This document shows, one piece after another, positions 1-64,000 of a stretch of DNA of 64,000 nucleotides. The stretch is from contig NZ_LT605203.1 of the NCBI RefSeq assembly GCF_900089495.1, positions 3,426,031-3,490,030 of the forward strand, in the 5' to 3' direction. The notes beneath the pieces were generated by a model that was given only the letters and a program-made list of their open reading frames with translations, made no database searches and was not told the DNA's origin. Both the position numbers and the translations under genes were made by a program. Source of the stretch: Thiomonas sp. X19. GTDB lineage: Bacteria > Pseudomonadota > Gammaproteobacteria > Burkholderiales > Burkholderiaceae_C. Each line of letters starts with the position of its first letter. Positions within the stretch are counted from its first letter, which is position 1.

Positions 1-90
1 GCTGTTTGCTTCGTGGTTGTCGGCACGGTCAAATCAGCCAAGGCCGCACGGATTCGACCGGCTCCAGAGGCGTTCGTGACCACGCTTTGA
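1..90 (+). CDS. 3' end of an unidentified upstream gene
   Basis: Frame 1 is open from the window edge to a TGA at 88-90 and encodes about 29 residues. They begin with a hydrophobic stretch (AVCFVVVG) and end in a basic, Pro/Ala-containing tail. This could be the C-terminus of a membrane or molybdenum-related protein read in the same direction as moaD, which starts 90 bases later. It is too short to identify, and it could be a chance open frame. Confidence 0.3.
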   Translation, partial: AVCFVVVGTVKSAKAARIRPAPEAFVTTL

Positions 91-180
91 CAAGTGCCAA
101 CTTGGTTTTGAATCCCCGAGGCCATCATGGACCCGCCTGGCGGCGCTGGTTTTCACTGTTCAACCTGCTGAGGTCAACCT

Positions 181-438
181 ATGCAAACCACCATCCGCTA
201 TTTCGCCAGTGTGCGTGAAGACATCGGGCGGGGTAGCGAAACGCTCGACCTGCCCGAGCATCTGCGCACGCTGGGTGATGTGCGTGCTTGGCTCACTCAG
301 CGCAGCGCGCGGCACGCTATCGCGCTGACGGGCGACAAGACTCTGCGTATGGCCTGCGATCATGTCATGGCCGAGGTCGACGCTCTCATCGTGCCCGGTT
401 GCGAGGTAGCTTTCTTCCCGCCGGTCACTGGCGGCTGA
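181..438 (+). CDS. moaD: Molybdopterin synthase small subunit MoaD
   Basis: An 85-residue ubiquitin-fold sulfur carrier. The product ends in Pro-Val-Thr-Gly-Gly. The C-terminal Gly-Gly is the hallmark of MoaD: it is adenylated by MoeB and converted to a thiocarboxylate, which donates sulfur to the dithiolene of molybdopterin. The length is normal for the family. moaE follows 30 bases later on the same strand, so the two subunits are probably co-transcribed and assemble as the MoaD2-MoaE2 cytoplasmic heterotetramer. The likely local customer is the molybdenum enzyme TtrA encoded about 5 kb away. Confidence rests on the C-terminal motif and on the moaE partner. Confidence 0.9.
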   Translation: MQTTIRYFASVREDIGRGSETLDLPEHLRTLGDVRAWLTQRSARHAIALTGDKTLRMACDHVMAEVDALIVPGCEVAFFPPVTGG

Positions 439-468
439 AGATCTGGCCTGCATCTTGGACTTGCCCCC

Positions 469-1014
469 ATGCTGCCCTTCGAGCCCACGATACGCATCCA
501 GCATAAAGCCTTTGACGCTGGCAAGGAATTGCATAATCTGCGTGCAAGACGCACCGACATCGGCGCTGTCGCCAGCTTTGAGGGTATCTGCCGTGATCAC
601 AACACTGCAACGCTGCAGCAGGGAAAGCACAGCGTGGAGGCCATGGAGCTGGAGCACTACCCCGGCATGACCGAGCAGAGCATTCTGCGTCTGGTGGTTG
701 AGGCGCAGCAGCGGTGGCCCTTGCAGGCGGCAACCGTCATCCATCGCATCGGTGTGCTGCAGCCGGGTGATCTCATCGTGTTCGTGGCGGTGGCATCTGC
801 GCATCGGCATGCGGCCTTTGAGGCCTGCGCATTCCTGATGGATCACATCAAGACCCAGGCACCGTTCTGGAAAAAAGAAACGACGTCTCAGGGTATGCAG
901 TGGGTCGACGCGCATGAAGCGGACGTCGCCGCGATGGACAGATGGAGTATCCAGGCCGCCAGCAAGCGACTTCTACCGGAACTGGACATCGCTTCCAAGC
1001 AGAACCAAAAATGA
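469..1014 (+). CDS. moaE: Molybdopterin synthase catalytic subunit MoaE
   Basis: A 181-residue protein that converts cyclic pyranopterin monophosphate to molybdopterin together with MoaD. Recognisable MoaE features are an early Gly-Ala-Val-x-x-Phe-x-Gly strand, the block HRIGVLQPGD, a following HR pair (AHRHAAFEAC) and the active-site segment FWKKE near residue 130. The catalytic lysine pair lies there. It is somewhat longer than the usual 150 residues because of a roughly 35-residue C-terminal tail. The start directly follows moaD by 30 bases. No other molybdenum cofactor genes are visible in the window. Confidence 0.92.
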   Translation: MLPFEPTIRIQHKAFDAGKELHNLRARRTDIGAVASFEGICRDHNTATLQQGKHSVEAMELEHYPGMTEQSILRLVVEAQQRWPLQAATVIHRIGVLQPGDLIVFVAVASAHRHAAFEACAFLMDHIKTQAPFWKKETTSQGMQWVDAHEADVAAMDRWSIQAASKRLLPELDIASKQNQK

Positions 1015-1099
1015 CGTGAGCAGTTTGTACGACAAACCGGGCCAGCATGTTCAGCCGCCCATCGAAACCGTCAACGGATGCGGCGACCCGCTTGGTCGA

Positions 1100-1492
1100 T
1101 CACCGCGCTTCGCCGTCTTCCTTGCTGAACGGCGCATGGGGCGACTGGGGCAGGATGTCGAGCACGGTTTCGGACGGCCGGCATAGCCGTGTGCCCAAGG
1201 ATGTCACGACGATGGGCCGCTCGATCAGGATGGGGTGGGCAAGCATCGCATCCATCAAGGCTGCATCCGATAAGGCTGGGTCGTCGAGCCCGAGTTCCTC
1301 ATAAGGCGTGCCCTTGCGCCGCAGCAACTGGCGCGGCTCCATGTTCATGGCTTGCAGTAGCGTGAGCAAGGTGGCCCGATCGGGCGGAGTTTCAAGATAT
1401 TCGACGATTTCGGGCTCGATGCCGACATGGCGAATCAGCGCCAGAGCGTTGCGCGAGGTGCCGCAGGCGGGGTTGTGGTAGATGCGAGTCAT
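1100..1492 (-). CDS. arsC: Arsenate reductase ArsC, glutaredoxin type
   Basis: A 130-residue thioredoxin-fold protein closely resembling plasmid R773 / E. coli ArsC. It starts IYHNPACGTSRN, so the catalytic cysteine is Cys10 within the conserved CGTSR motif. The arsenate-binding arginines fall in the RPIVV and TRLCRPSE segments. The enzyme reduces arsenate to arsenite using glutathione and glutaredoxin. It is the last gene of the leftward arsenic cluster, 31 bases beyond the arsB stop. A second ArsC of a different, unrelated fold is encoded upstream in the same cluster. Confidence 0.95.
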   Translation of the reverse strand: MTRIYHNPACGTSRNALALIRHVGIEPEIVEYLETPPDRATLLTLLQAMNMEPRQLLRRKGTPYEELGLDDPALSDAALMDAMLAHPILIERPIVVTSLGTRLCRPSETVLDILPQSPHAPFSKEDGEAR

Positions 1493-1523
1493 GGTGCTTG
1501 CAGAGTGCAGTGGAATGAGGAGC

Positions 1524-2831
1524 TCAACCCAGGCTCAGGCGCAGCCCCAGCGCGGCCAGGGTGATGAGTAAGACGGGGGTGGTGAGCAGCAAGCCGACGC
1601 GGAAGTAGTAGCCCCAAGTGATGGTGGTTCCCTTGCGCGCCAGCACATGCAGCCACAGCAGCGTGGCCAGGCTGCCGATGGGCGTGAACTTCGGCCCCAG
1701 GTCGCAGCCGATGACGTTGGCGTAAATCATCGCTTCGCGCACCGGGGCGCTCAAACCCAGCGCGTGGTGGATGCCCAGAGCGCCGATGAGCACCGTGGGC
1801 ATGTTGTTCATCACCGCCGACAGCCCCGCGCTGATGAAGCCGGTGCCCAGCGCGGCGGCGAACACGCCATGCTGCCCCAAGGCTTCGAGCACCTGCGCCA
1901 GATACGTCGTCAACCCCGCGTTGCGCAGGCCATAGACCACCAGATACATGCCGAGCGAGAACAGCACGATCTGCCAGGGCGCGTGCTTGATCACGCCACG
2001 CACGTCGATGTGCGCGCCACGCCCGCCGCGCCACCAACGCCCGGCCAGCGCCAGCATGAACAGGGCCGCGATGCCCGTGACGAAGGACACCGGCACGTCG
2101 TAGGCGGCGGTGACGAAATAGGCGGTGAGCAGGACCACCATCACCGGAAACGCCCAGCGGAACAGCAGCGGATCGCGGATGGCGCTGGCAGGCGCATCGA
2201 GTTTGGCCACGTCGTACCGCAGCGGAATATCGCGCCGGAAATACGCGACCAGCACGAGCAAGGTTGCCGCGAGCGAGACGATGTCCACAGGCACCATGAC
2301 GCTCGCGTAGCGGTCGAAGGGAATCTGGAAATAGCCCGCGCTGACGATGTTCACCAGATTGGAGATCACCAGCGGCAGCGAGGTGGTGTCGGCGACGAAG
2401 CCCGTGGCCATGACGAAAGCCAGCGCCGCCTGGGGAGAAAACCCCAGCGCCAGCAGCATGGCCAGCACGATGGGGGTGAGGATGAGCGCCGCGCCGTCGT
2501 TGGCGAACAAGGCGGCGATGACCGCGCCCAGCAACACGATGAGCGGAAACAGCAGCCGTCCGCGCCCGCCGCCCCAGCGCGCCACATGCAGCGCCGCCCA
2601 GTGGAAGAAGCCGGCCTCGTCGAGGATGAGCGAGATGATGATGAGGCCGACGAAGGTGAAGGTGGCGTCCCAGACGATGTGCCACACCACGGGAATGTCG
2701 CTCAGTTGGATCACCCCCATGGCCAGCGCCAGCGCCGCCCCGCCCAGCGCGCTCCAGCCAATGCCCAGGCCGCGCGGCTGCCAGACGACCAGGATCAGGG
2801 TGGCGATGAAAATCAGGAGAGCAGGGAGCAT
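1524..2831 (-). CDS. arsB: Arsenite efflux permease ArsB
   Basis: A 435-residue, very hydrophobic protein with about 12 predicted membrane spans. It shows ArsB landmarks such as [30 protein letters not shown] and the late [15 protein letters not shown] block. ArsB exports arsenite (and antimonite) across the inner membrane, by proton antiport or as a complex with an ArsA ATPase; no arsA is seen here. It is preceded by the thioredoxin-type ArsC and followed by the glutaredoxin-type ArsC, so reduced arsenic is passed directly to export. The length is normal for the family. A longer open frame on the same strand (1489-3186) is an out-of-frame shadow. Confidence 0.95.
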
Positions 2832-2980
2832 GCAGCAGAAGTCGGGTGGCGCTGCGCGCGTGACGCAGCGTGGAAAGAAGGATCGAGGGCGCCAGCTTCG
2901 ACTTTTCCGGCGTGATCATCGCGTTGGCCTTGCTCAGGCCGGTACCTGCCGCTGCCATGCAACGGCACGCTGTGCCACAG

Positions 2981-3511
2981 TCATGTCGTGGCTGGCTGAC
3001 TGTGCACCTGCTGGTCGACCGGTGTCTGGCCAATCTGCATGATCTCGTGTTTGATGGCGACCGCGTCGAGCTTATCCAGCGGCAATGCGACGAAACTCTG
3101 CACCCGGTTGCGGATCTGGCGAAACACTTGCGCGAAGGCGCGGCGCTTCTCGGCGTCGCTGCCCTGCACCGCGGCGGGGTCTTCAAAGCCCCAATGCGCC
3201 GTCATGGGATGCCCGGGCCAGATCGGACACATTTCCCCGGCGGCCTTGTCGCAGACAGTGAAGACGAAGTCCATCTCCGGCGCGCCAGGGGCGGCGAACT
3301 CATCCCAGCTTTTGCTGCGCAGGCGCTCAGTCGGGTAGCCGATGGCTTGCAGTTGCTCGATGGCGTAGGGGCTGACCACGCCACCCGGATGGCTGCCCGC
3401 GCTGAAGGCGTGGAAGCGACCTTTGCCCAGGGTGTTGATCAGCGCCTCGCCCAGGATGGAGCGTGCCGAGTTGCCGGTGCACAGCACCAGCACGTTGTAA
3501 ATCTTGTCCAT
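2981..3511 (-). CDS. arsC: Arsenate reductase, low-molecular-weight phosphatase type
   Basis: A 176-residue protein of the LMW protein tyrosine phosphatase fold. The P-loop near the N-terminus reads CTGNSARS (Cys-x5-Arg). Two further cysteines follow in FTVCDKAAGEMCP, the arrangement used by thioredoxin-dependent arsenate reductases for the cysteine relay. The ATG at 3511 was preferred over an ATG 14 codons upstream because an AAAGG ribosome-binding sequence lies six bases before it. It sits between the arsI-like gene and arsB. A 149-base gap separates it from arsB, which may hold a processing or secondary promoter site, though none is obvious. An LMW phosphatase of other function is less likely in this context. 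Confidence 0.9.
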   Translation of the reverse strand: MDKIYNVLVLCTGNSARSILGEALINTLGKGRFHAFSAGSHPGGVVSPYAIEQLQAIGYPTERLRSKSWDEFAAPGAPEMDFVFTVCDKAAGEMCPIWPGHPMTAHWGFEDPAAVQGSDAEKRRAFAQVFRQIRNRVQSFVALPLDKLDAVAIKHEIMQIGQTPVDQQVHSQPATT

Positions 3512-3543
3512 ATGCGGCCTTTCAGGGAGGGTGGGGACATCGG

Positions 3544-4056
3544 TCAGCAGCAACCGGTGGACGCCTTGCCGGTTGCTGTCTTGTCACAGCAAGCGTTCGC
3601 AGCAGGCGCAGTGGGTGTGGTCGCGGTCGTAGCCGCCGTATCGCCGGTCGGGGGTACACAACAGGCGTGGTCATCGGCCGCGTCGTTGAACATGGGGATG
3701 GTGTCAAGCGTGTGATAGGTTTCCCAGGCGATGCCCACCGGATCGTTGGCCCAGTATTTGTCGGAGCGGGCATAGCAGCAGGCGGTGCCGGGTTCGGCGA
3801 CATAGCCCGCAGCCATGCCGTCCAGGCGCTGCTGCATCTCGTGAAGTTCCACGTCCGACTCCACCTGCACGCCCAGATGGTTCAGACCGGGCACGGCACC
3901 TCGCTGCGAGATGGCGAAATTCACCCGAGGGTCGTCGAGCATCCATTTGGCGTAGTCGGGTTTGTGCACCGTGGGCTCGGCGGCGAACAGACCGGAATAA
4001 AAATGAACGGCCTCATCCAGCGCGGGGACGCTGATGTGCACGTGAAAGCGTTTCAT
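3544..4056 (-). CDS. ArsI/CadI-like glyoxalase-fold protein with cysteine-rich tail
   Basis: A 170-residue vicinal-oxygen-chelate (glyoxalase/bleomycin resistance) protein. The N-terminus KRFHVHISVPALDEAV and the Cys-Cys pair in GTACCYARSDKYW match ArsI-type C-As lyases, which use paired cysteines to bind trivalent organoarsenicals and an Fe(II) site of two His and one Glu; GLNHLGVQV and WETYHT supply likely ligands. Its position between arsR and arsC supports an arsenic role. The last 45 residues are a low-complexity Thr/Ala-rich tail containing three extra Cys-Cys pairs, which could bind arsenite or another soft metal. The ATG at 4056 overlaps the arsR stop by four bases. A long upstream extension of this frame is spurious. 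CadI, a cadmium-induced relative, is the alternative name. Confidence 0.8.
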   Translation of the reverse strand: MKRFHVHISVPALDEAVHFYSGLFAAEPTVHKPDYAKWMLDDPRVNFAISQRGAVPGLNHLGVQVESDVELHEMQQRLDGMAAGYVAEPGTACCYARSDKYWANDPVGIAWETYHTLDTIPMFNDAADDHACCVPPTGDTAATTATTPTAPAANACCDKTATGKASTGCC

Positions 4057-4412
4057 GATGTGTGGTCCTTGATCTTGATGATCGGGGAATGGGTCGCGCA
4101 GGGCGTCTCGCCTACGGGGCTGCAGGGGTTGCCGCCGCAACAGTTCTCGGTGAGAAATGCCAGCAGGGCGTTCATGGTGTCGAACTGCGCCACGTAGATG
4201 ACGAAGCGCCCGGCCTGTCGGGCCGACACCAAGCCGGCATGGTTGAGTTCCTTGAGATGGAAGGACAGCGAGGACGGCACGATGCTGGTGGCCTCGCTGA
4301 TTTGCCCCGCGGCCATGCCGGCGGGTCCGGCCTGAACCAGAGTGCGAAACACGCGCAGACGCGAGTTTTGGGCCAGCGCGGCGAGGGCGGAAAGGGCACG
4401 GTTTGTTTCCAT
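4053..4412 (-). CDS. arsR: Arsenite-responsive repressor ArsR
   Basis: A 119-residue winged-helix protein of the ArsR/SmtB family that should repress the cluster until As(III) binds. The helix-turn-helix lies around residues 35-60 (SLSFHLKELNHAGLV). It lacks the R773-type ELCVCDL metal site in the recognition helix. Instead it has Cys91-Cys92 and Cys97 after the dimerisation helix, similar to the C-terminal three-cysteine site known from Acidithiobacillus ferrooxidans ArsR. It is the first gene of the leftward operon and overlaps the arsI-like gene by four bases. An inverted repeat over its own promoter is the likely operator. Confidence 0.93.
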   Translation of the reverse strand: METNRALSALAALAQNSRLRVFRTLVQAGPAGMAAGQISEATSIVPSSLSFHLKELNHAGLVSARQAGRFVIYVAQFDTMNALLAFLTENCCGGNPCSPVGETPCATHSPIIKIKDHTS

Positions 4413-4414
4413 AG

Positions 4415-4435
4415 TTCAATGATAGTAGAAGTATA
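4415..4435 (-). promoter_or_regulatory. arsR promoter -10 and probable ArsR operator
   Basis: On the minus strand TATACT (4430-4435) is a good -10 element placed about 17 bases before the arsR ATG. It abuts an imperfect palindrome of the form TTC-N10-GAA (4415-4430) that would cover the transcription start. A weak -35 (TTGGCT) lies 19 bases upstream of the -10. The overlap of palindrome and start site is what autoregulation by ArsR would need. The exact operator has not been tested. Confidence 0.5.
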
Positions 4436-4575
4436 GAAAAAATGCTCATACCAAAGCCAAGTGAAGCTCTCAGCGATCCCGAGTCGACAGGCTCAGGGGC
4501 CCAAGCGCTCGATAGACCGCCCAAAAAAAACGGCGGTTGGCCACGGGATGAGCACAGCACAGCTTCGTGTGCGGA

Positions 4576-5205
4576 TCATGCGGCCACAATGGAGATGTGT
4601 TTCGGCGCAATGGGGAACTGTCGAGGCGTCATGGGTGGGTAGGCCTCGCGCACGGCATCGAACAGATCCCGCAAGATCGTACCGAGCAAGGCGATGTAAG
4701 GGCTCTCAGCCTGGGCCATCAAATTCACGAAGCTGTCCGCCCAAGGTTGGATGTGTTCGCCGAGGAACTCGCCCAACACGACGCGATCGGTTTCGTGGTC
4801 CTGTGCTGCGTCGAGCAACAGCGCAAGAAACGCGAGCAATACACCCACATGGTCCAGCGGGCGGTTGGCCGCAGCCAGAATGGCGTCGGCTGGGAGCACG
4901 GTCGGGTCGAACTGGCCGGCGTCATACCAAGGCAACAAAGCATCGCCGCCGTTGTACTTCGGCGTGGGAAAGTGCCAGTACTCGGCGGTCTCCTGCGCCT
5001 GGCTCAGGACATGGGCGAAGGGGGGCAGGAAACAGCCCGATTGCGGGATGCACAAATAGTCATAAAAGTCCTGGCGGGCGCGCTCCGGATCCAGCGGTTC
5101 CCCCGAAGGGGTCAGCAGCACCGTCAGGGTCTGCGTATCCGGGGGATTGAGTAGCAGATACGAGGCGGCGCTGGCCAAGCGTGCCAGTTCGGCGGAGTCA
5201 GGCAT
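4576..5205 (-). CDS. TorD-family molybdoenzyme assembly chaperone
   Basis: A 209-residue, mostly helical protein of the TorD/DmsD chaperone family. These cytoplasmic chaperones bind the Tat signal of a molybdoenzyme and hold the apoenzyme for cofactor insertion. Visible family traits are the N-terminal helix of small and hydrophobic residues, RARQDFYDYLCIPQSG, the HVGVLLAFLALLL helix and a C-terminal FLGEHIQPW motif resembling the conserved E-x-H-x-x-P-W. The ATG at 5205 overlaps the ttrA stop by eight bases, so it is the last gene of the ttrBCA operon and TtrA is the obvious client. A long upstream extension of the frame has no homology character and was dropped. Confidence 0.85.
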   Translation of the reverse strand: MPDSAELARLASAASYLLLNPPDTQTLTVLLTPSGEPLDPERARQDFYDYLCIPQSGCFLPPFAHVLSQAQETAEYWHFPTPKYNGGDALLPWYDAGQFDPTVLPADAILAAANRPLDHVGVLLAFLALLLDAAQDHETDRVVLGEFLGEHIQPWADSFVNLMAQAESPYIALLGTILRDLFDAVREAYPPMTPRQFPIAPKHISIVAA

Positions 5206-8200
5206 GGGTGAGCTCCCTTTCCAGGCGAGCCTTGGTGTTGTAGAACACCACGCTGCCGCCGGTGAGATCCATGAGCGACATCTGCCAGACGTCAGGGTCA
5301 CGCCGCATGATGGGGTTGAGGTGAATGCCGGCGCGGCGCACCGCATCGCCCATCACGCGTTTGCCGCCCACCTGGTAGTTGCTGGCGCCATAGCCCCAGT
5401 GGCCGTAGCCGACCTCGAACAGGATGACGCCCGGCCGGATGCCTTCGAGCACCACCGCACGGCCACGGCGTTTACCTTCGGGGGTGACCACCCAGATCCA
5501 GTCTCCATTGGCTATGCCCAGGCGCTTGGCGTCGCCGGCCGCCATGTGCACGCCGTTACTCGGGTTGATCTCGCGCAGCGTGTAGTTCGACACCAGGCGG
5601 GAGTGCGATTGCAGCGCACCTTTCATGGTGATGATGGTCATCGGCCAGTCCTTCGGATCATCGAGCTGGTCCAGATGCTTGCCCAGCGCTGTGGTGGGCT
5701 CCACCCAGCGCGTGGTGCCGTGGAAAAACTGGCCGTTCATGCTGTTACGCGTGGTCCCGGTTTTTTCGGCATAGAAATGCAGGCGTTTGGTGTACTGGTA
5801 AGCCAGTTGTTCACCCTTGCGCGAGCCCGTATGCGGCTGGAAGCGACCGCCGCGCACGAGGCAGCCCATCACCACGGGCCATTCTTCGGGTTTGAGCGCG
5901 ACGGCGAATTGTTTGTGGTAGTCGTCCAGTGCCGTGATGGCAATTTCCTGCGCCGAGGCTTTCGGTACCGCATCGCCATCCACACCCTTGGCAGCGACCA
6001 GATTGGCGACGGCCTTGAGATAGAAATCCTCGCGGCGGTTGAACGGCCAGTACTTACCATCCGCGTCGGGAATACCCCTGGCGCCATAGCCGGGCATGCC
6101 GATGCGTTTGGCCACGTCGATCAGGAATTCCTCCATGCACACACGCCGACCGTCGGATGTTTTGGATGTCAGGCTGACCGCCGGCCAGCGCACGCCGGTT
6201 CCCTTGGTCAGCGTGGTGGGGAAGGTGTCGACCAGGTCATAACTTTCCAGATACGACACATCGGGCACGATGTAGTCGGCATACATGCTGGAGTCGCCAA
6301 CCACGATTTCCGAGGCGATGATCAAAGGGATATTCTTCGGGTTCTTGATCGCTTCGAGGAACTCCGGGTTGCCTTGGCCGGGTACGCTATACAACGGTGT
6401 GGCTTTCTGCCACATCAGGATGTCCACGCCATAGGGATAGCGCTGGATGGCCGAGGGCAGAGTTTCGGTATACATCGCGAAACTGAGCGGGAACCATGGC
6501 CGCTTGGGCGGATAGGGGTTCTTGCCCGCGGCAACCTTGGCCTTGTATTCGCTGGTGTCCTCGTAGTGGAACTTCTCGCGGTTGATGATGACACCCTTGG
6601 CAAGACCTGCAGCCTCAGGAACGCTGACGATGTCGTAGCGGCCCTTGTTGACCGGATAACCGCCACCGCCAGCGGTCAGCCCACCAGTCCAGTTCATATT
6701 GCCCACCAGCAGGTTGAGCATCAGCACTGCCACGCCGTTGTAATAGCCGTTGGGGTGTTTGACCACGCCACGGTACATGGTGCTGGCAACCTTGCGGCCA
6801 TGGCTGGTGAACTCCCGCGCCACCTCGACAATGCGCGCTGGCTCGATTCCGCAAATCTGCGCGTATTGCTCGATGGTGTGTTCCTCGGCTGCCTCCTTGA
6901 GCAGACGAAACGCCGTTTTCACGGCCACACCGTTGACCTCCCCGGCAAAGTCGAGCTGCGCGGTCTTCACGCTCACCGCCTGCGAGGGCTTGCCGCTGGC
7001 GACGTCGATCACCACACGATCGTCTTCGCCCTGGGCTTGCGGCTTGCCCAACCCGGCGACTTCGGCCGTAAGAAACTGCCCAGACTGTGGATGTTGAGGG
7101 TCGACGACGACCAGATGCGTCGCATCGGTATGTGAGAGCTCGCCCGCTGTCTGCGCTGCGGCCAGCGTCGGATAGGACAGGTAGGGCGCGTTGTAGCGCT
7201 GGTTGTCGATGATCCAGCGCATCATCGCCAGTGCCAGGGCGCCATCGGTGCTGGGTTTGATGGGCAGCCAGCTCGCACGGTCGCCCACCACGCCGCCACG
7301 GCTGAGCTTGGGGTCGACCACCACGTATTTCAAGCCGTCAGGCTTGGAGCGCGCTTCGGCCGCATACTTGCCCTGTGTCTGCATCGGAAAGTTGGCGTCT
7401 CCCGGCTGCGTGCCCCAGTAGATGATGAACTTGGCCTCGCGCACGTCAGGCTGGGTCATGTTGATGCCGGAGAACACATGCTGGTGGGCGATATGGTGAC
7501 TGAGTTCGCACTCGTTGACGTGATCGAACACGTTGACACTGCCGAAGGTGTTGCCGAAGCGCTGTGCAAACGTCATGCGCGTGCCCACCAGGCGGCCACC
7601 TTGCAGCACGAAGCCGTTGGTGCGCGAGCCCATTTCTGGCGCGTTCGGATCCATCGGTTCGTTGCGCTTGGCGTACAGGCCGCGAAAACCGAGGATGTTC
7701 TGGTCTTTGCTGGCCGGGTCGCTGGTGTCAGCGAAAATCCTGCCGCCCTCGGTAACCTCGGTGATCAGCGTATCCCACGTGATGGGTTTCCACTGACCAC
7801 TCCCGCGCGGTCCGACACGTTTGAGTGGCACCAGAACCCGGTAAGGATCGTAAGCCGTCTGAATGCCGGTGTTGCCACGCGCGCACACGGTGCCGGGCTG
7901 GCGCGCGGTGTCGATCAGCGGCGTGTTGACGGCGGTGTATTCGCTCAGGGTGTTGGGATGGTAGGGATTGCCGATGATGCGCTGGACTCGCCCAGTCTTA
8001 CGGTCGATTTTCACGCGCAACCCGCATTCGCTGTGGCACTGCAGGTCCACCGTGTGGCGCAGGGTCCATTGCGGGTTGGGCACGAGCTTGCCAGTGGCTG
8101 CATCGCGCAGCCATTCCGGGGTGTTGGAGTTGCCGTAAATGGGATGAAGGGCTTTTCGCCCACGGTTGGTCAGCGGCACCAGATCGATCAGGCGCTTGGA

Positions 8201-8272
8201 AAACCCGAGTGTGCCCGCGCCCAGTCCGGCGACGGCCCCGAGAGTCAGAAGACCACGTCGTGAGATGTCCAT
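5198..8272 (-). CDS. ttrA: Molybdopterin catalytic subunit, TtrA-like (probable tetrathionate reductase)
   Basis: A 1024-residue DMSO-reductase-superfamily protein with long similarity by eye to Salmonella TtrA: same length, an RRGLLTLGAVAG Tat signal, matching segments such as MRWIIDNQRYNAPYL and EFTSHGRK, and a comparable C-terminal cofactor domain. Cys255 (NECELSHH) is the expected molybdenum ligand. The N-terminal Fe-S site is odd: Cys79, Cys83 and Cys130 are present, but the position of the first cysteine holds Asp76. Operon order B-C-A also matches Salmonella. The enzyme would reduce tetrathionate (or another sulfur oxyanion) at the periplasmic face with quinol electrons from TtrC via TtrB. 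A sulfur or polysulfide reductase of the same clade cannot be excluded. Confidence 0.8.
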   Translation of the reverse strand: MDISRRGLLTLGAVAGLGAGTLGFSKRLIDLVPLTNRGRKALHPIYGNSNTPEWLRDAATGKLVPNPQWTLRHTVDLQCHSECGLRVKIDRKTGRVQRIIGNPYHPNTLSEYTAVNTPLIDTARQPGTVCARGNTGIQTAYDPYRVLVPLKRVGPRGSGQWKPITWDTLITEVTEGGRIFADTSDPASKDQNILGFRGLYAKRNEPMDPNAPEMGSRTNGFVLQGGRLVGTRMTFAQRFGNTFGSVNVFDHVNECELSHHIAHQHVFSGINMTQPDVREAKFIIYWGTQPGDANFPMQTQGKYAAEARSKPDGLKYVVVDPKLSRGGVVGDRASWLPIKPSTDGALALAMMRWIIDNQRYNAPYLSYPTLAAAQTAGELSHTDATHLVVVDPQHPQSGQFLTAEVAGLGKPQAQGEDDRVVIDVASGKPSQAVSVKTAQLDFAGEVNGVAVKTAFRLLKEAAEEHTIEQYAQICGIEPARIVEVAREFTSHGRKVASTMYRGVVKHPNGYYNGVAVLMLNLLVGNMNWTGGLTAGGGGYPVNKGRYDIVSVPEAAGLAKGVIINREKFHYEDTSEYKAKVAAGKNPYPPKRPWFPLSFAMYTETLPSAIQRYPYGVDILMWQKATPLYSVPGQGNPEFLEAIKNPKNIPLIIASEIVVGDSSMYADYIVPDVSYLESYDLVDTFPTTLTKGTGVRWPAVSLTSKTSDGRRVCMEEFLIDVAKRIGMPGYGARGIPDADGKYWPFNRREDFYLKAVANLVAAKGVDGDAVPKASAQEIAITALDDYHKQFAVALKPEEWPVVMGCLVRGGRFQPHTGSRKGEQLAYQYTKRLHFYAEKTGTTRNSMNGQFFHGTTRWVEPTTALGKHLDQLDDPKDWPMTIITMKGALQSHSRLVSNYTLREINPSNGVHMAAGDAKRLGIANGDWIWVVTPEGKRRGRAVVLEGIRPGVILFEVGYGHWGYGASNYQVGGKRVMGDAVRRAGIHLNPIMRRDPDVWQMSLMDLTGGSVVFYNTKARLERELTHA

Positions 8273-8276
8273 GATG

Positions 8277-9455
8277 TCAAACCTTTTTCGTAGTGGAGAA
8301 GGAGGCCGATTGCGCGTCGCGCGGCATGGCCGCCAGCAGCGCAGCCAGGACGCCCAGGAACAGCAGCACGCTGACCCCGGTGTACCAAAGCTCCCCGAAA
8401 TTCAAATGGAAGGTGTAGTAACCGGCCCCGCTCCGGTTGATGGCCTCGCCGCCGATGACGATGCCGATGCGCATGGCATACGAGCCCCAGGTCGCGCCGA
8501 GGAAAGCCAGCAACTGAGCCCAATAACTGCGCCCGGTGGGCAGAAGCAGCAAGGCAAGCGGAATGAGCAGGCCGATGATGGTCAAGTTCAAGGTGATTGG
8601 CGCGGCGTAAGTGCCCATGAACAAGTTGGCCGCGCGCAGCTCCTCGATGGTGCCGAAGCGCCCGAGCCACCACATCCAGCCGTACCAAGTCACCAGGCAC
8701 ACCCCCAGCGCCACAGTCGCCGTTTGCCGATGGCCGGTTTGTGCCGTGGGGCGCGTGGCCGTCACGGCCCAGGCCAGCACCGGGATCACCACCATCTCGG
8801 CCAGCGCCGCCACCGCGATGGCACTAGCGAGGAACAGGATGGCCGCGATAGGTGAGTTCCACACCGGTATGCCATGTTCGTTCATCAGGAACACTGCGGA
8901 ATACAGCGGGGCGAACAATCCGAGAAAGACGGTGGTGACCAGCACCGGTTTGAGCCACTTCGATTCAAACACGCTGTAATGCCGGCTCCACAGGCTAAAA
9001 ATGTCGGCCAGCTTGCGCCAGATGCCTGAAAGCTTCTCGATCTCGGCGCCAAGCCTCGCGCGCGGGATGCACTGGAAACTCAGCCACCAAGCCACCACCA
9101 GAAAAATCGGTAGCAGGATGATGCCGTATTTGATGATGGCCGTATCCCAGTTGGACCAGCCAAGGAAGTAGCCAAAAATGAGCCGCCCCGGTTGTTTCAC
9201 TTCAGCCAGCACGTTGACGAAACCGGCCAGGATCAGCGCCACCACCAAGGGCATGGTGAATCGGTTTTCCACTGCGTCGGTGCGGCCGCGCCAGGCGTTG
9301 ATCGCCCAGATCAGCGCCAGTCCACCCGCCACACCCAACGCCCAGGAGTAGTTGGCGAACAGGATGGAAAACGGACGGTCGTGAACGACGTTGTACAACT
9401 CGTTCAACTGCCGCAGCGGCGGGACGAATTGCGGTGTGGTCAGCGGGTTAGACAT
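8277..9455 (-). CDS. ttrC: NrfD-type quinol-oxidising membrane subunit, TtrC-like
   Basis: A 392-residue integral membrane protein with eight or nine hydrophobic spans, of the NrfD/PsrC family. It would anchor the complex, oxidise quinol and pass electrons to the TtrB ferredoxin subunit. The first spans (SWALGVAGGLALIWAI, FTMPLVVALILAGFVNVLAE) and the short acidic and basic loops are typical. The start overlaps the ttrB stop by eight bases and the stop lies four bases before ttrA, so the three subunits are translationally coupled. The family does not by itself tell tetrathionate reductase from polysulfide or sulfite enzymes; the TtrA partner gives the name. Confidence 0.82.
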   Translation of the reverse strand: MSNPLTTPQFVPPLRQLNELYNVVHDRPFSILFANYSWALGVAGGLALIWAINAWRGRTDAVENRFTMPLVVALILAGFVNVLAEVKQPGRLIFGYFLGWSNWDTAIIKYGIILLPIFLVVAWWLSFQCIPRARLGAEIEKLSGIWRKLADIFSLWSRHYSVFESKWLKPVLVTTVFLGLFAPLYSAVFLMNEHGIPVWNSPIAAILFLASAIAVAALAEMVVIPVLAWAVTATRPTAQTGHRQTATVALGVCLVTWYGWMWWLGRFGTIEELRAANLFMGTYAAPITLNLTIIGLLIPLALLLLPTGRSYWAQLLAFLGATWGSYAMRIGIVIGGEAINRSGAGYYTFHLNFGELWYTGVSVLLFLGVLAALLAAMPRDAQSASFSTTKKV

Positions 9456-10392
9456 GATTGGCCTCCTTGCTGATGTTGATGTCCCAATCGTGATCGTTGT
9501 GGCCCATGTCCTGCTGTTCGACCGACCACTGCGTCGGAATGCCTGGCGGGTTGTTCTGCAACTCGGTGGTCAAGCCGATATAGAACACGCGGGGCTCGTT
9601 GCCGGTTCCCGGCTTGAGCTGTTGAATGACTTCGCTCAACACCTGTTTGGTCATTGGATCGTTGCGGTCGTTCAGATCGCCGAACTGGCGCGCGCCGCCC
9701 ACGCAGGTTTCGACACACGCAGGGAGTAGGCCCTGATCGACCCGCTGTGAGCAGAAGGTGCACTTGTCGGCGGTCTTGGTGATGGGATTGATGAAGCGCG
9801 CGTCGTAGGGACACGCATTGACACAGGCGCCGCAGCCCCAGCACAGGTCGTAGTCGATTTCGACGATGCCATCCTTGCGCTGCCAAGTGGCGCCGGCCGG
9901 ACAAACCTCAATGCAGGACGGCCGCTCGCAGTGGTTGCACAGCCGTGGCAGGAAGGCGCGTTTGGTGTCGGGATAGGTGCCCAGTTCCACGTCCGGCACC
10001 CAGGTGCGGAACACGCCGGTAGGGATGTTGTTCTCGAACTTGCACGCAGCCGTGCAAGCCTGGCAGCCGACGCACTTGCGCAGATCGATCAGCATGCCCC
10101 AGCGCTTGCCCTCGAACCCTTCCTTGGCGAGGTTGCCGTCTTTGGCGGTGTAGGCATAGGCCGAGCGGTCATGCCCCAATTCATAGTCGGTGCCCGACGG
10201 AGTGAGCGATGCGGGAAGATTGCCGAAGGCATCATCCCCCGGCTGCTTGACCTCTTGCGCCGCGACAGTTGCTGGCCAATCCATGGCAACTGCGGCCGCA
10301 GTTGCCACCGTGGCGGCTGTCGTGCCCAGAGCCCTGCGAAGAAAACCGCGCCGGTCTGCTGTCCCAGCGGTTAGGTTCTCGGAGGTGTTCAT
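9448..10392 (-). CDS. ttrB: Four-cluster ferredoxin subunit, TtrB-like
   Basis: A 314-residue electron-transfer subunit with a Tat signal at its N-terminus (DRRGFLRRALG, then an Ala-rich stretch). Four cysteine groups follow: CVGCQACTAAC, CNHCERPSCIEVCP, CWGCGACVNACP and CTFC...CVETC, the standard pattern for four [4Fe-4S] clusters in DmsB/TtrB/PsrB proteins. The ATG at 10392 was chosen over an in-frame GTG at 10428 because ACGGGGC lies upstream at normal spacing and the twin-arginine is then near the N-terminus. It is the first gene of the operon, 62 bases downstream of an FNR-type site. Confidence 0.87.
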   Translation of the reverse strand: MNTSENLTAGTADRRGFLRRALGTTAATVATAAAVAMDWPATVAAQEVKQPGDDAFGNLPASLTPSGTDYELGHDRSAYAYTAKDGNLAKEGFEGKRWGMLIDLRKCVGCQACTAACKFENNIPTGVFRTWVPDVELGTYPDTKRAFLPRLCNHCERPSCIEVCPAGATWQRKDGIVEIDYDLCWGCGACVNACPYDARFINPITKTADKCTFCSQRVDQGLLPACVETCVGGARQFGDLNDRNDPMTKQVLSEVIQQLKPGTGNEPRVFYIGLTTELQNNPPGIPTQWSVEQQDMGHNDHDWDINISKEANHV

Positions 10393-10454
10393 TTTGTGCC
10401 CCGTGATGTTTTCATGCGATGGGGACACGATAGGCGCCTGTGTATCGCGCCCTT

Positions 10455-10468
10455 TTGACGTGAATCAA
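10455..10468 (-). promoter_or_regulatory. FNR/ANR binding site upstream of ttrB
   Basis: The plus strand reads TTGACGTGAATCAA, which matches the FNR consensus TTGAT-N4-ATCAA at nine of ten defined bases and keeps the four-base spacer. Its centre is about 70 bases before the ttrB ATG. An activator site at -41.5 would place the transcription start near 10420, leaving a short leader. The last CRISPR repeat begins 11 bases further upstream. Confidence 0.75.
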
Positions 10469-10479
10469 ATATTCCACGT

Positions 10480-10659
10480 GTTTCAATCCACGCCCGGGTT
10501 TTAACCCGAGCGAGACAATTACGCCACCGTGGGCTTTCTGCCACTGCATCTGTTTCAATCCACGCCCGGGTTTTAACCCGAGCGAGACGTTCCCTGTGGT
10601 GGAAGACGAGCCCGTGTAAACAGTTTCAATCCACGCCCGGGTTTTAACCCGAGCGAGAC
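10480..10659 (-). CRISPR. Leader-distal fragment of the CRISPR array (3 repeats)
   Basis: Three perfect copies of the 37-base repeat at 10480, 10552 and 10623 with spacers of 35 and 34 bases. A further 36-base spacer (10660-10695) runs up to the IS1380 element. The repeats are identical to those of the main array, so this is the same array cut by the insertion. It is the oldest part, since the leader lies at the other end. The outermost repeat (10480-10516) shows no decay, unlike the usual trailer repeat. Confidence 0.97.
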
Positions 10660-10695
10660 GTAGCGCCCACTTGACCAATGCTTGTTGATAGTCGT

Positions 10696-12409
10696 CCTGA
10701 ATCCGTGACTTCCGATAATCCATCGACTTGAAAGCTGATTGTGACGGCCCGATTTTCCCGATTTCCCGCAGGTTCACGGTTCGAGCGCCGTGTCGAAGGG
10801 GGCTGTGGGGCTGTGCGCGAACGATCGGCCCCCTTGATCGGTCATTTCGGGTGGGTTGCGCGCAGCCGTTCCCCCGCTGAGCCCTTGTGGCCAGCGTCTT
10901 GGGGTGCTGGGAAAGCTTGGACTGCGTCTTCAGCCGCTGGCGGCGAACTGCGCATGCAGATCGCAAAAGGCACGGGCTGCCTTGTCGTTGGCGCCCAGTC
11001 CCAACCACAGCCGCCCGCCATGGTTGATCACGCGTGCTGCGCGGATGACAAGTTCCTGGATCACAGTCTTCAGACGCCGTCGCCTGGCCGCATGGCGCAC
11101 CGGTGCATGCGGCCCCAGCAGCCCTTGCTGCCCCATGAGGCGCAGCACGTTCATCGTCAGGGCCGCAAGCTGGCAGACAAGATCGTTCGTGTCGAACTTC
11201 CCCGAGGGCAGTCGCTCCAGATCCATGTCGGTTTTGAATTCCGCATGGAACTGCTCGTGCGTAGCGTGCCCGGCGTACAGGTCGATGATCGCCTCGGCGC
11301 TGATGGCCTTGGGCAAGCTTGTCGTCCAGCCCTCCAAGATGATCTCGGGGACCAAAAACTGCTGGCCACGGGCATCGACGGTGCGCTCCGTGATGCGCAC
11401 AATGCGGCGCAGGCGATGGGCGATGCCTTCGACCTGCACGGCCACCTCCCAAACCGCCACGCGCTTGCCTGCGCGCGGATGCTGCCACAACAAACCCCCT
11501 TCCAGTTCCTGCCGTCGCAAGACCTCCAGAGGATCGGTCTTGCGGGGATTCCACTTGATCAGAACATCGACCCGGGGCAGTCCTGGCCTGTTGCAGCGCT
11601 GCATGTCGGCCATCAAGGCGGCCGAGCAAAACCCCGCATCCATGCGCACGAGAATCGGCGCCTTGGGGCCTGCGGTCGACAGGCGCTGCGCCATGGGCAC
11701 GGCCGTCTCGAGGTTGTAGGTCGTCTCCGAAGCCGAGTGCTGCGCGCCCGGACGTAGGGCGAACTCCAGGCAAAACCCATGCGTGCCCAGGTAGGCCGCC
11801 AGCGGGCAGTAGCCATCGACCCCCGCGTAGGTGCGGCTCACCCCATCCTTGGCTGTGCCCGAGTTGTCCATCGCGAAGGTGTCGATGTCCAGCGGCACAT
11901 GACCGCAAGGCAAAAGACCATAGTCCGGTTGGCTCTTGCGCAGCAGCGCTTCAATCGCCTGGGAGGTGAAGTCAAACCACAGGGCGGCCTGCGCATCCAG
12001 GCGCTGGCGCAGGGTGGGCGAGGACGGCACACCCACCAGACCCAGCGCCTCCTGGAAGAAACGATCGCCTCGAAAGCCTTCGATGGCATCGAAGTCGCTC
12101 TTGCTCTGCGCGAGCAAGCCAACATAGCTGCGCATCAGTGTGCTGGGCGGCAGTCCGCCGCGGCAAGGCCACTGGGCATCCAGGCGTTTGAACAGAGGAT
12201 CGAGGCGCTTGAGGTGATGACCGACAAGGGCCAGACCGGCCACCGGCGTCAGGTCATAGTCGAGTTGCTTGACGCGAAATCCAAACCCCATGCCATACCC
12301 CGGAACGTTCACCCGCTGGGTGAGAAGACAAAGGGGTCATTTTATCGAATAAACCATTATGCATCAACAACTTATGAAAATTCCGCATGCCCGAGCTCAC
12401 GGATTTAGG
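10696..12409 (-). mobile_element. IS1380-family insertion sequence inside the CRISPR array
   Basis: A 1714-base element bounded by imperfect inverted repeats. The left end reads CCTGAATCCGTGACTTC (10696-10712) and the right end, on the complementary strand, CCTAAATCCGTGAGCTC (12393-12409): 14 of 17 identical. It encodes one transposase. No target duplication is seen (flanks end tcgt and begin taat). It lies between two full-length spacers where one repeat should be. Size and CCT termini fit the IS1380 family. Confidence 0.85.
10930..12312 (-). CDS. IS1380-family transposase
   Basis: A 460-residue DDE transposase that appears intact. The first catalytic Asp region is DIDTFAMDNSG, the second RMDAGFCSAA, and the C-terminal catalytic segment HEQFHAEFKTDMD carries the family's conserved Glu region. 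The N-terminal 110 residues form the helical DNA-binding part typical of the family. It reads in the same direction as the cas genes and pre-crRNA. The ATG at 12312 lies about 100 bases inside the right inverted repeat. Because the frame is complete, the element may still be mobile. Confidence 0.9.
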   Translation of the reverse strand: MNVPGYGMGFGFRVKQLDYDLTPVAGLALVGHHLKRLDPLFKRLDAQWPCRGGLPPSTLMRSYVGLLAQSKSDFDAIEGFRGDRFFQEALGLVGVPSSPTLRQRLDAQAALWFDFTSQAIEALLRKSQPDYGLLPCGHVPLDIDTFAMDNSGTAKDGVSRTYAGVDGYCPLAAYLGTHGFCLEFALRPGAQHSASETTYNLETAVPMAQRLSTAGPKAPILVRMDAGFCSAALMADMQRCNRPGLPRVDVLIKWNPRKTDPLEVLRRQELEGGLLWQHPRAGKRVAVWEVAVQVEGIAHRLRRIVRITERTVDARGQQFLVPEIILEGWTTSLPKAISAEAIIDLYAGHATHEQFHAEFKTDMDLERLPSGKFDTNDLVCQLAALTMNVLRLMGQQGLLGPHAPVRHAARRRRLKTVIQELVIRAARVINHGGRLWLGLGANDKAARAFCDLHAQFAASG

Positions 12410-12444
12410 TAATTTGCAATTGAGATATTTGCATCAGCTTGCGG

Positions 12445-15400
12445 GTTTCAATCCACGCCCGGGTTTTAACCCGAGCGAGACCTTGGCGCTGAAGTGCTTT
12501 ACAAGCCGAGCGGGTCGTTTCAATCCACGCCCGGGTTTTAACCCGAGCGAGACCTTGGACAGGGCTGGCGTAACGGCGTTGACCACCGTGTTTCAATCCA
12601 CGCCCGGGTTTTAACCCGAGCGAGACAGTGCCCACGGCTGCTGTGCCTGGGCGTAATACTCGTTTCAATCCACGCCCGGGTTTTAACCCGAGCGAGACAC
12701 TGGCCGTAATACGCGCCTTCCAGCGCTGACTCGTTTCAATCCACGCCCGGGTTTTAACCCGAGCGAGACGCATCCTGGCGCAATCCGTCGGCACGCTCAG
12801 TGAGTTTCAATCCACGCCCGGGTTTTAACCCGAGCGAGACTTTGGATTCGTCAATAAAAAAACCGCCCGGAGGCGTTTCAATCCACGCCCGGGTTTTAAC
12901 CCGAGCGAGACCTTCCAGCGCCAGGTACTGCCGCATGATCCAGGGGTTTCAATCCACGCCCGGGTTTTAACCCGAGCGAGACCGTGTGACCTTGTCGCCA
13001 GATTCCGGCGACGTGTGTTTCAATCCACGCCCGGGTTTTAACCCGAGCGAGACTTCGACGACGGCTGGCGCATGCGTGCACACGCTGTTTCAATCCACGC
13101 CCGGGTTTTAACCCGAGCGAGACAGCATGAGCGAGCGGATGCTCAAGCCGCAAGTTCGTTTCAATCCACGCCCGGGTTTTAACCCGAGCGAGACCGGTGG
13201 ACGGATCGGCAACCATCGGGCATGGGTTGTTTCAATCCACGCCCGGGTTTTAACCCGAGCGAGACGTGCGGCAGGATGGGCGCGGCGTAGCTGGATCGCG
13301 GTTTCAATCCACGCCCGGGTTTTAACCCGAGCGAGACGGAAATCCCACCTGGGTTGAGGTCACGACCGACGCGTTTCAATCCACGCCCGGGTTTTAACCC
13401 GAGCGAGACCAAGTGGGGCAAGGCGATGTTCTTCGGTTAATCCGTTTCAATCCACGCCCGGGTTTTAACCCGAGCGAGACCACCGTTTCTGGTCTCGGTG
13501 TCAGGCTGGTTCATGGCGTTTCAATCCACGCCCGGGTTTTAACCCGAGCGAGACCTTGCATCTGAGGTTGCACCGTTCTTCATCGGCATGTTTCAATCCA
13601 CGCCCGGGTTTTAACCCGAGCGAGACCCTGATATTGCAGGTGCGGTGCAAGTGGGTTTGCAGTTTCAATCCACGCCCGGGTTTTAACCCGAGCGAGACGC
13701 CGTGATGTCTTGCGGCAACGCACAGCGCTGGATGTTTCAATCCACGCCCGGGTTTTAACCCGAGCGAGACCACATTCTGGATCGGCCAAGTGCCATTTGA
13801 TTTTGGTTTCAATCCACGCCCGGGTTTTAACCCGAGCGAGACCGTATCGAGGTCCGACAATGAGGTCTCGAACTGCTGGTTTCAATCCACGCCCGGGTTT
13901 TAACCCGAGCGAGACGCCCACTGCCGCGCAGCACACGCAACAACAATCCTGGTTTCAATCCACGCCCGGGTTTTAACCCGAGCGAGACTCCGCGTATTGC
14001 AGCAGGCGCTCTGGTTTCAGGTGTTTCAATCCACGCCCGGGTTTTAACCCGAGCGAGACCACCATGCAGTGCGCGCTGGCCGACGGCACGATGGTTTCAA
14101 TCCACGCCCGGGTTTTAACCCGAGCGAGACGTTTCTCGGCTCATCAATCCTGCGTCGGTGAGTTGTTTCAATCCACGCCCGGGTTTTAACCCGAGCGAGA
14201 CCCATAGCCTCCGTTGTCAATGCCGCTTTCCATTCAGTTTCAATCCACGCCCGGGTTTTAACCCGAGCGAGACTACCAACAGGAGAGCACCATGAACGCA
14301 ACCACAACGTTTCAATCCACGCCCGGGTTTTAACCCGAGCGAGACCAAAGACCTCGAACGTGGTGCAGATCGGCATCGATGTTTCAATCCACGCCCGGGT
14401 TTTAACCCGAGCGAGACCCATAGCCTCCGTTGTCAATGCCGCTTTTCATTCAGTTTCAATCCACGCCCGGGTTTTAACCCGAGCGAGACCAGCGCATGGC
14501 CGATGGCCTGCGCAAGTTCAGCGAGTTTCAATCCACGCCCGGGTTTTAACCCGAGCGAGACGACGTATAGACAGCAGCTAGGACGCCGCATTCATTGTTT
14601 CAATCCACGCCCGGGTTTTAACCCGAGCGAGACGCAAGGGCGAACGCCCTGAAGTTCCCTTCGAGCAGTTTCAATCCACGCCCGGGTTTTAACCCGAGCG
14701 AGACGTACATCGTCAAGCGTGGCGGCATCACCATCAATGGTTTCAATCCACGCCCGGGTTTTAACCCGAGCGAGACAAAAAGTCGCACGCGCCAAAACAA
14801 CCGGAGATTTCGTTTCAATCCACGCCCGGGTTTTAACCCGAGCGAGACCCAGAGAGCCACGGGATTCAACGAGTTTCATTATGTTTCAATCCACGCCCGG
14901 GTTTTAACCCGAGCGAGACCGCGGGTCTCGATGGCCCAGCACGGTGCCAACGGTGTTTCAATCCACGCCCGGGTTTTAACCCGAGCGAGACGTCGACCAG
15001 CCAGCGTGTGTCGTGGTGGAGCAGCACGTTTCAATCCACGCCCGGGTTTTAACCCGAGCGAGACGATCCACGACCTGGCCACGCCGCGCGTCTGTCACGT
15101 TTCAATCCACGCCCGGGTTTTAACCCGAGCGAGACGTTCGATGCGGTATCCCTCAGGCACGACCGCGAAGGGTTTCAATCCACGCCCGGGTTTTAACCCG
15201 AGCGAGACTGTAGTTGCCTGAGCCTGCGGCCACGGTGACGTTGTTTCAATCCACGCCCGGGTTTTAACCCGAGCGAGACAGCAGAGCATCGGCGGCAAGA
15301 TCAGCGCCGAATGCGTTTCAATCCACGCCCGGGTTTTAACCCGAGCGAGACAACGCCGTGGCCTGCTCGACGCTCAGACTGGTGTTGTTTCAATCCACGC

Positions 15401-17946
15401 CCGGGTTTTAACCCGAGCGAGACGCCGAGGGCGGCCAGCACATCGCCGGCGTCACCATGTTTCAATCCACGCCCGGGTTTTAACCCGAGCGAGACTCGGC
15501 GACAACCCGCAGACCCCGGGCCTCTATGCCGTTTCAATCCACGCCCGGGTTTTAACCCGAGCGAGACGCTTGGGGGCTCCGAGCTTGGCCACCGCCTTGT
15601 CCAGGTTTCAATCCACGCCCGGGTTTTAACCCGAGCGAGACTCAGTCCCAGATTCCAACCGTTCGTCCAACCAATCGGTTTCAATCCACGCCCGGGTTTT
15701 AACCCGAGCGAGACGATCCTTCGCCGCTGCCAGCATGGTATCCACGAGGTTTCAATCCACGCCCGGGTTTTAACCCGAGCGAGACGATCGGCGTTGATCG
15801 CCGCCATTGAGGAGAGCGATGTTTCAATCCACGCCCGGGTTTTAACCCGAGCGAGACGCCAGGCTGCATGACACGGGCGCACATGCCCTGAATGTTTCAA
15901 TCCACGCCCGGGTTTTAACCCGAGCGAGACGCTTTGCTGCCGCCAGGCCAGCTCACGAAGTCGTAGTTTCAATCCACGCCCGGGTTTTAACCCGAGCGAG
16001 ACGCCAGGCCATGCGCGCGCAGCTCGTCGGCGATGAGTTTCAATCCACGCCCGGGTTTTAACCCGAGCGAGACCCGGATGGGTACACGATCATCGTCGAG
16101 CCTGATATGGTTTCAATCCACGCCCGGGTTTTAACCCGAGCGAGACGCGCGCCACGGCCTTGGGAAAGTCGTTCACAGAGTTGTTTCAATCCACGCCCGG
16201 GTTTTAACCCGAGCGAGACCACGGCGCATCGCAGAGCTTCACCACGTCATTGGTGTTTCAATCCACGCCCGGGTTTTAACCCGAGCGAGACAATAACAGG
16301 TCCCGCAGGAGCCAAAACAGGCTGACGTTTCAATCCACGCCCGGGTTTTAACCCGAGCGAGACGGCGCGAAGCAAACCAAGCTAGGCGTCACAGTACGTT
16401 TCAATCCACGCCCGGGTTTTAACCCGAGCGAGACCAGGGCATGTGCGCGAGGGTGATGCAGCCTGGCGTGTTTCAATCCACGCCCGGGTTTTAACCCGAG
16501 CGAGACGCGGGTGAAAGTGCGAATGTGATGGGTCTATAGAGTTTCAATCCACGCCCGGGTTTTAACCCGAGCGAGACGGAACACCACCACCGCATGCAAG
16601 CTGCCCTTGACGTTTCAATCCACGCCCGGGTTTTAACCCGAGCGAGACTTCGATGCGGTATCCCTCAGGCACGACCGCGAAGGGTTTCAATCCACGCCCG
16701 GGTTTTAACCCGAGCGAGACCGGCCTTACGGTCGGTTTCGACACGCATGAGCGCGTTTCAATCCACGCCCGGGTTTTAACCCGAGCGAGACATGCTGCAC
16801 CCATGTTTTGATCCCTTCAACCCATGTTTCAATCCACGCCCGGGTTTTAACCCGAGCGAGACGCCGGGCTCCAGGCTCGTTCGCGCTTCCAAAAATGGTT
16901 TCAATCCACGCCCGGGTTTTAACCCGAGCGAGACGCCGAGCTCCAGGCTCGTTCGCGCTTCCAAAAATGGTTTCAATCCACGCCCGGGTTTTAACCCGAG
17001 CGAGACTTTGCGCTGGGTGATGCTCCATGCACGATCGCATCGTTTCAATCCACGCCCGGGTTTTAACCCGAGCGAGACTTACAACAAGTCGCCCGCAGGG
17101 CGTCTTTGTTGAGTTTCAATCCACGCCCGGGTTTTAACCCGAGCGAGACCTGGTGTTCGTCGTACTATTCGTCACTTCCGTGATCGTTTCAATCCACGCC
17201 CGGGTTTTAACCCGAGCGAGACGGGGGGTTGCAGGGGATGCCGTCGCTGGCATCGAGTTTCAATCCACGCCCGGGTTTTAACCCGAGCGAGACGATCGGC
17301 GTTGATTGCCGCCATTGAGGAGAGCGATGTTTCAATCCACGCCCGGGTTTTAACCCGAGCGAGACGACGTCAGCGGGAGCGAACTCGCTCAACGCATGGG
17401 TGGTTTCAATCCACGCCCGGGTTTTAACCCGAGCGAGACGTCTTGCTCTGGCTGCCAAAGGGCATCACCCTCCCGTTTCAATCCACGCCCGGGTTTTAAC
17501 CCGAGCGAGACTTGCTTTGCTCGGCTTCGCTTTTGGGTTCCTGCGATGTTTCAATCCACGCCCGGGTTTTAACCCGAGCGAGACGACCTGCAGAGAATCC
17601 GGGGTATCCGGCAGCATGAGGTTTCAATCCACGCCCGGGTTTTAACCCGAGCGAGACAGAACACCGCCATGGACACTCAATCGCCTCTGCTCGTTTCAAT
17701 CCACGCCCGGGTTTTAACCCGAGCGAGACTTTTCTTCGTGCTTGCCGTGCTTGTGCTTTGACATGTTTCAATCCACGCCCGGGTTTTAACCCGAGCGAGA
17801 CTGACATAGAACCCCCGAAAAATCAAGGCTTGGAAGGTTTCAATCCACGCCCGGGTTTTAACCCGAGCGAGACGTGAATGTGAGGGTGCCAACCGTTCAC
17901 GCCACGGGTGTTTCAATCCACGCCCGGGTTTTAACCCGAGCGAGAC
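12445..17946 (-). CRISPR. Main CRISPR array, type I-C locus (77 repeats)
   Basis: Seventy-seven copies of a 37-base repeat, apparently all perfect, counted from 12445 to the last at 17910-17946. The plus strand begins GTTTCAATCCACGCCC and ends AACCCGAGCGAGAC. Spacers are 33-37 bases, mostly 35. A further full-length spacer (12410-12444) lies between the first repeat and the IS. Read on the minus strand the repeat ends in GTGGATTGAAAC, the usual 3' handle of type I-C, and contains a GCTCGGGTT / AACCCGGGC hairpin with one G-T pair. The array is therefore transcribed leftwards from the leader beside cas2, and the newest spacers are near 17.9 kb. Several spacers are near-duplicates. Confidence 0.99.
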
Positions 17947-18123
17947 TCCACTCGCGCAACGTGTTGCTGCGCAACGGAGTTGTTCTGCATTCCCGCGAAC
18001 TGGGTTCTCCGTTCAGGCAGACCCGGATTCGCAGGCAAGGAAAATTCATCAAATTGTGAAAGATCAAGGATTTGCGTGATGCGCGAACCGGCCGGGATTT
18101 CGGCTTTGCTCGGGGTTCGCGGG
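17947..18123 (-). promoter_or_regulatory. CRISPR leader
   Basis: A 177-base gene-free stretch between the last repeat and the cas2 stop, on the side predicted by repeat orientation. It holds an AT-rich patch (about 18040-18075) that could carry the array promoter, and an inverted repeat-like run (caacgtgttgctgcgcaac) beside the first repeat. Adaptation by Cas1-Cas2-Cas4 should insert new spacers at its 17947 edge. No clear -35/-10 pair could be called. Confidence 0.75.
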
Positions 18124-18414
18124 CTACACGACAAGCGGGCCGTTGAAGTCGATGGAACGGAAGGTGCCATATTGCTTGACGCGCAGTTCGGTCGGTTCGG
18201 TGATGCGGTAGAAGCGCAGATTATCTTCGTCCAGCTTGATTTCGGCGAGCAGTTCGCGTTCAAGGGCTTCGTATTCCATGGCATCGACCTGACATTCGAA
18301 CACGGATTTCTGCACGCGTTGTCCCACCCTTTCACAGGCCTTGGCTACGCGCCGCAGACGTTTGCGGCCTGCAGCTGTTTCGGTCGAGACGTCATAGGTC
18401 ACGATGATGAGCAT
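18124..18414 (-). CDS. cas2: CRISPR adaptation protein Cas2
   Basis: A 96-residue ferredoxin-fold protein with the typical start [11 protein letters not shown] and the late RFYRITE strand. With Cas1 it forms the spacer integrase; Cas2 bridges the two Cas1 dimers. The length matches type I-C Cas2. It is the last gene of the cas operon, 16 bases after cas1 and directly before the leader. Confidence 0.96.
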
Positions 18415-18430
18415 GGTGTCTTGTGGTCGA

Positions 18431-19465
18431 TTACCGGGCCAGATAGGGCAGGTAACCGTCCATCTCGCCGCGGATGGTCCGCGCGAGCAGGCGAGCCTGG
18501 ACGAAAGGCAGCAGGCCGATCGGCATTTTGGTCTCCAGCAGAGGGTGGGTGACCTCTTCCTGCTTGCGCTCCTGCCAGGCGGCGACGACCTTGCGCCGGC
18601 CTTTGTCGGACAGCAGCACGGCGCCGCCCTCGTGCTGGTCGAAGTCGTCAGCGCTGATCTGGCCGCGGTTGATGAGTGTCAGCGCCAGCCGGTCTGCGAG
18701 TACCGAGCGGAATTCCTCTTGCAGGTCGAGTGCAAGTGCGGCGCGGCCGGGCCGCACGGCGTGCAGGAAACCGAGCTGGGGATCGAGCCCGACGGCTTCC
18801 AGCGCCGAGCGGCAATCGTTCATCAGCATGGCGTAGAGAAAAGACAGCAGGGCGTTGAACCGGTCGAGCGGAGGCCGGCGGGTGCGGCCGTCTAGGCGGA
18901 AGTCTTCACGCATGGACGGCTTGACGATGCGATTCAGGGCCTCGAAATAGCCGCGCGCAGCCTCACCCTCGACGCCGCGCAGGACGTCAAGGGTCTGGGC
19001 CTCGGCGGCGGCGCGCAACGATGCGGCAAGGTTGTCGGCACACCGGGCGAGATGGGCGGATTCGCCGGCATCGGCGCTTTCGCGTGCCCCGCGTTGCACG
19101 ACGCTGCGGCTGTTCTTGATCTTTCCGGCGATGCACTCACGCGCCAGTCCGAAGGTGATGGTGGCATCGTCCGCGGCATGGTGCTGGGCCTGGCGAAGCA
19201 GGATATTGCCCGATACCGGGCCTTCGAGCCGCGCCTTGAAGCGGCCGGAATCATCCAGCAGGACGAGGGACTTGCCCTCATCGGCCAGGCGGTGCATCAG
19301 CGCTGGCGACACCATGACGTTGCCAAAGCACACCAAGCCACCGACATGGTGCAACGGCACCTGGAGTTTCTTCTCGCGTTCCACGTCCACGCGCAGGGTG
19401 GCGTTGTCGATGTGGACATAGGCCTGCGGGGTCATCACATACAGGGTGTTTTGCAGGGTCTGCAT
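18431..19465 (-). CDS. cas1: CRISPR integrase Cas1
   Basis: A 344-residue type I-C Cas1, the metal-dependent integrase of the adaptation complex. The N-terminal beta domain ([20 protein letters not shown]) and C-terminal helical domain are recognisable. The catalytic Glu-His-Asp set is expected around [25 protein letters not shown], which contains the conserved His and Asp. The length is normal. The start coincides with the end of cas4 at 19465, so Cas4 and Cas1 are translationally coupled; in type I-C they act together to select PAM-bearing prespacers. Confidence 0.96.
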
Positions 19466-20100
19466 CAGTCCTCCACCTCAAACAGGTGCGCACGTAGTTC
19501 GCGCTGCACGCGCACGGCGGTCAGCGCCTCGGGCTGGCAGATGTCCTTGAGCGAACATTCCCGGCAGCGCGCATCGAACACGGGGAGCGGCAGGACCCCG
19601 GCCCTCAGCATGGCGCGGATGGCCTCGGCCGTATCAATCACCAGTTCGCGCAACGCGGGCGTGATGGCGACTTCGCGCCGGCGGTGGCTGCTGGCGTGGT
19701 AGATGGCGCCAAGCGGCACGGGGCGGCCCAGCATGTCTTCCAGGCACATGGCCTGGGCGGCGAGCTGGATGTCGTCATGGGTTTTCTGGCGCTTGCGGCC
19801 ATGCTTGAACTCCACGGGGAACACCGTGCCATCGGCATGGAACTCGACGAGGTCGGCCTTGCCGATCAGTCCCAGACGATCCGACCACAAGGGCAGGCTG
19901 CGCTCGACTTTCACGCCGGCCTTGATCTCGTAGCCCGGCGCGTCCACGAGACGATGCACGGCCTGTCCGCGCGCGGTGTGAATGTTGTCCTCGAACGCTT
20001 GCTCCAGGTGGATCAGCCCGCATTGCCGCGGACAGTACACCCAGTGCTGCAGGGCGGACAGGGGCACAGGGTCGTCGGTGGCGTTCACATCCCGGAGCAT
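19465..20100 (-). CDS. cas4: CRISPR adaptation nuclease Cas4
   Basis: A 211-residue RecB-like nuclease with one N-terminal cysteine (YCPRQCGL) and a C-terminal cysteine cluster (DARCRECSLKDICQP) that should hold a [4Fe-4S] centre. The nuclease core shows GKADLVEFH and VEFKHGR with the Asp, Glu and Lys of the family. Cas4 trims prespacers and checks the PAM. Its ATG at 20100 immediately follows the TGA of hicA (TGA then ATG), so its translation probably depends on ribosomes arriving through the toxin gene. Confidence 0.96.
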   Translation of the reverse strand: MLRDVNATDDPVPLSALQHWVYCPRQCGLIHLEQAFEDNIHTARGQAVHRLVDAPGYEIKAGVKVERSLPLWSDRLGLIGKADLVEFHADGTVFPVEFKHGRKRQKTHDDIQLAAQAMCLEDMLGRPVPLGAIYHASSHRRREVAITPALRELVIDTAEAIRAMLRAGVLPLPVFDARCRECSLKDICQPEALTAVRVQRELRAHLFEVED

Positions 20101-20343
20101 TCAGTTGAACAGGCGCTCGAGCAAGGCATCGCGACTGAGGCCGTGATGCACTGCCACGGCATCGAGCACAGCGGCCAGCGTGCCGATGCGCAGCGGATCA
20201 TGCCGGGGCACGGTGATGTGATGCTCTCCGCGCGCGGTGCTGGTCAGCCGCATGTGGCTACCGGTCTGCCGTGTGACGCGGTAGCCAAGCCGGTCCAGGC
20301 GCTTGACCAGATCCGATCCGGACAGATCACGCGGCAGCCTCAT
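20101..20343 (-). CDS. hicA: HicA-family mRNA interferase toxin inside the cas operon
   Basis: An 80-residue protein of the HicA/YcfA double-stranded RNA-binding fold. The start RLPRDLSGSDLVKRLDRLGY and the QTGSHMRL segment are diagnostic, with His30 the expected catalytic residue of the ribonuclease. HicA toxins cleave mRNA and stop growth unless bound by HicB. It overlaps hicB by four bases and ends exactly where cas4 begins. No cas function is known for this family, so it is a toxin-antitoxin insertion that has become part of the operon. The key residues look intact, so it is probably active. Confidence 0.9.
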   Translation of the reverse strand: MRLPRDLSGSDLVKRLDRLGYRVTRQTGSHMRLTSTARGEHHITVPRHDPLRIGTLAAVLDAVAVHHGLSRDALLERLFN

Positions 20344-20546
20344 ACTGCCAGCATCTCTTCGCGGGTGATGTGCAGACGGATAATGCTGGGACGCTTGTCA
20401 TCGTCGAAATGGCAATGCACTGCGTCGCGCACTTGCGCGTGCAGGGATTCGAGGTCGTCGGCCTCGGTCAAGATGTCCACGCCGACGGCGCGCGCGATAT
20501 AGCCGCCCTCAGGCGCTTGTTCGACGATGAAATGGATTTCGGACAT
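20340..20546 (-). CDS. hicB: HicB-family short antitoxin inside the cas operon
   Basis: A 68-residue protein with the partial RNase H-like fold of short HicB antitoxins (IHFIVEQAPEGGYIARAVG, then a helix containing LHAQVRDAVHCHFDD). This small form lacks a separate C-terminal DNA-binding domain, so autoregulation may rest with the cas promoter. Such proteins are sometimes mislabelled as 2-oxoisovalerate dehydrogenase subunits. It lies 18 bases after the cas7 stop and overlaps hicA by four bases; antitoxin-first order ensures it is made before the toxin. Confidence 0.85.
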   Translation of the reverse strand: MSEIHFIVEQAPEGGYIARAVGVDILTEADDLESLHAQVRDAVHCHFDDDKRPSIIRLHITREEMLAV

Positions 20547-20564
20547 GTGGACTCCCGCTGAATG

Positions 20565-21533
20565 TCAGGCCAGGCGCCGCAGCGTGACGCCGTTGCCAAG
20601 CGACTGTTCGCTCCCCGCGCCGATGGGGTTTCCGTCGAAGAGTACCGTGTAATCGTCGAAAGTGCGCGGCACGTCCACGCTTTCGGCGCGCGCGATTTTC
20701 AGCCGATCAAACAGCGCATGCGCCGGAGCGTTGCCCAGCTCCGAATCGTGCCTGAACACATACAGCCCGCGAGTGGACATTTCGCCCCGGGCTGCGGAGC
20801 GGTCATGCTCGAACATCTGCGCGAGTGATTGCCAAAGCAGTGCCAAATCGTCTTCACCAAAGCCAGTCTGCCTGGCGAGGAAGCTCGAGACGAAACCATG
20901 CGCGGCGTAGAGGCCGTAAGGCACGGTGTGCTTGCGGCCCATGGTGCGATTGTCACCGCCCTGCTTTTCGGCTTCGGCCTCGGTCGCCACCGCCATGCGG
21001 GTGATCGAGTGTTCCTGTGCGATGACGGGATCGACCGAACGCGCGAAGGTGAACTGCACCGGTCCGCGCACCTGGCCACAGTTGATGCCGGTGGACATGA
21101 CCGCGCCGAAGGTGCGCACGTCGAAGAAATTCTGGCACATCCAGTCGCGGGCCTTGTTCACGTCATCGCCACTGCCTTTGCGCTTTTTCTCCTTGGCGGT
21201 TTTTTTCTCGGAGGCTTCGTCTGGAGCGGACTCGAGGCTTTCAGCATCCAGCTTGAGCGCGGAGTAGGCGCGCTGGTTCTGCTGGTTGAGGACGGCTTTC
21301 TCGCGCACGTAAATCTCGAAGCGCTTCTCACCCGGCTGGGGGTCGCGTACATCTTGCTCTTTGGTCATCGCGACGAAGTTGCGCACCTTGCGCTTCAAGG
21401 CCACGTCGGTCACCAGCCCATGCCCGGTTTCGGCATCCAGGCGCGGCAGATTGCCGGCGTCCGGGTCGCCGTTGGGATTGCCGTCTTTCACGTCAAACAG
21501 CAGCACGAAGTCGTAGCGGTTGGTCAGGCTCAT
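20565..21533 (-). CDS. cas7: Type I-C Cascade backbone protein Cas7 (Csd2)
   Basis: A 322-residue RAMP-family protein beginning [23 protein letters not shown], the hallmark start of Csd2/Cas7c. Copies of it coat the crRNA spacer along the Cascade filament. A charged, Lys/Glu-rich insertion near residues 100-125 is likely a surface loop. It overlaps cas8c by four bases at its start. The length is slightly above the usual 280-310 residues of the family. Confidence 0.96.
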
Positions 21534-23299
21534 TGAATTTGCTCCGTGGTGGATTTGGTGAAGAAAGCTCGGCGTTGCTGGTAGTAGCCGAGAGCGAACC
21601 GCGCCTGGTCGGGCAAGGGCAGGATGCGCGGCGGGAAGGTGGCGGCGTCGAAGCCATCCATGATCTCACCGATGAGCCTCTCGCGGGTGATGGCGAGGCC
21701 CGCGGTCATCTTGCCGAGGTGGTGCTTGCTCAGGCGCAGCAGGGTCGGAAATACCGCGGCCGGAGTACTCGATGCCGCACCGTAATAGCGGTCGCGGATG
21801 GTGGCGTTGATGCCGGGGCTGGCGTCCTCCTGGATTTTTTCCAGCGTGGCGAACAGCCGCCCCAGCCGATAAGCCGGGTTGGTGTTGGTCGGATCGAGCA
21901 TGGGCGTGAACTCCTTCTCTGGGGTGTTGCGGGAACGAATCCAGCGGTTGAGGCAGGCCTTGATGACAGCGGCGCGGGCATAGGTGGGTTTTTGCTCGGC
22001 GCGGCAGCGCGCCACGGCCAAATTGAGCAGCGTGGCCGGATAAGGCAGTCCTTCGAGAATGGCGCGCATGACTTCGCCGCCGAGGTTGGGCGGGATGTTG
22101 TCGGCCTTGTTCAGCAAGGCCAGTCCGGTGAGCAGGCGAAACAGTGACAGGTGTTCCGGTTCGTAGGCGGCATGGACGACGGCCACATCCTCGAAATGCT
22201 GCCTGATGCGCCGCGCCAACTCGGCGGCTGTAGCGGTTTCCCAGAAGCGAATGCTGATGCGGGCTGCGTTGGGTGCCAGGCCCAACACATGGAAGCGCGT
22301 GTCGGGCCCGCCGACGCTGAACTGCCCCGACGCTACGGACGCGTACAGCACCTTGATCGCATCAGTGTTCCTGTCCGGGTTGTCCTTGGGCGGTTCGCCG
22401 AACAGGTCGAGCATGGCGGTTTCCAGCGTGTGCGGGCCCTCGGCCCAGAAAACGGTGGAGGAATTACCGACCTGGATGCGCTGGCGCGAATCCCTCGCCA
22501 GCAGATGATTTAAGGCCGTGGTGTAGGCGAACACTGCGGACTTGCCCAGTGGCGCGTTCGCACCCTGCGCCTTGCCGTATGAATTGAATGCGTCGAGATT
22601 GAACGACACGATGTTTGCGCCCGAAGTCTGCGCACCCCACACGCCCTTGATCGCAGGGTGCAGGCGTTCGATGGCGGCAGGCGCACCACTGACCAGACAC
22701 ACGCCATCGGGCGTTTCTTCGGTTTGGTTGGCAGTGGCCACGACCACGGCGGGGCGTTGGCAAACCAGTTCCAGGTTCCCGTGTAGACGAAAACTCAGGA
22801 CGGGGTTGGCTGCTTCGATATCCGCAAATGCGGAAAAGCTCGCGAGAGACTCCGGAGTGAGAGAGTCGAGAAATGCCAGTACGGCTTGGATGCCAGCGTC
22901 CTCGCGAGCTGACTCGGGCAAGGCTTCGAGCCTGGCGCGAAATGCCTGGTGCATTTCGGCTAGACGAGCGAGGTAATCCGCCTCCTTGTCTTTCTTTCGG
23001 CTCTCCTCGCGCTTCTTGGCGTCGGGCATGCCTAGCACATACTCGGCGTTGTCCCACAGCAGATTCGCCGCCACGCCCGAGGTTTTCTTGACGCCCTGCG
23101 GCACCAGAAAGCGCTGGCCGGCTTTCTTCTTGCCATCGCCGCTGCGGGTGTCGGCGATATTGAGCAGTCTCCCGGCAGCGTCGATGTCCAGCACGAAGGG
23201 AATTTCCTTGTCTTCCAAACCAAAGCTCGGCAAGCGGTTTGCGGGGTCGGGGTCGATCTGCTTGCGGCGGTAGTAGACATCGAGCGCTTGCAGAATCAT
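21530..23299 (-). CDS. cas8c: Type I-C Cascade large subunit Cas8c (Csd1)
   Basis: A 589-residue Csd1 protein, the large subunit that recognises the PAM in target DNA and, in type I-C, also supplies a small-subunit-like part through internal translation of its C-terminus. Start [13 protein letters not shown], the phrase [10 protein letters not shown] near the middle and the C-terminal [13 protein letters not shown] are all characteristic. It overlaps both cas5 (four bases) and cas7 (four bases). The length is normal. An internal start for a Cas11c product was not pinned down here. Confidence 0.95.
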
Positions 23300-23961
23300 C
23301 CCCGCACCTCCACGCTATTCCAGGCGGGAACCTGCACCACGCCTTGCTCCATGAGCGCACGGAAAAAGCGCGGCTGCGGGTCGGCTGTATTGGAGAAGTC
23401 CAGATCGTGCAGCATGAAACCCAGGTCGCGGGTTTCATCGATCGGCCGCGGCTCGGTGGCAGTGTCGGCAATCAGCCGGAAATGCGCCGCGAACTCGCGT
23501 GTGCCGAGGTAGGGCTGATTGACGCATTGGCCCTTGGATGCCCGGCGCTCGAACATCTCGTGATACTTCGGCACGCGTGCTTCGGGATCGCGCGCGGGCA
23601 GGAATTCCAGATCGGCGTGCACGCGGTAGGCCACGTCGCGCAGGAACAGGCCAGCGCGTTGCTGACGGTCGTCCTCGACGTAGAGGGCGAGGTCACCTTG
23701 GCCATTCTTCATCGCGGTTTCGACGTTGCGGGTGGATATCACGCTCGCCACCTCATTGCGCCGCAGATTGATCCAGCGGATGGGTTTGAGCACCTCGATG
23801 CGGCGCACATGCCACCGGATCGCCGGCTTCCAAAGAATCGCCTCGAAGCAGGCACGCGCGGCGGATGGAGTCATCACGTCATAGCTCACCCGTTCGACCT
23901 TCATTTCTGGGCGTGTGAAGCAGGCCCAGGGGCCGGACAGTTCCAGGCAATAGGGTTTCAT
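23296..23961 (-). CDS. cas5: Type I-C crRNA-processing protein Cas5c (Cas5d)
   Basis: A 221-residue RAMP protein. Type I-C lacks Cas6, and Cas5c cuts the repeat hairpin and holds the 5' handle. The start MKPYCLELSGPWACFTRPEMKVERVSYDV matches the family, as does the early HVRRIEVLKPIRW strand and the acidic C-terminal half. The ATG at 23961 was preferred over an in-frame TTG at 23979 because GAGAG precedes it. With this repeat being 37 bases long, the cut site is still expected 11 bases from the repeat 3' end, giving the usual handle. Confidence 0.94.
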   Translation of the reverse strand: MKPYCLELSGPWACFTRPEMKVERVSYDVMTPSAARACFEAILWKPAIRWHVRRIEVLKPIRWINLRRNEVASVISTRNVETAMKNGQGDLALYVEDDRQQRAGLFLRDVAYRVHADLEFLPARDPEARVPKYHEMFERRASKGQCVNQPYLGTREFAAHFRLIADTATEPRPIDETRDLGFMLHDLDFSNTADPQPRFFRALMEQGVVQVPAWNSVEVRG

Positions 23962-23971
23962 GGTTCTCTCG

Positions 23972-26257
23972 TCACACAATCAGACTGGTTGGCCCATGGG
24001 GCGGTCCGTCAGGATTGAGCCCGAGTGTAGGGTGGTAGAGAAAGTCGCTGACTTGGACGAAAAGACCGGGAATGATTTCCGCGATGTCCCCATAAGCCAA
24101 TAACTTCGCCACATCGCGGCTATGCAGGTTGACCGTGTAGCGCTGCAGCTTACGCATCAGCCAGCGCTGCGGGCCATCCTTGCGCAGCATTCCCAGTAAA
24201 TCGTCAATGCTGCCGTCCCGTCCGTCCACACCCCGGTAGAGCACGATGATGGGCGAGTTGTCCTCGTCCTCGATCAGCTTGAAATTCTCGGCTGCGGTGC
24301 GGAAGTTAACGGCCAGCTCAAAACCGTCGAGGGTGTTGCCGGCCATGCACAAGTCGTCGCAGATGCCCTTTTTGTCGAGTTCGCAGGCGTGGTACAGGCG
24401 TTCGAAATAGCTGGCGAAGCGTTCGCGCGCGAGCGGCTGCTCGGTGATGCCGTACAGGACATCGCGACAAGCGTCCTCGCCGCGACGCAGAAGCCCCGGC
24501 GGTGCGGGTTTTGGCGGAACAAAGACCACGACCTCGCCCTTGGCGGCCAGACGGCCTTCGCGGTTGCAGCGCCCTGCCGCCTGGGCGATGGAGTCGAGCC
24601 CGGCGAGCGCTCGAAACACCACAGGGAAATCGACGTCTACGCCGGCTTCGACCAGTTGGGTGCTGACCACGCGCGTTGGCACGCCGGCTTTCAGCCGCGC
24701 TTTGATGTCCCCGATGATCTGCGAGCGATGCGCGCCGCACATCAACGCAGAAAGATGCAGCGTGCCCTCGGGCATTTTCTCCCAGAGTTCGCGCGCGTCT
24801 TGGCGGCGGTTGACGATGGCGAGTGCCGAGTCGTGCCGGGCGAGTTCCTGCGCCAGTTGTGGCCAATCGGTGGGCGCTTGCCAATCCACTGGCAGGCGCA
24901 CGTGCACGCGTTCCAGCGCGCGGTAGATCGCATCGGGGTCGTTGATGATTTCGCGCACGTTGTCCAGGCCGCGCAGGTTCTGGCGGGCGTCGAAGTATTC
25001 GCGGGTGCTCAAGGCGGGTTGGGTGGCGGTGGCCAGCACCACGCTCACGCCGTAGTGCTGCGTCAGCAGATTGAGCACGTCGAGCATGGGCTGCAGGAAT
25101 TCCGGCGGCAGCAATTGCGCTTCGTCGACGATGATGACGCTGTCCACCAAGTTGTGCAGCTTGCGGCAGCGCGAGGTGCGCGCGGCGAACAGCGACTCGA
25201 AGAACTGCACATTGGTGGTGACGACAATGGGTGCGTCCCAGTTTTCGCAGGCCAGGCGCGAGGCGTGGTTTTCCCGCTCGGGGTCAGACTCGGCGTTGCT
25301 GTGGTGCTCGATGACCGCTTCACCAAAAATGCTGCGAAAAATGTCGGCGGTCTGCTCGATGATGCTGGTGTAGGGGATGACATGGATCACCCGGTGCTTG
25401 CCGTGCGCGCGGGCGTGCTCCAGCGCGAAGGCCATGCCCGAGAGCGTCTTGCCGCCGCCGGTGGGTACCGTGAGTGAAAACAGCCCGGGGGCGGCAGCGG
25501 CCTTTTCCCAGCACTGGCGCAGGATGTCGGCGCGCAGGGCGTTGACGGGAGTGGGCGGCACGGCGGCGGCCAGCTTGGCCATGTAGGCATCGAACAGGTG
25601 AGTGAGTTCGGACAGCGCGGGCCACTGGTTGCGCCGCGTGAACTTGTCCGGGTCCATGTAGCGCTCGGTATCGAGGAAATCCGCATCGACCAGCGCCGAG
25701 AACAGCATGCGCACCCACAGCGCAAAGCCGTTCTTGCCCCCGGGAATCGTCCGCAAATCAGGCTTGAAGTCGCCTGCGTCGAGCAATTCGGCCGGCGGGT
25801 TCGCAGCCAAAGACTCCGACAGCTCCGCACGGCTGTCGGCACTTGCGAGACGCACTTCCAATCCACCGAACCAATCCGCCAGCCCGGCATGATGCCCGGC
25901 GATGAGATAGGCCAGCACCCGCCCCGCCGGGCCGAAGCGATCCGTCGCGAGCACTGCGCCTGCCGTCGAATGCGGTGCCTTGCCCGCCTCGCCCTTGATG
26001 TGGGCATCGGCTTCGAAGCCGCTGGCCTGACGGATGTAACGTTGGAAACGGGGGCGGTATTTGCCCAAGTCGTGCCACTGGCCCGCCAGCCTTGCCGAGT
26101 CGGCACCAAAGGTTTCCGCGAAACGGGCAGCCAGATCAGCAACCGCCGTCAGATGATCAGCAAGACGGTGCGGTTCAAGCCAGTTGCCGTTGGCATCCTT
26201 CGCGGCATGGGCAATGGGCTGTTGTCGACTGTCCCGCTGATTCCTGCTTTTTGACAT
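23972..26257 (-). CDS. cas3: CRISPR interference helicase-nuclease Cas3
   Basis: A 761-residue fusion of an N-terminal HD nuclease and a DExH helicase. HD motifs are LAGQWHDLGKYRPRF and IAGHHAGLADWFG within the first 170 residues. Helicase motif I is TVPTGGGKT (around residue 265) and motif II reads VDEAQ rather than DEAH. It is recruited to Cascade-bound DNA and degrades it. It is the first cas gene of the operon; 93 bases separate its ATG from the brnA stop. No strong promoter is obvious in that gap, so the brnTA promoter may contribute. Confidence 0.96.
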   Translation of the reverse strand: MSKSRNQRDSRQQPIAHAAKDANGNWLEPHRLADHLTAVADLAARFAETFGADSARLAGQWHDLGKYRPRFQRYIRQASGFEADAHIKGEAGKAPHSTAGAVLATDRFGPAGRVLAYLIAGHHAGLADWFGGLEVRLASADSRAELSESLAANPPAELLDAGDFKPDLRTIPGGKNGFALWVRMLFSALVDADFLDTERYMDPDKFTRRNQWPALSELTHLFDAYMAKLAAAVPPTPVNALRADILRQCWEKAAAAPGLFSLTVPTGGGKTLSGMAFALEHARAHGKHRVIHVIPYTSIIEQTADIFRSIFGEAVIEHHSNAESDPERENHASRLACENWDAPIVVTTNVQFFESLFAARTSRCRKLHNLVDSVIIVDEAQLLPPEFLQPMLDVLNLLTQHYGVSVVLATATQPALSTREYFDARQNLRGLDNVREIINDPDAIYRALERVHVRLPVDWQAPTDWPQLAQELARHDSALAIVNRRQDARELWEKMPEGTLHLSALMCGAHRSQIIGDIKARLKAGVPTRVVSTQLVEAGVDVDFPVVFRALAGLDSIAQAAGRCNREGRLAAKGEVVVFVPPKPAPPGLLRRGEDACRDVLYGITEQPLARERFASYFERLYHACELDKKGICDDLCMAGNTLDGFELAVNFRTAAENFKLIEDEDNSPIIVLYRGVDGRDGSIDDLLGMLRKDGPQRWLMRKLQRYTVNLHSRDVAKLLAYGDIAEIIPGLFVQVSDFLYHPTLGLNPDGPPHGPTSLIV

Positions 26258-26350
26258 CGGCTGTCCTGCGGCTGAGTTAGTTGAGTTTGAAGCTCAGCTG
26301 GAGAGATATTGATTGGCTGATGGTCACCCAGTCGCGTTCCCGCATGTGCA

Positions 26351-26641
26351 TCAAGGGGCGGAATGGGAAACCTCAGCCGCAGCGCGACGCAAGGTTTCCT
26401 CAGGCACGCCGCTATCGCGCAGCCTGTCGATCAGTCGAGCGACAGCTGACCCCTCGAACCGTTCCATATCGTCACGCAGGCCGGCACCGACATACGCGCG
26501 CAGCAAGGCTTGATAACCGGCGAAACCGCGCAGCGGGGCCACGCGCTTGAGGTCGTCCACCACGTCCTGCGGCATGCGCAAGGTGACGGCAACCATGGGC
26601 CTGTCTTTGGCCAGGCGGCGCTTAATCGTTTCCATTTTCAT
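26351..26641 (-). CDS. brnA: BrnA-like antitoxin
   Basis: A 96-residue protein with an N-terminal basic part followed by a CopG/Arc-type ribbon (VAVTLRMPQDVVDDLKRVA), as in antitoxins of the BrnA family. BrnA binds BrnT and represses the pair. The start at 26641 gives a short overlap with the end of brnT; an ATG 12 codons upstream is possible but lies deeper inside brnT. It sits downstream of the toxin gene, the usual BrnTA order, and 93 bases before cas3. Confidence 0.75.
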   Translation of the reverse strand: MKMETIKRRLAKDRPMVAVTLRMPQDVVDDLKRVAPLRGFAGYQALLRAYVGAGLRDDMERFEGSAVARLIDRLRDSGVPEETLRRAAAEVSHSAP

Positions 26642-26924
26642 AGCGAGACCTCTCGGGTGGTTCTGCCTTTCTGGCAAAGATGATGCGGATGTGATCGTCC
26701 TCGAACATCATGTGCACGACAAAGAGCACCCGGAAATCAAAATCCGCACCGATGGCTGCGTCGCGTTGCTCGCCTCGATCGGATGCGTCCTGGTAGCGCA
26801 CGAAGGGGTCCAGAAAGACCTGTGCCGCCTGCTCGAATGAAACCTGATGCTTGTCGATGTTCTTGCGCGCCTTGTCCGCATTCCAGCGGAATCGGATGCC
26901 CTGCAACGCGTACTCGATGTCCAT
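26622..26924 (-). CDS. brnT: BrnT-family ribonuclease toxin
   Basis: A 100-residue protein of the BrnT (DUF497) family, a RelE-fold ribonuclease. The start FRWNADKARKNIDKHQVSFEQAAQVFLDP matches the F-x-W-D-x-x-K-x-x-x-N-x-x-K-H-x-V-S-F-E pattern, and IRIIFARKA is the conserved penultimate strand. The ATG at 26924 was preferred over one at 26951 because a promoter lies between them. The C-terminus is a little truncated compared with long relatives. It is the first gene of the brnTA pair. Confidence 0.85.
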   Translation of the reverse strand: MDIEYALQGIRFRWNADKARKNIDKHQVSFEQAAQVFLDPFVRYQDASDRGEQRDAAIGADFDFRVLFVVHMMFEDDHIRIIFARKAEPPERSRYENGND

Positions 26925-26930
26925 AGCGAA

Positions 26931-26958
26931 AGAATAGACTATGTATTGCAATTGTCAA
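26931..26958 (-). promoter_or_regulatory. sigma-70 promoter of brnTA, probably giving a leaderless mRNA
   Basis: On the minus strand TTGACA (26953-26958) and TATTCT (26931-26936) are separated by 16 bases. The predicted start of transcription falls on or next to the brnT ATG at 26924, leaving no room for a ribosome-binding site. This is one of the best-looking promoters in the accessory block. Confidence 0.6.
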
Positions 26959-27032
26959 TATGACGTATGGCGTGATGGACGCCCCGTACGCTCGCAGGCC
27001 ACAACCATGCGGCGCTGGCCATTGGTTTGGTG

Positions 27033-28085
27033 TTACCCGAGTTTTTGGGCGAGTTTTTCGGCTTCGACGTGGGTGTAGCGCTTCAGCATGGCGAGGCTCT
27101 TATGGCCTGTCATGCTCGCCACTTCCATGATGCCAAGGCCCTTTTCGAACAGCCGGGACGTGGCCTCGTGGCGCAGATCATGGAAACGCAGGTCGGTCAG
27201 GAATGACGCGTCCGGTCTGACGCCTTGCGCGGTGCAATCGGCTTCATACAGTTCACGACCACGGCGGCGGATGCGGATAAACGCGCTCACCCAAGCCCCG
27301 CGCGTCCATGGGAATACTTTCCCGTCAAGTCGGCGCGGAAAGGCCTGCATGGTTCGCAAGGCACCGACCGCAGCAATGGACAAAGCCACCGTGCGAGGCA
27401 CCCCGGTTTTCGTGACACGAAGGTGAGCCGTGCGCTTGTCCAGATCGATGAGCCTCCAGTTCAGGCTCAGCAGCTCGGACTCGCGTGCTGACGTTTCTAC
27501 GGCCAGCGAAATCATTTCCCGCATGCCGTCGGGCTTGCGAGCACCAGCGATCCCGCGAAATAGGTAATCCAGTTCCTCTGGCGACAAGCGACGATCCCTA
27601 GCGTTGTCAAGCTTAGGCTTGCGCACATCGCGTGCCGGATTGCCTGCGGGTAGGTGGATACCCAAGTCCTTGGCGGCATAGTTGAAGCAAGACCGCACAG
27701 CTTGCAAGTAATGCAGGGTTGTGGCTGGCGCCAGCCCAGAGGCACGCAGATCGGCAAGCCACGCCGCCAGATCGACGCTGCGTATGGCCGACAGGAAATA
27801 GGAACCAAATCGCACACGCGCAATCTGCAAGTAGCCTCGCCAGTTGCCCGCAGATTTGAAGCTCGGCACCACATCGACCGAGAATCGATCAATGAGTTCG
27901 GCCATCGTGACTTTGCCCGCCTCGTTGCGCAACACGGCGATGTTGCCTTGTTGCGCTTCGCGCTCCATGTCGCGCGCCCAAGCCTCGGCATCGGCCTTCA
28001 GGTCAAACGTACGCGATATGCTGGGCAGACCACGACGCCGAACCTGTACTCTGTATCCATTTTTCCGCTTCTCGATGTATGCCAT
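27033..28085 (-). CDS. Phage-type tyrosine site-specific integrase
   Basis: A 350-residue integrase with an N-terminal arm-binding/SAM-like half and a C-terminal catalytic domain. Catalytic residues are visible: Arg in SARESELLSL, the HDLRH box, the GHKSL histidine and the nucleophile Tyr in LKRYTHV. It appears complete. Its place at the edge of the CRISPR-Cas and toxin-antitoxin block suggests the block, or an ancestor of it, arrived as an integrated element. No tRNA gene or convincing att repeat was found beside it. Confidence 0.92.
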   Translation of the reverse strand: MAYIEKRKNGYRVQVRRRGLPSISRTFDLKADAEAWARDMEREAQQGNIAVLRNEAGKVTMAELIDRFSVDVVPSFKSAGNWRGYLQIARVRFGSYFLSAIRSVDLAAWLADLRASGLAPATTLHYLQAVRSCFNYAAKDLGIHLPAGNPARDVRKPKLDNARDRRLSPEELDYLFRGIAGARKPDGMREMISLAVETSARESELLSLNWRLIDLDKRTAHLRVTKTGVPRTVALSIAAVGALRTMQAFPRRLDGKVFPWTRGAWVSAFIRIRRRGRELYEADCTAQGVRPDASFLTDLRFHDLRHEATSRLFEKGLGIMEVASMTGHKSLAMLKRYTHVEAEKLAQKLG

Positions 28086-28146
28086 GACAGCCCCTTGCAG
28101 GGTTAGCGAACGATCGTTCGATTCCCCCTAGATTCCCCCAAAACCC

Positions 28147-28266
28147 ATGTTTTATTCTAGCAAAGCCAGTGTTTATGCGGGTCCCAAGGCGTTTCATTTC
28201 CTCTTGCTAACCTTGCTGCTTTGTGCCGTGGTCTGGCTGTCCATCCTGCTGCCACGCATGCTCTGA
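28147..28266 (+). CDS. Possible small membrane peptide (39 residues)
   Basis: An ATG at 28147 opens a 39-residue frame, MFYSSKASVY then a single strongly hydrophobic helix (FLLLTLLLCAVVWLSILL) and a short basic end. It stops 13 bases before the LOG-family gene on the same strand. No ribosome-binding site is evident, and it could be the remnant of a gene cut by island insertion. Confidence 0.3.
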   Translation: MFYSSKASVYAGPKAFHFLLLTLLLCAVVWLSILLPRML

Positions 28267-28279
28267 AGGTTCTTGTTCC

Positions 28280-28864
28280 ATGCATTCCGTTTGTGTTTAT
28301 TGCGGGTCCCGCGCCGGGACCGATCCGGTCTACGCCGAAGCCGCCACCGCCATGGGCAGCGCCATTGCCCACCGCGCCATGACCCTGATTTACGGCGGCG
28401 GCAGTGTCGGGCTGATGCATGCCACGGCTGAAGCGGCGCTGGCTGGTGGCGGCCGCGTGGTGGGCGTGATCACCGAGTTGTTGATGCAACGCGAGGTGGG
28501 CCACACCGGCCTGAGTGAGTTGCATATCGTGGAGAACATGCACCAGCGCAAGAAGATGATGGCCGACTATGCCGATGGCTTCATCGCCCTGCCCGGCGGA
28601 CTGGGCACGCTGGAGGAACTCTTCGAGGTCTGGACCTGGCGGCAGCTCGGCTACCACAACAAGCCCATCGGCCTGCTCAATGTGCAGGGCTACTACGACC
28701 CGTTGCTGGATTTTCTCGCGCAAAGCCGCGAGCAGGGATTCGTCCGTACCGAGGTGCTGGCGCCGCTGGTGGTGGAGGCCGATCCGGGCCGGCTGCTGGA
28801 CCGCATGGTGGGGAGCCAGCCGGTGCAGGACGATCCCTGGTGGCGCATGCGCGAAGCGATCTGA
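28280..28864 (+). CDS. LOG-family protein (probable nucleoside-5'-monophosphate phosphoribohydrolase)
   Basis: A 194-residue Rossmann-fold protein of the LOG / TIGR00730 family. It contains the phosphate-binding YGGGSVGLMH, the Arg-containing MHQRKKMM segment and the signature PGGLGTLEE. Characterised members release adenine or cytokinin base from the 5'-monophosphate. The ATG at 28280 is used because homologous sequence starts at MHSVCVYCGS; 19 upstream codons in the open frame look non-coding. It reads away from the integrase and is the first gene of the conserved chromosome after the island. Confidence 0.88.
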   Translation: MHSVCVYCGSRAGTDPVYAEAATAMGSAIAHRAMTLIYGGGSVGLMHATAEAALAGGGRVVGVITELLMQREVGHTGLSELHIVENMHQRKKMMADYADGFIALPGGLGTLEELFEVWTWRQLGYHNKPIGLLNVQGYYDPLLDFLAQSREQGFVRTEVLAPLVVEADPGRLLDRMVGSQPVQDDPWWRMREAI

Positions 28865-28910
28865 CGCGCAGACGCCGCGCGGCGACCGGGCCGCACGGAT
28901 GCCCGAGTGG

Positions 28911-29297
<387 letters not shown>

Positions 29298-29311
29298 TCA
29301 GCTTAACCGAT

Positions 29312-31024
29312 TCATCCATGGCCGTGATGGCCTGGGGACGGCTCGGAATCGACCCGTTCCAGCCAGTGGGAGGTGATGGGGTAGCGCCAGTCGCGCCCAA
29401 AAGCGCGGTGGGTGATGCGCACTCCCGGCGGCGCCTGGCGACGCTTGTATTCGTTGAGCTTGATGAGGCGCAGCACCTGGCTCACGGCCTCGGCCGGCAA
29501 ACCCGCCGCCAGCAACTCCGCCGTGCTCTGGTCGTTCTCCATGGAGCGTTCCAGAATGGCGTCGAGCACCGGGTAAGGCGGCAGGCTGTCCTGGTCGGTC
29601 TGGTCGGGGCGCAACTCGGCCGAGGGCGCACGGGTGATGACGCGCTCGGGAATGACCGGCGCCTTGCCCTGCCGCACGGCATGGGCATTACGCCAGTTGG
29701 CCAACTCCCACACCAGGGTCTTGCGCACGTCCTTGATCACGGCGAAACCGCCCGCCATGTCGCCGTAGAGCGTGGCGTAGCCGGTGGCCATCTCGCTCTT
29801 GTTGCCCGTGGTCAGCACCATCCAGCCGGAATTGTTCGACAGCGCCATGAGCAGCGTGCCACGAATGCGCGACTGCAGGTTTTCCTCCGTGGTGTCGCCC
29901 TCGCGCGCGGCCAGCAGCGGCGCCAGCGTGGCACGGAAAGCGTCGAACATGGGGGTGATCGACAGTTCGTCATGCCGCACGCCGAGGCCCTGTGCCATGT
30001 CGCGCGCGTCGATCCAGGAGATGTCGGCGGTGTAGGGCGAAGGCATCATCACCGTGCGCACGCGCTCGGGCCCCAGCGCGTCCACCGCAATGGCCAGCAC
30101 CAGGGCCGAGTCGACCCCTCCCGACAGGCCGATGAGCACGCCGGGGAAGCCGTTCTTGTTCACATAGTCGCGCGTGCCGCTCACCAGCGCACTCCAAGCC
30201 TGCGCCGGCAGCGGCTGAATGGGGGCGACCTCCCCCTGAAGTGGCTGGGCATCGGCACCCAGTGTGGCGGTCAGCACGCAAGGCTCGAACTGCGGCGCAC
30301 GCGCCTGCACCTCGCCGAAGGCGTCCATCACGAACGAGCCCCCGTCGAACACCAACTCGTCCTGCCCGCCGACGCCGTGGGCGAACACCAGAGCCATGCC
30401 GGTTTCACGGCAACGGCCGCGCATGATGGCTTCGCGCTCGCCACTCTTGCCCAGATGAAACGGCGAAGCGTTCAGCACCAGCAGCACCTGGGCGCCGGCT
30501 GCACGCGCCCGGCGCGGGGCTTCGGGGAACCAGGCGTCTTCGCAGATATTGATGCCGAAACGCACGCCACCAAGTTCGAACACACAGGCTTCGCCGGCGC
30601 GAGCGAAGTAGCGCCGCTCGTCGAACACCTGGTAGTTGGGCAGTTCCAGCTTGCCGTAAGTGGCTTCGATGCGGCCGTTGCGCAGCACCGAAGCGGCGTT
30701 CCAGCGCAGCGGCTGCTGGGTCGACGCGGTGCGTACATCGGCATGCTCGCCCGGCACATGCGGGTGGCCCACCACCACGGCCATATCCGGATACTGCGCC
30801 AGGCTTTGCGCCAAATGGTGCAATGCATCGTCTGCGGCGCGCATGAAGGCTGGCCGCAACAACAGATCTTCGGGTGGATAGCCGGTCAGCGCCAATTCCG
30901 GCGTGAGCAGCAGGCGGGCGCCTTGGGCATGGGCCTGGGCGGCCATGGCCTCGATGGCTTTGCAGTTGCCGGCCAGGTCACCCACGGTGCCGTTGAACTG
31001 CGCGATGGCGATTTGAATGGACAT
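29312..31024 (-). CDS. nadE: Glutamine-dependent NAD+ synthetase
   Basis: A 570-residue two-domain enzyme that makes NAD+ from deamido-NAD+. The N-terminal nitrilase-type glutaminase has its Glu (LTPELALTGYPPED), Lys (YGKLELPNY) and Cys (INICEDAWF) triad. The C-terminal synthetase has the PP-loop SGGVDSALVLAIA. The start MSIQIAIAQFNG at 31024 is typical. Its 5' end overlaps the start of the divergent DUF482 gene, leaving almost no space for two separate promoters. Confidence 0.96.
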   Translation of the reverse strand: MSIQIAIAQFNGTVGDLAGNCKAIEAMAAQAHAQGARLLLTPELALTGYPPEDLLLRPAFMRAADDALHHLAQSLAQYPDMAVVVGHPHVPGEHADVRTASTQQPLRWNAASVLRNGRIEATYGKLELPNYQVFDERRYFARAGEACVFELGGVRFGINICEDAWFPEAPRRARAAGAQVLLVLNASPFHLGKSGEREAIMRGRCRETGMALVFAHGVGGQDELVFDGGSFVMDAFGEVQARAPQFEPCVLTATLGADAQPLQGEVAPIQPLPAQAWSALVSGTRDYVNKNGFPGVLIGLSGGVDSALVLAIAVDALGPERVRTVMMPSPYTADISWIDARDMAQGLGVRHDELSITPMFDAFRATLAPLLAAREGDTTEENLQSRIRGTLLMALSNNSGWMVLTTGNKSEMATGYATLYGDMAGGFAVIKDVRKTLVWELANWRNAHAVRQGKAPVIPERVITRAPSAELRPDQTDQDSLPPYPVLDAILERSMENDQSTAELLAAGLPAEAVSQVLRLIKLNEYKRRQAPPGVRITHRAFGRDWRYPITSHWLERVDSEPSPGHHGHG

Positions 31025-32246
31025 GGACAGCGATTTTCGCATTGAGATAGCCCAGAGCATGACAGAGGTGCCGGCAGCCGCGTGGGACGAGCTCGCCGCC
31101 GCCACGCCAGGCAGCACCGTGTTCCAGTGCCATGCCTACCTGCTGGCGCTGGAAACGCAGGGTTGCGCCGTGGCGGACACCGGCTGGCAGCCGCTGTTGC
31201 TGCGACTGCACGATGCCTCCGGCCGGCTTGCCGCCGCCTGCATGGTGTACGCCAAGCGCCATTCCATGGGTGAGTACGTGTTCGACTGGGCCTGGGCCGA
31301 CGCCCACGAGCGCCACGGCCTGCCCTACTACCCCAAGCTGCTGGCGGCCACGCCCTTCACCCCGGTCACCGGCGCGCGCCTGCTGGGGCGAGGCCGCGCG
31401 GCGCGCAAGGCGCTGCTGGCAGCCTTGCTGGGGCTGGCGCGGCGCAGCGGCCTGTCGTCGCTGCATCTGCTGTTTCTCACCCCCGAGGACCGCGCGCTGT
31501 GCGAGCAGGCCGGCCTGCTGCTGCGGCAGACCGTGCAGTTCCATTGGCAACAACCCGCCGACAAGCCTTGGACGGATTTCGACGCCTTTCTCGGCAGCAT
31601 GAACCACGACAAGCGCAAAAAAGTGCGCCAGGAACGCCGCAAGGTGGTGGAAGCCGGCGTGCGCTTTCGCCAGGTTTCAGGCGCACAGGCAAGCGCGGAA
31701 GACTGGGCTTTCTTCGCCCGCTGCTACAACCAGACGTATGCCGAGCACGGCTCATCGCCCTATCTGAACCTGGGTTTTTTCCGCGCGCTCGGACAGCACC
31801 TGCCCAAGCATGTGCTGCTGCTCATCGCCGAGCAGGACGGCCAGCCGATCGCCGCCTCGCTCATCCTGCTCGACCCCGCGCTGGGGCATGCCTACGGGCG
31901 CTATTGGGGCGCGCTGCGCCATGTGCCCCATCTGCATTTCGAGGCCTGCTACTACCAGCCGTTGGAGTATTGCATCGAGCACGGTTACATCCGTTTCGAA
32001 GGCGGTGCGCAGGGCGTGCACAAGATGGCCCGCGGCCTCTTGCCCGTGGCCTGCACTTCGGCCCACTGGCTGGCCGATGCGCGCTTCAACGCGGCGATCG
32101 AGAACTTCCTGCAACGCGAGACGCTGGCGATGGACGACCATATGGACGAGCTGCGTGAACACGCGCCGTTTCGCCAACTGGAGACGGCCCCCGCGGCGGC
32201 ACTGGAGACGCCCAGCCCCTGGAGCGCCGGTGAAACCCGGGACTGA
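31017..32246 (+). CDS. FemAB-like GNAT protein, DUF482 family
   Basis: A 409-residue protein of the peptidogalycan-biosynthesis/recognition (DUF482, FemAB-related) family. Recognisable parts are the N-terminal SMTEVPAAAWDEL, the basic MNHDKRKKVRQERRKV helix and the C-terminal GAQGVHKMARGLLPV. The substrate is unknown; relatives of the fold transfer amino acids or acyl groups. The given start overlaps nadE by eight bases; an in-frame ATG at 31059 would remove the overlap and keeps the whole conserved region, so it may be the true start. Confidence 0.85.
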   Translation: MDMDSDFRIEIAQSMTEVPAAAWDELAAATPGSTVFQCHAYLLALETQGCAVADTGWQPLLLRLHDASGRLAAACMVYAKRHSMGEYVFDWAWADAHERHGLPYYPKLLAATPFTPVTGARLLGRGRAARKALLAALLGLARRSGLSSLHLLFLTPEDRALCEQAGLLLRQTVQFHWQQPADKPWTDFDAFLGSMNHDKRKKVRQERRKVVEAGVRFRQVSGAQASAEDWAFFARCYNQTYAEHGSSPYLNLGFFRALGQHLPKHVLLLIAEQDGQPIAASLILLDPALGHAYGRYWGALRHVPHLHFEACYYQPLEYCIEHGYIRFEGGAQGVHKMARGLLPVACTSAHWLADARFNAAIENFLQRETLAMDDHMDELREHAPFRQLETAPAAALETPSPWSAGETRD

Positions 32247-32286
32247 CGCAGCGCGCGACTCGGCTGCGCGACCCGACTGCGACGAC

Positions 32287-32778
32287 TCAGGCCCCCTGCG
32301 CCTGCAACTCCTGCTGCACATGGGCCAACAGGCCGCGGCTCGCCTGCTCCACCAGATCGAGCACCACCTCGAAGCCGTCGGCGCCGCTGTAGTAGGGGTC
32401 GGGCACCACGGCACTGCCGGTTTGCGGCGCGAAACTCATGAACAGCCGCAGCTTGCGACGCCGCTCGGGCGGGCATTCCTGCTCGAGTCGGGCGAGGTTG
32501 TCGAAGTCCATCGCCAGGATCAGGTCGAAGGCTTCGAAGTCGGCAGCGCGAACCTCGCGGGCACGCTGGCGGCTCAGGTCGTAGCCGCGTTTGAGCGCAT
32601 GCCGCTGGCTGCGCGCGTCGGGCGGCTCGCCGATGTGATAGCCGTGGGTGCCGGCGGAATCGACATGCACTTGGCTCGCCAAACCGGCTTCGTGCAGCTG
32701 GGCGCGGAACACGCCCTCGGCCGTGGGCGAGCGGCAGATATTGCCCATGCAACAGAACAGCACACTGAATTGGCGCAT
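32287..32778 (-). CDS. Low-molecular-weight protein tyrosine phosphatase
   Basis: A 163-residue LMW-PTP. The P-loop near residue 10 is CMGNICRSP (Cys-x5-Arg-Ser) and the general-acid motif is DPYYSGADGFE. Unlike the ArsC at 2981-3511 it lacks the downstream redox cysteine pair, so it should be a phosphatase, not an arsenate reductase. It is a single gene pointing towards the DUF482 gene (convergent) with 40 bases between the stops. Confidence 0.92.
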   Translation of the reverse strand: MRQFSVLFCCMGNICRSPTAEGVFRAQLHEAGLASQVHVDSAGTHGYHIGEPPDARSQRHALKRGYDLSRQRAREVRAADFEAFDLILAMDFDNLARLEQECPPERRRKLRLFMSFAPQTGSAVVPDPYYSGADGFEVVLDLVEQASRGLLAHVQQELQAQGA

Positions 32779-32825
32779 GAAGGATTGGGGTTCCGAGTCG
32801 GAGATGGCGGGAGGCTGTGGGTCAA

Positions 32826-34070
32826 TCAGGCCTGCAGGCGCAGGATGCGGCCGTTGAGACGGTCGGCCAGCAGCAGAATCGAACCGTCGGGCGCCTGGCG
32901 CACATCGCGGATGCGCTCGCCCAGGTCACTGAACAAGGCTTCGCGCGCCACCACGCGATTGCCGTCCAGGCTCAAGCGCCAAAGTGCCTTGCCCGCCAGC
33001 GCGCCGATGAACAGGCTGCCGCGCCATTGCGGGAACATGCTGCCGGTGTAGAAAGCCATGCCGCTGGGGGCGATGGAGGTGGGCACCCAGGTGGTCAGCG
33101 GCTGCTCCAGGCCGGGCGCGGCGCTGGCCCCGCCCACCGGCGTGCAGCCGCCCACCGGCGCGCCGTATTCGCAGCCGTAGGAAATGCGCGGCCAGCCGTC
33201 GTTGCGCCCTGCCCGGTCGATATTGACCTCGTCGCCGCCTTGCGGGCCATGTTCGCAGGTCCACAGTTCGCCCGTGTCTGGGTGGATGGCGGCGCCCTGC
33301 ACATTGCGGTGGCCCAGGCTCCAGATCGCCGGCATGGCGCCGGCATGGCCGACGAATGGGTTGTCCGCTGGCACGCTGCCGTCGCTGCGGATGCGCACCA
33401 CCTTGCCCAGGGTGTTGGCCAGGTTCTGCGCCTCGTCGCGCCGGCTGAAGCGTTCCCCCAGGGTGACGAACAGGGAACCGTCGCGGGCGAAAACCAGACG
33501 CGAGCCGAAGTGCGCGGTGCTGCCCACCTTGGGCGTCTGGCGGAAGATCACTTGAACATCGGACAGGCTCGCGGCGTCGGCGCTCAACACGGCGCGCGCC
33601 ACCGCGGTGCCGTTCAGGCCGGCCTCGGCACCCGTGCCGGGTTCGGCATAGCTGAAATAGATGCGCCGGTTGTGCTGGAAATCGGGGTCGATGGCGACGT
33701 CGAGCAGGCCGCCCTGGCCGCGCGCATCCACCGTGGGTATGCCGGCAACCGGCGCCGACAGGCTGCCGCCAACTCCCACCAGGCGCAGACGGCCCGGGCG
33801 CTCGGTCACCAGGGCCCGGCCGTCGGGCAGCAAAGCCAATCCCCAGGGGTTGGCCAGTCCGGTGGTGAACGTGGTCACGCGTGGTTGCGAGCTTGCCACG
33901 ATTGGCTTGGGTTGCGGCTTGGGTTGTGACAGCGCCGACGCCGGCACATCGCCCCAAGCGATGACCACGGCACCGCCACCAGCGCCGAGCGCACTGCAAC
34001 CGGCAGCAGCGCCCAGCCAGGCCAAGGTCCGGCGGCGGGAGACAAGGGCAGGAGCAAGTGGGTTCGGCAT
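32826..34070 (-). CDS. PQQ-dependent aldose sugar dehydrogenase-like protein, secreted
   Basis: A 414-residue beta-propeller of the soluble glucose/aldose dehydrogenase family (YliI/Asd type). The start at 34070 gives a Tat-like leader (VSRRRTLAWLGAAAGCSALG). Typical segments are NPWGLALLPDGRALVTERPGRLRLV, a His-containing GHRNVQGAAIHPDTGELW and CEHGPQGGDEVN. It would oxidise sugars in the periplasm if PQQ is available; no pqq genes are in the window. A lipobox-like cysteine follows the hydrophobic stretch, so it may be a lipoprotein. It is 52 bases downstream of the uvrB stop. Confidence 0.85.
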   Translation of the reverse strand: MPNPLAPALVSRRRTLAWLGAAAGCSALGAGGGAVVIAWGDVPASALSQPKPQPKPIVASSQPRVTTFTTGLANPWGLALLPDGRALVTERPGRLRLVGVGGSLSAPVAGIPTVDARGQGGLLDVAIDPDFQHNRRIYFSYAEPGTGAEAGLNGTAVARAVLSADAASLSDVQVIFRQTPKVGSTAHFGSRLVFARDGSLFVTLGERFSRRDEAQNLANTLGKVVRIRSDGSVPADNPFVGHAGAMPAIWSLGHRNVQGAAIHPDTGELWTCEHGPQGGDEVNIDRAGRNDGWPRISYGCEYGAPVGGCTPVGGASAAPGLEQPLTTWVPTSIAPSGMAFYTGSMFPQWRGSLFIGALAGKALWRLSLDGNRVVAREALFSDLGERIRDVRQAPDGSILLLADRLNGRILRLQA

Positions 34071-34122
34071 GGCAGGGGTCTCCTGGGCGAACTCGGCGAC
34101 GACGGGCAAAGGGTCGGATGGC

Positions 34123-36216
34123 TCAGCCGGTCTGGGCGTCCAGATCGTGATCGTCGCCGGCGCCAAACGCACGGCGGCGCAAGGCGGCCAGTTGGTCGCG
34201 GGCACGCGCGGCCTGCTCGAATTCGAGGTTGCGGGCGTGTTCCAGCATGCGTTTTTCGAGCTGGCGAATCTCGCGTGCCAGGTCCTTCTCGTCCAGGGCT
34301 TCGAAGCGCGCATGCTCCTGGTCGGCGCGTTGCTGCGCGCGCGCGGTACTGCCGGACTGGTCGTAGACGCCGTCGATCAAATCGCGCACCTGCTTGACCA
34401 CGCTGCGCGGCGTGATGCCCAGGGCCAGGTTGTGGGCGACCTGCTTGGTGCGGCGGCGCTCGGTCTCGCCCATGGCGCGGCGCATGGAGTCGGTGACCAC
34501 GTCGGCGTAGAGAATGGCCTTGCCGTTGATGTTGCGCGCGGCGCGGCCGATGGTCTGAATCAGCGAGCGCTCCGAGCGCAGGAAGCCTTCCTTGTCGGCA
34601 TCCAGAATGGCCACCAGCGAGACTTCGGGAATGTCCAGCCCCTCGCGCAGCAGGTTGATGCCCACCAGCACGTCGAACAGGCCCAGGCGCAGGTCGCGCA
34701 GGATCTCCACGCGCTCCATGGTGTCGATGTCGGAGTGCAGATAGCGCACTTTCACGCCGTTGTCGGACAAGTACTCGGTGAGCTGCTCGGCCATGCGCTT
34801 GGTCAGCGTGGTGACGAGCACACGGTCGCCCGCATTCACCCGCAGGCGAATCTCGCCCAGCAGGTCGTCCACCTGGGCGGTGGCCGGGCGCACCTCCACC
34901 ACCGGGTCCACCAGGCCGGTGGGGCGCACGACCTGCTCCACCACCGCGCCCGCGTGCTCCAGCTCATAGGCCGCGGGGGTGGCCGAGACGAAGGTCGCCT
35001 GGCGCATCTTGCTCTCGAATTCGGCGAACTTCAGCGGCCGGTTGTCCAGCGCCGAGGGCAGGCGAAAACCGTAGTCCACCAGCGTGGTCTTGCGTGCGCG
35101 GTCGCCGTTGTACATGCCGTTGAACTGGCCGATGAGCACATGGCTTTCGTCCAGGAACATCAGCGCGTCGGGCGGCAGGTAATCCACCAGGGTGGACGGC
35201 GGCTCGCCAGGAGCGGCGCCCGACAGATGCCGGGTGTAGTTCTCGATGCCCTTGCAATGGCCGATCTCGGTGAGCATCTCCAGGTCGAAGCGGGTGCGCT
35301 GCTCCAGGCGCTGCGCCTCCACCAGCTTGCCGGCGCGGCGGAACTCGCCCAGGCGCTCTTTCAATTCGGCCTCGATGGCCACCGTCGCCTCCAGCACCCG
35401 TTCCTTGGGCGTGACGTAATGGCTGCTGGGGTAGACGGTGAAGCGCGGAATTTTTTGCCGCATGGCCCCGGTGAGCGGGTCGAACAGGGTGAGCGCCTCG
35501 ATCTCGTCGTCGAACAGCTCCACGCGTATGGCCAGCTCGGCGTGCTCGGCCGGGAAAATGTCGATCTGGTCGCCGCGAACACGAAAGGAGCCACGGGTGA
35601 ACTCCACGTCGTTGCGGGTGTACTGCATGCGCACGAGCTGGGCGATGACGTCGCGCTGCCCCTGCTTGTCGCCCACGCGCATGGTCATGATCATGGCGTG
35701 GTAATCCGCCGGATTGCCGATGCCGTAGATGGCGCTGACGGTGGCCACGATGATCACATCGCGCCGCTCCAGCAGGCTCTTGGTGGCCGAGAGCCGCATC
35801 TGTTCGATGTGCTCGTTGATGGCGCTGTCCTTCTCGATGAACAGGTCGCGCTGCGGCACATAGGCCTCGGGCTGGTAGTAATCGTAGTAACTGACAAAAT
35901 ATTCCACGGCGTTTTTCGGGAAAAACTCGCGAAATTCGCTGTAAAGCTGCGCCGCTAGTGTTTTATTCGGCGCAAACACGATGGCTGGACGCCCCAGACG
36001 GGCAATCACGTTCGCCATGGTGAAGGTCTTGCCCGAGCCCGTCACGCCCAGCAGGGTCTGGAAGCTCAGGCCGTCGGTGATGCCTTCCACCAGCTTGGCG
36101 ATGGCCTCGGGCTGGTCGCCTGCTGGCGGGTAGGGCTGATGCAGTTGGAACGGTGAGCCCGGAAAGCGCATCAAGGACGGCTGTGCGGACGGTTCGACGA
36201 TGGCGAGACTGGGCAT
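34123..36216 (-). CDS. uvrB: Excinuclease ABC subunit B
   Basis: A 697-residue nucleotide-excision repair helicase. It has the P-loop [14 protein letters not shown], the beta-hairpin region [21 protein letters not shown] used for damage probing, the LDESHV motif II, and the C-terminal UVR domain ([29 protein letters not shown]) that meets UvrC. The ATG at 36216 was preferred; a GTG 12 codons upstream also opens the frame. It is divergent from the aminotransferase gene across 182 bases that include a TAAAAT -10-like sequence. Confidence 0.96.
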
Positions 36217-36398
36217 GGCGGATTTCGAAGGAAAAAGCGACCGGCGTTGCACATCCCCGACATGGGTGGGGTGGGCGCGGGCCGGAAATCCGCTGGCGGC
36301 CTAAAATCAGGGGTCTTCCGGTCTGCGCTGGGCCAGCCACAAGCCCAGCATTTTGCGCCCGGCAATCCCTCCATCCCTAGAGCCCCTCACAAACACCC

Positions 36399-37622
36399 AT
36401 GAGTGCATCGCTTTTTGCCAGCGTGGACATGGCCCCGCGCGACCCCATCCTCGGCCTGAACGAGCAATTCCAGGCCGACCCCAACCCGAGCAAGGTCAAC
36501 CTCGGCGTGGGCGTTTACACCGACGAGAACGGCAAACTGCCCCTGCTGGCCTGCGTCAAAGAAGCGGAAAACCTGCTGGCCGAGAGCCCGAAGCCGCGCG
36601 GCTACCTGCCCATCGACGGCATCGCTGCCTATGACCAGGCGGTGCAAGACCTGGTGTTCGGCGCCGGCAGTGATCTGCTGGGCGCGGGACGCGTGGTCAC
36701 GGTGCAAGCCCTGGGCGGCACCGGCGGCCTGAAGCTGGGGGCCGATTTCCTCAAGCGCCTGAACCCCGCCGCGCAGGTGCTGATTTCCGACCCGAGCTGG
36801 GAAAACCACCGCGCCCTGTTCGAGTCCGCCGGCTTCGTCGTGGGCAACTACCCGTATTACGACGCCAAGGCACGCGGCATCGCCTTCGACGCCATGCTGG
36901 GCGCGTTGAATCGGACGGCCGCCGGCACCGTGATCGTGCTGCACGCCTGTTGCCACAACCCCACCGGCTACGACCTGCAGCCGGAGCAATGGGAGCAGGT
37001 CATCGCCGCGCTCAAGGCGCGCGGCCTGGTTCCCTTCCTCGACATGGCCTACCAGGGCTTCGGCTTCGGCCTGAAGGAAGACGGCGCCGTGATCCAGCAA
37101 TTCGTCGCCAGCGGCCTGGACTTCTTCGTCTCCACCTCGTTCTCCAAGAGCTTCTCGCTCTACGGCGAGCGGGTCGGCGCGCTCAGCGTGGTCTGCGCCA
37201 GCAAGGATGAAGCCGCCCGCGTGCTGTCCCAACTCAAGCGCGTCATCCGCACCAACTATTCCAACCCGCCCACCCATGGCGCCCAGGTCGTGGCCACCGT
37301 GCTCTCCACCCCCGCGCTGCGCGCGCAGTGGGAACAGGAACTGGCCAATATGCGCGAGCGCATTCGCACCATGCGGGTCGCCCTGGTCGATCGCTTGAAG
37401 GCACAAGGCGTCAACACCGATTTGAGCTTCATCACCCGCCAGAAAGGCATGTTCAGCTACTCCGGCCTGAGCGCCGAGCAGATGGAAGCGCTGCGCACGC
37501 AGCACGGCATCTACGGCGTCAGCACCGGTCGCATCTGCGTGGCCGCGCTCAACACCCGCAACATCGATTACGTCGCCAAAGCCATGGCAGCGGCCATGCA
37601 GTCCGAAAAGGGCATGGCCTGA
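36399..37622 (+). CDS. tyrB: Aromatic amino acid / aspartate aminotransferase (class I)
   Basis: A 407-residue PLP enzyme of the aspartate/aromatic aminotransferase subgroup. It has the NLGVGVYTDENGKLP substrate arm, the HACCHNPTGYD motif, and the PLP lysine in STSFSKSFSLYGERVGAL. The arginine that binds the substrate carboxylate is in STGRICVAALN. Such enzymes interconvert aspartate, tyrosine and phenylalanine with 2-oxoglutarate; AspC and TyrB cannot be separated by eye. It stands alone and is divergent from uvrB, as is common in beta-proteobacteria. Confidence 0.88.
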   Translation: MSASLFASVDMAPRDPILGLNEQFQADPNPSKVNLGVGVYTDENGKLPLLACVKEAENLLAESPKPRGYLPIDGIAAYDQAVQDLVFGAGSDLLGAGRVVTVQALGGTGGLKLGADFLKRLNPAAQVLISDPSWENHRALFESAGFVVGNYPYYDAKARGIAFDAMLGALNRTAAGTVIVLHACCHNPTGYDLQPEQWEQVIAALKARGLVPFLDMAYQGFGFGLKEDGAVIQQFVASGLDFFVSTSFSKSFSLYGERVGALSVVCASKDEAARVLSQLKRVIRTNYSNPPTHGAQVVATVLSTPALRAQWEQELANMRERIRTMRVALVDRLKAQGVNTDLSFITRQKGMFSYSGLSAEQMEALRTQHGIYGVSTGRICVAALNTRNIDYVAKAMAAAMQSEKGMA

Positions 37623-37791
37623 GTGCTGGGTACTTTCGCTATTTTCGCCCTTCCCGCCGCGATGCCCGGGCCCTATGCCCGCCCTGCTTCCGCCCCGAAT
37701 TCCCGACCCTGCCAAGGGGGCGGGATCCTGGGTGCGTGCAGGCAGATGGCTAGCCCGGTCGTAAAATTGCTGCATTGCACAAGGAGTCGAA

Positions 37792-39069
37792 ATGGTTTAT
37801 GACTGGTATGAATCGCAGCGCGCCATGCTCAGCCCACTGGCCGAGTTTGCCGAGGCTGCGTCCAAGTTCTACACCAATCCCTTGTGGCCCTTGTCGCAGA
37901 CGCCCGGCGCCCAGCGCCTGTCGGCCAGCTACGAGTTGATGCACCGCCTGCTCAAGAGCTACGAAAAACCCGCGTTCGGCATCACCTCGGTGAAGGTGGA
38001 TGGGCGCGAAATCGCCATCCAGGAACAAGTGGCGCTGGACAAGCCCTTCTGTCGCTTGCTGCGCTTCAAACGTTTCACCGACGACCCGAAGATGCTCGAG
38101 CGGCTGAAAAACGCGCCGACCGTGCTGATCGTGGCGCCACTCTCCGGCCACCATGCCACCCTGCTGCGCGACACCGTGCGCACCATGCTGCAGGACCACA
38201 AGGTCTTCATCACCGACTGGGTTGACGCGCGCATGGTGCCCACCGAGCAAGGCGGGTTCTCGCTCGACGATTACATCGCGTACGTGCAGGAATTCATCCG
38301 CCACATCGGCCCCGACGTGCACGTCATGTCGGTGTGCCAGCCCACCGTGCCGGTGCTGGCCGCGATCTCGCTGATGGCCTCGGCCGGGGAAGCCACGCCG
38401 CGCAGCATGGTGATGATGGGCGGGCCGATCGACGCACGCAAATCGCCCACGGCGGTGAACAATCTGGCGATGAACAAGAGCTACGAATGGTTCGAAACCA
38501 ACGTCATTTACCGTGTGCCGGTGAACTATCCCGGCGCCGGCCGCCGCGTCTACCCCGGCTTTTTGCAACACACCGGCTTCGTCGCGATGAACCCGGACCG
38601 GCACTTCAATTCGCACTACGACTTTTTCCTCGACCTGGTGCGCGGCGACACCGATGACGCCGAAGCCCACCGCAGCTTCTATGACGAATACAACGCCGTG
38701 CTCGACCTGCCGGCCGAGTACTACCTCGACACCATCCGCATCGTGTTCCAGGACTTCGCCCTGGTCCATGGCACGTGGACCGTGCATGGCAAACCGGTGC
38801 GGCCGCAAGACATTCGCAACACCGCGCTGATGACCATCGAAGGCGAGCTCGACGACATCTCCGGCGCCGGCCAGACCGAAGCCGCGCATCAACTCTGCAC
38901 CGGCGTTCCAGAGGCCGACAGCACCCACTTCACCGTGCCCGGTGCCGGCCACTACGGCATTTTCGCCGGCCGCCGCTGGCGCGACATCACCTACCCCCGC
39001 GTGCGCGACTTCATCGCCGCCCATCGCGAAGGCGCGGTGCAAAAAGCGCCCCGCCGCCGCACCGCCTGA
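37792..39069 (+). CDS. phaZ: Intracellular polyhydroxyalkanoate depolymerase
   Basis: A 425-residue alpha/beta-hydrolase of the intracellular PhaZ family (type PhaZa1 of Cupriavidus). The nucleophile is a cysteine in MSVCQPTVPV rather than the serine of secreted depolymerases. The start MVYDWYESQRAML is characteristic. It breaks down stored PHB granules. AAGGAG lies seven bases before the ATG, and a plausible promoter (GTAAAAT as -10) lies just upstream. No PHA synthase is in the window. The last residues are basic (APRRRTA), which may help granule binding. Confidence 0.93.
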   Translation: MVYDWYESQRAMLSPLAEFAEAASKFYTNPLWPLSQTPGAQRLSASYELMHRLLKSYEKPAFGITSVKVDGREIAIQEQVALDKPFCRLLRFKRFTDDPKMLERLKNAPTVLIVAPLSGHHATLLRDTVRTMLQDHKVFITDWVDARMVPTEQGGFSLDDYIAYVQEFIRHIGPDVHVMSVCQPTVPVLAAISLMASAGEATPRSMVMMGGPIDARKSPTAVNNLAMNKSYEWFETNVIYRVPVNYPGAGRRVYPGFLQHTGFVAMNPDRHFNSHYDFFLDLVRGDTDDAEAHRSFYDEYNAVLDLPAEYYLDTIRIVFQDFALVHGTWTVHGKPVRPQDIRNTALMTIEGELDDISGAGQTEAAHQLCTGVPEADSTHFTVPGAGHYGIFAGRRWRDITYPRVRDFIAAHREGAVQKAPRRRTA

Positions 39070-39138
39070 ACGATCGGCGCACATCGATCGGCGCGAACCG
39101 GCCCGCAAGGCGCAAAGGACCGCGGACGAACAACTCGC

Positions 39139-39846
39139 ATGAGTGCCCCAAGCCTGGCCGACCGCATCGACGCGGCCCTGCCGCAAACGCAGTGCACCCG
39201 CTGCGGCTATGCCGATTGCCGCGCCTATGCCGAGGCCGTGGCGACGGGTCTGGCCGGCATCAACCAATGCCCGCCGGGGGGCGCCGAAGGCGTTGCGCGG
39301 CTGGCCGCCATCACCGGCCGACCGCCCGTGCCGCTCAATCCCGCACATGGCGTCGAAGGCCCGCGCCGCATTGCGGTGGTCGACGAGGCCTGGTGCATCG
39401 GCTGCACGCTGTGCATCGACGCCTGCCCGGTGGACGTCATCGCCGGTGCGCCCAAGCGCATGCACGGCGTTCTGGCGGACGGCTGCACCGGTTGCGAACT
39501 CTGCCTGCCTCCCTGCCCGATGGACTGCATCCACCTGCAGCCCATCGGCGACCCCATGCTGGCAACCCGGACCGGCTGGAACGCCTGGAGCGCTCCCCTG
39601 GCGCAGCAGGCCCGGCAGCGCTATGCGGCGCACCGCAAACGGCTCGAGCGGCGCAGCCACAATCGCCCCGATGGCTTGCCAACAACGGGCTTTGCAACCC
39701 AGGGCTTGCCTGCAAAGGCTGCTGGCCCCATGCAGCCTGCCGATTCACCGCCACACGAAACGACCTCGGCTTCAGCGCCCAAGAAAGACCTGATTGCGGC
39801 CGCACTGGAGCGCGCGCGCCAGCGCCAGGCCCAGCGCAAAGCCTGA
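39139..39846 (+). CDS. rnfB: RnfB-like ferredoxin electron-transport protein
   Basis: A 235-residue protein with an N-terminal four-cysteine Fe-S domain (TQCTRCGYADCRAYA...NQCPPGG) followed by two ferredoxin motifs, CIGCTLCIDACPVD and CTGCELCLPPCPMDC. This is the layout of RnfB, but the membrane-anchoring N-terminus of complete Rnf complexes is missing and no other rnf gene is nearby. Stand-alone forms like this are common in beta-proteobacteria next to nth. It probably carries electrons, perhaps to the Fe-S cluster of endonuclease III; that link is inference. Confidence 0.88.
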   Translation: MSAPSLADRIDAALPQTQCTRCGYADCRAYAEAVATGLAGINQCPPGGAEGVARLAAITGRPPVPLNPAHGVEGPRRIAVVDEAWCIGCTLCIDACPVDVIAGAPKRMHGVLADGCTGCELCLPPCPMDCIHLQPIGDPMLATRTGWNAWSAPLAQQARQRYAAHRKRLERRSHNRPDGLPTTGFATQGLPAKAAGPMQPADSPPHETTSASAPKKDLIAAALERARQRQAQRKA

Positions 39847-39924
39847 GCCGGCAAGGCAAGACCAGGCGTCGGCCGCTTCACTGCAGCGCAGCCCCGGCCC
39901 TCCATTCAAGGCGACAATTCAACC

Positions 39925-40569
39925 ATGCAAAAAGCCGCCATTCAAAGCCTGTTCGCACGCCTGCAGGCCGCCAATCCGCAGCCGCGCAGCGAGCTGGAGT
40001 ACCGCAACCCCTTCGAGTTGCTGGTGGCCGTGGCGCTGTCGGCCCAGGCCACGGACGTCAGCGTCAACAAGGCCACGCCCGCCCTGTTCGCCGCCGCGCC
40101 CACGCCGCAAGCGATGGCCGCCTTGGGGGAAGACGGCATCGCGCCCTACATCCGCACCATCGGCCTGTATCGCACCAAGGCGAAGAATGTGGCTGCGCTC
40201 AGCCGCATGCTGGTGGAACTGCACGGCGGCCAGGTGCCGAGCCAGCGCGAAGCCCTGGAGGCCTTGCCGGGAGTGGGTCGCAAAACGGCCAACGTGGTGC
40301 TGAACATCGCCTTCGGCCAAGCCACGCTGGCGGTGGACACGCATATCTTCCGCGTCGCCAACCGCCTCGGCCTGGCGCGCGGTAAGACGCCGCTGGAGGT
40401 GGAAACCAAGCTGATGAAGGTCGTGCCCGCCGCCTACCTGCACGACGCCCACCACTGGCTCATCCTTCATGGGCGCTATGTCTGCAAGGCGCGCAAGCCT
40501 GAATGCTGGCGCTGCGATCTGGCCGATCTGTGCGCGCACCAACCCAAAACGCCGGGGCCCTCGGCATGA
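39925..40569 (+). CDS. nth: Endonuclease III
   Basis: A 214-residue base-excision repair glycosylase/AP lyase for oxidised pyrimidines. The helix-hairpin-helix reads LPGVGRKTANVVL with the catalytic Lys, and the catalytic Asp is in VDTHIFRVANRL. The C-terminal Cys-x6-Cys-x2-Cys-x5-Cys loop for the [4Fe-4S] cluster is CKARKPECWRCDLADLC. It follows rnfB by 78 bases and overlaps the next gene as ATGA. Confidence 0.96.
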   Translation: MQKAAIQSLFARLQAANPQPRSELEYRNPFELLVAVALSAQATDVSVNKATPALFAAAPTPQAMAALGEDGIAPYIRTIGLYRTKAKNVAALSRMLVELHGGQVPSQREALEALPGVGRKTANVVLNIAFGQATLAVDTHIFRVANRLGLARGKTPLEVETKLMKVVPAAYLHDAHHWLILHGRYVCKARKPECWRCDLADLCAHQPKTPGPSA

Positions 40570-41531
40570 GCGGTATGCCACGAGCGGCCTGGCATGGCCA
40601 AAGCCGGGTTCCGCGCCCTCTGCGCCGGGCTGGCACCGCCACACGGAGCCAGGTTCTTGGCGCCCTGCTGCTCGCCGCCCTGTTCGTCGGCCTGCTGCCC
40701 ATCGCCCAAGCCAGCATCAGCGTGCGCGACGATACCGGCAAGTTGGTGCTGCTGGCGCATCCGGCACAGCGCATCGTCGCGCTGTCGCCGCAGCTGGTGG
40801 AATTGAGCTATGCCGCCGGAGCGGGCAGCAAGCTCATTGCCACCGTGCAACATGCCGACGCACCATCCGCCGCGCGCAAGCTGCCGCGCGTGGGTGATGC
40901 CTTCGCGCTCAATCTGGAAGCCATCGCCAGCCTGAAGCCCGATCTCATCCTGGCCTGGAAATCAGGCACGCCGCCGCGCCAAATCGACACCCTGCAGCGC
41001 CTCGGCATTCCGGTGTACTGGAGCCAGACCGACAGCTTGCAAGCCATCGCCAACACGGTGCGGCGCATTGGTGAGCTGGCCGGCACCGATGCCGTGGCCA
41101 GTCCCTGGGTGCGCGACTTCGACGCCCGCATGGCGGCCTTGCGCGCACGCTACGCCCGGCAGGCGCCGGTGCGGGTGTTCTACCAGGTCTGGGGCGACCC
41201 GCTGATGACCGTGGGCGGGCCGCAACTCATCAACCAGGCGATTGACTTGTGCGGTGGCGTCAACCCCTTCGCCGCGTTGCCGCTGCTGGCGCCGAGCATC
41301 AGCCGCGAAGCGGTGATCGCCGCGGACCCGCAACTCATCGTCGCCGCCAGCTCCAATGCCGACGCGCTCGACGCCTGGACCCGCGACTCCGAGGTCAGCG
41401 CCGTGCGCCACCGCCAGCTCGTGCTGCTCAACCCGCACCAGTTGCCGCGCATGGGCGCGCAGGTGCTGGACGGCGTGGCGCAACTCTGCGCCGCCATCGC
41501 CCGCACCCGCAGCATCGACGGTGGGCGATGA
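40566..41531 (+). CDS. btuF: Cobalamin/iron-complex ABC transporter periplasmic binding protein, BtuF-like
   Basis: A 321-residue periplasmic binding protein (helical-backbone type). An N-terminal signal anchor/peptide (VLGALLLAALFVGLLPIAQA) precedes a typical start VRDDTGKLVLLAHPAQRIVALSPQLVELSYAAG. Substrate could be B12, haem or a siderophore, but the convergent btuB-C-D genes under a cobalamin riboswitch make B12 likely. The ATG overlaps the nth stop by four bases, so it may be expressed from the nth promoter. Its stop is 10 bases from that of btuD on the other strand. Unlike btuBCD, it has no riboswitch of its own. Confidence 0.8.
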   Translation: MSGMPRAAWHGQSRVPRPLRRAGTATRSQVLGALLLAALFVGLLPIAQASISVRDDTGKLVLLAHPAQRIVALSPQLVELSYAAGAGSKLIATVQHADAPSAARKLPRVGDAFALNLEAIASLKPDLILAWKSGTPPRQIDTLQRLGIPVYWSQTDSLQAIANTVRRIGELAGTDAVASPWVRDFDARMAALRARYARQAPVRVFYQVWGDPLMTVGGPQLINQAIDLCGGVNPFAALPLLAPSISREAVIAADPQLIVAASSNADALDAWTRDSEVSAVRHRQLVLLNPHQLPRMGAQVLDGVAQLCAAIARTRSIDGGR

Positions 41532-41541
41532 GTCCGACTCT

Positions 41542-42282
41542 TCAAACCGGCAGCCACAAGTCGGGGCCATCCTGGCGCGGCACGCGCTGCCAGTCGCAGC
41601 CGTAAAGCCGCTGCAGGGGATGCGCCTGCAGGGCCTGGTCGACGGGGCCGGCGATCCACTGCCCACCGGGCACCAGACCCAGCACATGGGTGGCCACATG
41701 CGCCACCCAGTTCACATCATGCGCAGCGAACACGATGCCCTGTTGCGGCAACCCGCGCAGCAAGCGCGCCACCAGGCCCTGATGCGCCGGGTCCTGGAAC
41801 GAGACGGGCTCGTCCAGCAGCAGCAGCGGCGTGCGCTGTGCCAAGACCTGGGCCAGGGCGACGCGCTGGCGTTCGCCGGCCGAGAGTTGCAGCACATGCC
41901 GATGGGCGAGATGCGCTGCATCCACCCGGCGCAGGCAGTCCATCGCCGCGGCGTCGTCAACGCTGTGCTGCGCCAGGGTCACGGCATGCAGCACGGCGAT
42001 GCCGAAGCGGTCGCGCGGCTGGCTGGGCAGAAACGCGCGCTGTTGCGCCAGCGCGCGCGGCGACAACGCCGACAGGGCCGTGCCGCCCAGCAGCACCGGA
42101 GCCGGCCCCTCGCCCAGGCCGGCCAATTGTCGCAGCAGGGTGGACTTGCCCGCGCCGTTGCGCCCGAGTACCGCCCAGCGCTCACCCCGCCGCACCTGCA
42201 TGCACAACTGGCGCAGCAACAGACGCGGGCCGATGCGCACATCCAGCCGGTCGGCGGCAAGCAGCGCGGTGGACGGATTCAT
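41542..42282 (-). CDS. btuD: Cobalamin ABC transporter ATP-binding protein, BtuD-like
   Basis: A 246-residue ABC ATPase. Walker A is GRNGAGKS, the signature is LSAGERQR, Walker B is LLLLDEPVSFQDP and the H-loop is AAHDVNWV. The ATG at 42282 overlaps the permease stop (ATGA), so it is translationally coupled to btuC. It drives import of B12 delivered by BtuF through BtuC. It is the last gene of the riboswitch-controlled operon. Confidence 0.88.
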   Translation of the reverse strand: MNPSTALLAADRLDVRIGPRLLLRQLCMQVRRGERWAVLGRNGAGKSTLLRQLAGLGEGPAPVLLGGTALSALSPRALAQQRAFLPSQPRDRFGIAVLHAVTLAQHSVDDAAAMDCLRRVDAAHLAHRHVLQLSAGERQRVALAQVLAQRTPLLLLDEPVSFQDPAHQGLVARLLRGLPQQGIVFAAHDVNWVAHVATHVLGLVPGGQWIAGPVDQALQAHPLQRLYGCDWQRVPRQDGPDLWLPV

Positions 42283-43259
42283 CGCGGCTGCCGGATCAAC
42301 AGCAGAATGAACACCGGCGCACCGATCAAGGCGGTGATGGCGCCGACCGGCAGTTCGTAAGGCATGGCCACGCCCCGCGCCAGGGAATCGGCCGCCACCA
42401 CCAGCGCCGCGCCCACCAAGGGCACGGCCCAGCATTGCTGGCGCATGCGCACCACGCCGAACATGCGCAGCAAGTGCGGCACGACCAGGCCGACGAAGCC
42501 CACCGCGCCGGCTTCGGCCACCGCGGCGCCCGTGGCCACGGCGGCCAGCAGCACCAGCCCGAGGCGCAGGCGATGCACCGGCTCGCCGAGCAGCCAGGCA
42601 TGCTCGCTGCCCAGCGCCAGCCGGTCGAACGCACGGCCCCATCCCGCCAGAATCGCAGCCAGCACGATGGCCACCAGGCACAGCCAGCGACCGAAGCGCG
42701 CACCCGACAAATCCCCCACCAGCCAGAACACCGCGCCGCGCAAACTCTGCTCCGGCACCAGCGCCAGCAGCAAGGTGGAGCCGGCGGCGAACACCGCCGA
42801 GAGCATGGCGCCGATCAGAATGAGCTGGGCCGGCGCCTCGTCATCCGGGCTGGCCATGGCGCGGCGGCCCAGCAGCAGCAACAGCCCCAGCGCCGCCAGC
42901 GCCCCGCCGACGCTGCCCAGCCAGAGCTGTCTGCCGAAAACCACCAGCATGGCAATGGCCCCCATGCCGGCACCTGCGGAGGCGCCGAGCACATAGGGGT
43001 CGGCCAGGGGGTTGCGCAGCACGAGTTGCATGGCCAGCCCGGCCAGCGCCAGCAAGGCTCCAGCCCCGGCACCGGCCAGCACGCGCGGAATGCGCAACTG
43101 CGCGATGATCGGCCAGTTCCAGCCGCCCGCGCCCACGCTCACGCCCAGCAGCACCGCCAGCACCAGCACACCGGCCGTCATGGCCAGCAAGCGGCCGCTG
43201 TGCGGCTCGATGCGGCGGCCGGTCAGTTCCGGGGCTTGGTCGATGGTGGGAGCGGACAT
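42279..43259 (-). CDS. btuC: Cobalamin ABC transporter permease, BtuC-like (FecCD family)
   Basis: A 326-residue membrane protein with about ten spans of the FecCD/BtuC family. Recognisable conserved parts are RIPRVLAGAGAGALLALAG, NPLADPYVLGASAGAG, GAVGFVGLVVPHLLRM and the C-terminal ELPVGAITALIGAPVFILLL. It forms the inner membrane channel with BtuD. It follows btuB by 38 bases on the same strand. Confidence 0.9.
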   Translation of the reverse strand: MSAPTIDQAPELTGRRIEPHSGRLLAMTAGVLVLAVLLGVSVGAGGWNWPIIAQLRIPRVLAGAGAGALLALAGLAMQLVLRNPLADPYVLGASAGAGMGAIAMLVVFGRQLWLGSVGGALAALGLLLLLGRRAMASPDDEAPAQLILIGAMLSAVFAAGSTLLLALVPEQSLRGAVFWLVGDLSGARFGRWLCLVAIVLAAILAGWGRAFDRLALGSEHAWLLGEPVHRLRLGLVLLAAVATGAAVAEAGAVGFVGLVVPHLLRMFGVVRMRQQCWAVPLVGAALVVAADSLARGVAMPYELPVGAITALIGAPVFILLLIRQPR

Positions 43260-43297
43260 GGGGAGAACGGCGTGAGCAGGACGGCATACCGCGTGGG

Positions 43298-45289
43298 TCA
43301 GGAACCCAGCGGTCGCCAGGTCAGACCCAGAAACACGCCAAAGGGTTCACGGTTGTAGCTGTAGGCCGTCTGATACTTCTTGTCGAACAGATTCTGCACC
43401 CGCGCATTCCAGCTCCACTGCGGCGTGATCGGGCCGCTGGCGGTGAGGTCGACGGTGGTGTAGGCGCCGAGGGTGGTCGGATTGCCGTTGGCATCGTTGT
43501 CCCAGCGCGGACCACTGTAATGCAGGGTTGCGCCATACAGCACATTGCCGATGGCGTGATTCACGCTGACATTGGCCAGGCTGCGCGCCCTTCGCTGCAA
43601 TGTGGGATCGCCCGGCAAACTGGTGTTCACCGGCTGCTGCAGGGTCAGGTTGGCGTCATAGGCCCAGCCATGCCAGGCACCGCGACCCGTCAGTTCGAGG
43701 CCGCGGGTACGGCTGCTGGCGATGTTCTGGAAAGTGCTGGTGTTGTAGTCGTAGATCCACTGATCGGTCGCCTGGGTCTGGAACAGCGTGGCGCGCAGCA
43801 CGTTCGGCCCCTGCGACCACTGCAGCCCGGCTTCGGCGGAATGGGCTTTCTCCGGCCGCAGCGCGGGGTTGCCGTAATACGGTGCGTACAGGTAGCCCAG
43901 CGGGGCGGCATTGAACGCGGTGGAGTAACTGGCAATCGCCTTGAAGCCGCCGCCCAGTTCATGCCCATAACCCAAATAACCCGTGTTCTGCCCCGAGTAG
44001 CCGCCGATGCTGTCGTGGCGCAGGTTCAACTGGATTTGATTGCCGCTGAACGCGCCATTCAAGCCGACGAACACCGCGTTGGCATTGCGGCTGGTGGCGT
44101 TGATGGAGCCGGTCAGCGACGTGATGGACTGGCGCTGCAGATCCAGCCCGGCTGTGGCTGTCCAGGCGCTGTCGAGTTGGACCACATTGCGCCAAAGCAG
44201 TTGCTGGGTACGGGTGCGGTAGTTGATGTCGTACGGATAAGCGCTGAAATTGTCCACGGTATTCGCAGTGGCTTGTTGCGACAGACTGAGGTGCGAGGTC
44301 CAGTTCGTCGCCAGTTGGTTGTCGCTGAACAGTTGATACAAAGACTGCGTGGTGCTGCTCAGGTTGGTATCCGTCGGGCTGGCGTAGGCGCCATAGCTGT
44401 CGTAACTTGCCCGGCCTTCGCTGCGAAACGCGCGCAGCCCCAGCGATTGCCCCGGCGTCAGCTCCTGCACGATCGAGCCGTTGATCGTGGTGTTGCGATA
44501 GCCGTTCGCATTGGGGTTGACATGGCTCTGCTGCTCCGGATTGATCGACGAAATGCCCTGCGTGGTGTAGCGGCTGATTCCTGCTTGCAACTGCGTCTTC
44601 CCCACTTCCCCGCTGGCGTTGGCCGAGACGGTTGCGGTGTTGCGGCTACCGGCGGTCACCGAGACCGAGGCCTGCGGAGTCTTCGCGCCCTTGCGCGTGG
44701 TGATGAGCACCACGCCGCCAATCGCCCCCGAGCCGTAGATGGCAGAGACGTTGCCGCGGATGATTTCGATGCGCTGGATCTGGTCGGTCGTGAAGTTGTT
44801 GAGATAGGACGTCCCGGTGGTGTCCTGCGCGTTGATCGGCACGCCATCGAGCAGCACCAGCACGTCGGTACCGCCAAAGCCGCGCACGAACACATTGCCG
44901 CTCTGTCCCGGCCCGCCATTGGACGTGACCTGCACACCCGCCGCCTGCTGCAGCAAAGTGGCGAGGTTCTGCACGCCCGACTCCTCGATCTGCTCGCGCG
45001 TGATCACGCTCACGCTGGGCAGCGCGCTGGACAAGGACTGTGGATAGCCGCTGGCCGACACCACCACGGGCGGCAGCGCCGTGGCCGCGGCTGCCGTTTG
45101 GGCATGTGCAGCATGGCCCGTCAGGAGCGCCAGGGCGAGTGCGCCGAGCATGGGCATGACGGGCGGCCGCAACGCCGGCGCGCGAGGGGCTGCGCAGGCC
45201 GCGCCGGGAGATGCGGCAAAGCACGAGGCGAAGGGCGAGGCGGGCAGGCGCAAATCGTGGCGCTGCTTCGTGGAACGATGGTTTTTCAT
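43298..45289 (-). CDS. btuB: TonB-dependent outer membrane cobalamin receptor, BtuB-like
   Basis: A 663-residue outer-membrane receptor: signal peptide, TonB box region (PPVVVSASGYP), plug domain (SVSVITREQIEESG, FVRGFGGTDVLVLLDGVPIN, IEIIRGNVSAIYGSGAIGGVV) and a 22-strand barrel ending in Phe-rich strands (FGVFLGLTWRPLGS). B12 as the ligand is supported by the cobalamin riboswitch upstream. The ORF start gives an unusually long N-terminus; an internal Met before MLGALALALLTGHAAHA would give a normal signal peptide, so the true start may be about 45 codons further in. Confidence 0.93.
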   Translation of the reverse strand: MKNHRSTKQRHDLRLPASPFASCFAASPGAACAAPRAPALRPPVMPMLGALALALLTGHAAHAQTAAAATALPPVVVSASGYPQSLSSALPSVSVITREQIEESGVQNLATLLQQAAGVQVTSNGGPGQSGNVFVRGFGGTDVLVLLDGVPINAQDTTGTSYLNNFTTDQIQRIEIIRGNVSAIYGSGAIGGVVLITTRKGAKTPQASVSVTAGSRNTATVSANASGEVGKTQLQAGISRYTTQGISSINPEQQSHVNPNANGYRNTTINGSIVQELTPGQSLGLRAFRSEGRASYDSYGAYASPTDTNLSSTTQSLYQLFSDNQLATNWTSHLSLSQQATANTVDNFSAYPYDINYRTRTQQLLWRNVVQLDSAWTATAGLDLQRQSITSLTGSINATSRNANAVFVGLNGAFSGNQIQLNLRHDSIGGYSGQNTGYLGYGHELGGGFKAIASYSTAFNAAPLGYLYAPYYGNPALRPEKAHSAEAGLQWSQGPNVLRATLFQTQATDQWIYDYNTSTFQNIASSRTRGLELTGRGAWHGWAYDANLTLQQPVNTSLPGDPTLQRRARSLANVSVNHAIGNVLYGATLHYSGPRWDNDANGNPTTLGAYTTVDLTASGPITPQWSWNARVQNLFDKKYQTAYSYNREPFGVFLGLTWRPLGS

Positions 45290-45315
45290 GGGACTTCAGT
45301 CGATGGATAGCGGTT

Positions 45316-45335
45316 GCCGTGCTCCCCCGCACGGC
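45316..45335 (-). promoter_or_regulatory. Hairpin between the cobalamin riboswitch and btuB
   Basis: On the minus strand GCCGTGC (stem), a GGGGGA loop and GCACGGC form a perfect seven-base-pair hairpin ending 26 bases before the btuB ATG. The G-rich loop resembles a Shine-Dalgarno sequence. It is a plausible part of the riboswitch expression platform acting on translation. No poly-T follows, so it is not a clear terminator. Confidence 0.4.
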
Positions 45336-45436
45336 TGACCGAAATCGAAAACCGCATCGCCCCGACATGAAGCCACGCAGGCCGTGGGCCTGCGCGACGC
45401 GCAAGGCCCTGGCACCCAGCCTGCCTCACCCCGGGC

Positions 45437-45640
45437 AGCGCTGCGGTTTTCGCCTGTTGGCCGGTATCCGGGCTGGTGGACCTTCCCGATGCGCCTTCCC
45501 AGTGCCTTTGCAGGCGACCAGTGGCTTGTTGCATCGGGACGGCAGGCTCGCGCCTGCGTCCACGTACCGTTGCGGGGGCAGCACAGGCTGGATGCGTGCG
45601 AAGCCGGCATCACCCTGTTTCCCGTTTAACCGCGCGACCA
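45437..45640 (-). ncRNA. Cobalamin (adenosylcobalamin) riboswitch
   Basis: Read on the minus strand the segment contains the conserved cobalamin-aptamer blocks in order: CGGGAAACAGGGTGATGCC (about 45604-45622), GCTGCCCCCGCAACGGTA (about 45567-45584), a GGGAAGG block, and the B12 box CAGCCCGGATACCGGCC (45459-45475). It lies about 150 bases upstream of btuB and should switch the btuBCD operon off when cobalamin is plentiful. The rest of the 455-base gap between btuB and the zapB-like gene holds the expression platform and both promoters; no other gene was seen. Confidence 0.93.
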
Positions 45641-45744
45641 CGAATGGCCGCGCAAGCACCAACAGCATCATGGTAGGGGAAGGCCGGGGGAGACCCCGGT
45701 TCATGCCGTTCGAGGAGGCGAATCCTGGCACTAGAATCCGCCGC

Positions 45745-45996
45745 ATGAGCCCCCCAACGACGCCGACCGAGTTGCCTGCCTTGCTGGATGCCTTGAGCGA
45801 CAAGGCCGACCGCTTGGTGCTGCGCCACGCCGAACTCAAACGCACCAATGCCTTGCTGGACGAACGCATTCGCCAACTCGAGGCCGAGCGCGATTCCTTG
45901 CGGGCTCGGCTGCATGAAGCGCGTGCGCGCGTCGACCATCTGCTGGCCCGGCTGGACCCCCTGGCGGGCGTGCCTGCGACCGACCCCTCGGCCTGA
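45745..45996 (+). CDS. ZapB-like coiled-coil cell-division protein (TIGR02449 type)
   Basis: An 83-residue protein that is nearly all coiled coil between residues 15 and 70 (heptads of Leu/Ala with Arg/Glu flanks, for example NALLDERIRQLEAERDSLRARL). Small proteins of this type are regularly encoded directly before zapA in beta- and gamma-proteobacteria and resemble ZapB. It would bridge ZapA-decorated FtsZ. The ATG at 45745 follows a typical TAGAAT -10-like sequence; longer upstream reading is riboswitch antisense. Function rests on context and shape. Confidence 0.75.
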   Translation: MSPPTTPTELPALLDALSDKADRLVLRHAELKRTNALLDERIRQLEAERDSLRARLHEARARVDHLLARLDPLAGVPATDPSA

Positions 45997-46042
45997 GCGC
46001 TGCCGCGCCCGCCTTCATCACCCCATTCCGCGAGATGCATCC

Positions 46043-46375
46043 ATGAGCAGCGCCACCCTGGAAGTGAGCATCATGGGCCAGAGCTATGTGCTGGCCTGCC
46101 CGCAGGGCGAGGAGGACGCGCTCCGGCTCGCCGTCGCCGAAGTCGACCGCGAGATGTGCAGCATCCGCGAGCTGGGCAAGATACGCGCCCGCGAACGCAT
46201 CGCCGTCCTGGCGGCGCTCAACCTGGCCCATGCCAAGCTGCTGGCCTCCAGGCCCGGGGCCAACAGTGAAGCCGCAACCCCGCTCCCGGTCGAACTGCCT
46301 GCGCTGGCGGCCAGGATTGCGCAGATCAACCACCAGCTCGACACCGCGCTGGAAACCGACGGGCAATTGCTCTGA
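46043..46375 (+). CDS. zapA: Cell division protein ZapA
   Basis: A 110-residue FtsZ-ring stabiliser. The N-terminal beta-beta part reads LEVSIMGQSYVLACPQGEEDALRLAV, followed by the conserved RERIAVLAALNLAHAKL helix and a C-terminal coiled coil. It is cytoplasmic and tetrameric and cross-links FtsZ filaments. It lies 46 bases after the zapB-like gene and is followed by the 6S RNA gene, the classical arrangement. Confidence 0.92.
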   Translation: MSSATLEVSIMGQSYVLACPQGEEDALRLAVAEVDREMCSIRELGKIRARERIAVLAALNLAHAKLLASRPGANSEAATPLPVELPALAARIAQINHQLDTALETDGQLL

Positions 46376-46424
46376 CGGCTTGACCCCAGGCAGCGACCGG
46401 GGCTGCGGCCCACCTACAATCCAA

Positions 46425-46615
46425 AGCGTCTGCCTGGCCGCCCCGATCAGGCATTTCTTGAACCGATGCGCTTTGCCTCGGGCTTGGAATATTTCACATG
46501 GGCGCGCAGTGTCTCGCGCAGACGCTCCCGAAGTGTGGTGACCTTGCCCACCTGTTCCAACTGGGTTCAGGGATCAATGGTCGGCGCGGTTCGGGCAGAC
46601 ACCTCTTCTGCGCAC
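46425..46615 (+). ncRNA. ssrS: 6S RNA
   Basis: The 296-base gap after zapA has a TACAAT -10 element at 46415-46420 and then a roughly 190-base segment whose ends pair (GTCTGCC at 46428-46434 with GGCAGAC at 46594-46600), as in the closing stem of 6S RNA. Internal sequence TTGGAATATTTCACATGG and the TGTTCCAAC block resemble the two sides of the open promoter-like bubble. Position directly after zapA is where ssrS lies in most proteobacteria. It binds RNA polymerase in stationary phase. Ends are approximate. Confidence 0.75.
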
Positions 46616-46671
46616 AACGTCGCCCCGCTTCGGCGACCCGGTGCATGACGACCTCAACCTTCTGATGTGCA

Positions 46672-47508
46672 ATGGCCTGGCAATTTCTGCTTGAACTCAT
46701 GGTGCTGGGCTCGTTCACGGGCTTCATGGCTGGTCTGCTCGGCATTGGCGGCGGCATGCTGCTGGTGCCCTTTCTCACCTTCATGTTCACGCGCGAACAC
46801 TTCGGCGCCGACCTGATCGTGCGCATGGCCATTGCCACGTCGCTGACCACCATCCTGTTCACCTCGGTATCGAGCGTGCGCGCGCATCACAAGCGTGGCG
46901 CCGTGCGCTGGGAAATCGCGGGCTGGATGGGCCTGGGCGCGGTGCTCGGCACCTTCGCCGGCGCCCAAGTCGCCGGCCTGCTCAAGTCAGGCTGGCTCGC
47001 CATGTTCTTCGCGTTTTTCGTCGGTCTTTCGGCATTGCGGATGTTGATGGTCGCGGGCCAAAAACAGGCGGTCGGCACAGCTGAATCCTTGCCGCTCAGG
47101 CCCGCGCTCATCGGAACCGGGAGCCTGATCGGATTCATTTCATCGCTGTTGGGCGCCGGGGGCGGATTCCTGACCGTGCCGTTCCTGAGCTGGCGGGGCG
47201 TGGGCCTGCGCAACGCCGTGGCCACCAGCGCGGCCATGGGTTTTCCCATTGCCGCAGGCGGCCTTGCCGGATATGTCGTGGCCGGGCTTCATGCCGATGG
47301 CCTGCCCCCCGACTCGCTGGGGTATATCTACCTTCCCGCCTTGTTTGCCTGCGCGGCCACGAGCGTACTGATGGCCCCCGTGGGAGCAACCGTGGCGCAT
47401 CGCATCCATGTGCAGTCGCTCAAACGGGTGTTCGCCTTGCTGCTGTTGAGCCTGGCCAGCTATATGCTCTGGAAGGGCATGCATGCGATGGGCTGGATGC
47501 AAACCTGA
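46672..47508 (+). CDS. TauE/SafE-family membrane permease (possible sulfite/organosulfonate exporter)
   Basis: A 278-residue protein with about eight membrane spans. The two family repeats start GSFTGFMAGLLGIGGGMLLVPFL and GTGSLIGFISSLLGAGGGFLTVPFL, with the conserved GIGGG/GAGGG glycines. Members export sulfite, sulfoacetate or related anions. That would suit a sulfur oxidiser, but the substrate is not shown by the sequence. The ATG at 46672 is preceded by TGATGTGCA, with no strong ribosome-binding site. Confidence 0.87.
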   Translation: MAWQFLLELMVLGSFTGFMAGLLGIGGGMLLVPFLTFMFTREHFGADLIVRMAIATSLTTILFTSVSSVRAHHKRGAVRWEIAGWMGLGAVLGTFAGAQVAGLLKSGWLAMFFAFFVGLSALRMLMVAGQKQAVGTAESLPLRPALIGTGSLIGFISSLLGAGGGFLTVPFLSWRGVGLRNAVATSAAMGFPIAAGGLAGYVVAGLHADGLPPDSLGYIYLPALFACAATSVLMAPVGATVAHRIHVQSLKRVFALLLLSLASYMLWKGMHAMGWMQT

Positions 47509-47513
47509 GCCGG

Positions 47514-48040
47514 ATGGCCGCCTGGGCACACCCCAATCCGGCGGCCAATAAGCCGACCGCAAAAGGCGAGCCTGGGGAACGCCCCCCGCTTTGGGTTCTC
47601 GACACGAATGTCGTGCTCGACTGGCTGCTGTTCCAGGACGCGGCGATGCTGGCGCCGGCCCAGCGCCTGATGGCGGGTGGGGCACGCTGATCGCGACGGC
47701 CGCGATGCAGGAAGAAGCCCTGGAGGTGGCCACGCGCACCGTCTTTGCCAGACGCGGAGCAGCGTTCGATTTGCGCGAACGGGTGGCAAACGGCTTCACC
47801 CGACACGCCGACCTGCATGCAGGCACCGTGCCATGCCGCGCAGACGCCCCACCCTTGCGCTGCGCCGACCCGGACGACCAGATGTTCATCGACCTGGCAC
47901 TGCACCGTTCAGCCCAGCTGATCTTGACCCGGGACAAGGCCTTGCTCGCCTTGGCCCCGGCAGCCCGAGTGCGGGGCCTGCGCATCCTGCGGCCGCAGGA
48001 TTGGGCCATGCCCACTGCGGCTGATCGACCTCGCGCTTGA
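47514..48040 (+). pseudogene. PIN-domain (VapC-like) gene with frameshift
   Basis: Two frames together make one PIN-domain protein of about 175 residues. From ATG 47514 the first frame gives MAAWAHPNP and then WVLDTNVVLDWLLF with the catalytic Asp, but stops at the TGA near 47690. The second frame continues from about 47680 with GTLIATAAMQEEALEV (catalytic Glu) and ends with DPDDQMFIDLALHRSAQLILTRDKALL (catalytic Asps) at 48040. The break lies at a GGTGGGG run, so one base has been gained or lost, or it is a sequencing error. It belongs to the COG1569-type putative toxin group; no antitoxin gene was seen beside it. Confidence 0.8.
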
Positions 48041-48042
48041 GT

Positions 48043-48864
48043 TCAGGCGGCAGGTTTCCAGCCCAGGCGCTTGGCCCGGCGCTTGGACCACCAGATCATG
48101 CCGATGCCCAGCGCGATGAGCGGAATCGACAGCAGTTGCCCCATGGTCAAGCCAAACCAGAGGTAGCCGAGAAAGGCGTCGGGCTGGCGGAAGAACTCGT
48201 CGGTGAAGCGTGCCAGGCCGTAGCCCAGGGCGAAACTGCCGGCAATGAAACCGCGGGGCCGCTCCTTGCGAGACAGCCACCACAACACCGTGAACAGCAC
48301 AATGCCCTCGAAGAACATCTGGTACAGCTCGGATGGAAACCGCGGCACCATGCTGCCCGACTCGGGGTAGATCATCGCGCCCGGCCACCAGGCGGGCGCC
48401 GGACGACCCCACAGTTCACCATTGATGAAGTTGCCGATGCGGCCGAACGCCAAGCCGGGCGGCACCAGCGGCGCCACGAAATCGAGCAGATCCATCCACG
48501 CCACCTTGCGCGTCCAGGCAAACCAGCCGGCGGCCACCATCACACCAATCAAGCCGCCATGGAAAGCCATGCCGCCGTCCCAGACGGCGATGATGCGAGC
48601 GGGATGCGCGAAGTAGTACTCGGGCTGGTAGAACAGCACATAGCCGATGCGTCCGCCGAGGATGACGCCCAACACGCCGGCGAAGAGCAAATCCTCCACA
48701 TCGCGCGAAGTCCAGCCAAAACGCGCATAGGGCTGATCCTTCAGCCGCTTCTTGGACAGCAGCCAGAACGCCAGGAAGCCCAGCAGGTACATGATGCCGT
48801 ACCAATGGATTTCGACGGGCCCCAGCTTCAGGGCAATGGGGTTGAAATTGGGATGAATTAGCAT
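48043..48864 (-). CDS. lgt: Prolipoprotein diacylglyceryl transferase
   Basis: A 273-residue inner-membrane enzyme with seven spans that attaches diacylglycerol to the lipobox cysteine of prolipoproteins. It has the early [11 protein letters not shown] (with the catalytic His), the Lgt signature [20 protein letters not shown] and the [19 protein letters not shown] block. The ATG at 48864 gives the canonical start [21 protein letters not shown]. It is convergent with the PIN pseudogene (2-base gap) and divergent from ilvD. Confidence 0.95.
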
Positions 48865-49112
48865 GGTTGCGAAGTGTACGGGGTCTGCATGATGGCTCCC
48901 TCGCACCCGTGATCTCGATGAGACGTAGGGCCACTCCCGAGTTTTTTCGATCCCCGCGAGGGACGGCTGCAGCAAAACAGCAGCCTGGGTCGTTTGGATG
49001 CCTGCCGGTACGACAGGCTCGGTCCGGCCAGGTTCTGGATCCGTTGCGTTTCGTTTCCGTTTTGTTTCCGTCTTGTCCCGCCTTTTGCATGGCCTTTCGC
49101 ATCGCCAATCCC

Positions 49113-50798
49113 ATGACCGACAAACTCCGTTCTTCCACGATCACCGAGGGCGTTGCCCGCGCGCCCAACCGCTCCATGTTCTACGCCATGGGCTACACGA
49201 AGGCCGATTTCGCGCATCCGATGATCGGCATCGCCAACGCCCATTCCACCATCACGCCCTGCAACTCCGGGCTGCAGAAACTGGCGGATGCTGCCGTTGA
49301 AGGCGTGCGCGCCGCCGGCGGCAATCCGCAGATGTTCGGCACGCCGACCATCGCCGACGGCATGTCGATGGGCACCGAGGGCATGAAGTACTCGCTGGTG
49401 TCGCGCGAGGTCATCGCCGATTGCGTCGAAACCTGCGTGCAGGGACAGTGGATGGATGGCGTGCTGACCATCGGCGGCTGCGACAAGAACATGCCGGGCG
49501 CGATGATCGGCATGCTCCGCTGCAATGTGCCGGGCATCTTCGTCTATGGCGGCACCATCCTGCCCGGTCACTACAAGGGCAAAGACCTGAACATCGTCTC
49601 GGTGTTCGAGGCGGTGGGCGAGTTCTCCGCCGGACGCATGAGCCAGGTGGACTTCGACGCCATCGAGCAATGCTCGGTGCCCACCAGCGGTTCCTGCGGC
49701 GGCATGTACACCGCCAACACCATGTCCAGCGCCATCGAGGCGATGGGCATGTCGCTGCCCTATTCCTCCACCATGGCCAATGTGCACGACGAGAAGGTGC
49801 AATCGGCGCGCGACTCGGCACAGGTGCTGCTGGCTGCCGTGCGCGCCGGCCTGAAACCGCGCGACATCGTCACCCGCAAGGCGCTGGAAAACGCCGTGGC
49901 GGTGGTCATGGCCACCGGCGGCTCGACCAACGCCGTGCTGCACCTGCTGGCCATCGCGCACGCTGGCGAAGTGCCGTTCACCATCGACGACTTCGAAGTC
50001 ATTCGCAAGCGCACCCCGGTGCTGTGCGACATGAAGCCTTCCGGCAGATATGTGGCGACCGATCTGCATCGCGCCGGCGGCATTCCGCAGGTGATGAAAA
50101 CCCTGCTCGCAGCCGGCCTGCTGCATGGCGACTGCATCACCATCAATGGCAAGACCGTGGCCGAGAACCTGGCCGACGTGCCCGAGGTGCCGCGCGCCGA
50201 CCAGGACGTGATCCGGCCGATGACCGCGCCGCTGTACGCGCACGGACACCTCGCCATTCTGAAGGGCAATCTCGCCCCGGAAGGCTGCGTGGCCAAGATC
50301 ACCGGCCTGAAGAACCCCAGCATGACCGGCCCGGCGCGCGTGTTCGACGACGAGCAAAGCGCGCTGCAAGCCATTCTGGCCAAGCAGATCAAGGCCGGCG
50401 ACATCCTCGTGCTGCGCTACCTCGGCCCCAAGGGCGGCCCCGGCATGCCCGAAATGCTGGCCCCCACCTCGGCCCTCGTCGGCGCCGGCATGGGCGAGAG
50501 CGTCGGCCTCATCACCGATGGCCGCTTTTCCGGTGGCACCTGGGGCATGGTGGTCGGCCATGTGGCGCCCGAGGCCCAGGTCGGCGGCCTCATCGCCCTG
50601 ATCCACGAGGGCGACAGCATCACCATCGACGCCCCCAGTTTGAGCCTGCAGCTCAACGTCAGCGAAGCCGAAATCACCCGCCGCCGCGCCGCGTGGCAGC
50701 CCCCCAAGGCACGCTACACCCGCGGCGTTCTGGCCAAGTTTGCCAAGCTTGCGGGAACGGCATCGCGCGGCTCGGTGCTGGACGCCGATCTGGGCTGA
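49113..50798 (+). CDS. ilvD: Dihydroxy-acid dehydratase
   Basis: A 561-residue enzyme of branched-chain amino acid synthesis that dehydrates 2,3-dihydroxy acids to 2-oxo acids. Fe-S cluster cysteines are in [16 protein letters not shown] and [13 protein letters not shown]. The conserved [19 protein letters not shown] is near the C-terminus. The ATG at 49113 ([19 protein letters not shown]) matches family starts; an ATG eight codons earlier is also possible. The 248-base gap to lgt contains both promoters but no other gene. Confidence 0.96.
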
Positions 50799-50838
50799 TT
50801 CCTCGCAAAGCAAACCGCAGGGCGATCAGCGCCGGCTT

Positions 50839-50877
50839 GCGTCCACGGCGCCATCAATCCTCTGGCGCCGTGGACGC
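50839..50877. terminator. Strong hairpin after ilvD
   Basis: A perfect 15-base-pair inverted repeat (GCGTCCACGGCGCCA and its complement) with a nine-base loop starts 40 bases after the ilvD stop. Only three T residues follow, so termination may be weak or need Rho. The rest of the 245-base gap before the NRPS gene holds a TTGACG -35-like sequence but no convincing -10. Confidence 0.6.
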
Positions 50878-51043
50878 TTTCGAGGCGCCGCTTCTTGCTT
50901 GATCTCGATCACGAAACCACGTTGACGGAAAGACCTATCCCCCAAGTCATGGGTTGCCCGATCTCGGGTTTCCAAGTCACATGCGCGTTGCGTGCTGTGC
51001 ATAAGCAACTGTCGGTGTTGCCCCCTGGAAACCAACGTCCATC

Positions 51044-54000
51044 ATGTCCGACTTCCCGCTGACCCCTCAACAGCTCGACATCTACACCGACCAGAGCATC
51101 CACGAGGGCCGTCCGCTCTACAACATCGGCTGTTACCTGGACATCGACGGTCCTCTGGACCACCCTGCCCTGCAAGAGGCCATCCAGTTCGCCTTCGATC
51201 GCCACGACGTCCTGCGCGTGGCATTCGCACGCCATGATGCGACGGGGGTGATCACGCAGCGCGCCCATGGGCGATTCGACTACACCTTGCCGCTGATCGA
51301 TCTGTCAGGCCAAGCCGACGCCATTGCGCAGGCCATGCGCTTGTTGCGAGAACGTTTCCTCGAACCCTTCGACCTGCGCGTCTCCCCGTTATGCAGTTTT
51401 GCCCTGATTCGCACCGCGGAAACCCGGCATTTTTTCCTGGCGCGCTGCCACCATCTGGTTGTCGACGGCCACGGTTTGCACTTGCTGTTGCGCACCATCC
51501 GGGAAACCTACAACGGCTTACTCACCCGCCACGATCCGCCAGCCGCCTCGCCCTCGTACTTCGAGTACGTGGAAAAGCAGCAGGCCTACTTGGATTCGGA
51601 ACGCTTCAAGGCCGACCGGCGCTACTGGCAGCAGCGCTTTCCGCAACTTCCGCCAGCTTTGTTTCCGCCAAAATCTGCCGCCGGCACCGAGATGCAACAG
51701 GCAACCCAGCATCAGGTGATCTGGACCATTCGGCGTGCGCACTACAACGCCATGAAGCGTCTGGCTCTGGACATGGGCCTGTCCCAGGCGCATTTCCTGC
51801 TTGCCCTGCTCGGGCTGGCATGCTTCAGATTGCTGGATCAGCCCTCGATCTGCATCGGGGTGCCGGTGCACAACCGCATTGGCGCGCAAGACAAATCCAC
51901 GCTTGGCATGTTCGCCTCGATGCTGCCACTGGGGGTCGACTGCGATCTCGATCAACCCTTTGCCACGCTGATGGCCACCATTGCAGCCGATCTGCGTAGC
52001 GACTACCGGCATCAGAACTTCCCCGTCTCGGAAATCCATCGCGACCTCAACCTGGCCTCCAGCGGCCGGGCGCGGATCTACGACATCTCGTTGTCAATCG
52101 AGCCCTTCGATGAAAACGGCGTGCTGCACGGCGCCAGCTACACCACCATACCCCTGCATAACGGACTGGCGAAGACCCCGTTGATGATCTACGTGCGGGA
52201 CTATCACCAAGACGCCGATGTCCACGTCGAACTGAACTTCAACCCCGACGCCCTGGATCGCTCGGATGCCGAGCACATCCGCGACCGGCTGGCCTTGCTC
52301 TTCACGCAAGCCCTGCAGCGCCCGGATCTGCCACTGGAGGCGTTCAGCCTCTTCATGACTGGCGAACACGATCGCATCCTTGATGACTTTGGACGCGGCC
52401 CCGTCCTTCTGCCCAACCCCGCGTTGATCCACGAACGCTTCGCCGCCCACGCCATCCGCCAGCCCGAAGCCCTGGCCGTGGTGTACGAAGATCAGCGGCT
52501 GACCTTCGGCGAGCTTGCGCGCCGGGTGACCGCCTTGGCACAGGCGCTGCGCACGCTGGGAGTCGGACCTGGTGTGCTGGTCGGCCTGCATGTGAGCCGT
52601 GGCCCGGACATGATCGCCGGTCTGCTCGGCATCCTCGCCGCCGGGGGCGCCTTCGTCCCCCTGGACCCGGCGCAACCCGCCGGGCGCCTTTCCGCCATCC
52701 TGGACGACGCCCGGCCTCCCGTCGTGCTGTCCGACTTCGCTCCCTCGATCACCCATCTGGTGGCGAAGGGCACGCGAATCATGGGCTTCGACGCGCTCGG
52801 TGCCACCGATGCGCCGTATCCCGATGCTGCCCCATCAACCCCAGCGCCGGGTCCGCATGACCTGGCCTATCTGCTATACACGTCCGGGTCGACTGGAACA
52901 CCCAAAGGCGTCCTGATCGAGCATCGCAGCATGAGCAACCTCCTGCAGGCACTGGAACATGCGGTGTACCGCCACCATCCGGATGTCAAACGCGTCGGCG
53001 TCAATGCCTCGCTGGGCTTTGACGCCTCGATCAAGCAGATCATCCAGATTGCCGCTGGACGCACACTGGTGCTGCTGCCGCAGAGCGTGCGCTTTGATCC
53101 TGCGCAGCTGTCGGGCTATCTGACCCAGCACAGGGTTGACGTGTTGGACATCACGCCGCAGCAGATGAAGGCGGTCATCGCATCCGGGGAACTGCGCCCC
53201 CCGCCGGGCTGGCCATGGGTCACGCTGGTGGGGGGCGAGGCCATCGACACCGCGCTCTGGGCGAAGCTGTGCGGGCAGCGCGAACACGCGTTCTACAACG
53301 TCTACGGCCCCACGGAATGCACGGTCGACGCCACGGCGGCGCGCATCGACTCCGCCTCGCCCCAGCCCCATATCGGCCGCCCGCTGCTCAATGTCCAGGT
53401 GCGCATCCTCGACCCGAAAGGCCGCATCGCGCCCATCGGCGCCGTGGGCGAATTGCACATCGGCGGGCTGGGGGTGGCGCGCGGCTATCTCCATCAGGCC
53501 CGACTGACCACCGAGCGCTTCATCCCCGACCCCCTCAGTGAGCGTGCTGGCGAACGGTTGTACAAAACCGGCGATCTCGCCCGCTGGCTTGACGACGGAC
53601 GGATCGCGTTCATCGGCCGCAACGACCACCAAGTGAAAATCCGCGGCTTCCGCATTGATCTGGGCGAAATCGAAAACCAACTCGCCTTGCATCCCGACAT
53701 CCGGCAAGCGCTGGTGACGACTGCGGGGGATGCGCAGTCCGACAAGCGTCTGGTCGCCTATTTCACCGTGCATGAGGGCTCGCAGGTTCCCGACACTGCG
53801 GCTTGCCACGAGCATCTGAGCAAGGCCCTGCCAGACTACATGGTGCCCTCGCAATACATCCACCTCGATGCATTCGCGCTCACGGCCAACGGCAAGCTCG
53901 ATCGCCAGGCCCTGCCCGCGCCCGACCTTGCCACCCTTGCGCCTGGTGAGATCGTCGCGCCAAACACGCCCATCGAGCAGGCGCTGTGGGCCATCTGGAG

Positions 54001-57000
54001 CGAGGTTCTCGGCTTGAAAGCGTTCGGGACTCGCGAAAGCTTTTTCGACCTGGGCGGCCACTCCCTGCAGATCACGCAGGTGGCTTCGCGCATCCGCGAG
54101 CGCCTCGGCCTGGAATTGGCGCTGACCACGCTCTTCGAGCATGTTCGCATCGCCGATCTGGCGCAGCATTTGGAGGCCCTGCAAAACCGGAGCGCACCGG
54201 CGAGCACAAGCCTGGTTGAAATTCCGCTGATTCCGCGCAACGGACTGTTGCCGATGTCGTATTCGCAGCGACGCATGTGGCTGATCCAGCAATTCGATCC
54301 CGCCTCGGCCGCCTACAACATTCCCGTGACCCTGCTGCTGCGAGGCCCGCTCGACACCCAATGCTTTCGGCGCGCGCTCGACTTGCTGGTGCAGCGGCAT
54401 GAAATGCTGCGCGCCAGTCTGCTGATGGGAGAGCGCGAACCCATGACGCGCATCGAAACCGATTTGCGCGTGACTTTAGAGCATGTCGATCTGGCCCATT
54501 TGCCAGCCGATCAGCGCCAGCCCGCAGCGCGGCGCTGGCTGAGTGAAGGCCTGGACCGGCCCTTCAACCTAGCCAGCGCTCCGCTGCATCGCATCGCACT
54601 GCTGCGGCTGGATACGAACCAGCATGTGCTGTCGTGGGTGTTCCATCACGCCATTGCCGACACCTGGGCACTCGCCATCGTGATGCGTGAATTGTTCGCG
54701 GCCTACGCGGCGTCGACCCAGGGGAAACAGCCCGACTTGCCGCCACTCAGGGTTCAATATGTGGACTACGCCGCTTGGCAGCGCAGCGCGCCGGCGGTCG
54801 CAAGCCGACACACGCAGACGGCGTATTGGCTGCAGCAACTGCGGGATCTTCAGCCGCTGAGCCTTCCGGCCGACCGCACCCCGCCGAAGGTTCCATCCTT
54901 TCGCGGCCACAAGGTCTTCACCGAGTTGACACCCAACATCAGGGCGCAGGTGAAGCAGCGTGGCGCCGCCTGGGGCGTCACACCGTTCATGCTTTACCTG
55001 GCGGCGTTCGATCTCCTGCTGTGTCGCATCTCCGGTGCGACCGACATCGCCGTCGGCAGCCTGATCGCCAATCGGCACCATCTAGCCACCGAATCCTTGG
55101 TCGGCACGCTGGTCAACACCTTGGTGATGCGCACCGATGTGTCCGGCGACCCCAGTTTTCAAAGCCTTGTCGAGCGCGTGCGCGCCACCGCCCTGGGTGC
55201 CTATGCACACCAGGACATGCCCTATGACGAGTTGGTGGAGAGCTTGGCCAGCGATCGTGCCGGCCACCCCATCGGGCTGGTGCGGGTTTTGTTCAATCTG
55301 CGCAATGCGCCGCTGGGGCGACTCGCCGCGGTGGACTTCGACTACGAGGACTTCGATTTCGATCGCATCGCCGCGCAGTTCGACCTCTCCATCCACGTCG
55401 ACACCGAATTCACCCATCGCATCCACCTCGAATATTCAACCGACCTCTACACCCGCGCCACCGCCGAGCGCCTGCTCGACAGCTATATGCACGTCCTCGA
55501 TCAGGCGCTGGCCAGGCCCGACCTTCCGCTCTCCGCGTTCTCGCTGGCGGCGCCACGGCAAATCGATCTGCTGCGCGGCGCCTGGAACGCCACGCAAGTG
55601 CCGCTGCCGCCCCAGCTGCTGGTGCATCGGCATGTGCAAAGCGGCCTGCCTGCAGCACCGCAACGCGAGGCCGTGTTCACCGCCGACACCCGACCCAGCC
55701 ACTTTGCCGAACTGCACGCCCAAGCTCTTGGCCTTGCGCGCCTGCTGCGCCAGCGCGGCATTGGCCGTGGCCACCGCGTGGGCTTGAGCCTGCCGCGCGG
55801 CGCCCACATGTTGCCAGCGCTGCTCGGGGTGCTGCACGCCGGCGCCTGCTATGTGCCCCTCGATCCCGCCTACCCGCCGCAGCGCCTGCGCGACATGGCG
55901 GCGGATGCCGAGTTGGCCCTCATCCTGAGCCACCGCCCTCTGCAAACCTTGTTCGCCGGCTGTGACGTGCCCCTGCTGGCGCTGGATGCGCCGGGTTTCT
56001 GGGCCAGTCTGGACGGCTTGCCGCTGCCACCCGATGCGCCAAGCGACGCCCGCCCCGATGATCCGGCCTACATGATCTACACCTCCGGCTCCACCGGGCG
56101 GCCGAAGGGGGTGCTGGTGCCGCATCGCGCGGTGGTCAATTTCCTCGCCAGCATGGCTCAGGCGCCGGGGCTGGGTCCAAGCGACAAGCTGCTGGCGGTC
56201 ACCACCTTATCCTTCGACATCGCGGTGCTGGAACTGCTCCTGCCCTTGGCCGTTGGCGCGCAGGTGGTGATTGCCGATGCCGACACGGCGCGCGACCCTT
56301 ACGCCCTGCGCGCGCTGCTGGAACGCAGCGGCTGCAACGTGATGCAGGCCACGCCCTCCACCTGGCGACTGCTGCTGGATGCGGGCTGGAACGCGCCCCC
56401 GGCCTTTCGCGCCCTGGTGGGTGGCGAGGCCTTGCCGCTGGATCTGGCTGAACGCTTGCTTGGCTGCTGTGGCGAAGTCTGGAATCTGTACGGCCCCACC
56501 GAAACCACGGTGTGGTCGACAGCCTGGAAGGTGGAGAACCCGCGCGCTGGCATTTGCATCGGCCGCCCCATTGCCAACACCCAGGTTTGGGTGCTCGATG
56601 CGCACGGCCATTGCTGCCCGATCGGCGTTCCGGGTGAAATCCACATTGGCGGGGCCGGGGTGACACTGGGTTACTGGCGTCGCCCGGAACTCACCGCCGA
56701 GCGCTTTATCGCCGACGCGTTCGCTAAGAGCCCAGAGGGCCGCCTCTACAAAACCGGCGATCTCGGGCGCTGGCGCCACGATGGTCAGCTGGAACACCTG
56801 GGCCGGCTGGATCATCAAGTGAAGCTGCGCGGCTTTCGCATCGAGCTGGGGGAAATCGAGGCGGCCTTGCTGGCGCTGCCGCAGGTGGCCGATGCGGTGG
56901 TCTCCACACACGCCCCAAGCGCGCAAGACGTGCGGCTGGTGGCCTATGTGGTACCCGCCGCGGGCCAAGCGCTGCAGGTTTCCGCGCTGCGCGAAGCCTT

Positions 57001-57379
57001 GCGCGAGCGCCTGCCCGACTACATGCTGCCGCAGCATATCGTCGCGCTGCCCGCCCTGCCCCGTCTGCCCAACGGCAAAATCAACCGTGGAGCATTGCCA
57101 CCACCCTCGACTGAGAGTTCCCAGGCTCGCCATCGTCCTCGCGCTCAAGCCGCCCCGAACAGCCCGGCTGAAAACGCCATTGCAGCGGTCTGGACCGAAC
57201 TGTTGGGCACTGAGCAGATCGCCGTCACCGACAATTTTTTCGACCTCGGCGGTCATTCCCTGCTGGCCATGCGCGCGATCACCACGCTGGAACAGCGCCA
57301 TGGGGTGCGCATTCAGCCGCGCCGCATGGTGTTGGAAACCCTCGGCCAGCTCGCCAACGGCATGGAGCTGAAGCGTTAA
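51044..57379 (+). CDS. Two-module non-ribosomal peptide synthetase (C-A-T-C-A-T)
   Basis: A 2111-residue NRPS. Domain 1 condensation: HHLVVDG at 136-142, overall EntF-like. Adenylation 1: core YTSGSTGTPKG near 611; active-site residues read by alignment to GrsA give DAKDLGVVDK, the code known for Glu (as in surfactin module 1). Carrier 1: DLGGHSLQ, phosphopantetheine Ser near 1007. Condensation 2: HHAIADT near 1201, with Thr in place of the final Gly. Adenylation 2: YTSGSTGRPKG near 1679, code DILQLGLVWK, close to known Gly codes. Carrier 2: DLGGHSLL, Ser near 2071. It ends there: no thioesterase, reductase or epimerase. The leading condensation domain implies an acyl or aryl cap on Glu. No MbtH, PPTase or export gene is adjacent. 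Confidence 0.92.
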   Translation: MSDFPLTPQQLDIYTDQSIHEGRPLYNIGCYLDIDGPLDHPALQEAIQFAFDRHDVLRVAFARHDATGVITQRAHGRFDYTLPLIDLSGQADAIAQAMRLLRERFLEPFDLRVSPLCSFALIRTAETRHFFLARCHHLVVDGHGLHLLLRTIRETYNGLLTRHDPPAASPSYFEYVEKQQAYLDSERFKADRRYWQQRFPQLPPALFPPKSAAGTEMQQATQHQVIWTIRRAHYNAMKRLALDMGLSQAHFLLALLGLACFRLLDQPSICIGVPVHNRIGAQDKSTLGMFASMLPLGVDCDLDQPFATLMATIAADLRSDYRHQNFPVSEIHRDLNLASSGRARIYDISLSIEPFDENGVLHGASYTTIPLHNGLAKTPLMIYVRDYHQDADVHVELNFNPDALDRSDAEHIRDRLALLFTQALQRPDLPLEAFSLFMTGEHDRILDDFGRGPVLLPNPALIHERFAAHAIRQPEALAVVYEDQRLTFGELARRVTALAQALRTLGVGPGVLVGLHVSRGPDMIAGLLGILAAGGAFVPLDPAQPAGRLSAILDDARPPVVLSDFAPSITHLVAKGTRIMGFDALGATDAPYPDAAPSTPAPGPHDLAYLLYTSGSTGTPKGVLIEHRSMSNLLQALEHAVYRHHPDVKRVGVNASLGFDASIKQIIQIAAGRTLVLLPQSVRFDPAQLSGYLTQHRVDVLDITPQQMKAVIASGELRPPPGWPWVTLVGGEAIDTALWAKLCGQREHAFYNVYGPTECTVDATAARIDSASPQPHIGRPLLNVQVRILDPKGRIAPIGAVGELHIGGLGVARGYLHQARLTTERFIPDPLSERAGERLYKTGDLARWLDDGRIAFIGRNDHQVKIRGFRIDLGEIENQLALHPDIRQALVTTAGDAQSDKRLVAYFTVHEGSQVPDTAACHEHLSKALPDYMVPSQYIHLDAFALTANGKLDRQALPAPDLATLAPGEIVAPNTPIEQALWAIWSEVLGLKAFGTRESFFDLGGHSLQITQVASRIRERLGLELALTTLFEHVRIADLAQHLEALQNRSAPASTSLVEIPLIPRNGLLPMSYSQRRMWLIQQFDPASAAYNIPVTLLLRGPLDTQCFRRALDLLVQRHEMLRASLLMGEREPMTRIETDLRVTLEHVDLAHLPADQRQPAARRWLSEGLDRPFNLASAPLHRIALLRLDTNQHVLSWVFHHAIADTWALAIVMRELFAAYAASTQGKQPDLPPLRVQYVDYAAWQRSAPAVASRHTQTAYWLQQLRDLQPLSLPADRTPPKVPSFRGHKVFTELTPNIRAQVKQRGAAWGVTPFMLYLAAFDLLLCRISGATDIAVGSLIANRHHLATESLVGTLVNTLVMRTDVSGDPSFQSLVERVRATALGAYAHQDMPYDELVESLASDRAGHPIGLVRVLFNLRNAPLGRLAAVDFDYEDFDFDRIAAQFDLSIHVDTEFTHRIHLEYSTDLYTRATAERLLDSYMHVLDQALARPDLPLSAFSLAAPRQIDLLRGAWNATQVPLPPQLLVHRHVQSGLPAAPQREAVFTADTRPSHFAELHAQALGLARLLRQRGIGRGHRVGLSLPRGAHMLPALLGVLHAGACYVPLDPAYPPQRLRDMAADAELALILSHRPLQTLFAGCDVPLLALDAPGFWASLDGLPLPPDAPSDARPDDPAYMIYTSGSTGRPKGVLVPHRAVVNFLASMAQAPGLGPSDKLLAVTTLSFDIAVLELLLPLAVGAQVVIADADTARDPYALRALLERSGCNVMQATPSTWRLLLDAGWNAPPAFRALVGGEALPLDLAERLLGCCGEVWNLYGPTETTVWSTAWKVENPRAGICIGRPIANTQVWVLDAHGHCCPIGVPGEIHIGGAGVTLGYWRRPELTAERFIADAFAKSPEGRLYKTGDLGRWRHDGQLEHLGRLDHQVKLRGFRIELGEIEAALLALPQVADAVVSTHAPSAQDVRLVAYVVPAAGQALQVSALREALRERLPDYMLPQHIVALPALPRLPNGKINRGALPPPSTESSQARHRPRAQAAPNSPAENAIAAVWTELLGTEQIAVTDNFFDLGGHSLLAMRAITTLEQRHGVRIQPRRMVLETLGQLANGMELKR

Positions 57380-57434
57380 GCGAGACGCCGAATGCGGCCT
57401 CGAGCGCCGCGTTCAGCCGCGCCAAGCTCGAACC

Positions 57435-59732
57435 TCAAGCCTGGGCATCCTCCGCTTCACGTTTGCGCGGCTTGGGGTCGGGCTCGGAGATGTCGAGCGT
57501 GACCTTGCCGTGCTCGTCGATATCCACCGTCACCCGGCCTCCGTCCACCAGCCTGCCGAACAGCAACTCGTCGGCCAGGGCGCGGCGAATGGTGTCCTGA
57601 ATCAGGCGCTGCATCGGGCGCGCGCCCATCAGCGGGTCAAACCCATCAGCGGCAAGATGTTTGCGCAAGGCATCGGTGAAGGTGGCTTCGACGCGCTTCT
57701 CGGTGAGTTGCGACTCGAGTTGCAGCAGGAACTTGTCGACCACGCGCAGGATGATGGTTTCGTCGAGCGCACGGAAGTTGATGATGGCGTCGAGCCGGTT
57801 GCGGAACTCGGGCGAGAACATGCGCTTGATGTCGACCATCTCGTCGCCACGCTCGCGCTTGGAGGTGAAACCCATGGTGCTCTTCTGCATGGCTTCGGCG
57901 CCCGCATTGGTCGTCATGATCAGAATGACGTTGCGGAAGTCGGCCTTGCGCCCGTTGTTGTCGGTCAGCGTGCCGTTGTCCATCACCTGCAGCAACACGT
58001 TGTAGACATCCGGATGGGCCTTCTCGATCTCGTCGAGCAGCAGCACCGCGTGCGGCCTCTTGGAAATGGCCTCGGTCAGCAAACCTCCCTGGTCGAAGCC
58101 GACATAGCCCGGAGGCGCGCCAATCAGGCGTGACACGGTGTGCCGCTCCATGTACTCGGACATGTCGAAGCGCACCAACTCGATGCCGAGCACGAAAGCC
58201 AGTTGTTTCGCCACCTCGGTCTTGCCCACGCCCGTTGGACCGCTGAACAGGAAGGCGCCAATGGGCTTCTCCGGCCGGCCCAGGCCCGAGCGCGCCATTT
58301 TGATGGCGGCAGCCAGGGCATTGATGGATTCGTCCTGACCGAACACCACGTTCTTCAAATCGCGTTCCAGATTGCGCAGCTTGGAGCGGTCGTCCGTTGT
58401 GACGCTGTGCACCGGCACGCGGGCGATTTTGGAAACGATGTCCTCGATCTCGGTTTTGCCGATGGTCTTTTTCTGTTTGCTCTTGGGCAGGATGCGTTGC
58501 GCCGCACCGGCTTCGTCGATCACGTCGATGGCCTTGTCGGGCAGATGCCGGTCGTTGATGTACTTGGCCGACAGCTCAGCCGCTGCCGCCAGCGCGCCCG
58601 CGCCATACTTCACGCCATGGTGCTCCTCGAAGCGCGACTTCAGCCCCTTGAGAATTTCCACGGTCTGCTCAATGCTGGGCTCGACCACGTCGATTTTCTG
58701 GAAGCGACGCGAAAGAGCAGCATCTTTCTCGAAAATACCCCGATATTCATTGAACGTCGTCGCACCGATGCAACGCAACTGGCCGGAGGTCAGCGCCGGC
58801 TTGAGCAGGTTGGACGCGTCCAGCGTTCCGCCCGAGGCCGCGCCCGCGCCGATGAGGGTGTGGATCTCGTCGATGAACAGAATGGAGTGCGGCATCTCCT
58901 TGATCTGCTTGATCACCGCCTTGATGCGCTGCTCGAAGTCGCCCCGGTACTTGGTGCCTGCGAGCAAGGCGCCCATGTCCAGGGAAAAAACCACGCCCTG
59001 CTCCAGCACGGCCGGAACCTGACCCTGCACGATGCGCCATGCCAAACCCTCGGCAATGGCGGTTTTGCCCACACCGGCCTCACCCACCAGCAAGGGGTTG
59101 TTCTTGCGCCGGCGGCACAGCACCTGGATGACGCGTTCGACCTCGGCCTCGCGGCCGATCAGTGGGTCGATTCGGCCCTCGCGGGCCAACTGGTTGAGGT
59201 TCTGGGTGAACTGGTCGAGCGGCGTTTCCTTGGCATCCTTCTCCTCGTCGTCCACACCGCCACCGCTGGCAGGCTTGGCGGGCTCCACCGGGTCGGTCTT
59301 GCGAATACCGTGCGAGAGAAAGTTCACCACGTCCAGCCGGGTCACGCCCTGCTGGTGGAGGTAATACACCGCGTGCGAATCCTTCTCGCTGAAGATGGCA
59401 ACCAGCACATTCGCACCGGTGACTTCCTTCTTGCCGTTGCTGGACGACTGCACATGCATGATGGCGCGCTGGATCACGCGCTGGAATCCCAGCGTGGGCT
59501 GGGTGTCCACATCGTCCGAACCCGGCACCACGGGGGTATTTTCTTTGACGAAGGCTGCCAGGCTCTTGCGCAGATCATCGAGATTGGCCGAGCAGGCGCG
59601 CAGCACTTCGGCGGCCGACGGGTTGTCCAAAAGCGCCAACAACAGGTGCTCCACGGTGATGAACTCGTGCCGCTGCTGACGCGCCTCGACAAAGGCCATA
59701 TGCAAACTGACTTCCAGTTCCTGGGCAATCAT
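57435..59732 (-). CDS. clpA: ATP-dependent protease ATP-binding subunit ClpA
   Basis: A 765-residue AAA+ unfoldase for ClpP. N-domain repeats ([35 protein letters not shown]) bind ClpS; AAA1 has [13 protein letters not shown] and AAA2 [13 protein letters not shown]. The C-terminal part carries the ClpP-binding loop region ([12 protein letters not shown]). It starts nine bases after clpS, so they form the usual clpS-clpA operon. It feeds N-degron substrates selected by ClpS to ClpP. Confidence 0.96.
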
Positions 59733-59741
59733 GACACTCTC

Positions 59742-60071
59742 CTAAATGGCCTCCATCACACACTGCAGGGGATGCCCTGCCTGACGCGCCGCCGCCATCA
59801 CCTGCTCAACCTTGGTCGCGGCCACATCTTTCGCAAAAACCCCGCAAACGGCCCGACCATGCTGGTGTACTTTAAGCATGATTTGCGTCGCCGTTTCACG
59901 GTCTTTGCTGAAAAACTGCTGAATCACAAACACCACAAATTCCATGGGCGTGAAATCGTCGTTCAACATCACCACCTGATACAGCGGCGGGGGCTTGAGT
60001 TGCTGCTCCTGGCGCTCGACAACAGCCGCAGAACCAGGGTCGGAACCGGAGATTTTGCGTGGTTTGGACAT
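59742..60071 (-). CDS. clpS: N-degron adaptor ClpS
   Basis: A 109-residue adaptor that brings proteins with Leu, Phe, Tyr or Trp at the N-terminus to ClpA. The core reads [22 protein letters not shown] with the Asp-Asp pair and Met gatekeeper, followed by [15 protein letters not shown] with the conserved histidine. The first 30 residues are a flexible Pro/Glu-rich tail, normal for ClpS. It is the first gene of the clpSA operon. Confidence 0.95.
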
Positions 60072-60243
60072 GCTCGAATTTTAGATTTACCACCTTGCAT
60101 CTGCTTGCCTAGGGCTACGCCCCATTGTTCACCAAGTTGCTGCACTCATGGGCCTGAATGCCGCACGCGGGGCGATGTGTTGCGCGTGTGCAGCATCGCT
60201 CCAGAGCTGCCGCAAGCTTTTCATCATGCACATAACGTACCAG

Positions 60244-60280
60244 CCAAGAAAAAGCCGCACACTGTGCGGCTTTTTCTTGG
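60244..60280. terminator. Bidirectional rho-independent terminator between icd and clpS
   Basis: A perfect 17-base-pair inverted repeat, CCAAGAAAAAGCCGCAC, loop ACT, then its complement. Each strand has a GC-rich stem followed by TTTTTCTTGG, so it can stop transcription in both directions. It lies 55 bases past the icd stop (minus strand). The rest of the 264-base gap holds the clpS promoter region, with no other gene seen. Confidence 0.85.
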
Positions 60281-60335
60281 CATGGAAAGCCTTGGCCCGT
60301 GATGCATCGACCTGTCGGCCTACGCGAGCTCGGCT

Positions 60336-61586
<1,251 letters not shown>

Positions 61587-61851
61587 GGGAGACTCCGGAT
61601 CGTGTGTATGCCGCATTCTAGTCAGGACGCATGCGCAGGATCATGTCTTTTATAAGACATAAGTCTGACATCTGACACATGGTCATGCAGCGCGAGGCCG
61701 ACGGTCCTGCTTCACAACGATTGCGGCTGGCGCGCGGATCGCACACCCTGGATGCTTGCGGGGCTTCCATCATGTCAACCGAATTTCGACGGGCCGCGTT
61801 ATGGATGCGATCCCCTTGGATCAACATCCAAAACTCTTTCAAAGGTCAATC

Positions 61852-62055
61852 ATGAAGAAGATTCTTGCCGCCATGTTCGCCATGTTCCTCGCCTCCGCTG
61901 TGATGGCTCAAGCTGCTCCCGAAGCAGCCAAGCCCGCTCCTGCCGCCAAGGCCGAAGCGCACAAACCCGTGAAGCATCACAAAAAGGTGATGCACAAGAA
62001 GGCCACGGGAAAGAAAATGGAAAAGAAGGCTCCTGCCGCTTCTGCCGCCAAGTAA
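61852..62055 (+). CDS. Small secreted Lys/Ala/His-rich peptide, acid-shock (Asr)-like
   Basis: A 67-residue product. A signal peptide (KKILAAMFAMFLASAVMAQA) is followed by about 45 residues rich in Ala, Pro and Lys with a HKPVKHHKKVMHKKAT core. Composition and layout resemble Asr acid-shock proteins, which protect periplasmic proteins at low pH; sequence identity cannot be judged for such low-complexity peptides. AAAGGTCAATC provides a ribosome-binding site at the ATG, and a terminator follows, so it is a single-gene unit. The 265-base gap before it (icd promoter side) shows no other gene. Confidence 0.8.
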   Translation: MKKILAAMFAMFLASAVMAQAAPEAAKPAPAAKAEAHKPVKHHKKVMHKKATGKKMEKKAPAASAAK

Positions 62056-62103
62056 TTCCAGGCCATTTCAAACAGCATTCCGGGCCAAGTTCATTCGGCC
62101 CAT

Positions 62104-62130
62104 CAAAGGCGCCTTCAGGCGCTTTTTTTG
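62104..62130 (+). terminator. Rho-independent terminator of the acid-shock-like gene
   Basis: GCGCC (62109-62113), loop TTCA, GGCGC (62118-62122), then seven T residues. It lies about 50 bases after the stop of the small secreted peptide. Confidence 0.85.
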
Positions 62131-62222
62131 TGTCCAACATTGAACCGGGTCAGCCCATGCGATGCACTGCCCGAGGTCTGCGGCACAATGCCTTGGCACA
62201 GACTTGGTCCAAGGAAGCCCCT

Positions 62223-62711
62223 ATGAAACTGACATCCAACCTGGCCAGAAAGGCCAACCGTCGCCACATCGGATTCTTGGTTTGCTTCGCTGTTCTGAGC
62301 CTCGCGCCTCTGGCGCGTGCGCAACTGGCCGTCCTGCCGCAAACCACCTTGCAGGCTGGCATGCAGTTGATTCACGCCGAACTTGCCACGACGCCTGACC
62401 AGCGTGAAACCGGCTTGATGTATCGGCGCGAACTGAGCGGCAACCACGGCATGCTGTTCATCTTTTCTGACGATCAGCCTGTGTGCATGTGGATGAAGAA
62501 CACCTTCATACCGCTGTCAGTGGCGTTCATCGACGACCAAGGGCGAATCACCAATATTGCCGACATGAAGCCGCAGACGCTGGATAGCCATTGCGCGGTG
62601 CAAAACGTGCGTTTCGCACTCGAAATGCCGCTGGGCTGGTTTGCGCAGCGCGGCCTCAAACCCGGCTTCCAGCTTCGTGGCAAGCCCTTCGGGACCACCG
62701 CTGCACGCTGA
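62223..62711 (+). CDS. DUF192 exported protein
   Basis: A 162-residue protein with an N-terminal signal peptide (FLVCFAVLSLAPLARAQ) and a DUF192 domain. The conserved core is ATTPDQRETGLMYRREL, GMLFIFSDDQPVCMWMKNTFIPLSVAFID and a late ALEMPLGWFAQRGLKPG. The molecular role of DUF192 is unknown; the C-x-W-M-K-N-T motif is the family signature. It is separated from the acid-shock-like gene by a terminator and so has its own promoter. Confidence 0.9.
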   Translation: MKLTSNLARKANRRHIGFLVCFAVLSLAPLARAQLAVLPQTTLQAGMQLIHAELATTPDQRETGLMYRRELSGNHGMLFIFSDDQPVCMWMKNTFIPLSVAFIDDQGRITNIADMKPQTLDSHCAVQNVRFALEMPLGWFAQRGLKPGFQLRGKPFGTTAAR

Positions 62712-62829
62712 CCGCAAGCGCATCCGTCGCAACCTTGCATCATGCCATCCAGAGCCACCTCAAACCGCCGGACCATGCTCGGGCCGGAGATGGCCCCCTT
62801 GGGAGGAGACCGGCGGCGTGATCCTGACT

Positions 62830-63414
62830 TCAGCCGAAGTTGCGCTCGGCAAAACTCCAGTTGGCGAGATGATCCAGGAAGGTCTTGACGAAGTCCGGCC
62901 GACGGTTGCGGAAATCCACATAGTAGGCATGCTCCCACACGTCCACGGTCAGCAGCGGCTTGTCGGCTGAAGTCAGCGGCGTGGCGGCATTGCTGGTGTT
63001 GACGATGTCCACCGAGCCATCGGCCTTTTTCACCAGCCAGGTCCAGCCCGAACCGAAGTTGCCCACGGCCGACTTGTGGAATGCCTCCTTGAATGCGGCG
63101 AAGCCACCCCACTTCTTGTTGATGGCGCCCTGCAACGCACCCCCGGGTTCACCACCACCCTTGGGGCTGAGGGAATGCCAGAAAAATGTGTGGTTCCAGA
63201 TTTGGGCCGCGTTGTTGAACACGCCGCCGGCAGGCGCTTTGTGAATGATGTCGTCGAGACTCATGGCCTCAAACTCGGTGCCTTTGATGAGATTGTTCAG
63301 GTTCGTGACATAGGCCTGATGGTGTTTGCCGTGGTGATATTCCAGGGTTTCACGCGACATATGGGGCGCAAGCGCATCCAGGGCAAACGGCAGGGCGGGA
63401 AGTTGGTGTTCCAT
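62830..63414 (-). CDS. sodB: Iron superoxide dismutase
   Basis: A 194-residue Fe/Mn-type dismutase. Metal ligands are visible: His in [11 protein letters not shown], His in WNHTFFWHS, and Asp/His in [13 protein letters not shown]. Residues [11 protein letters not shown] and GSGWTWLV favour iron over manganese. It removes superoxide in the cytoplasm. It is a single gene, convergent with the DUF192 gene. Confidence 0.95.
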
Positions 63415-63460
63415 GGGATAGCCTTTCGAAGTTGGACTGCGAAGAACAGTTTTTTATTCT

Positions 63461-64000
63461 AGGAGACTGTCGGACTTTGCGGTCTTCCGGATGAAGACGC
63501 TATCCGAGACAATTGCTGCTGCACAACCGAGAGCCCGAGCCGATGAGCCGCTTCGTCCCTGTTGACCGAGACACCGCATATCTGTTGCCACCGTCGGTGG
63601 ACGAATGGCTGCCCACTGATCACTTGGCGCGCTTCGTGGTCGAAGTCATCGAGCAGCTTGATCTGGGCGATCTGGCCCGACAGTACGCAGGCCGGGGCTC
63701 GGCGGCGCACCATCCGGCGGTGCTGCTGGGCCTGCTGATCTACGGCTACGCCAACGGCGTGCACTCCAGCCGCAAGATCGAGCGGGCGACCTACGACTCG
63801 GTGGCGTTCCGCTTTGTTGCGGCCAATACCCACCCCGATCACGACACGCTGGCGACGTTCCGCCGCCGCTTCTTGAAGGAGGTGGAGGCACTGTTCGTGC
63901 AGGTGCTGGTTCTGGCGCGCGAGATGAAGCTGCTCAAGCTCGGACACATCGCGCTGGATGGCACCAAGATCGACGCCAACGCCAGCAAGCACAAGGCCTT
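63461..64000 (+). mobile_element. IS1182-like insertion sequence, left part only
   Basis: A probable left end begins near GAGACTGTCGGACTTTGCGG (63464 on), 80 bases before a transposase start, the usual place for an IS terminal repeat. The other end is outside the window, so the repeat cannot be confirmed. Confidence 0.55.
63543..64000 (+). CDS. IS1182-family transposase, 5' part
   Basis: 152 codons of an open frame running off the window. The start SRFVPVDRDTAYLLPPSVDEWLP, the LLGLLIYGYANGVHSSRKIE segment and HIALDGTKIDANASKHK (first catalytic Asp) match IS1182-type DDE transposases. The visible part has no stop or frameshift. It reads away from sodB. Confidence 0.88.
   Translation, partial: MSRFVPVDRDTAYLLPPSVDEWLPTDHLARFVVEVIEQLDLGDLARQYAGRGSAAHHPAVLLGLLIYGYANGVHSSRKIERATYDSVAFRFVAANTHPDHDTLATFRRRFLKEVEALFVQVLVLAREMKLLKLGHIALDGTKIDANASKHKA

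Follow-up and report, generated by a model that had tools for sequence, protein, structure and literature searches.

Toxin–antitoxin (TA) pairs lying inside cas cassettes are already in print. According to the passages of a 2015 review that deal with them, vapBC pairs are interspersed in the cas cassettes of Sulfolobales, and a maintenance role was suggested for them (PMC4390879). These pairs share with the hicBA pair described here their place between cas genes as protein TA modules; the published case is archaeal, with a type III example, whereas here a HicBA clade is linked to a single bacterial adaptation module, and the type I-C operons have inserts at module seams only. A HicB protein (MCA0653) was listed as loosely cas-associated in Table 3 of Makarova et al. 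(2006; PMC1462988), and this association, known for MCA0653 by the listing alone, is probably of the same kind as ours; unlike the present analysis, the listing comes without gene order, frequency, phylogeny or mechanism. The relevant part of a 2020 network study notes that some putative cas genes are annotated as components of TA or abortive infection systems (PMC6967390). Finally, CreTA and CrePA, as presented in the sections of a 2025 review on TA and CRISPR systems that concern them, resemble hicBA in that a toxin within the CRISPR-Cas locus would guard this locus, but they rely on a crRNA-like RNA as antitoxin, which acts together with the CRISPR effector (PMC12737573). That of hicBA is a protein, and no stray repeats were found in the window. 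HicA does not appear in a word search of the available text of that review. In the literature covered, with subscription papers mostly outside this coverage, we found no report of a dedicated HicBA clade, of a hicBA-cas4-cas1-cas2 unit or of a rule placing TA genes at module seams.

The window, that is the whole 64-kb stretch of Thiomonas sp. X19 DNA that was analysed, carries a cas set and an array which together make up a complete type I-C system, as judged by Pfam, NCBIfam and repeat count. On the minus strand, the gene order is cas3-cas5c-cas8c-cas7-hicB-hicA-cas4-cas1-cas2, followed by the array:

23972..26257, minus strand: cas3 (TIGR01587, TIGR01596 and Pfam models for HD/helicase), with which the operon opens
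23296..23979, minus strand: cas5c (TIGR01876)
21530..23299, minus strand: cas8c (Csd1; TIGR01863, E 2e-171)
20565..21533, minus strand: cas7 (Csd2), final effector gene, 5' of hicB (TIGR02589, E 3e-120)
20340..20546, minus strand: hicB-like antitoxin gene, 68 aa (ORF, 807 relatives and AlphaFold fold, without Pfam match)
20101..20343, minus strand: hicA toxin gene of 80 aa, with His30 (PF07927, E 5e-12; best 120 of 2530 relatives listed)
19465..20100, minus strand: cas4 (PF01930 and TIGR00372), its ATG directly following the hicA TGA
18431..19465, minus strand: cas1 of type I-C (TIGR03640, E 9e-150)
18124..18414, minus strand: cas2 (PF09827, TIGR01573)
10496..17946, strand not assigned: CRISPR array with a 37-nt repeat and 80 exact repeat cores (script run on the window)

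Among the 79 gaps of the array, 78 hold spacers of 20-60 nt, mostly 34-36. The preliminary description had placed hicBA between cas7 and cas4 with hardly any intervening sequence, and the ORF coordinates confirm this arrangement, with 18 nt before hicB, a 4-nt ATGA overlap between hicB and hicA, and 0 nt before cas4. From the 18-nt and 0-nt gaps, co-transcription of hicBA with the cas genes would be expected; a promoter scan of positions 17900-26700 gave 0 sites against a mean of 0.9 in shuffled sequence and is therefore uninformative. A complete protein TA pair is found between the cas genes of the window, HicB being assigned by position and fold only.

HicA matches PF07927 with 46.2 bits, for a cut-off of 27. 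Its predicted structure (pLDDT 88) has as top PDB match the HicA of 6g26 (TM 0.77 by target, E 0.03). His30, which we take to be the catalytic residue, is invariant in 22 aligned relatives and kept in 88 of the 90 HicA proteins compared, that of the window included; the exceptions are L065, which has a cas7 fragment only, and L064, which is devoid of cas4. At the aligned place, 4c26 has an alanine. HicB does not match any Pfam, NCBIfam or PADLOC model, and PADLOC matched HicA no better. Its identity is deduced from its place beside hicA, from the near-constant length of its relatives (68 aa for 114 of the best 120 among 807) and from its predicted fold: the AlphaFold model (pLDDT 81) is a HicB-like half fold, and its best PDB matches include the HicB-type structures 1wv8, 3k6q and 2yzt, with probabilities of 0.97-0.99, yet with E > 0.05. 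Sequence profile searches of the PDB retrieved no HicA or HicB chain, one giving no chain to E 0.01 and the second five chains, all unrelated (E 0.0097-0.035). The earlier view that this HicB is a short form lacking the DNA-binding domain agrees with its 68 residues and the single half fold of the model. The pair has in common with HicBA type II TA systems a HicA domain, a predicted HicA fold, a small HicB-like partner and overlapping genes, and differs from them by this short HicB and by its location within a cas operon. Some close relatives of the window HicB (20340-20546) are named '2-oxoisovalerate dehydrogenase' in databases, which looks like a misannotation.

Compared with Thiomonas delicata, the nearest named relative by HicA scan (among the best 80 of 131 relatives), dN/dS is 0.03 for hicB (9 changes) and 0.05 for hicA (8 changes); over ten pairs, it ranges from 0 to 0.12 for hicB and from 0.05 to 0.24 for hicA. 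These values support purifying selection acting on hicBA, as estimated from few changes.

This arrangement is not a curiosity of one strain. A HicA alignment was used to scan 84,980 species genomes. Of the 131 relatives obtained, we retained the best 80; judged by full-length neighbours, 36 of these 80 loci lie in cas operons. In 32 of the 36, the order is cas7-hicB-hicA-cas4 on one strand; the other four are L012 (without hicB), L038 (whose contig starts at hicB), L064 and L066, in which hicBA is inverted between cas4 and cas7. The remainder of the best 80 comprises 7 loci in which hicBA is accompanied by cas fragments only and 37 without cas gene in the stretch read, which was sometimes short. 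When the window, L152 and L167 are added to the 32 scan loci, the set showing the cas7-hicB-hicA-cas4 order amounts to 35 loci, so that the possibility of an arrangement restricted to this strain, left open by the preliminary description, is excluded. In all 35, hicB and hicA overlap by exactly 4 nt. The hicA stop is at most 24 nt from the cas4 start in 30/35 and 372-679 nt away in 5/35, and cas7 is separated from hicB by at most 33 nt in 24/35 and by 56-201 nt in 11/35. Because the 35 loci are all on one strand with an invariable hicB-hicA overlap, this order is not due to chance.

Of 28 genomes of the genus Thiomonas, the two that have hicA are also the two that have cas7. In a sample drawn without regard to hicBA, a type I-C cas7 was above cut-off in 32/369 class genomes and 29/398 phylum genomes, making 60 different genomes, and hicBA adjoins cas7 in 4 of these 60, contigs sometimes ending near cas7 so that a neighbouring hicBA could escape notice. 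Cargo of phage or plasmid origin was ruled out by the searches made: viral contigs held no confirmed relative of hicBA, phage records none, and plasmid records two matches of 51-58% identity. E. coli genomes gave no match.

The inheritance of the pair was followed in a tree of HicB and HicA (86 rows, 147 columns, quick method), in which 44 of 82 inner branches are unresolved. The HicBA of the window falls in a clade of 43 rows (SH-aLRT 98), 34 of which are cas-linked, 7 beside cas fragments and 2 without cas. Three groups of cas-linked loci, L082, L057/L167 and L066, lie outside this clade, which suggests additional entries of hicBA into cas operons. In 29 full loci, the distances between HicBA pairs correlate with those of cas1 (0.83) and cas4 (0.84), and weakly with those of cas7 (0.20, p about 0.05); once cas1 is taken into account, the partial correlation between HicBA and cas7 is -0.01. 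With the outlier L066 removed, the values are 0.59, 0.59 and 0.22, respectively, and the partial correlation with cas7 is 0.07.

Pairs of close loci point in the same direction. Between the Acidithiobacillus loci L022 and L037, dN is 0 for hicB, 0.03 for hicA, 0.017 for cas4 and 0.008 for cas1, as against 0.7-0.9 for cas3, cas5, cas8 and cas7, the effector cassettes looking unrelated. What these two loci have in common runs from hicBA through cas4 and cas1 to cas2. Between L028 and L036, it is 0.006 for hicB and 0.021 for cas1, as against 0.4-0.9 for the effectors. According to NCBIfam, the divergent effectors are also of type I-C (L018, L026, L028 and L032, the Cas8 of L028 being just below cut-off). 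As low dN in hicBA-cas4-cas1 accompanies high dN in the effectors, the effector cassette has been swapped, and the part that the loci share begins with hicB. Judged from sequence, hicBA therefore stands at the head of a heritable adaptation module, tracking cas1 and cas4 and not cas7, and this module thereby has a marked left end.

The seam between cas7 and cas4 is also occupied by other TA genes. We pooled the class and phylum draws into a sample of cas7-cas4 junctions not chosen for hicBA, reading 31 of the 32 class genomes (G134 was left out) and all 29 phylum genomes. It comprises 54 junctions, among which related loci are not independent and G238 contributes two, so that Fisher and binomial significance is overstated. 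More than 250 nt separate cas7 from cas4 in 19/54, and at most 250 nt in 35/54. TA-type genes of several families are found in 15 of the 19 large inserts (15/54 junctions), which contain:

4 junctions (window, L152, L167, L170): hicBA
5 junctions (L192, L194, L196, L197, L214), and one more, L178, with the pair on the other strand: Unstab_antitox-ParE, the ParE match of L196 being below cut-off
3 junctions (L155, L168, L187): MqsA-like/DUF4258, MqsA matches being below or just at cut-off
1 junction (L154): ParE and a broken MqsA-like gene
1 junction (L160): DUF433-DUF5615
3 junctions (L153, L169, L171): RhuM alone
1 junction (L174): transposase and other

Assignments come from a Pfam run on 67 proteins of the seams and their neighbours, from tblastn for L187, L194, L197 (toxin) and L214, and from inspection by eye for the L178 antitoxin. 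The MqsA-DUF4258, DUF433-DUF5615 and HEPN-MNT pairs are presumably TA systems. For COG2442, the TA basis is taken from the portion of Makarova et al. (2006; PMC1462988) that covers it.

Of the 15 seam TAs, 14 have the same orientation as the cas genes, and TAs of opposite strand occur at module boundaries in L178, L028 and L151. At least five of the 15 look broken or halved: L154, L155 and L194 are split or truncated, only the antitoxin half was found in L187, and the toxin of L214 is in two pieces. Inserts exceeding 250 nt are absent from the inside of the modules (0/164, with 0/55 for cas5-cas8, 0/58 for cas8-cas7 and 0/51 for cas1-cas2). They do occur at the cas3-cas5 seam (10/48, two being Phd-PIN, in L149 and L150) and at the cas4-cas1 seam (6/52, those of L156, L167, L176 and L151 containing ParE, HEPN-MNT, MNT and Phd-PIN between them). 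Altogether, TA-type genes, some of them broken, lie within the operon in 20 of 63 type I-C loci, one or more per locus. By comparison, ParE, PIN and HicA give 402 matches genome-wide in 149 Mb of 56 genomes, i.e., 0.27 per 100 kb. HicA and ParE are found at 11/54 seams against a genome background of 0.0013 per kb, 4 of the 7 seam ParE being assigned by similarity and the background by Pfam cut-off. TA genes are thus strongly enriched at the cas7-cas4 seam relative to the genome background, related loci being counted more than once.

In a tree of cas4 and cas1 (quick method), whose 'otherTA' label stands for any insert >250 nt, RhuM and transposase cases included, L178 with its ParE-type TA lies beside the hicBA loci L152 and L031, and L160 lies beside L023 and L082 with a different seam TA. 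This suggests that one TA has been replaced by another among close loci. Around cas4, L028 (7254-9133) has three TA modules: besides hicBA, there are a ParE pair and a MazF pair, both on the opposite strand. ORFs of 198 to 239 aa between hicA, cas4 and cas1, considered as candidate new proteins, were discarded, being antisense to TA pairs.

Other genes were encountered in the cas operons. RhuM-family genes are present in operons without hicBA, of types I-C and I-E (L153:3780-4811, L168:4918-6018, L169:6881-7936, L171:510-1052, which was found by tblastn and is broken, and L239:3693-4730); that of L153, the one scanned, matches the PADLOC candidate family PDC-S05. The cas7-cas4 seam of L174 (7084-10057) holds a DUF2281 protein, an aspartyl-protease-like gene and, on the opposite strand, a gene that was recognised by eye as transposase-like. 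In L168, a Bro-N domain gene (3135-3734) separates cas4 from cas1. As CrePA toxins are said to bear KilA-N domains in the consulted part of the 2025 review (PMC12737573), a CreP-like toxin is conceivable there.

Type I-E operons were intended as a negative control. Cas7e was detected in 32 of 340 class genomes, and we read 30 I-E loci using queries from E. coli K-12. The cas6-cas1 junction exceeds 250 nt in 9/21, and eight of these nine inserts carry TA-type domains (PIN, MNT, MazE, Phd, DUF433, HipA), one half only being recognised in some; in the ninth, L220, the one ORF scanned gave no match. Inserts within modules are limited to 2/115, L239 (RhuM) and L221 (between cas11 and cas7). Gaps between cas3 and cas8, read at the ORF level, exceed 250 nt in 5/14, cas8 not being found in some loci. 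The control came out positive, so that the seam rule extends beyond type I-C, and a pattern restricted to I-C is ruled out by the cas6-cas1 inserts.

Nine members of the window's HicBA clade are devoid of a cas operon. Both hicB and hicA are full-length in all nine and His30 is kept in eight. In two Tepidimonas species (L016 and L017), hicBA is followed by an N-terminal piece of cas4 adjoining a short piece of cas1, and a short cas3 stretch is detected 5' of hicBA by tblastn (in L016 also by a first profile, a later profile not listing it). We infer that these two loci are decayed cas operons, and such remnants are consistent with a TA that resists loss and does not depend on any cas gene for its control. 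Conversely, in L012 (6320-6595), from a Thiomonas MAG, an in-frame deletion has left 11 residues of hicB, next to an apparently intact hicA and cas operon; this single MAG speaks against strict addiction.

The explanation that we tentatively prefer, at somewhat less than even probability, is that hicBA is an autonomous type II TA module serving as an addiction anchor of the operon. It starts from what was observed, namely the position and conservation of hicBA, its co-inheritance with cas4 and cas1, the replacement of effectors, the other TAs at the seam and the hicBA pairs beside remnants; toxicity, addiction and a benefit to the cas genes would come in addition. The pair would have been captured at the seam of the interference (cas3-5-8-7) and adaptation (cas4-1-2) genes, and since then passed on as the leading part of the adaptation module, unmoved while the effector cassettes upstream changed. 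HicB translated from the cas transcript would hold the HicA ribonuclease in check; if a deletion across the centre of the operon ended the supply of HicB, growth would be arrested. That hicBA punishes loss of the operon, as first proposed in the preliminary description, is a fair hypothesis which fits the wider pattern of TAs at this boundary.

The pair could alternatively be a selfish rider bringing no gain to the cas genes: TA modules would insert anywhere, but within cas operons inserts would be tolerated at module seams only, these being the recombination points of cassette exchange. This reading explains almost as much as the anchor and is nearly as likely. It accounts for the lack of large inserts inside cas5-8-7 or cas1-cas2, for the three TA modules of the L028 operon and for the loss of hicB in L012. 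The broken or halved state of at least 5/15 seam TAs, expected of passengers in turnover, the opposite-strand TAs (L178, L028, L151), needless for a co-transcribed anchor, and hicBA beside cas remnants (L016, L017), where piecemeal loss was not prevented, favour it and argue against the anchor. The presence of hicBA at the seam in only 4/60 sampled I-C genomes also argues against the anchor. However, the 19 inserts, with 15 TA, 3 RhuM and 1 with a transposase, are unlike a mix of IS elements; HicA and ParE at the seams are far above genome density (with the same non-independent loci and similarity-based ParE); and one HicBA clade is mostly cas-linked.

A backup abortive response, in which phage shut-off or an anti-CRISPR would starve the cell of the operon products, release HicA and stop growth, is improbable. 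It would be in line with the co-transcription expected from the short gaps, with the coupling of immunity and dormancy proposed in the part of Makarova et al. (2012; PMC3506569) bearing on it, and with the PADLOC candidate match of one RhuM protein of the same seams. HicBA of the same clade nevertheless also exists without cas, neither protein has a PADLOC match, and no relative was confirmed in viral contigs or phage records.

The control of hicBA by Cascade, also put forward in the preliminary description, is not supported, in view of the nine clade members without cas operon, of the TA families other than HicBA at the same place, and of the lack in the window of any CreA-like stray repeat above shuffles: the best off-array match to the repeat in the 64 kb is 23/37, against 21-24 in five shuffles, strongly degenerate repeats being liable to escape this search. 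CreA-like control within the window was rejected on this basis. Finally, a regulatory role, in which the toxin would cut cas mRNA or the overlap would set cas4 translation and thus tune cas4-cas1-cas2, is very unlikely: a hicA-cas4 distance of at most 24 nt in 30/35 loci and an in-frame hicB loss preserving the hicA and cas4 junctions in L012 would suit it, but hicA and cas4 are 372-679 nt apart in 5/35, with other TA genes in between in L028, L032 and L036, the three of these five that were read closely, other TAs occupy the same place, and 35/54 sampled I-C seams have at most 250 nt.

Returning to the addiction anchor, a broader form of it can be proposed, more doubtfully: type I operons of Pseudomonadota would recruit interchangeable TA guardians at the interference/adaptation seam, and one adaptation lineage would have HicBA as a fixed, co-evolving guardian through effector swaps, a protein counterpart of CreTA. 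Our results suggest that hicBA helps to keep the immune system, or merely rides on it. If they act as guards, intact seam TAs would help to explain how costly CRISPR loci resist loss. They constitute a natural, swappable set of modules for addressing the addiction idea, and they call for caution, as deletion of a cas operon may release toxins.
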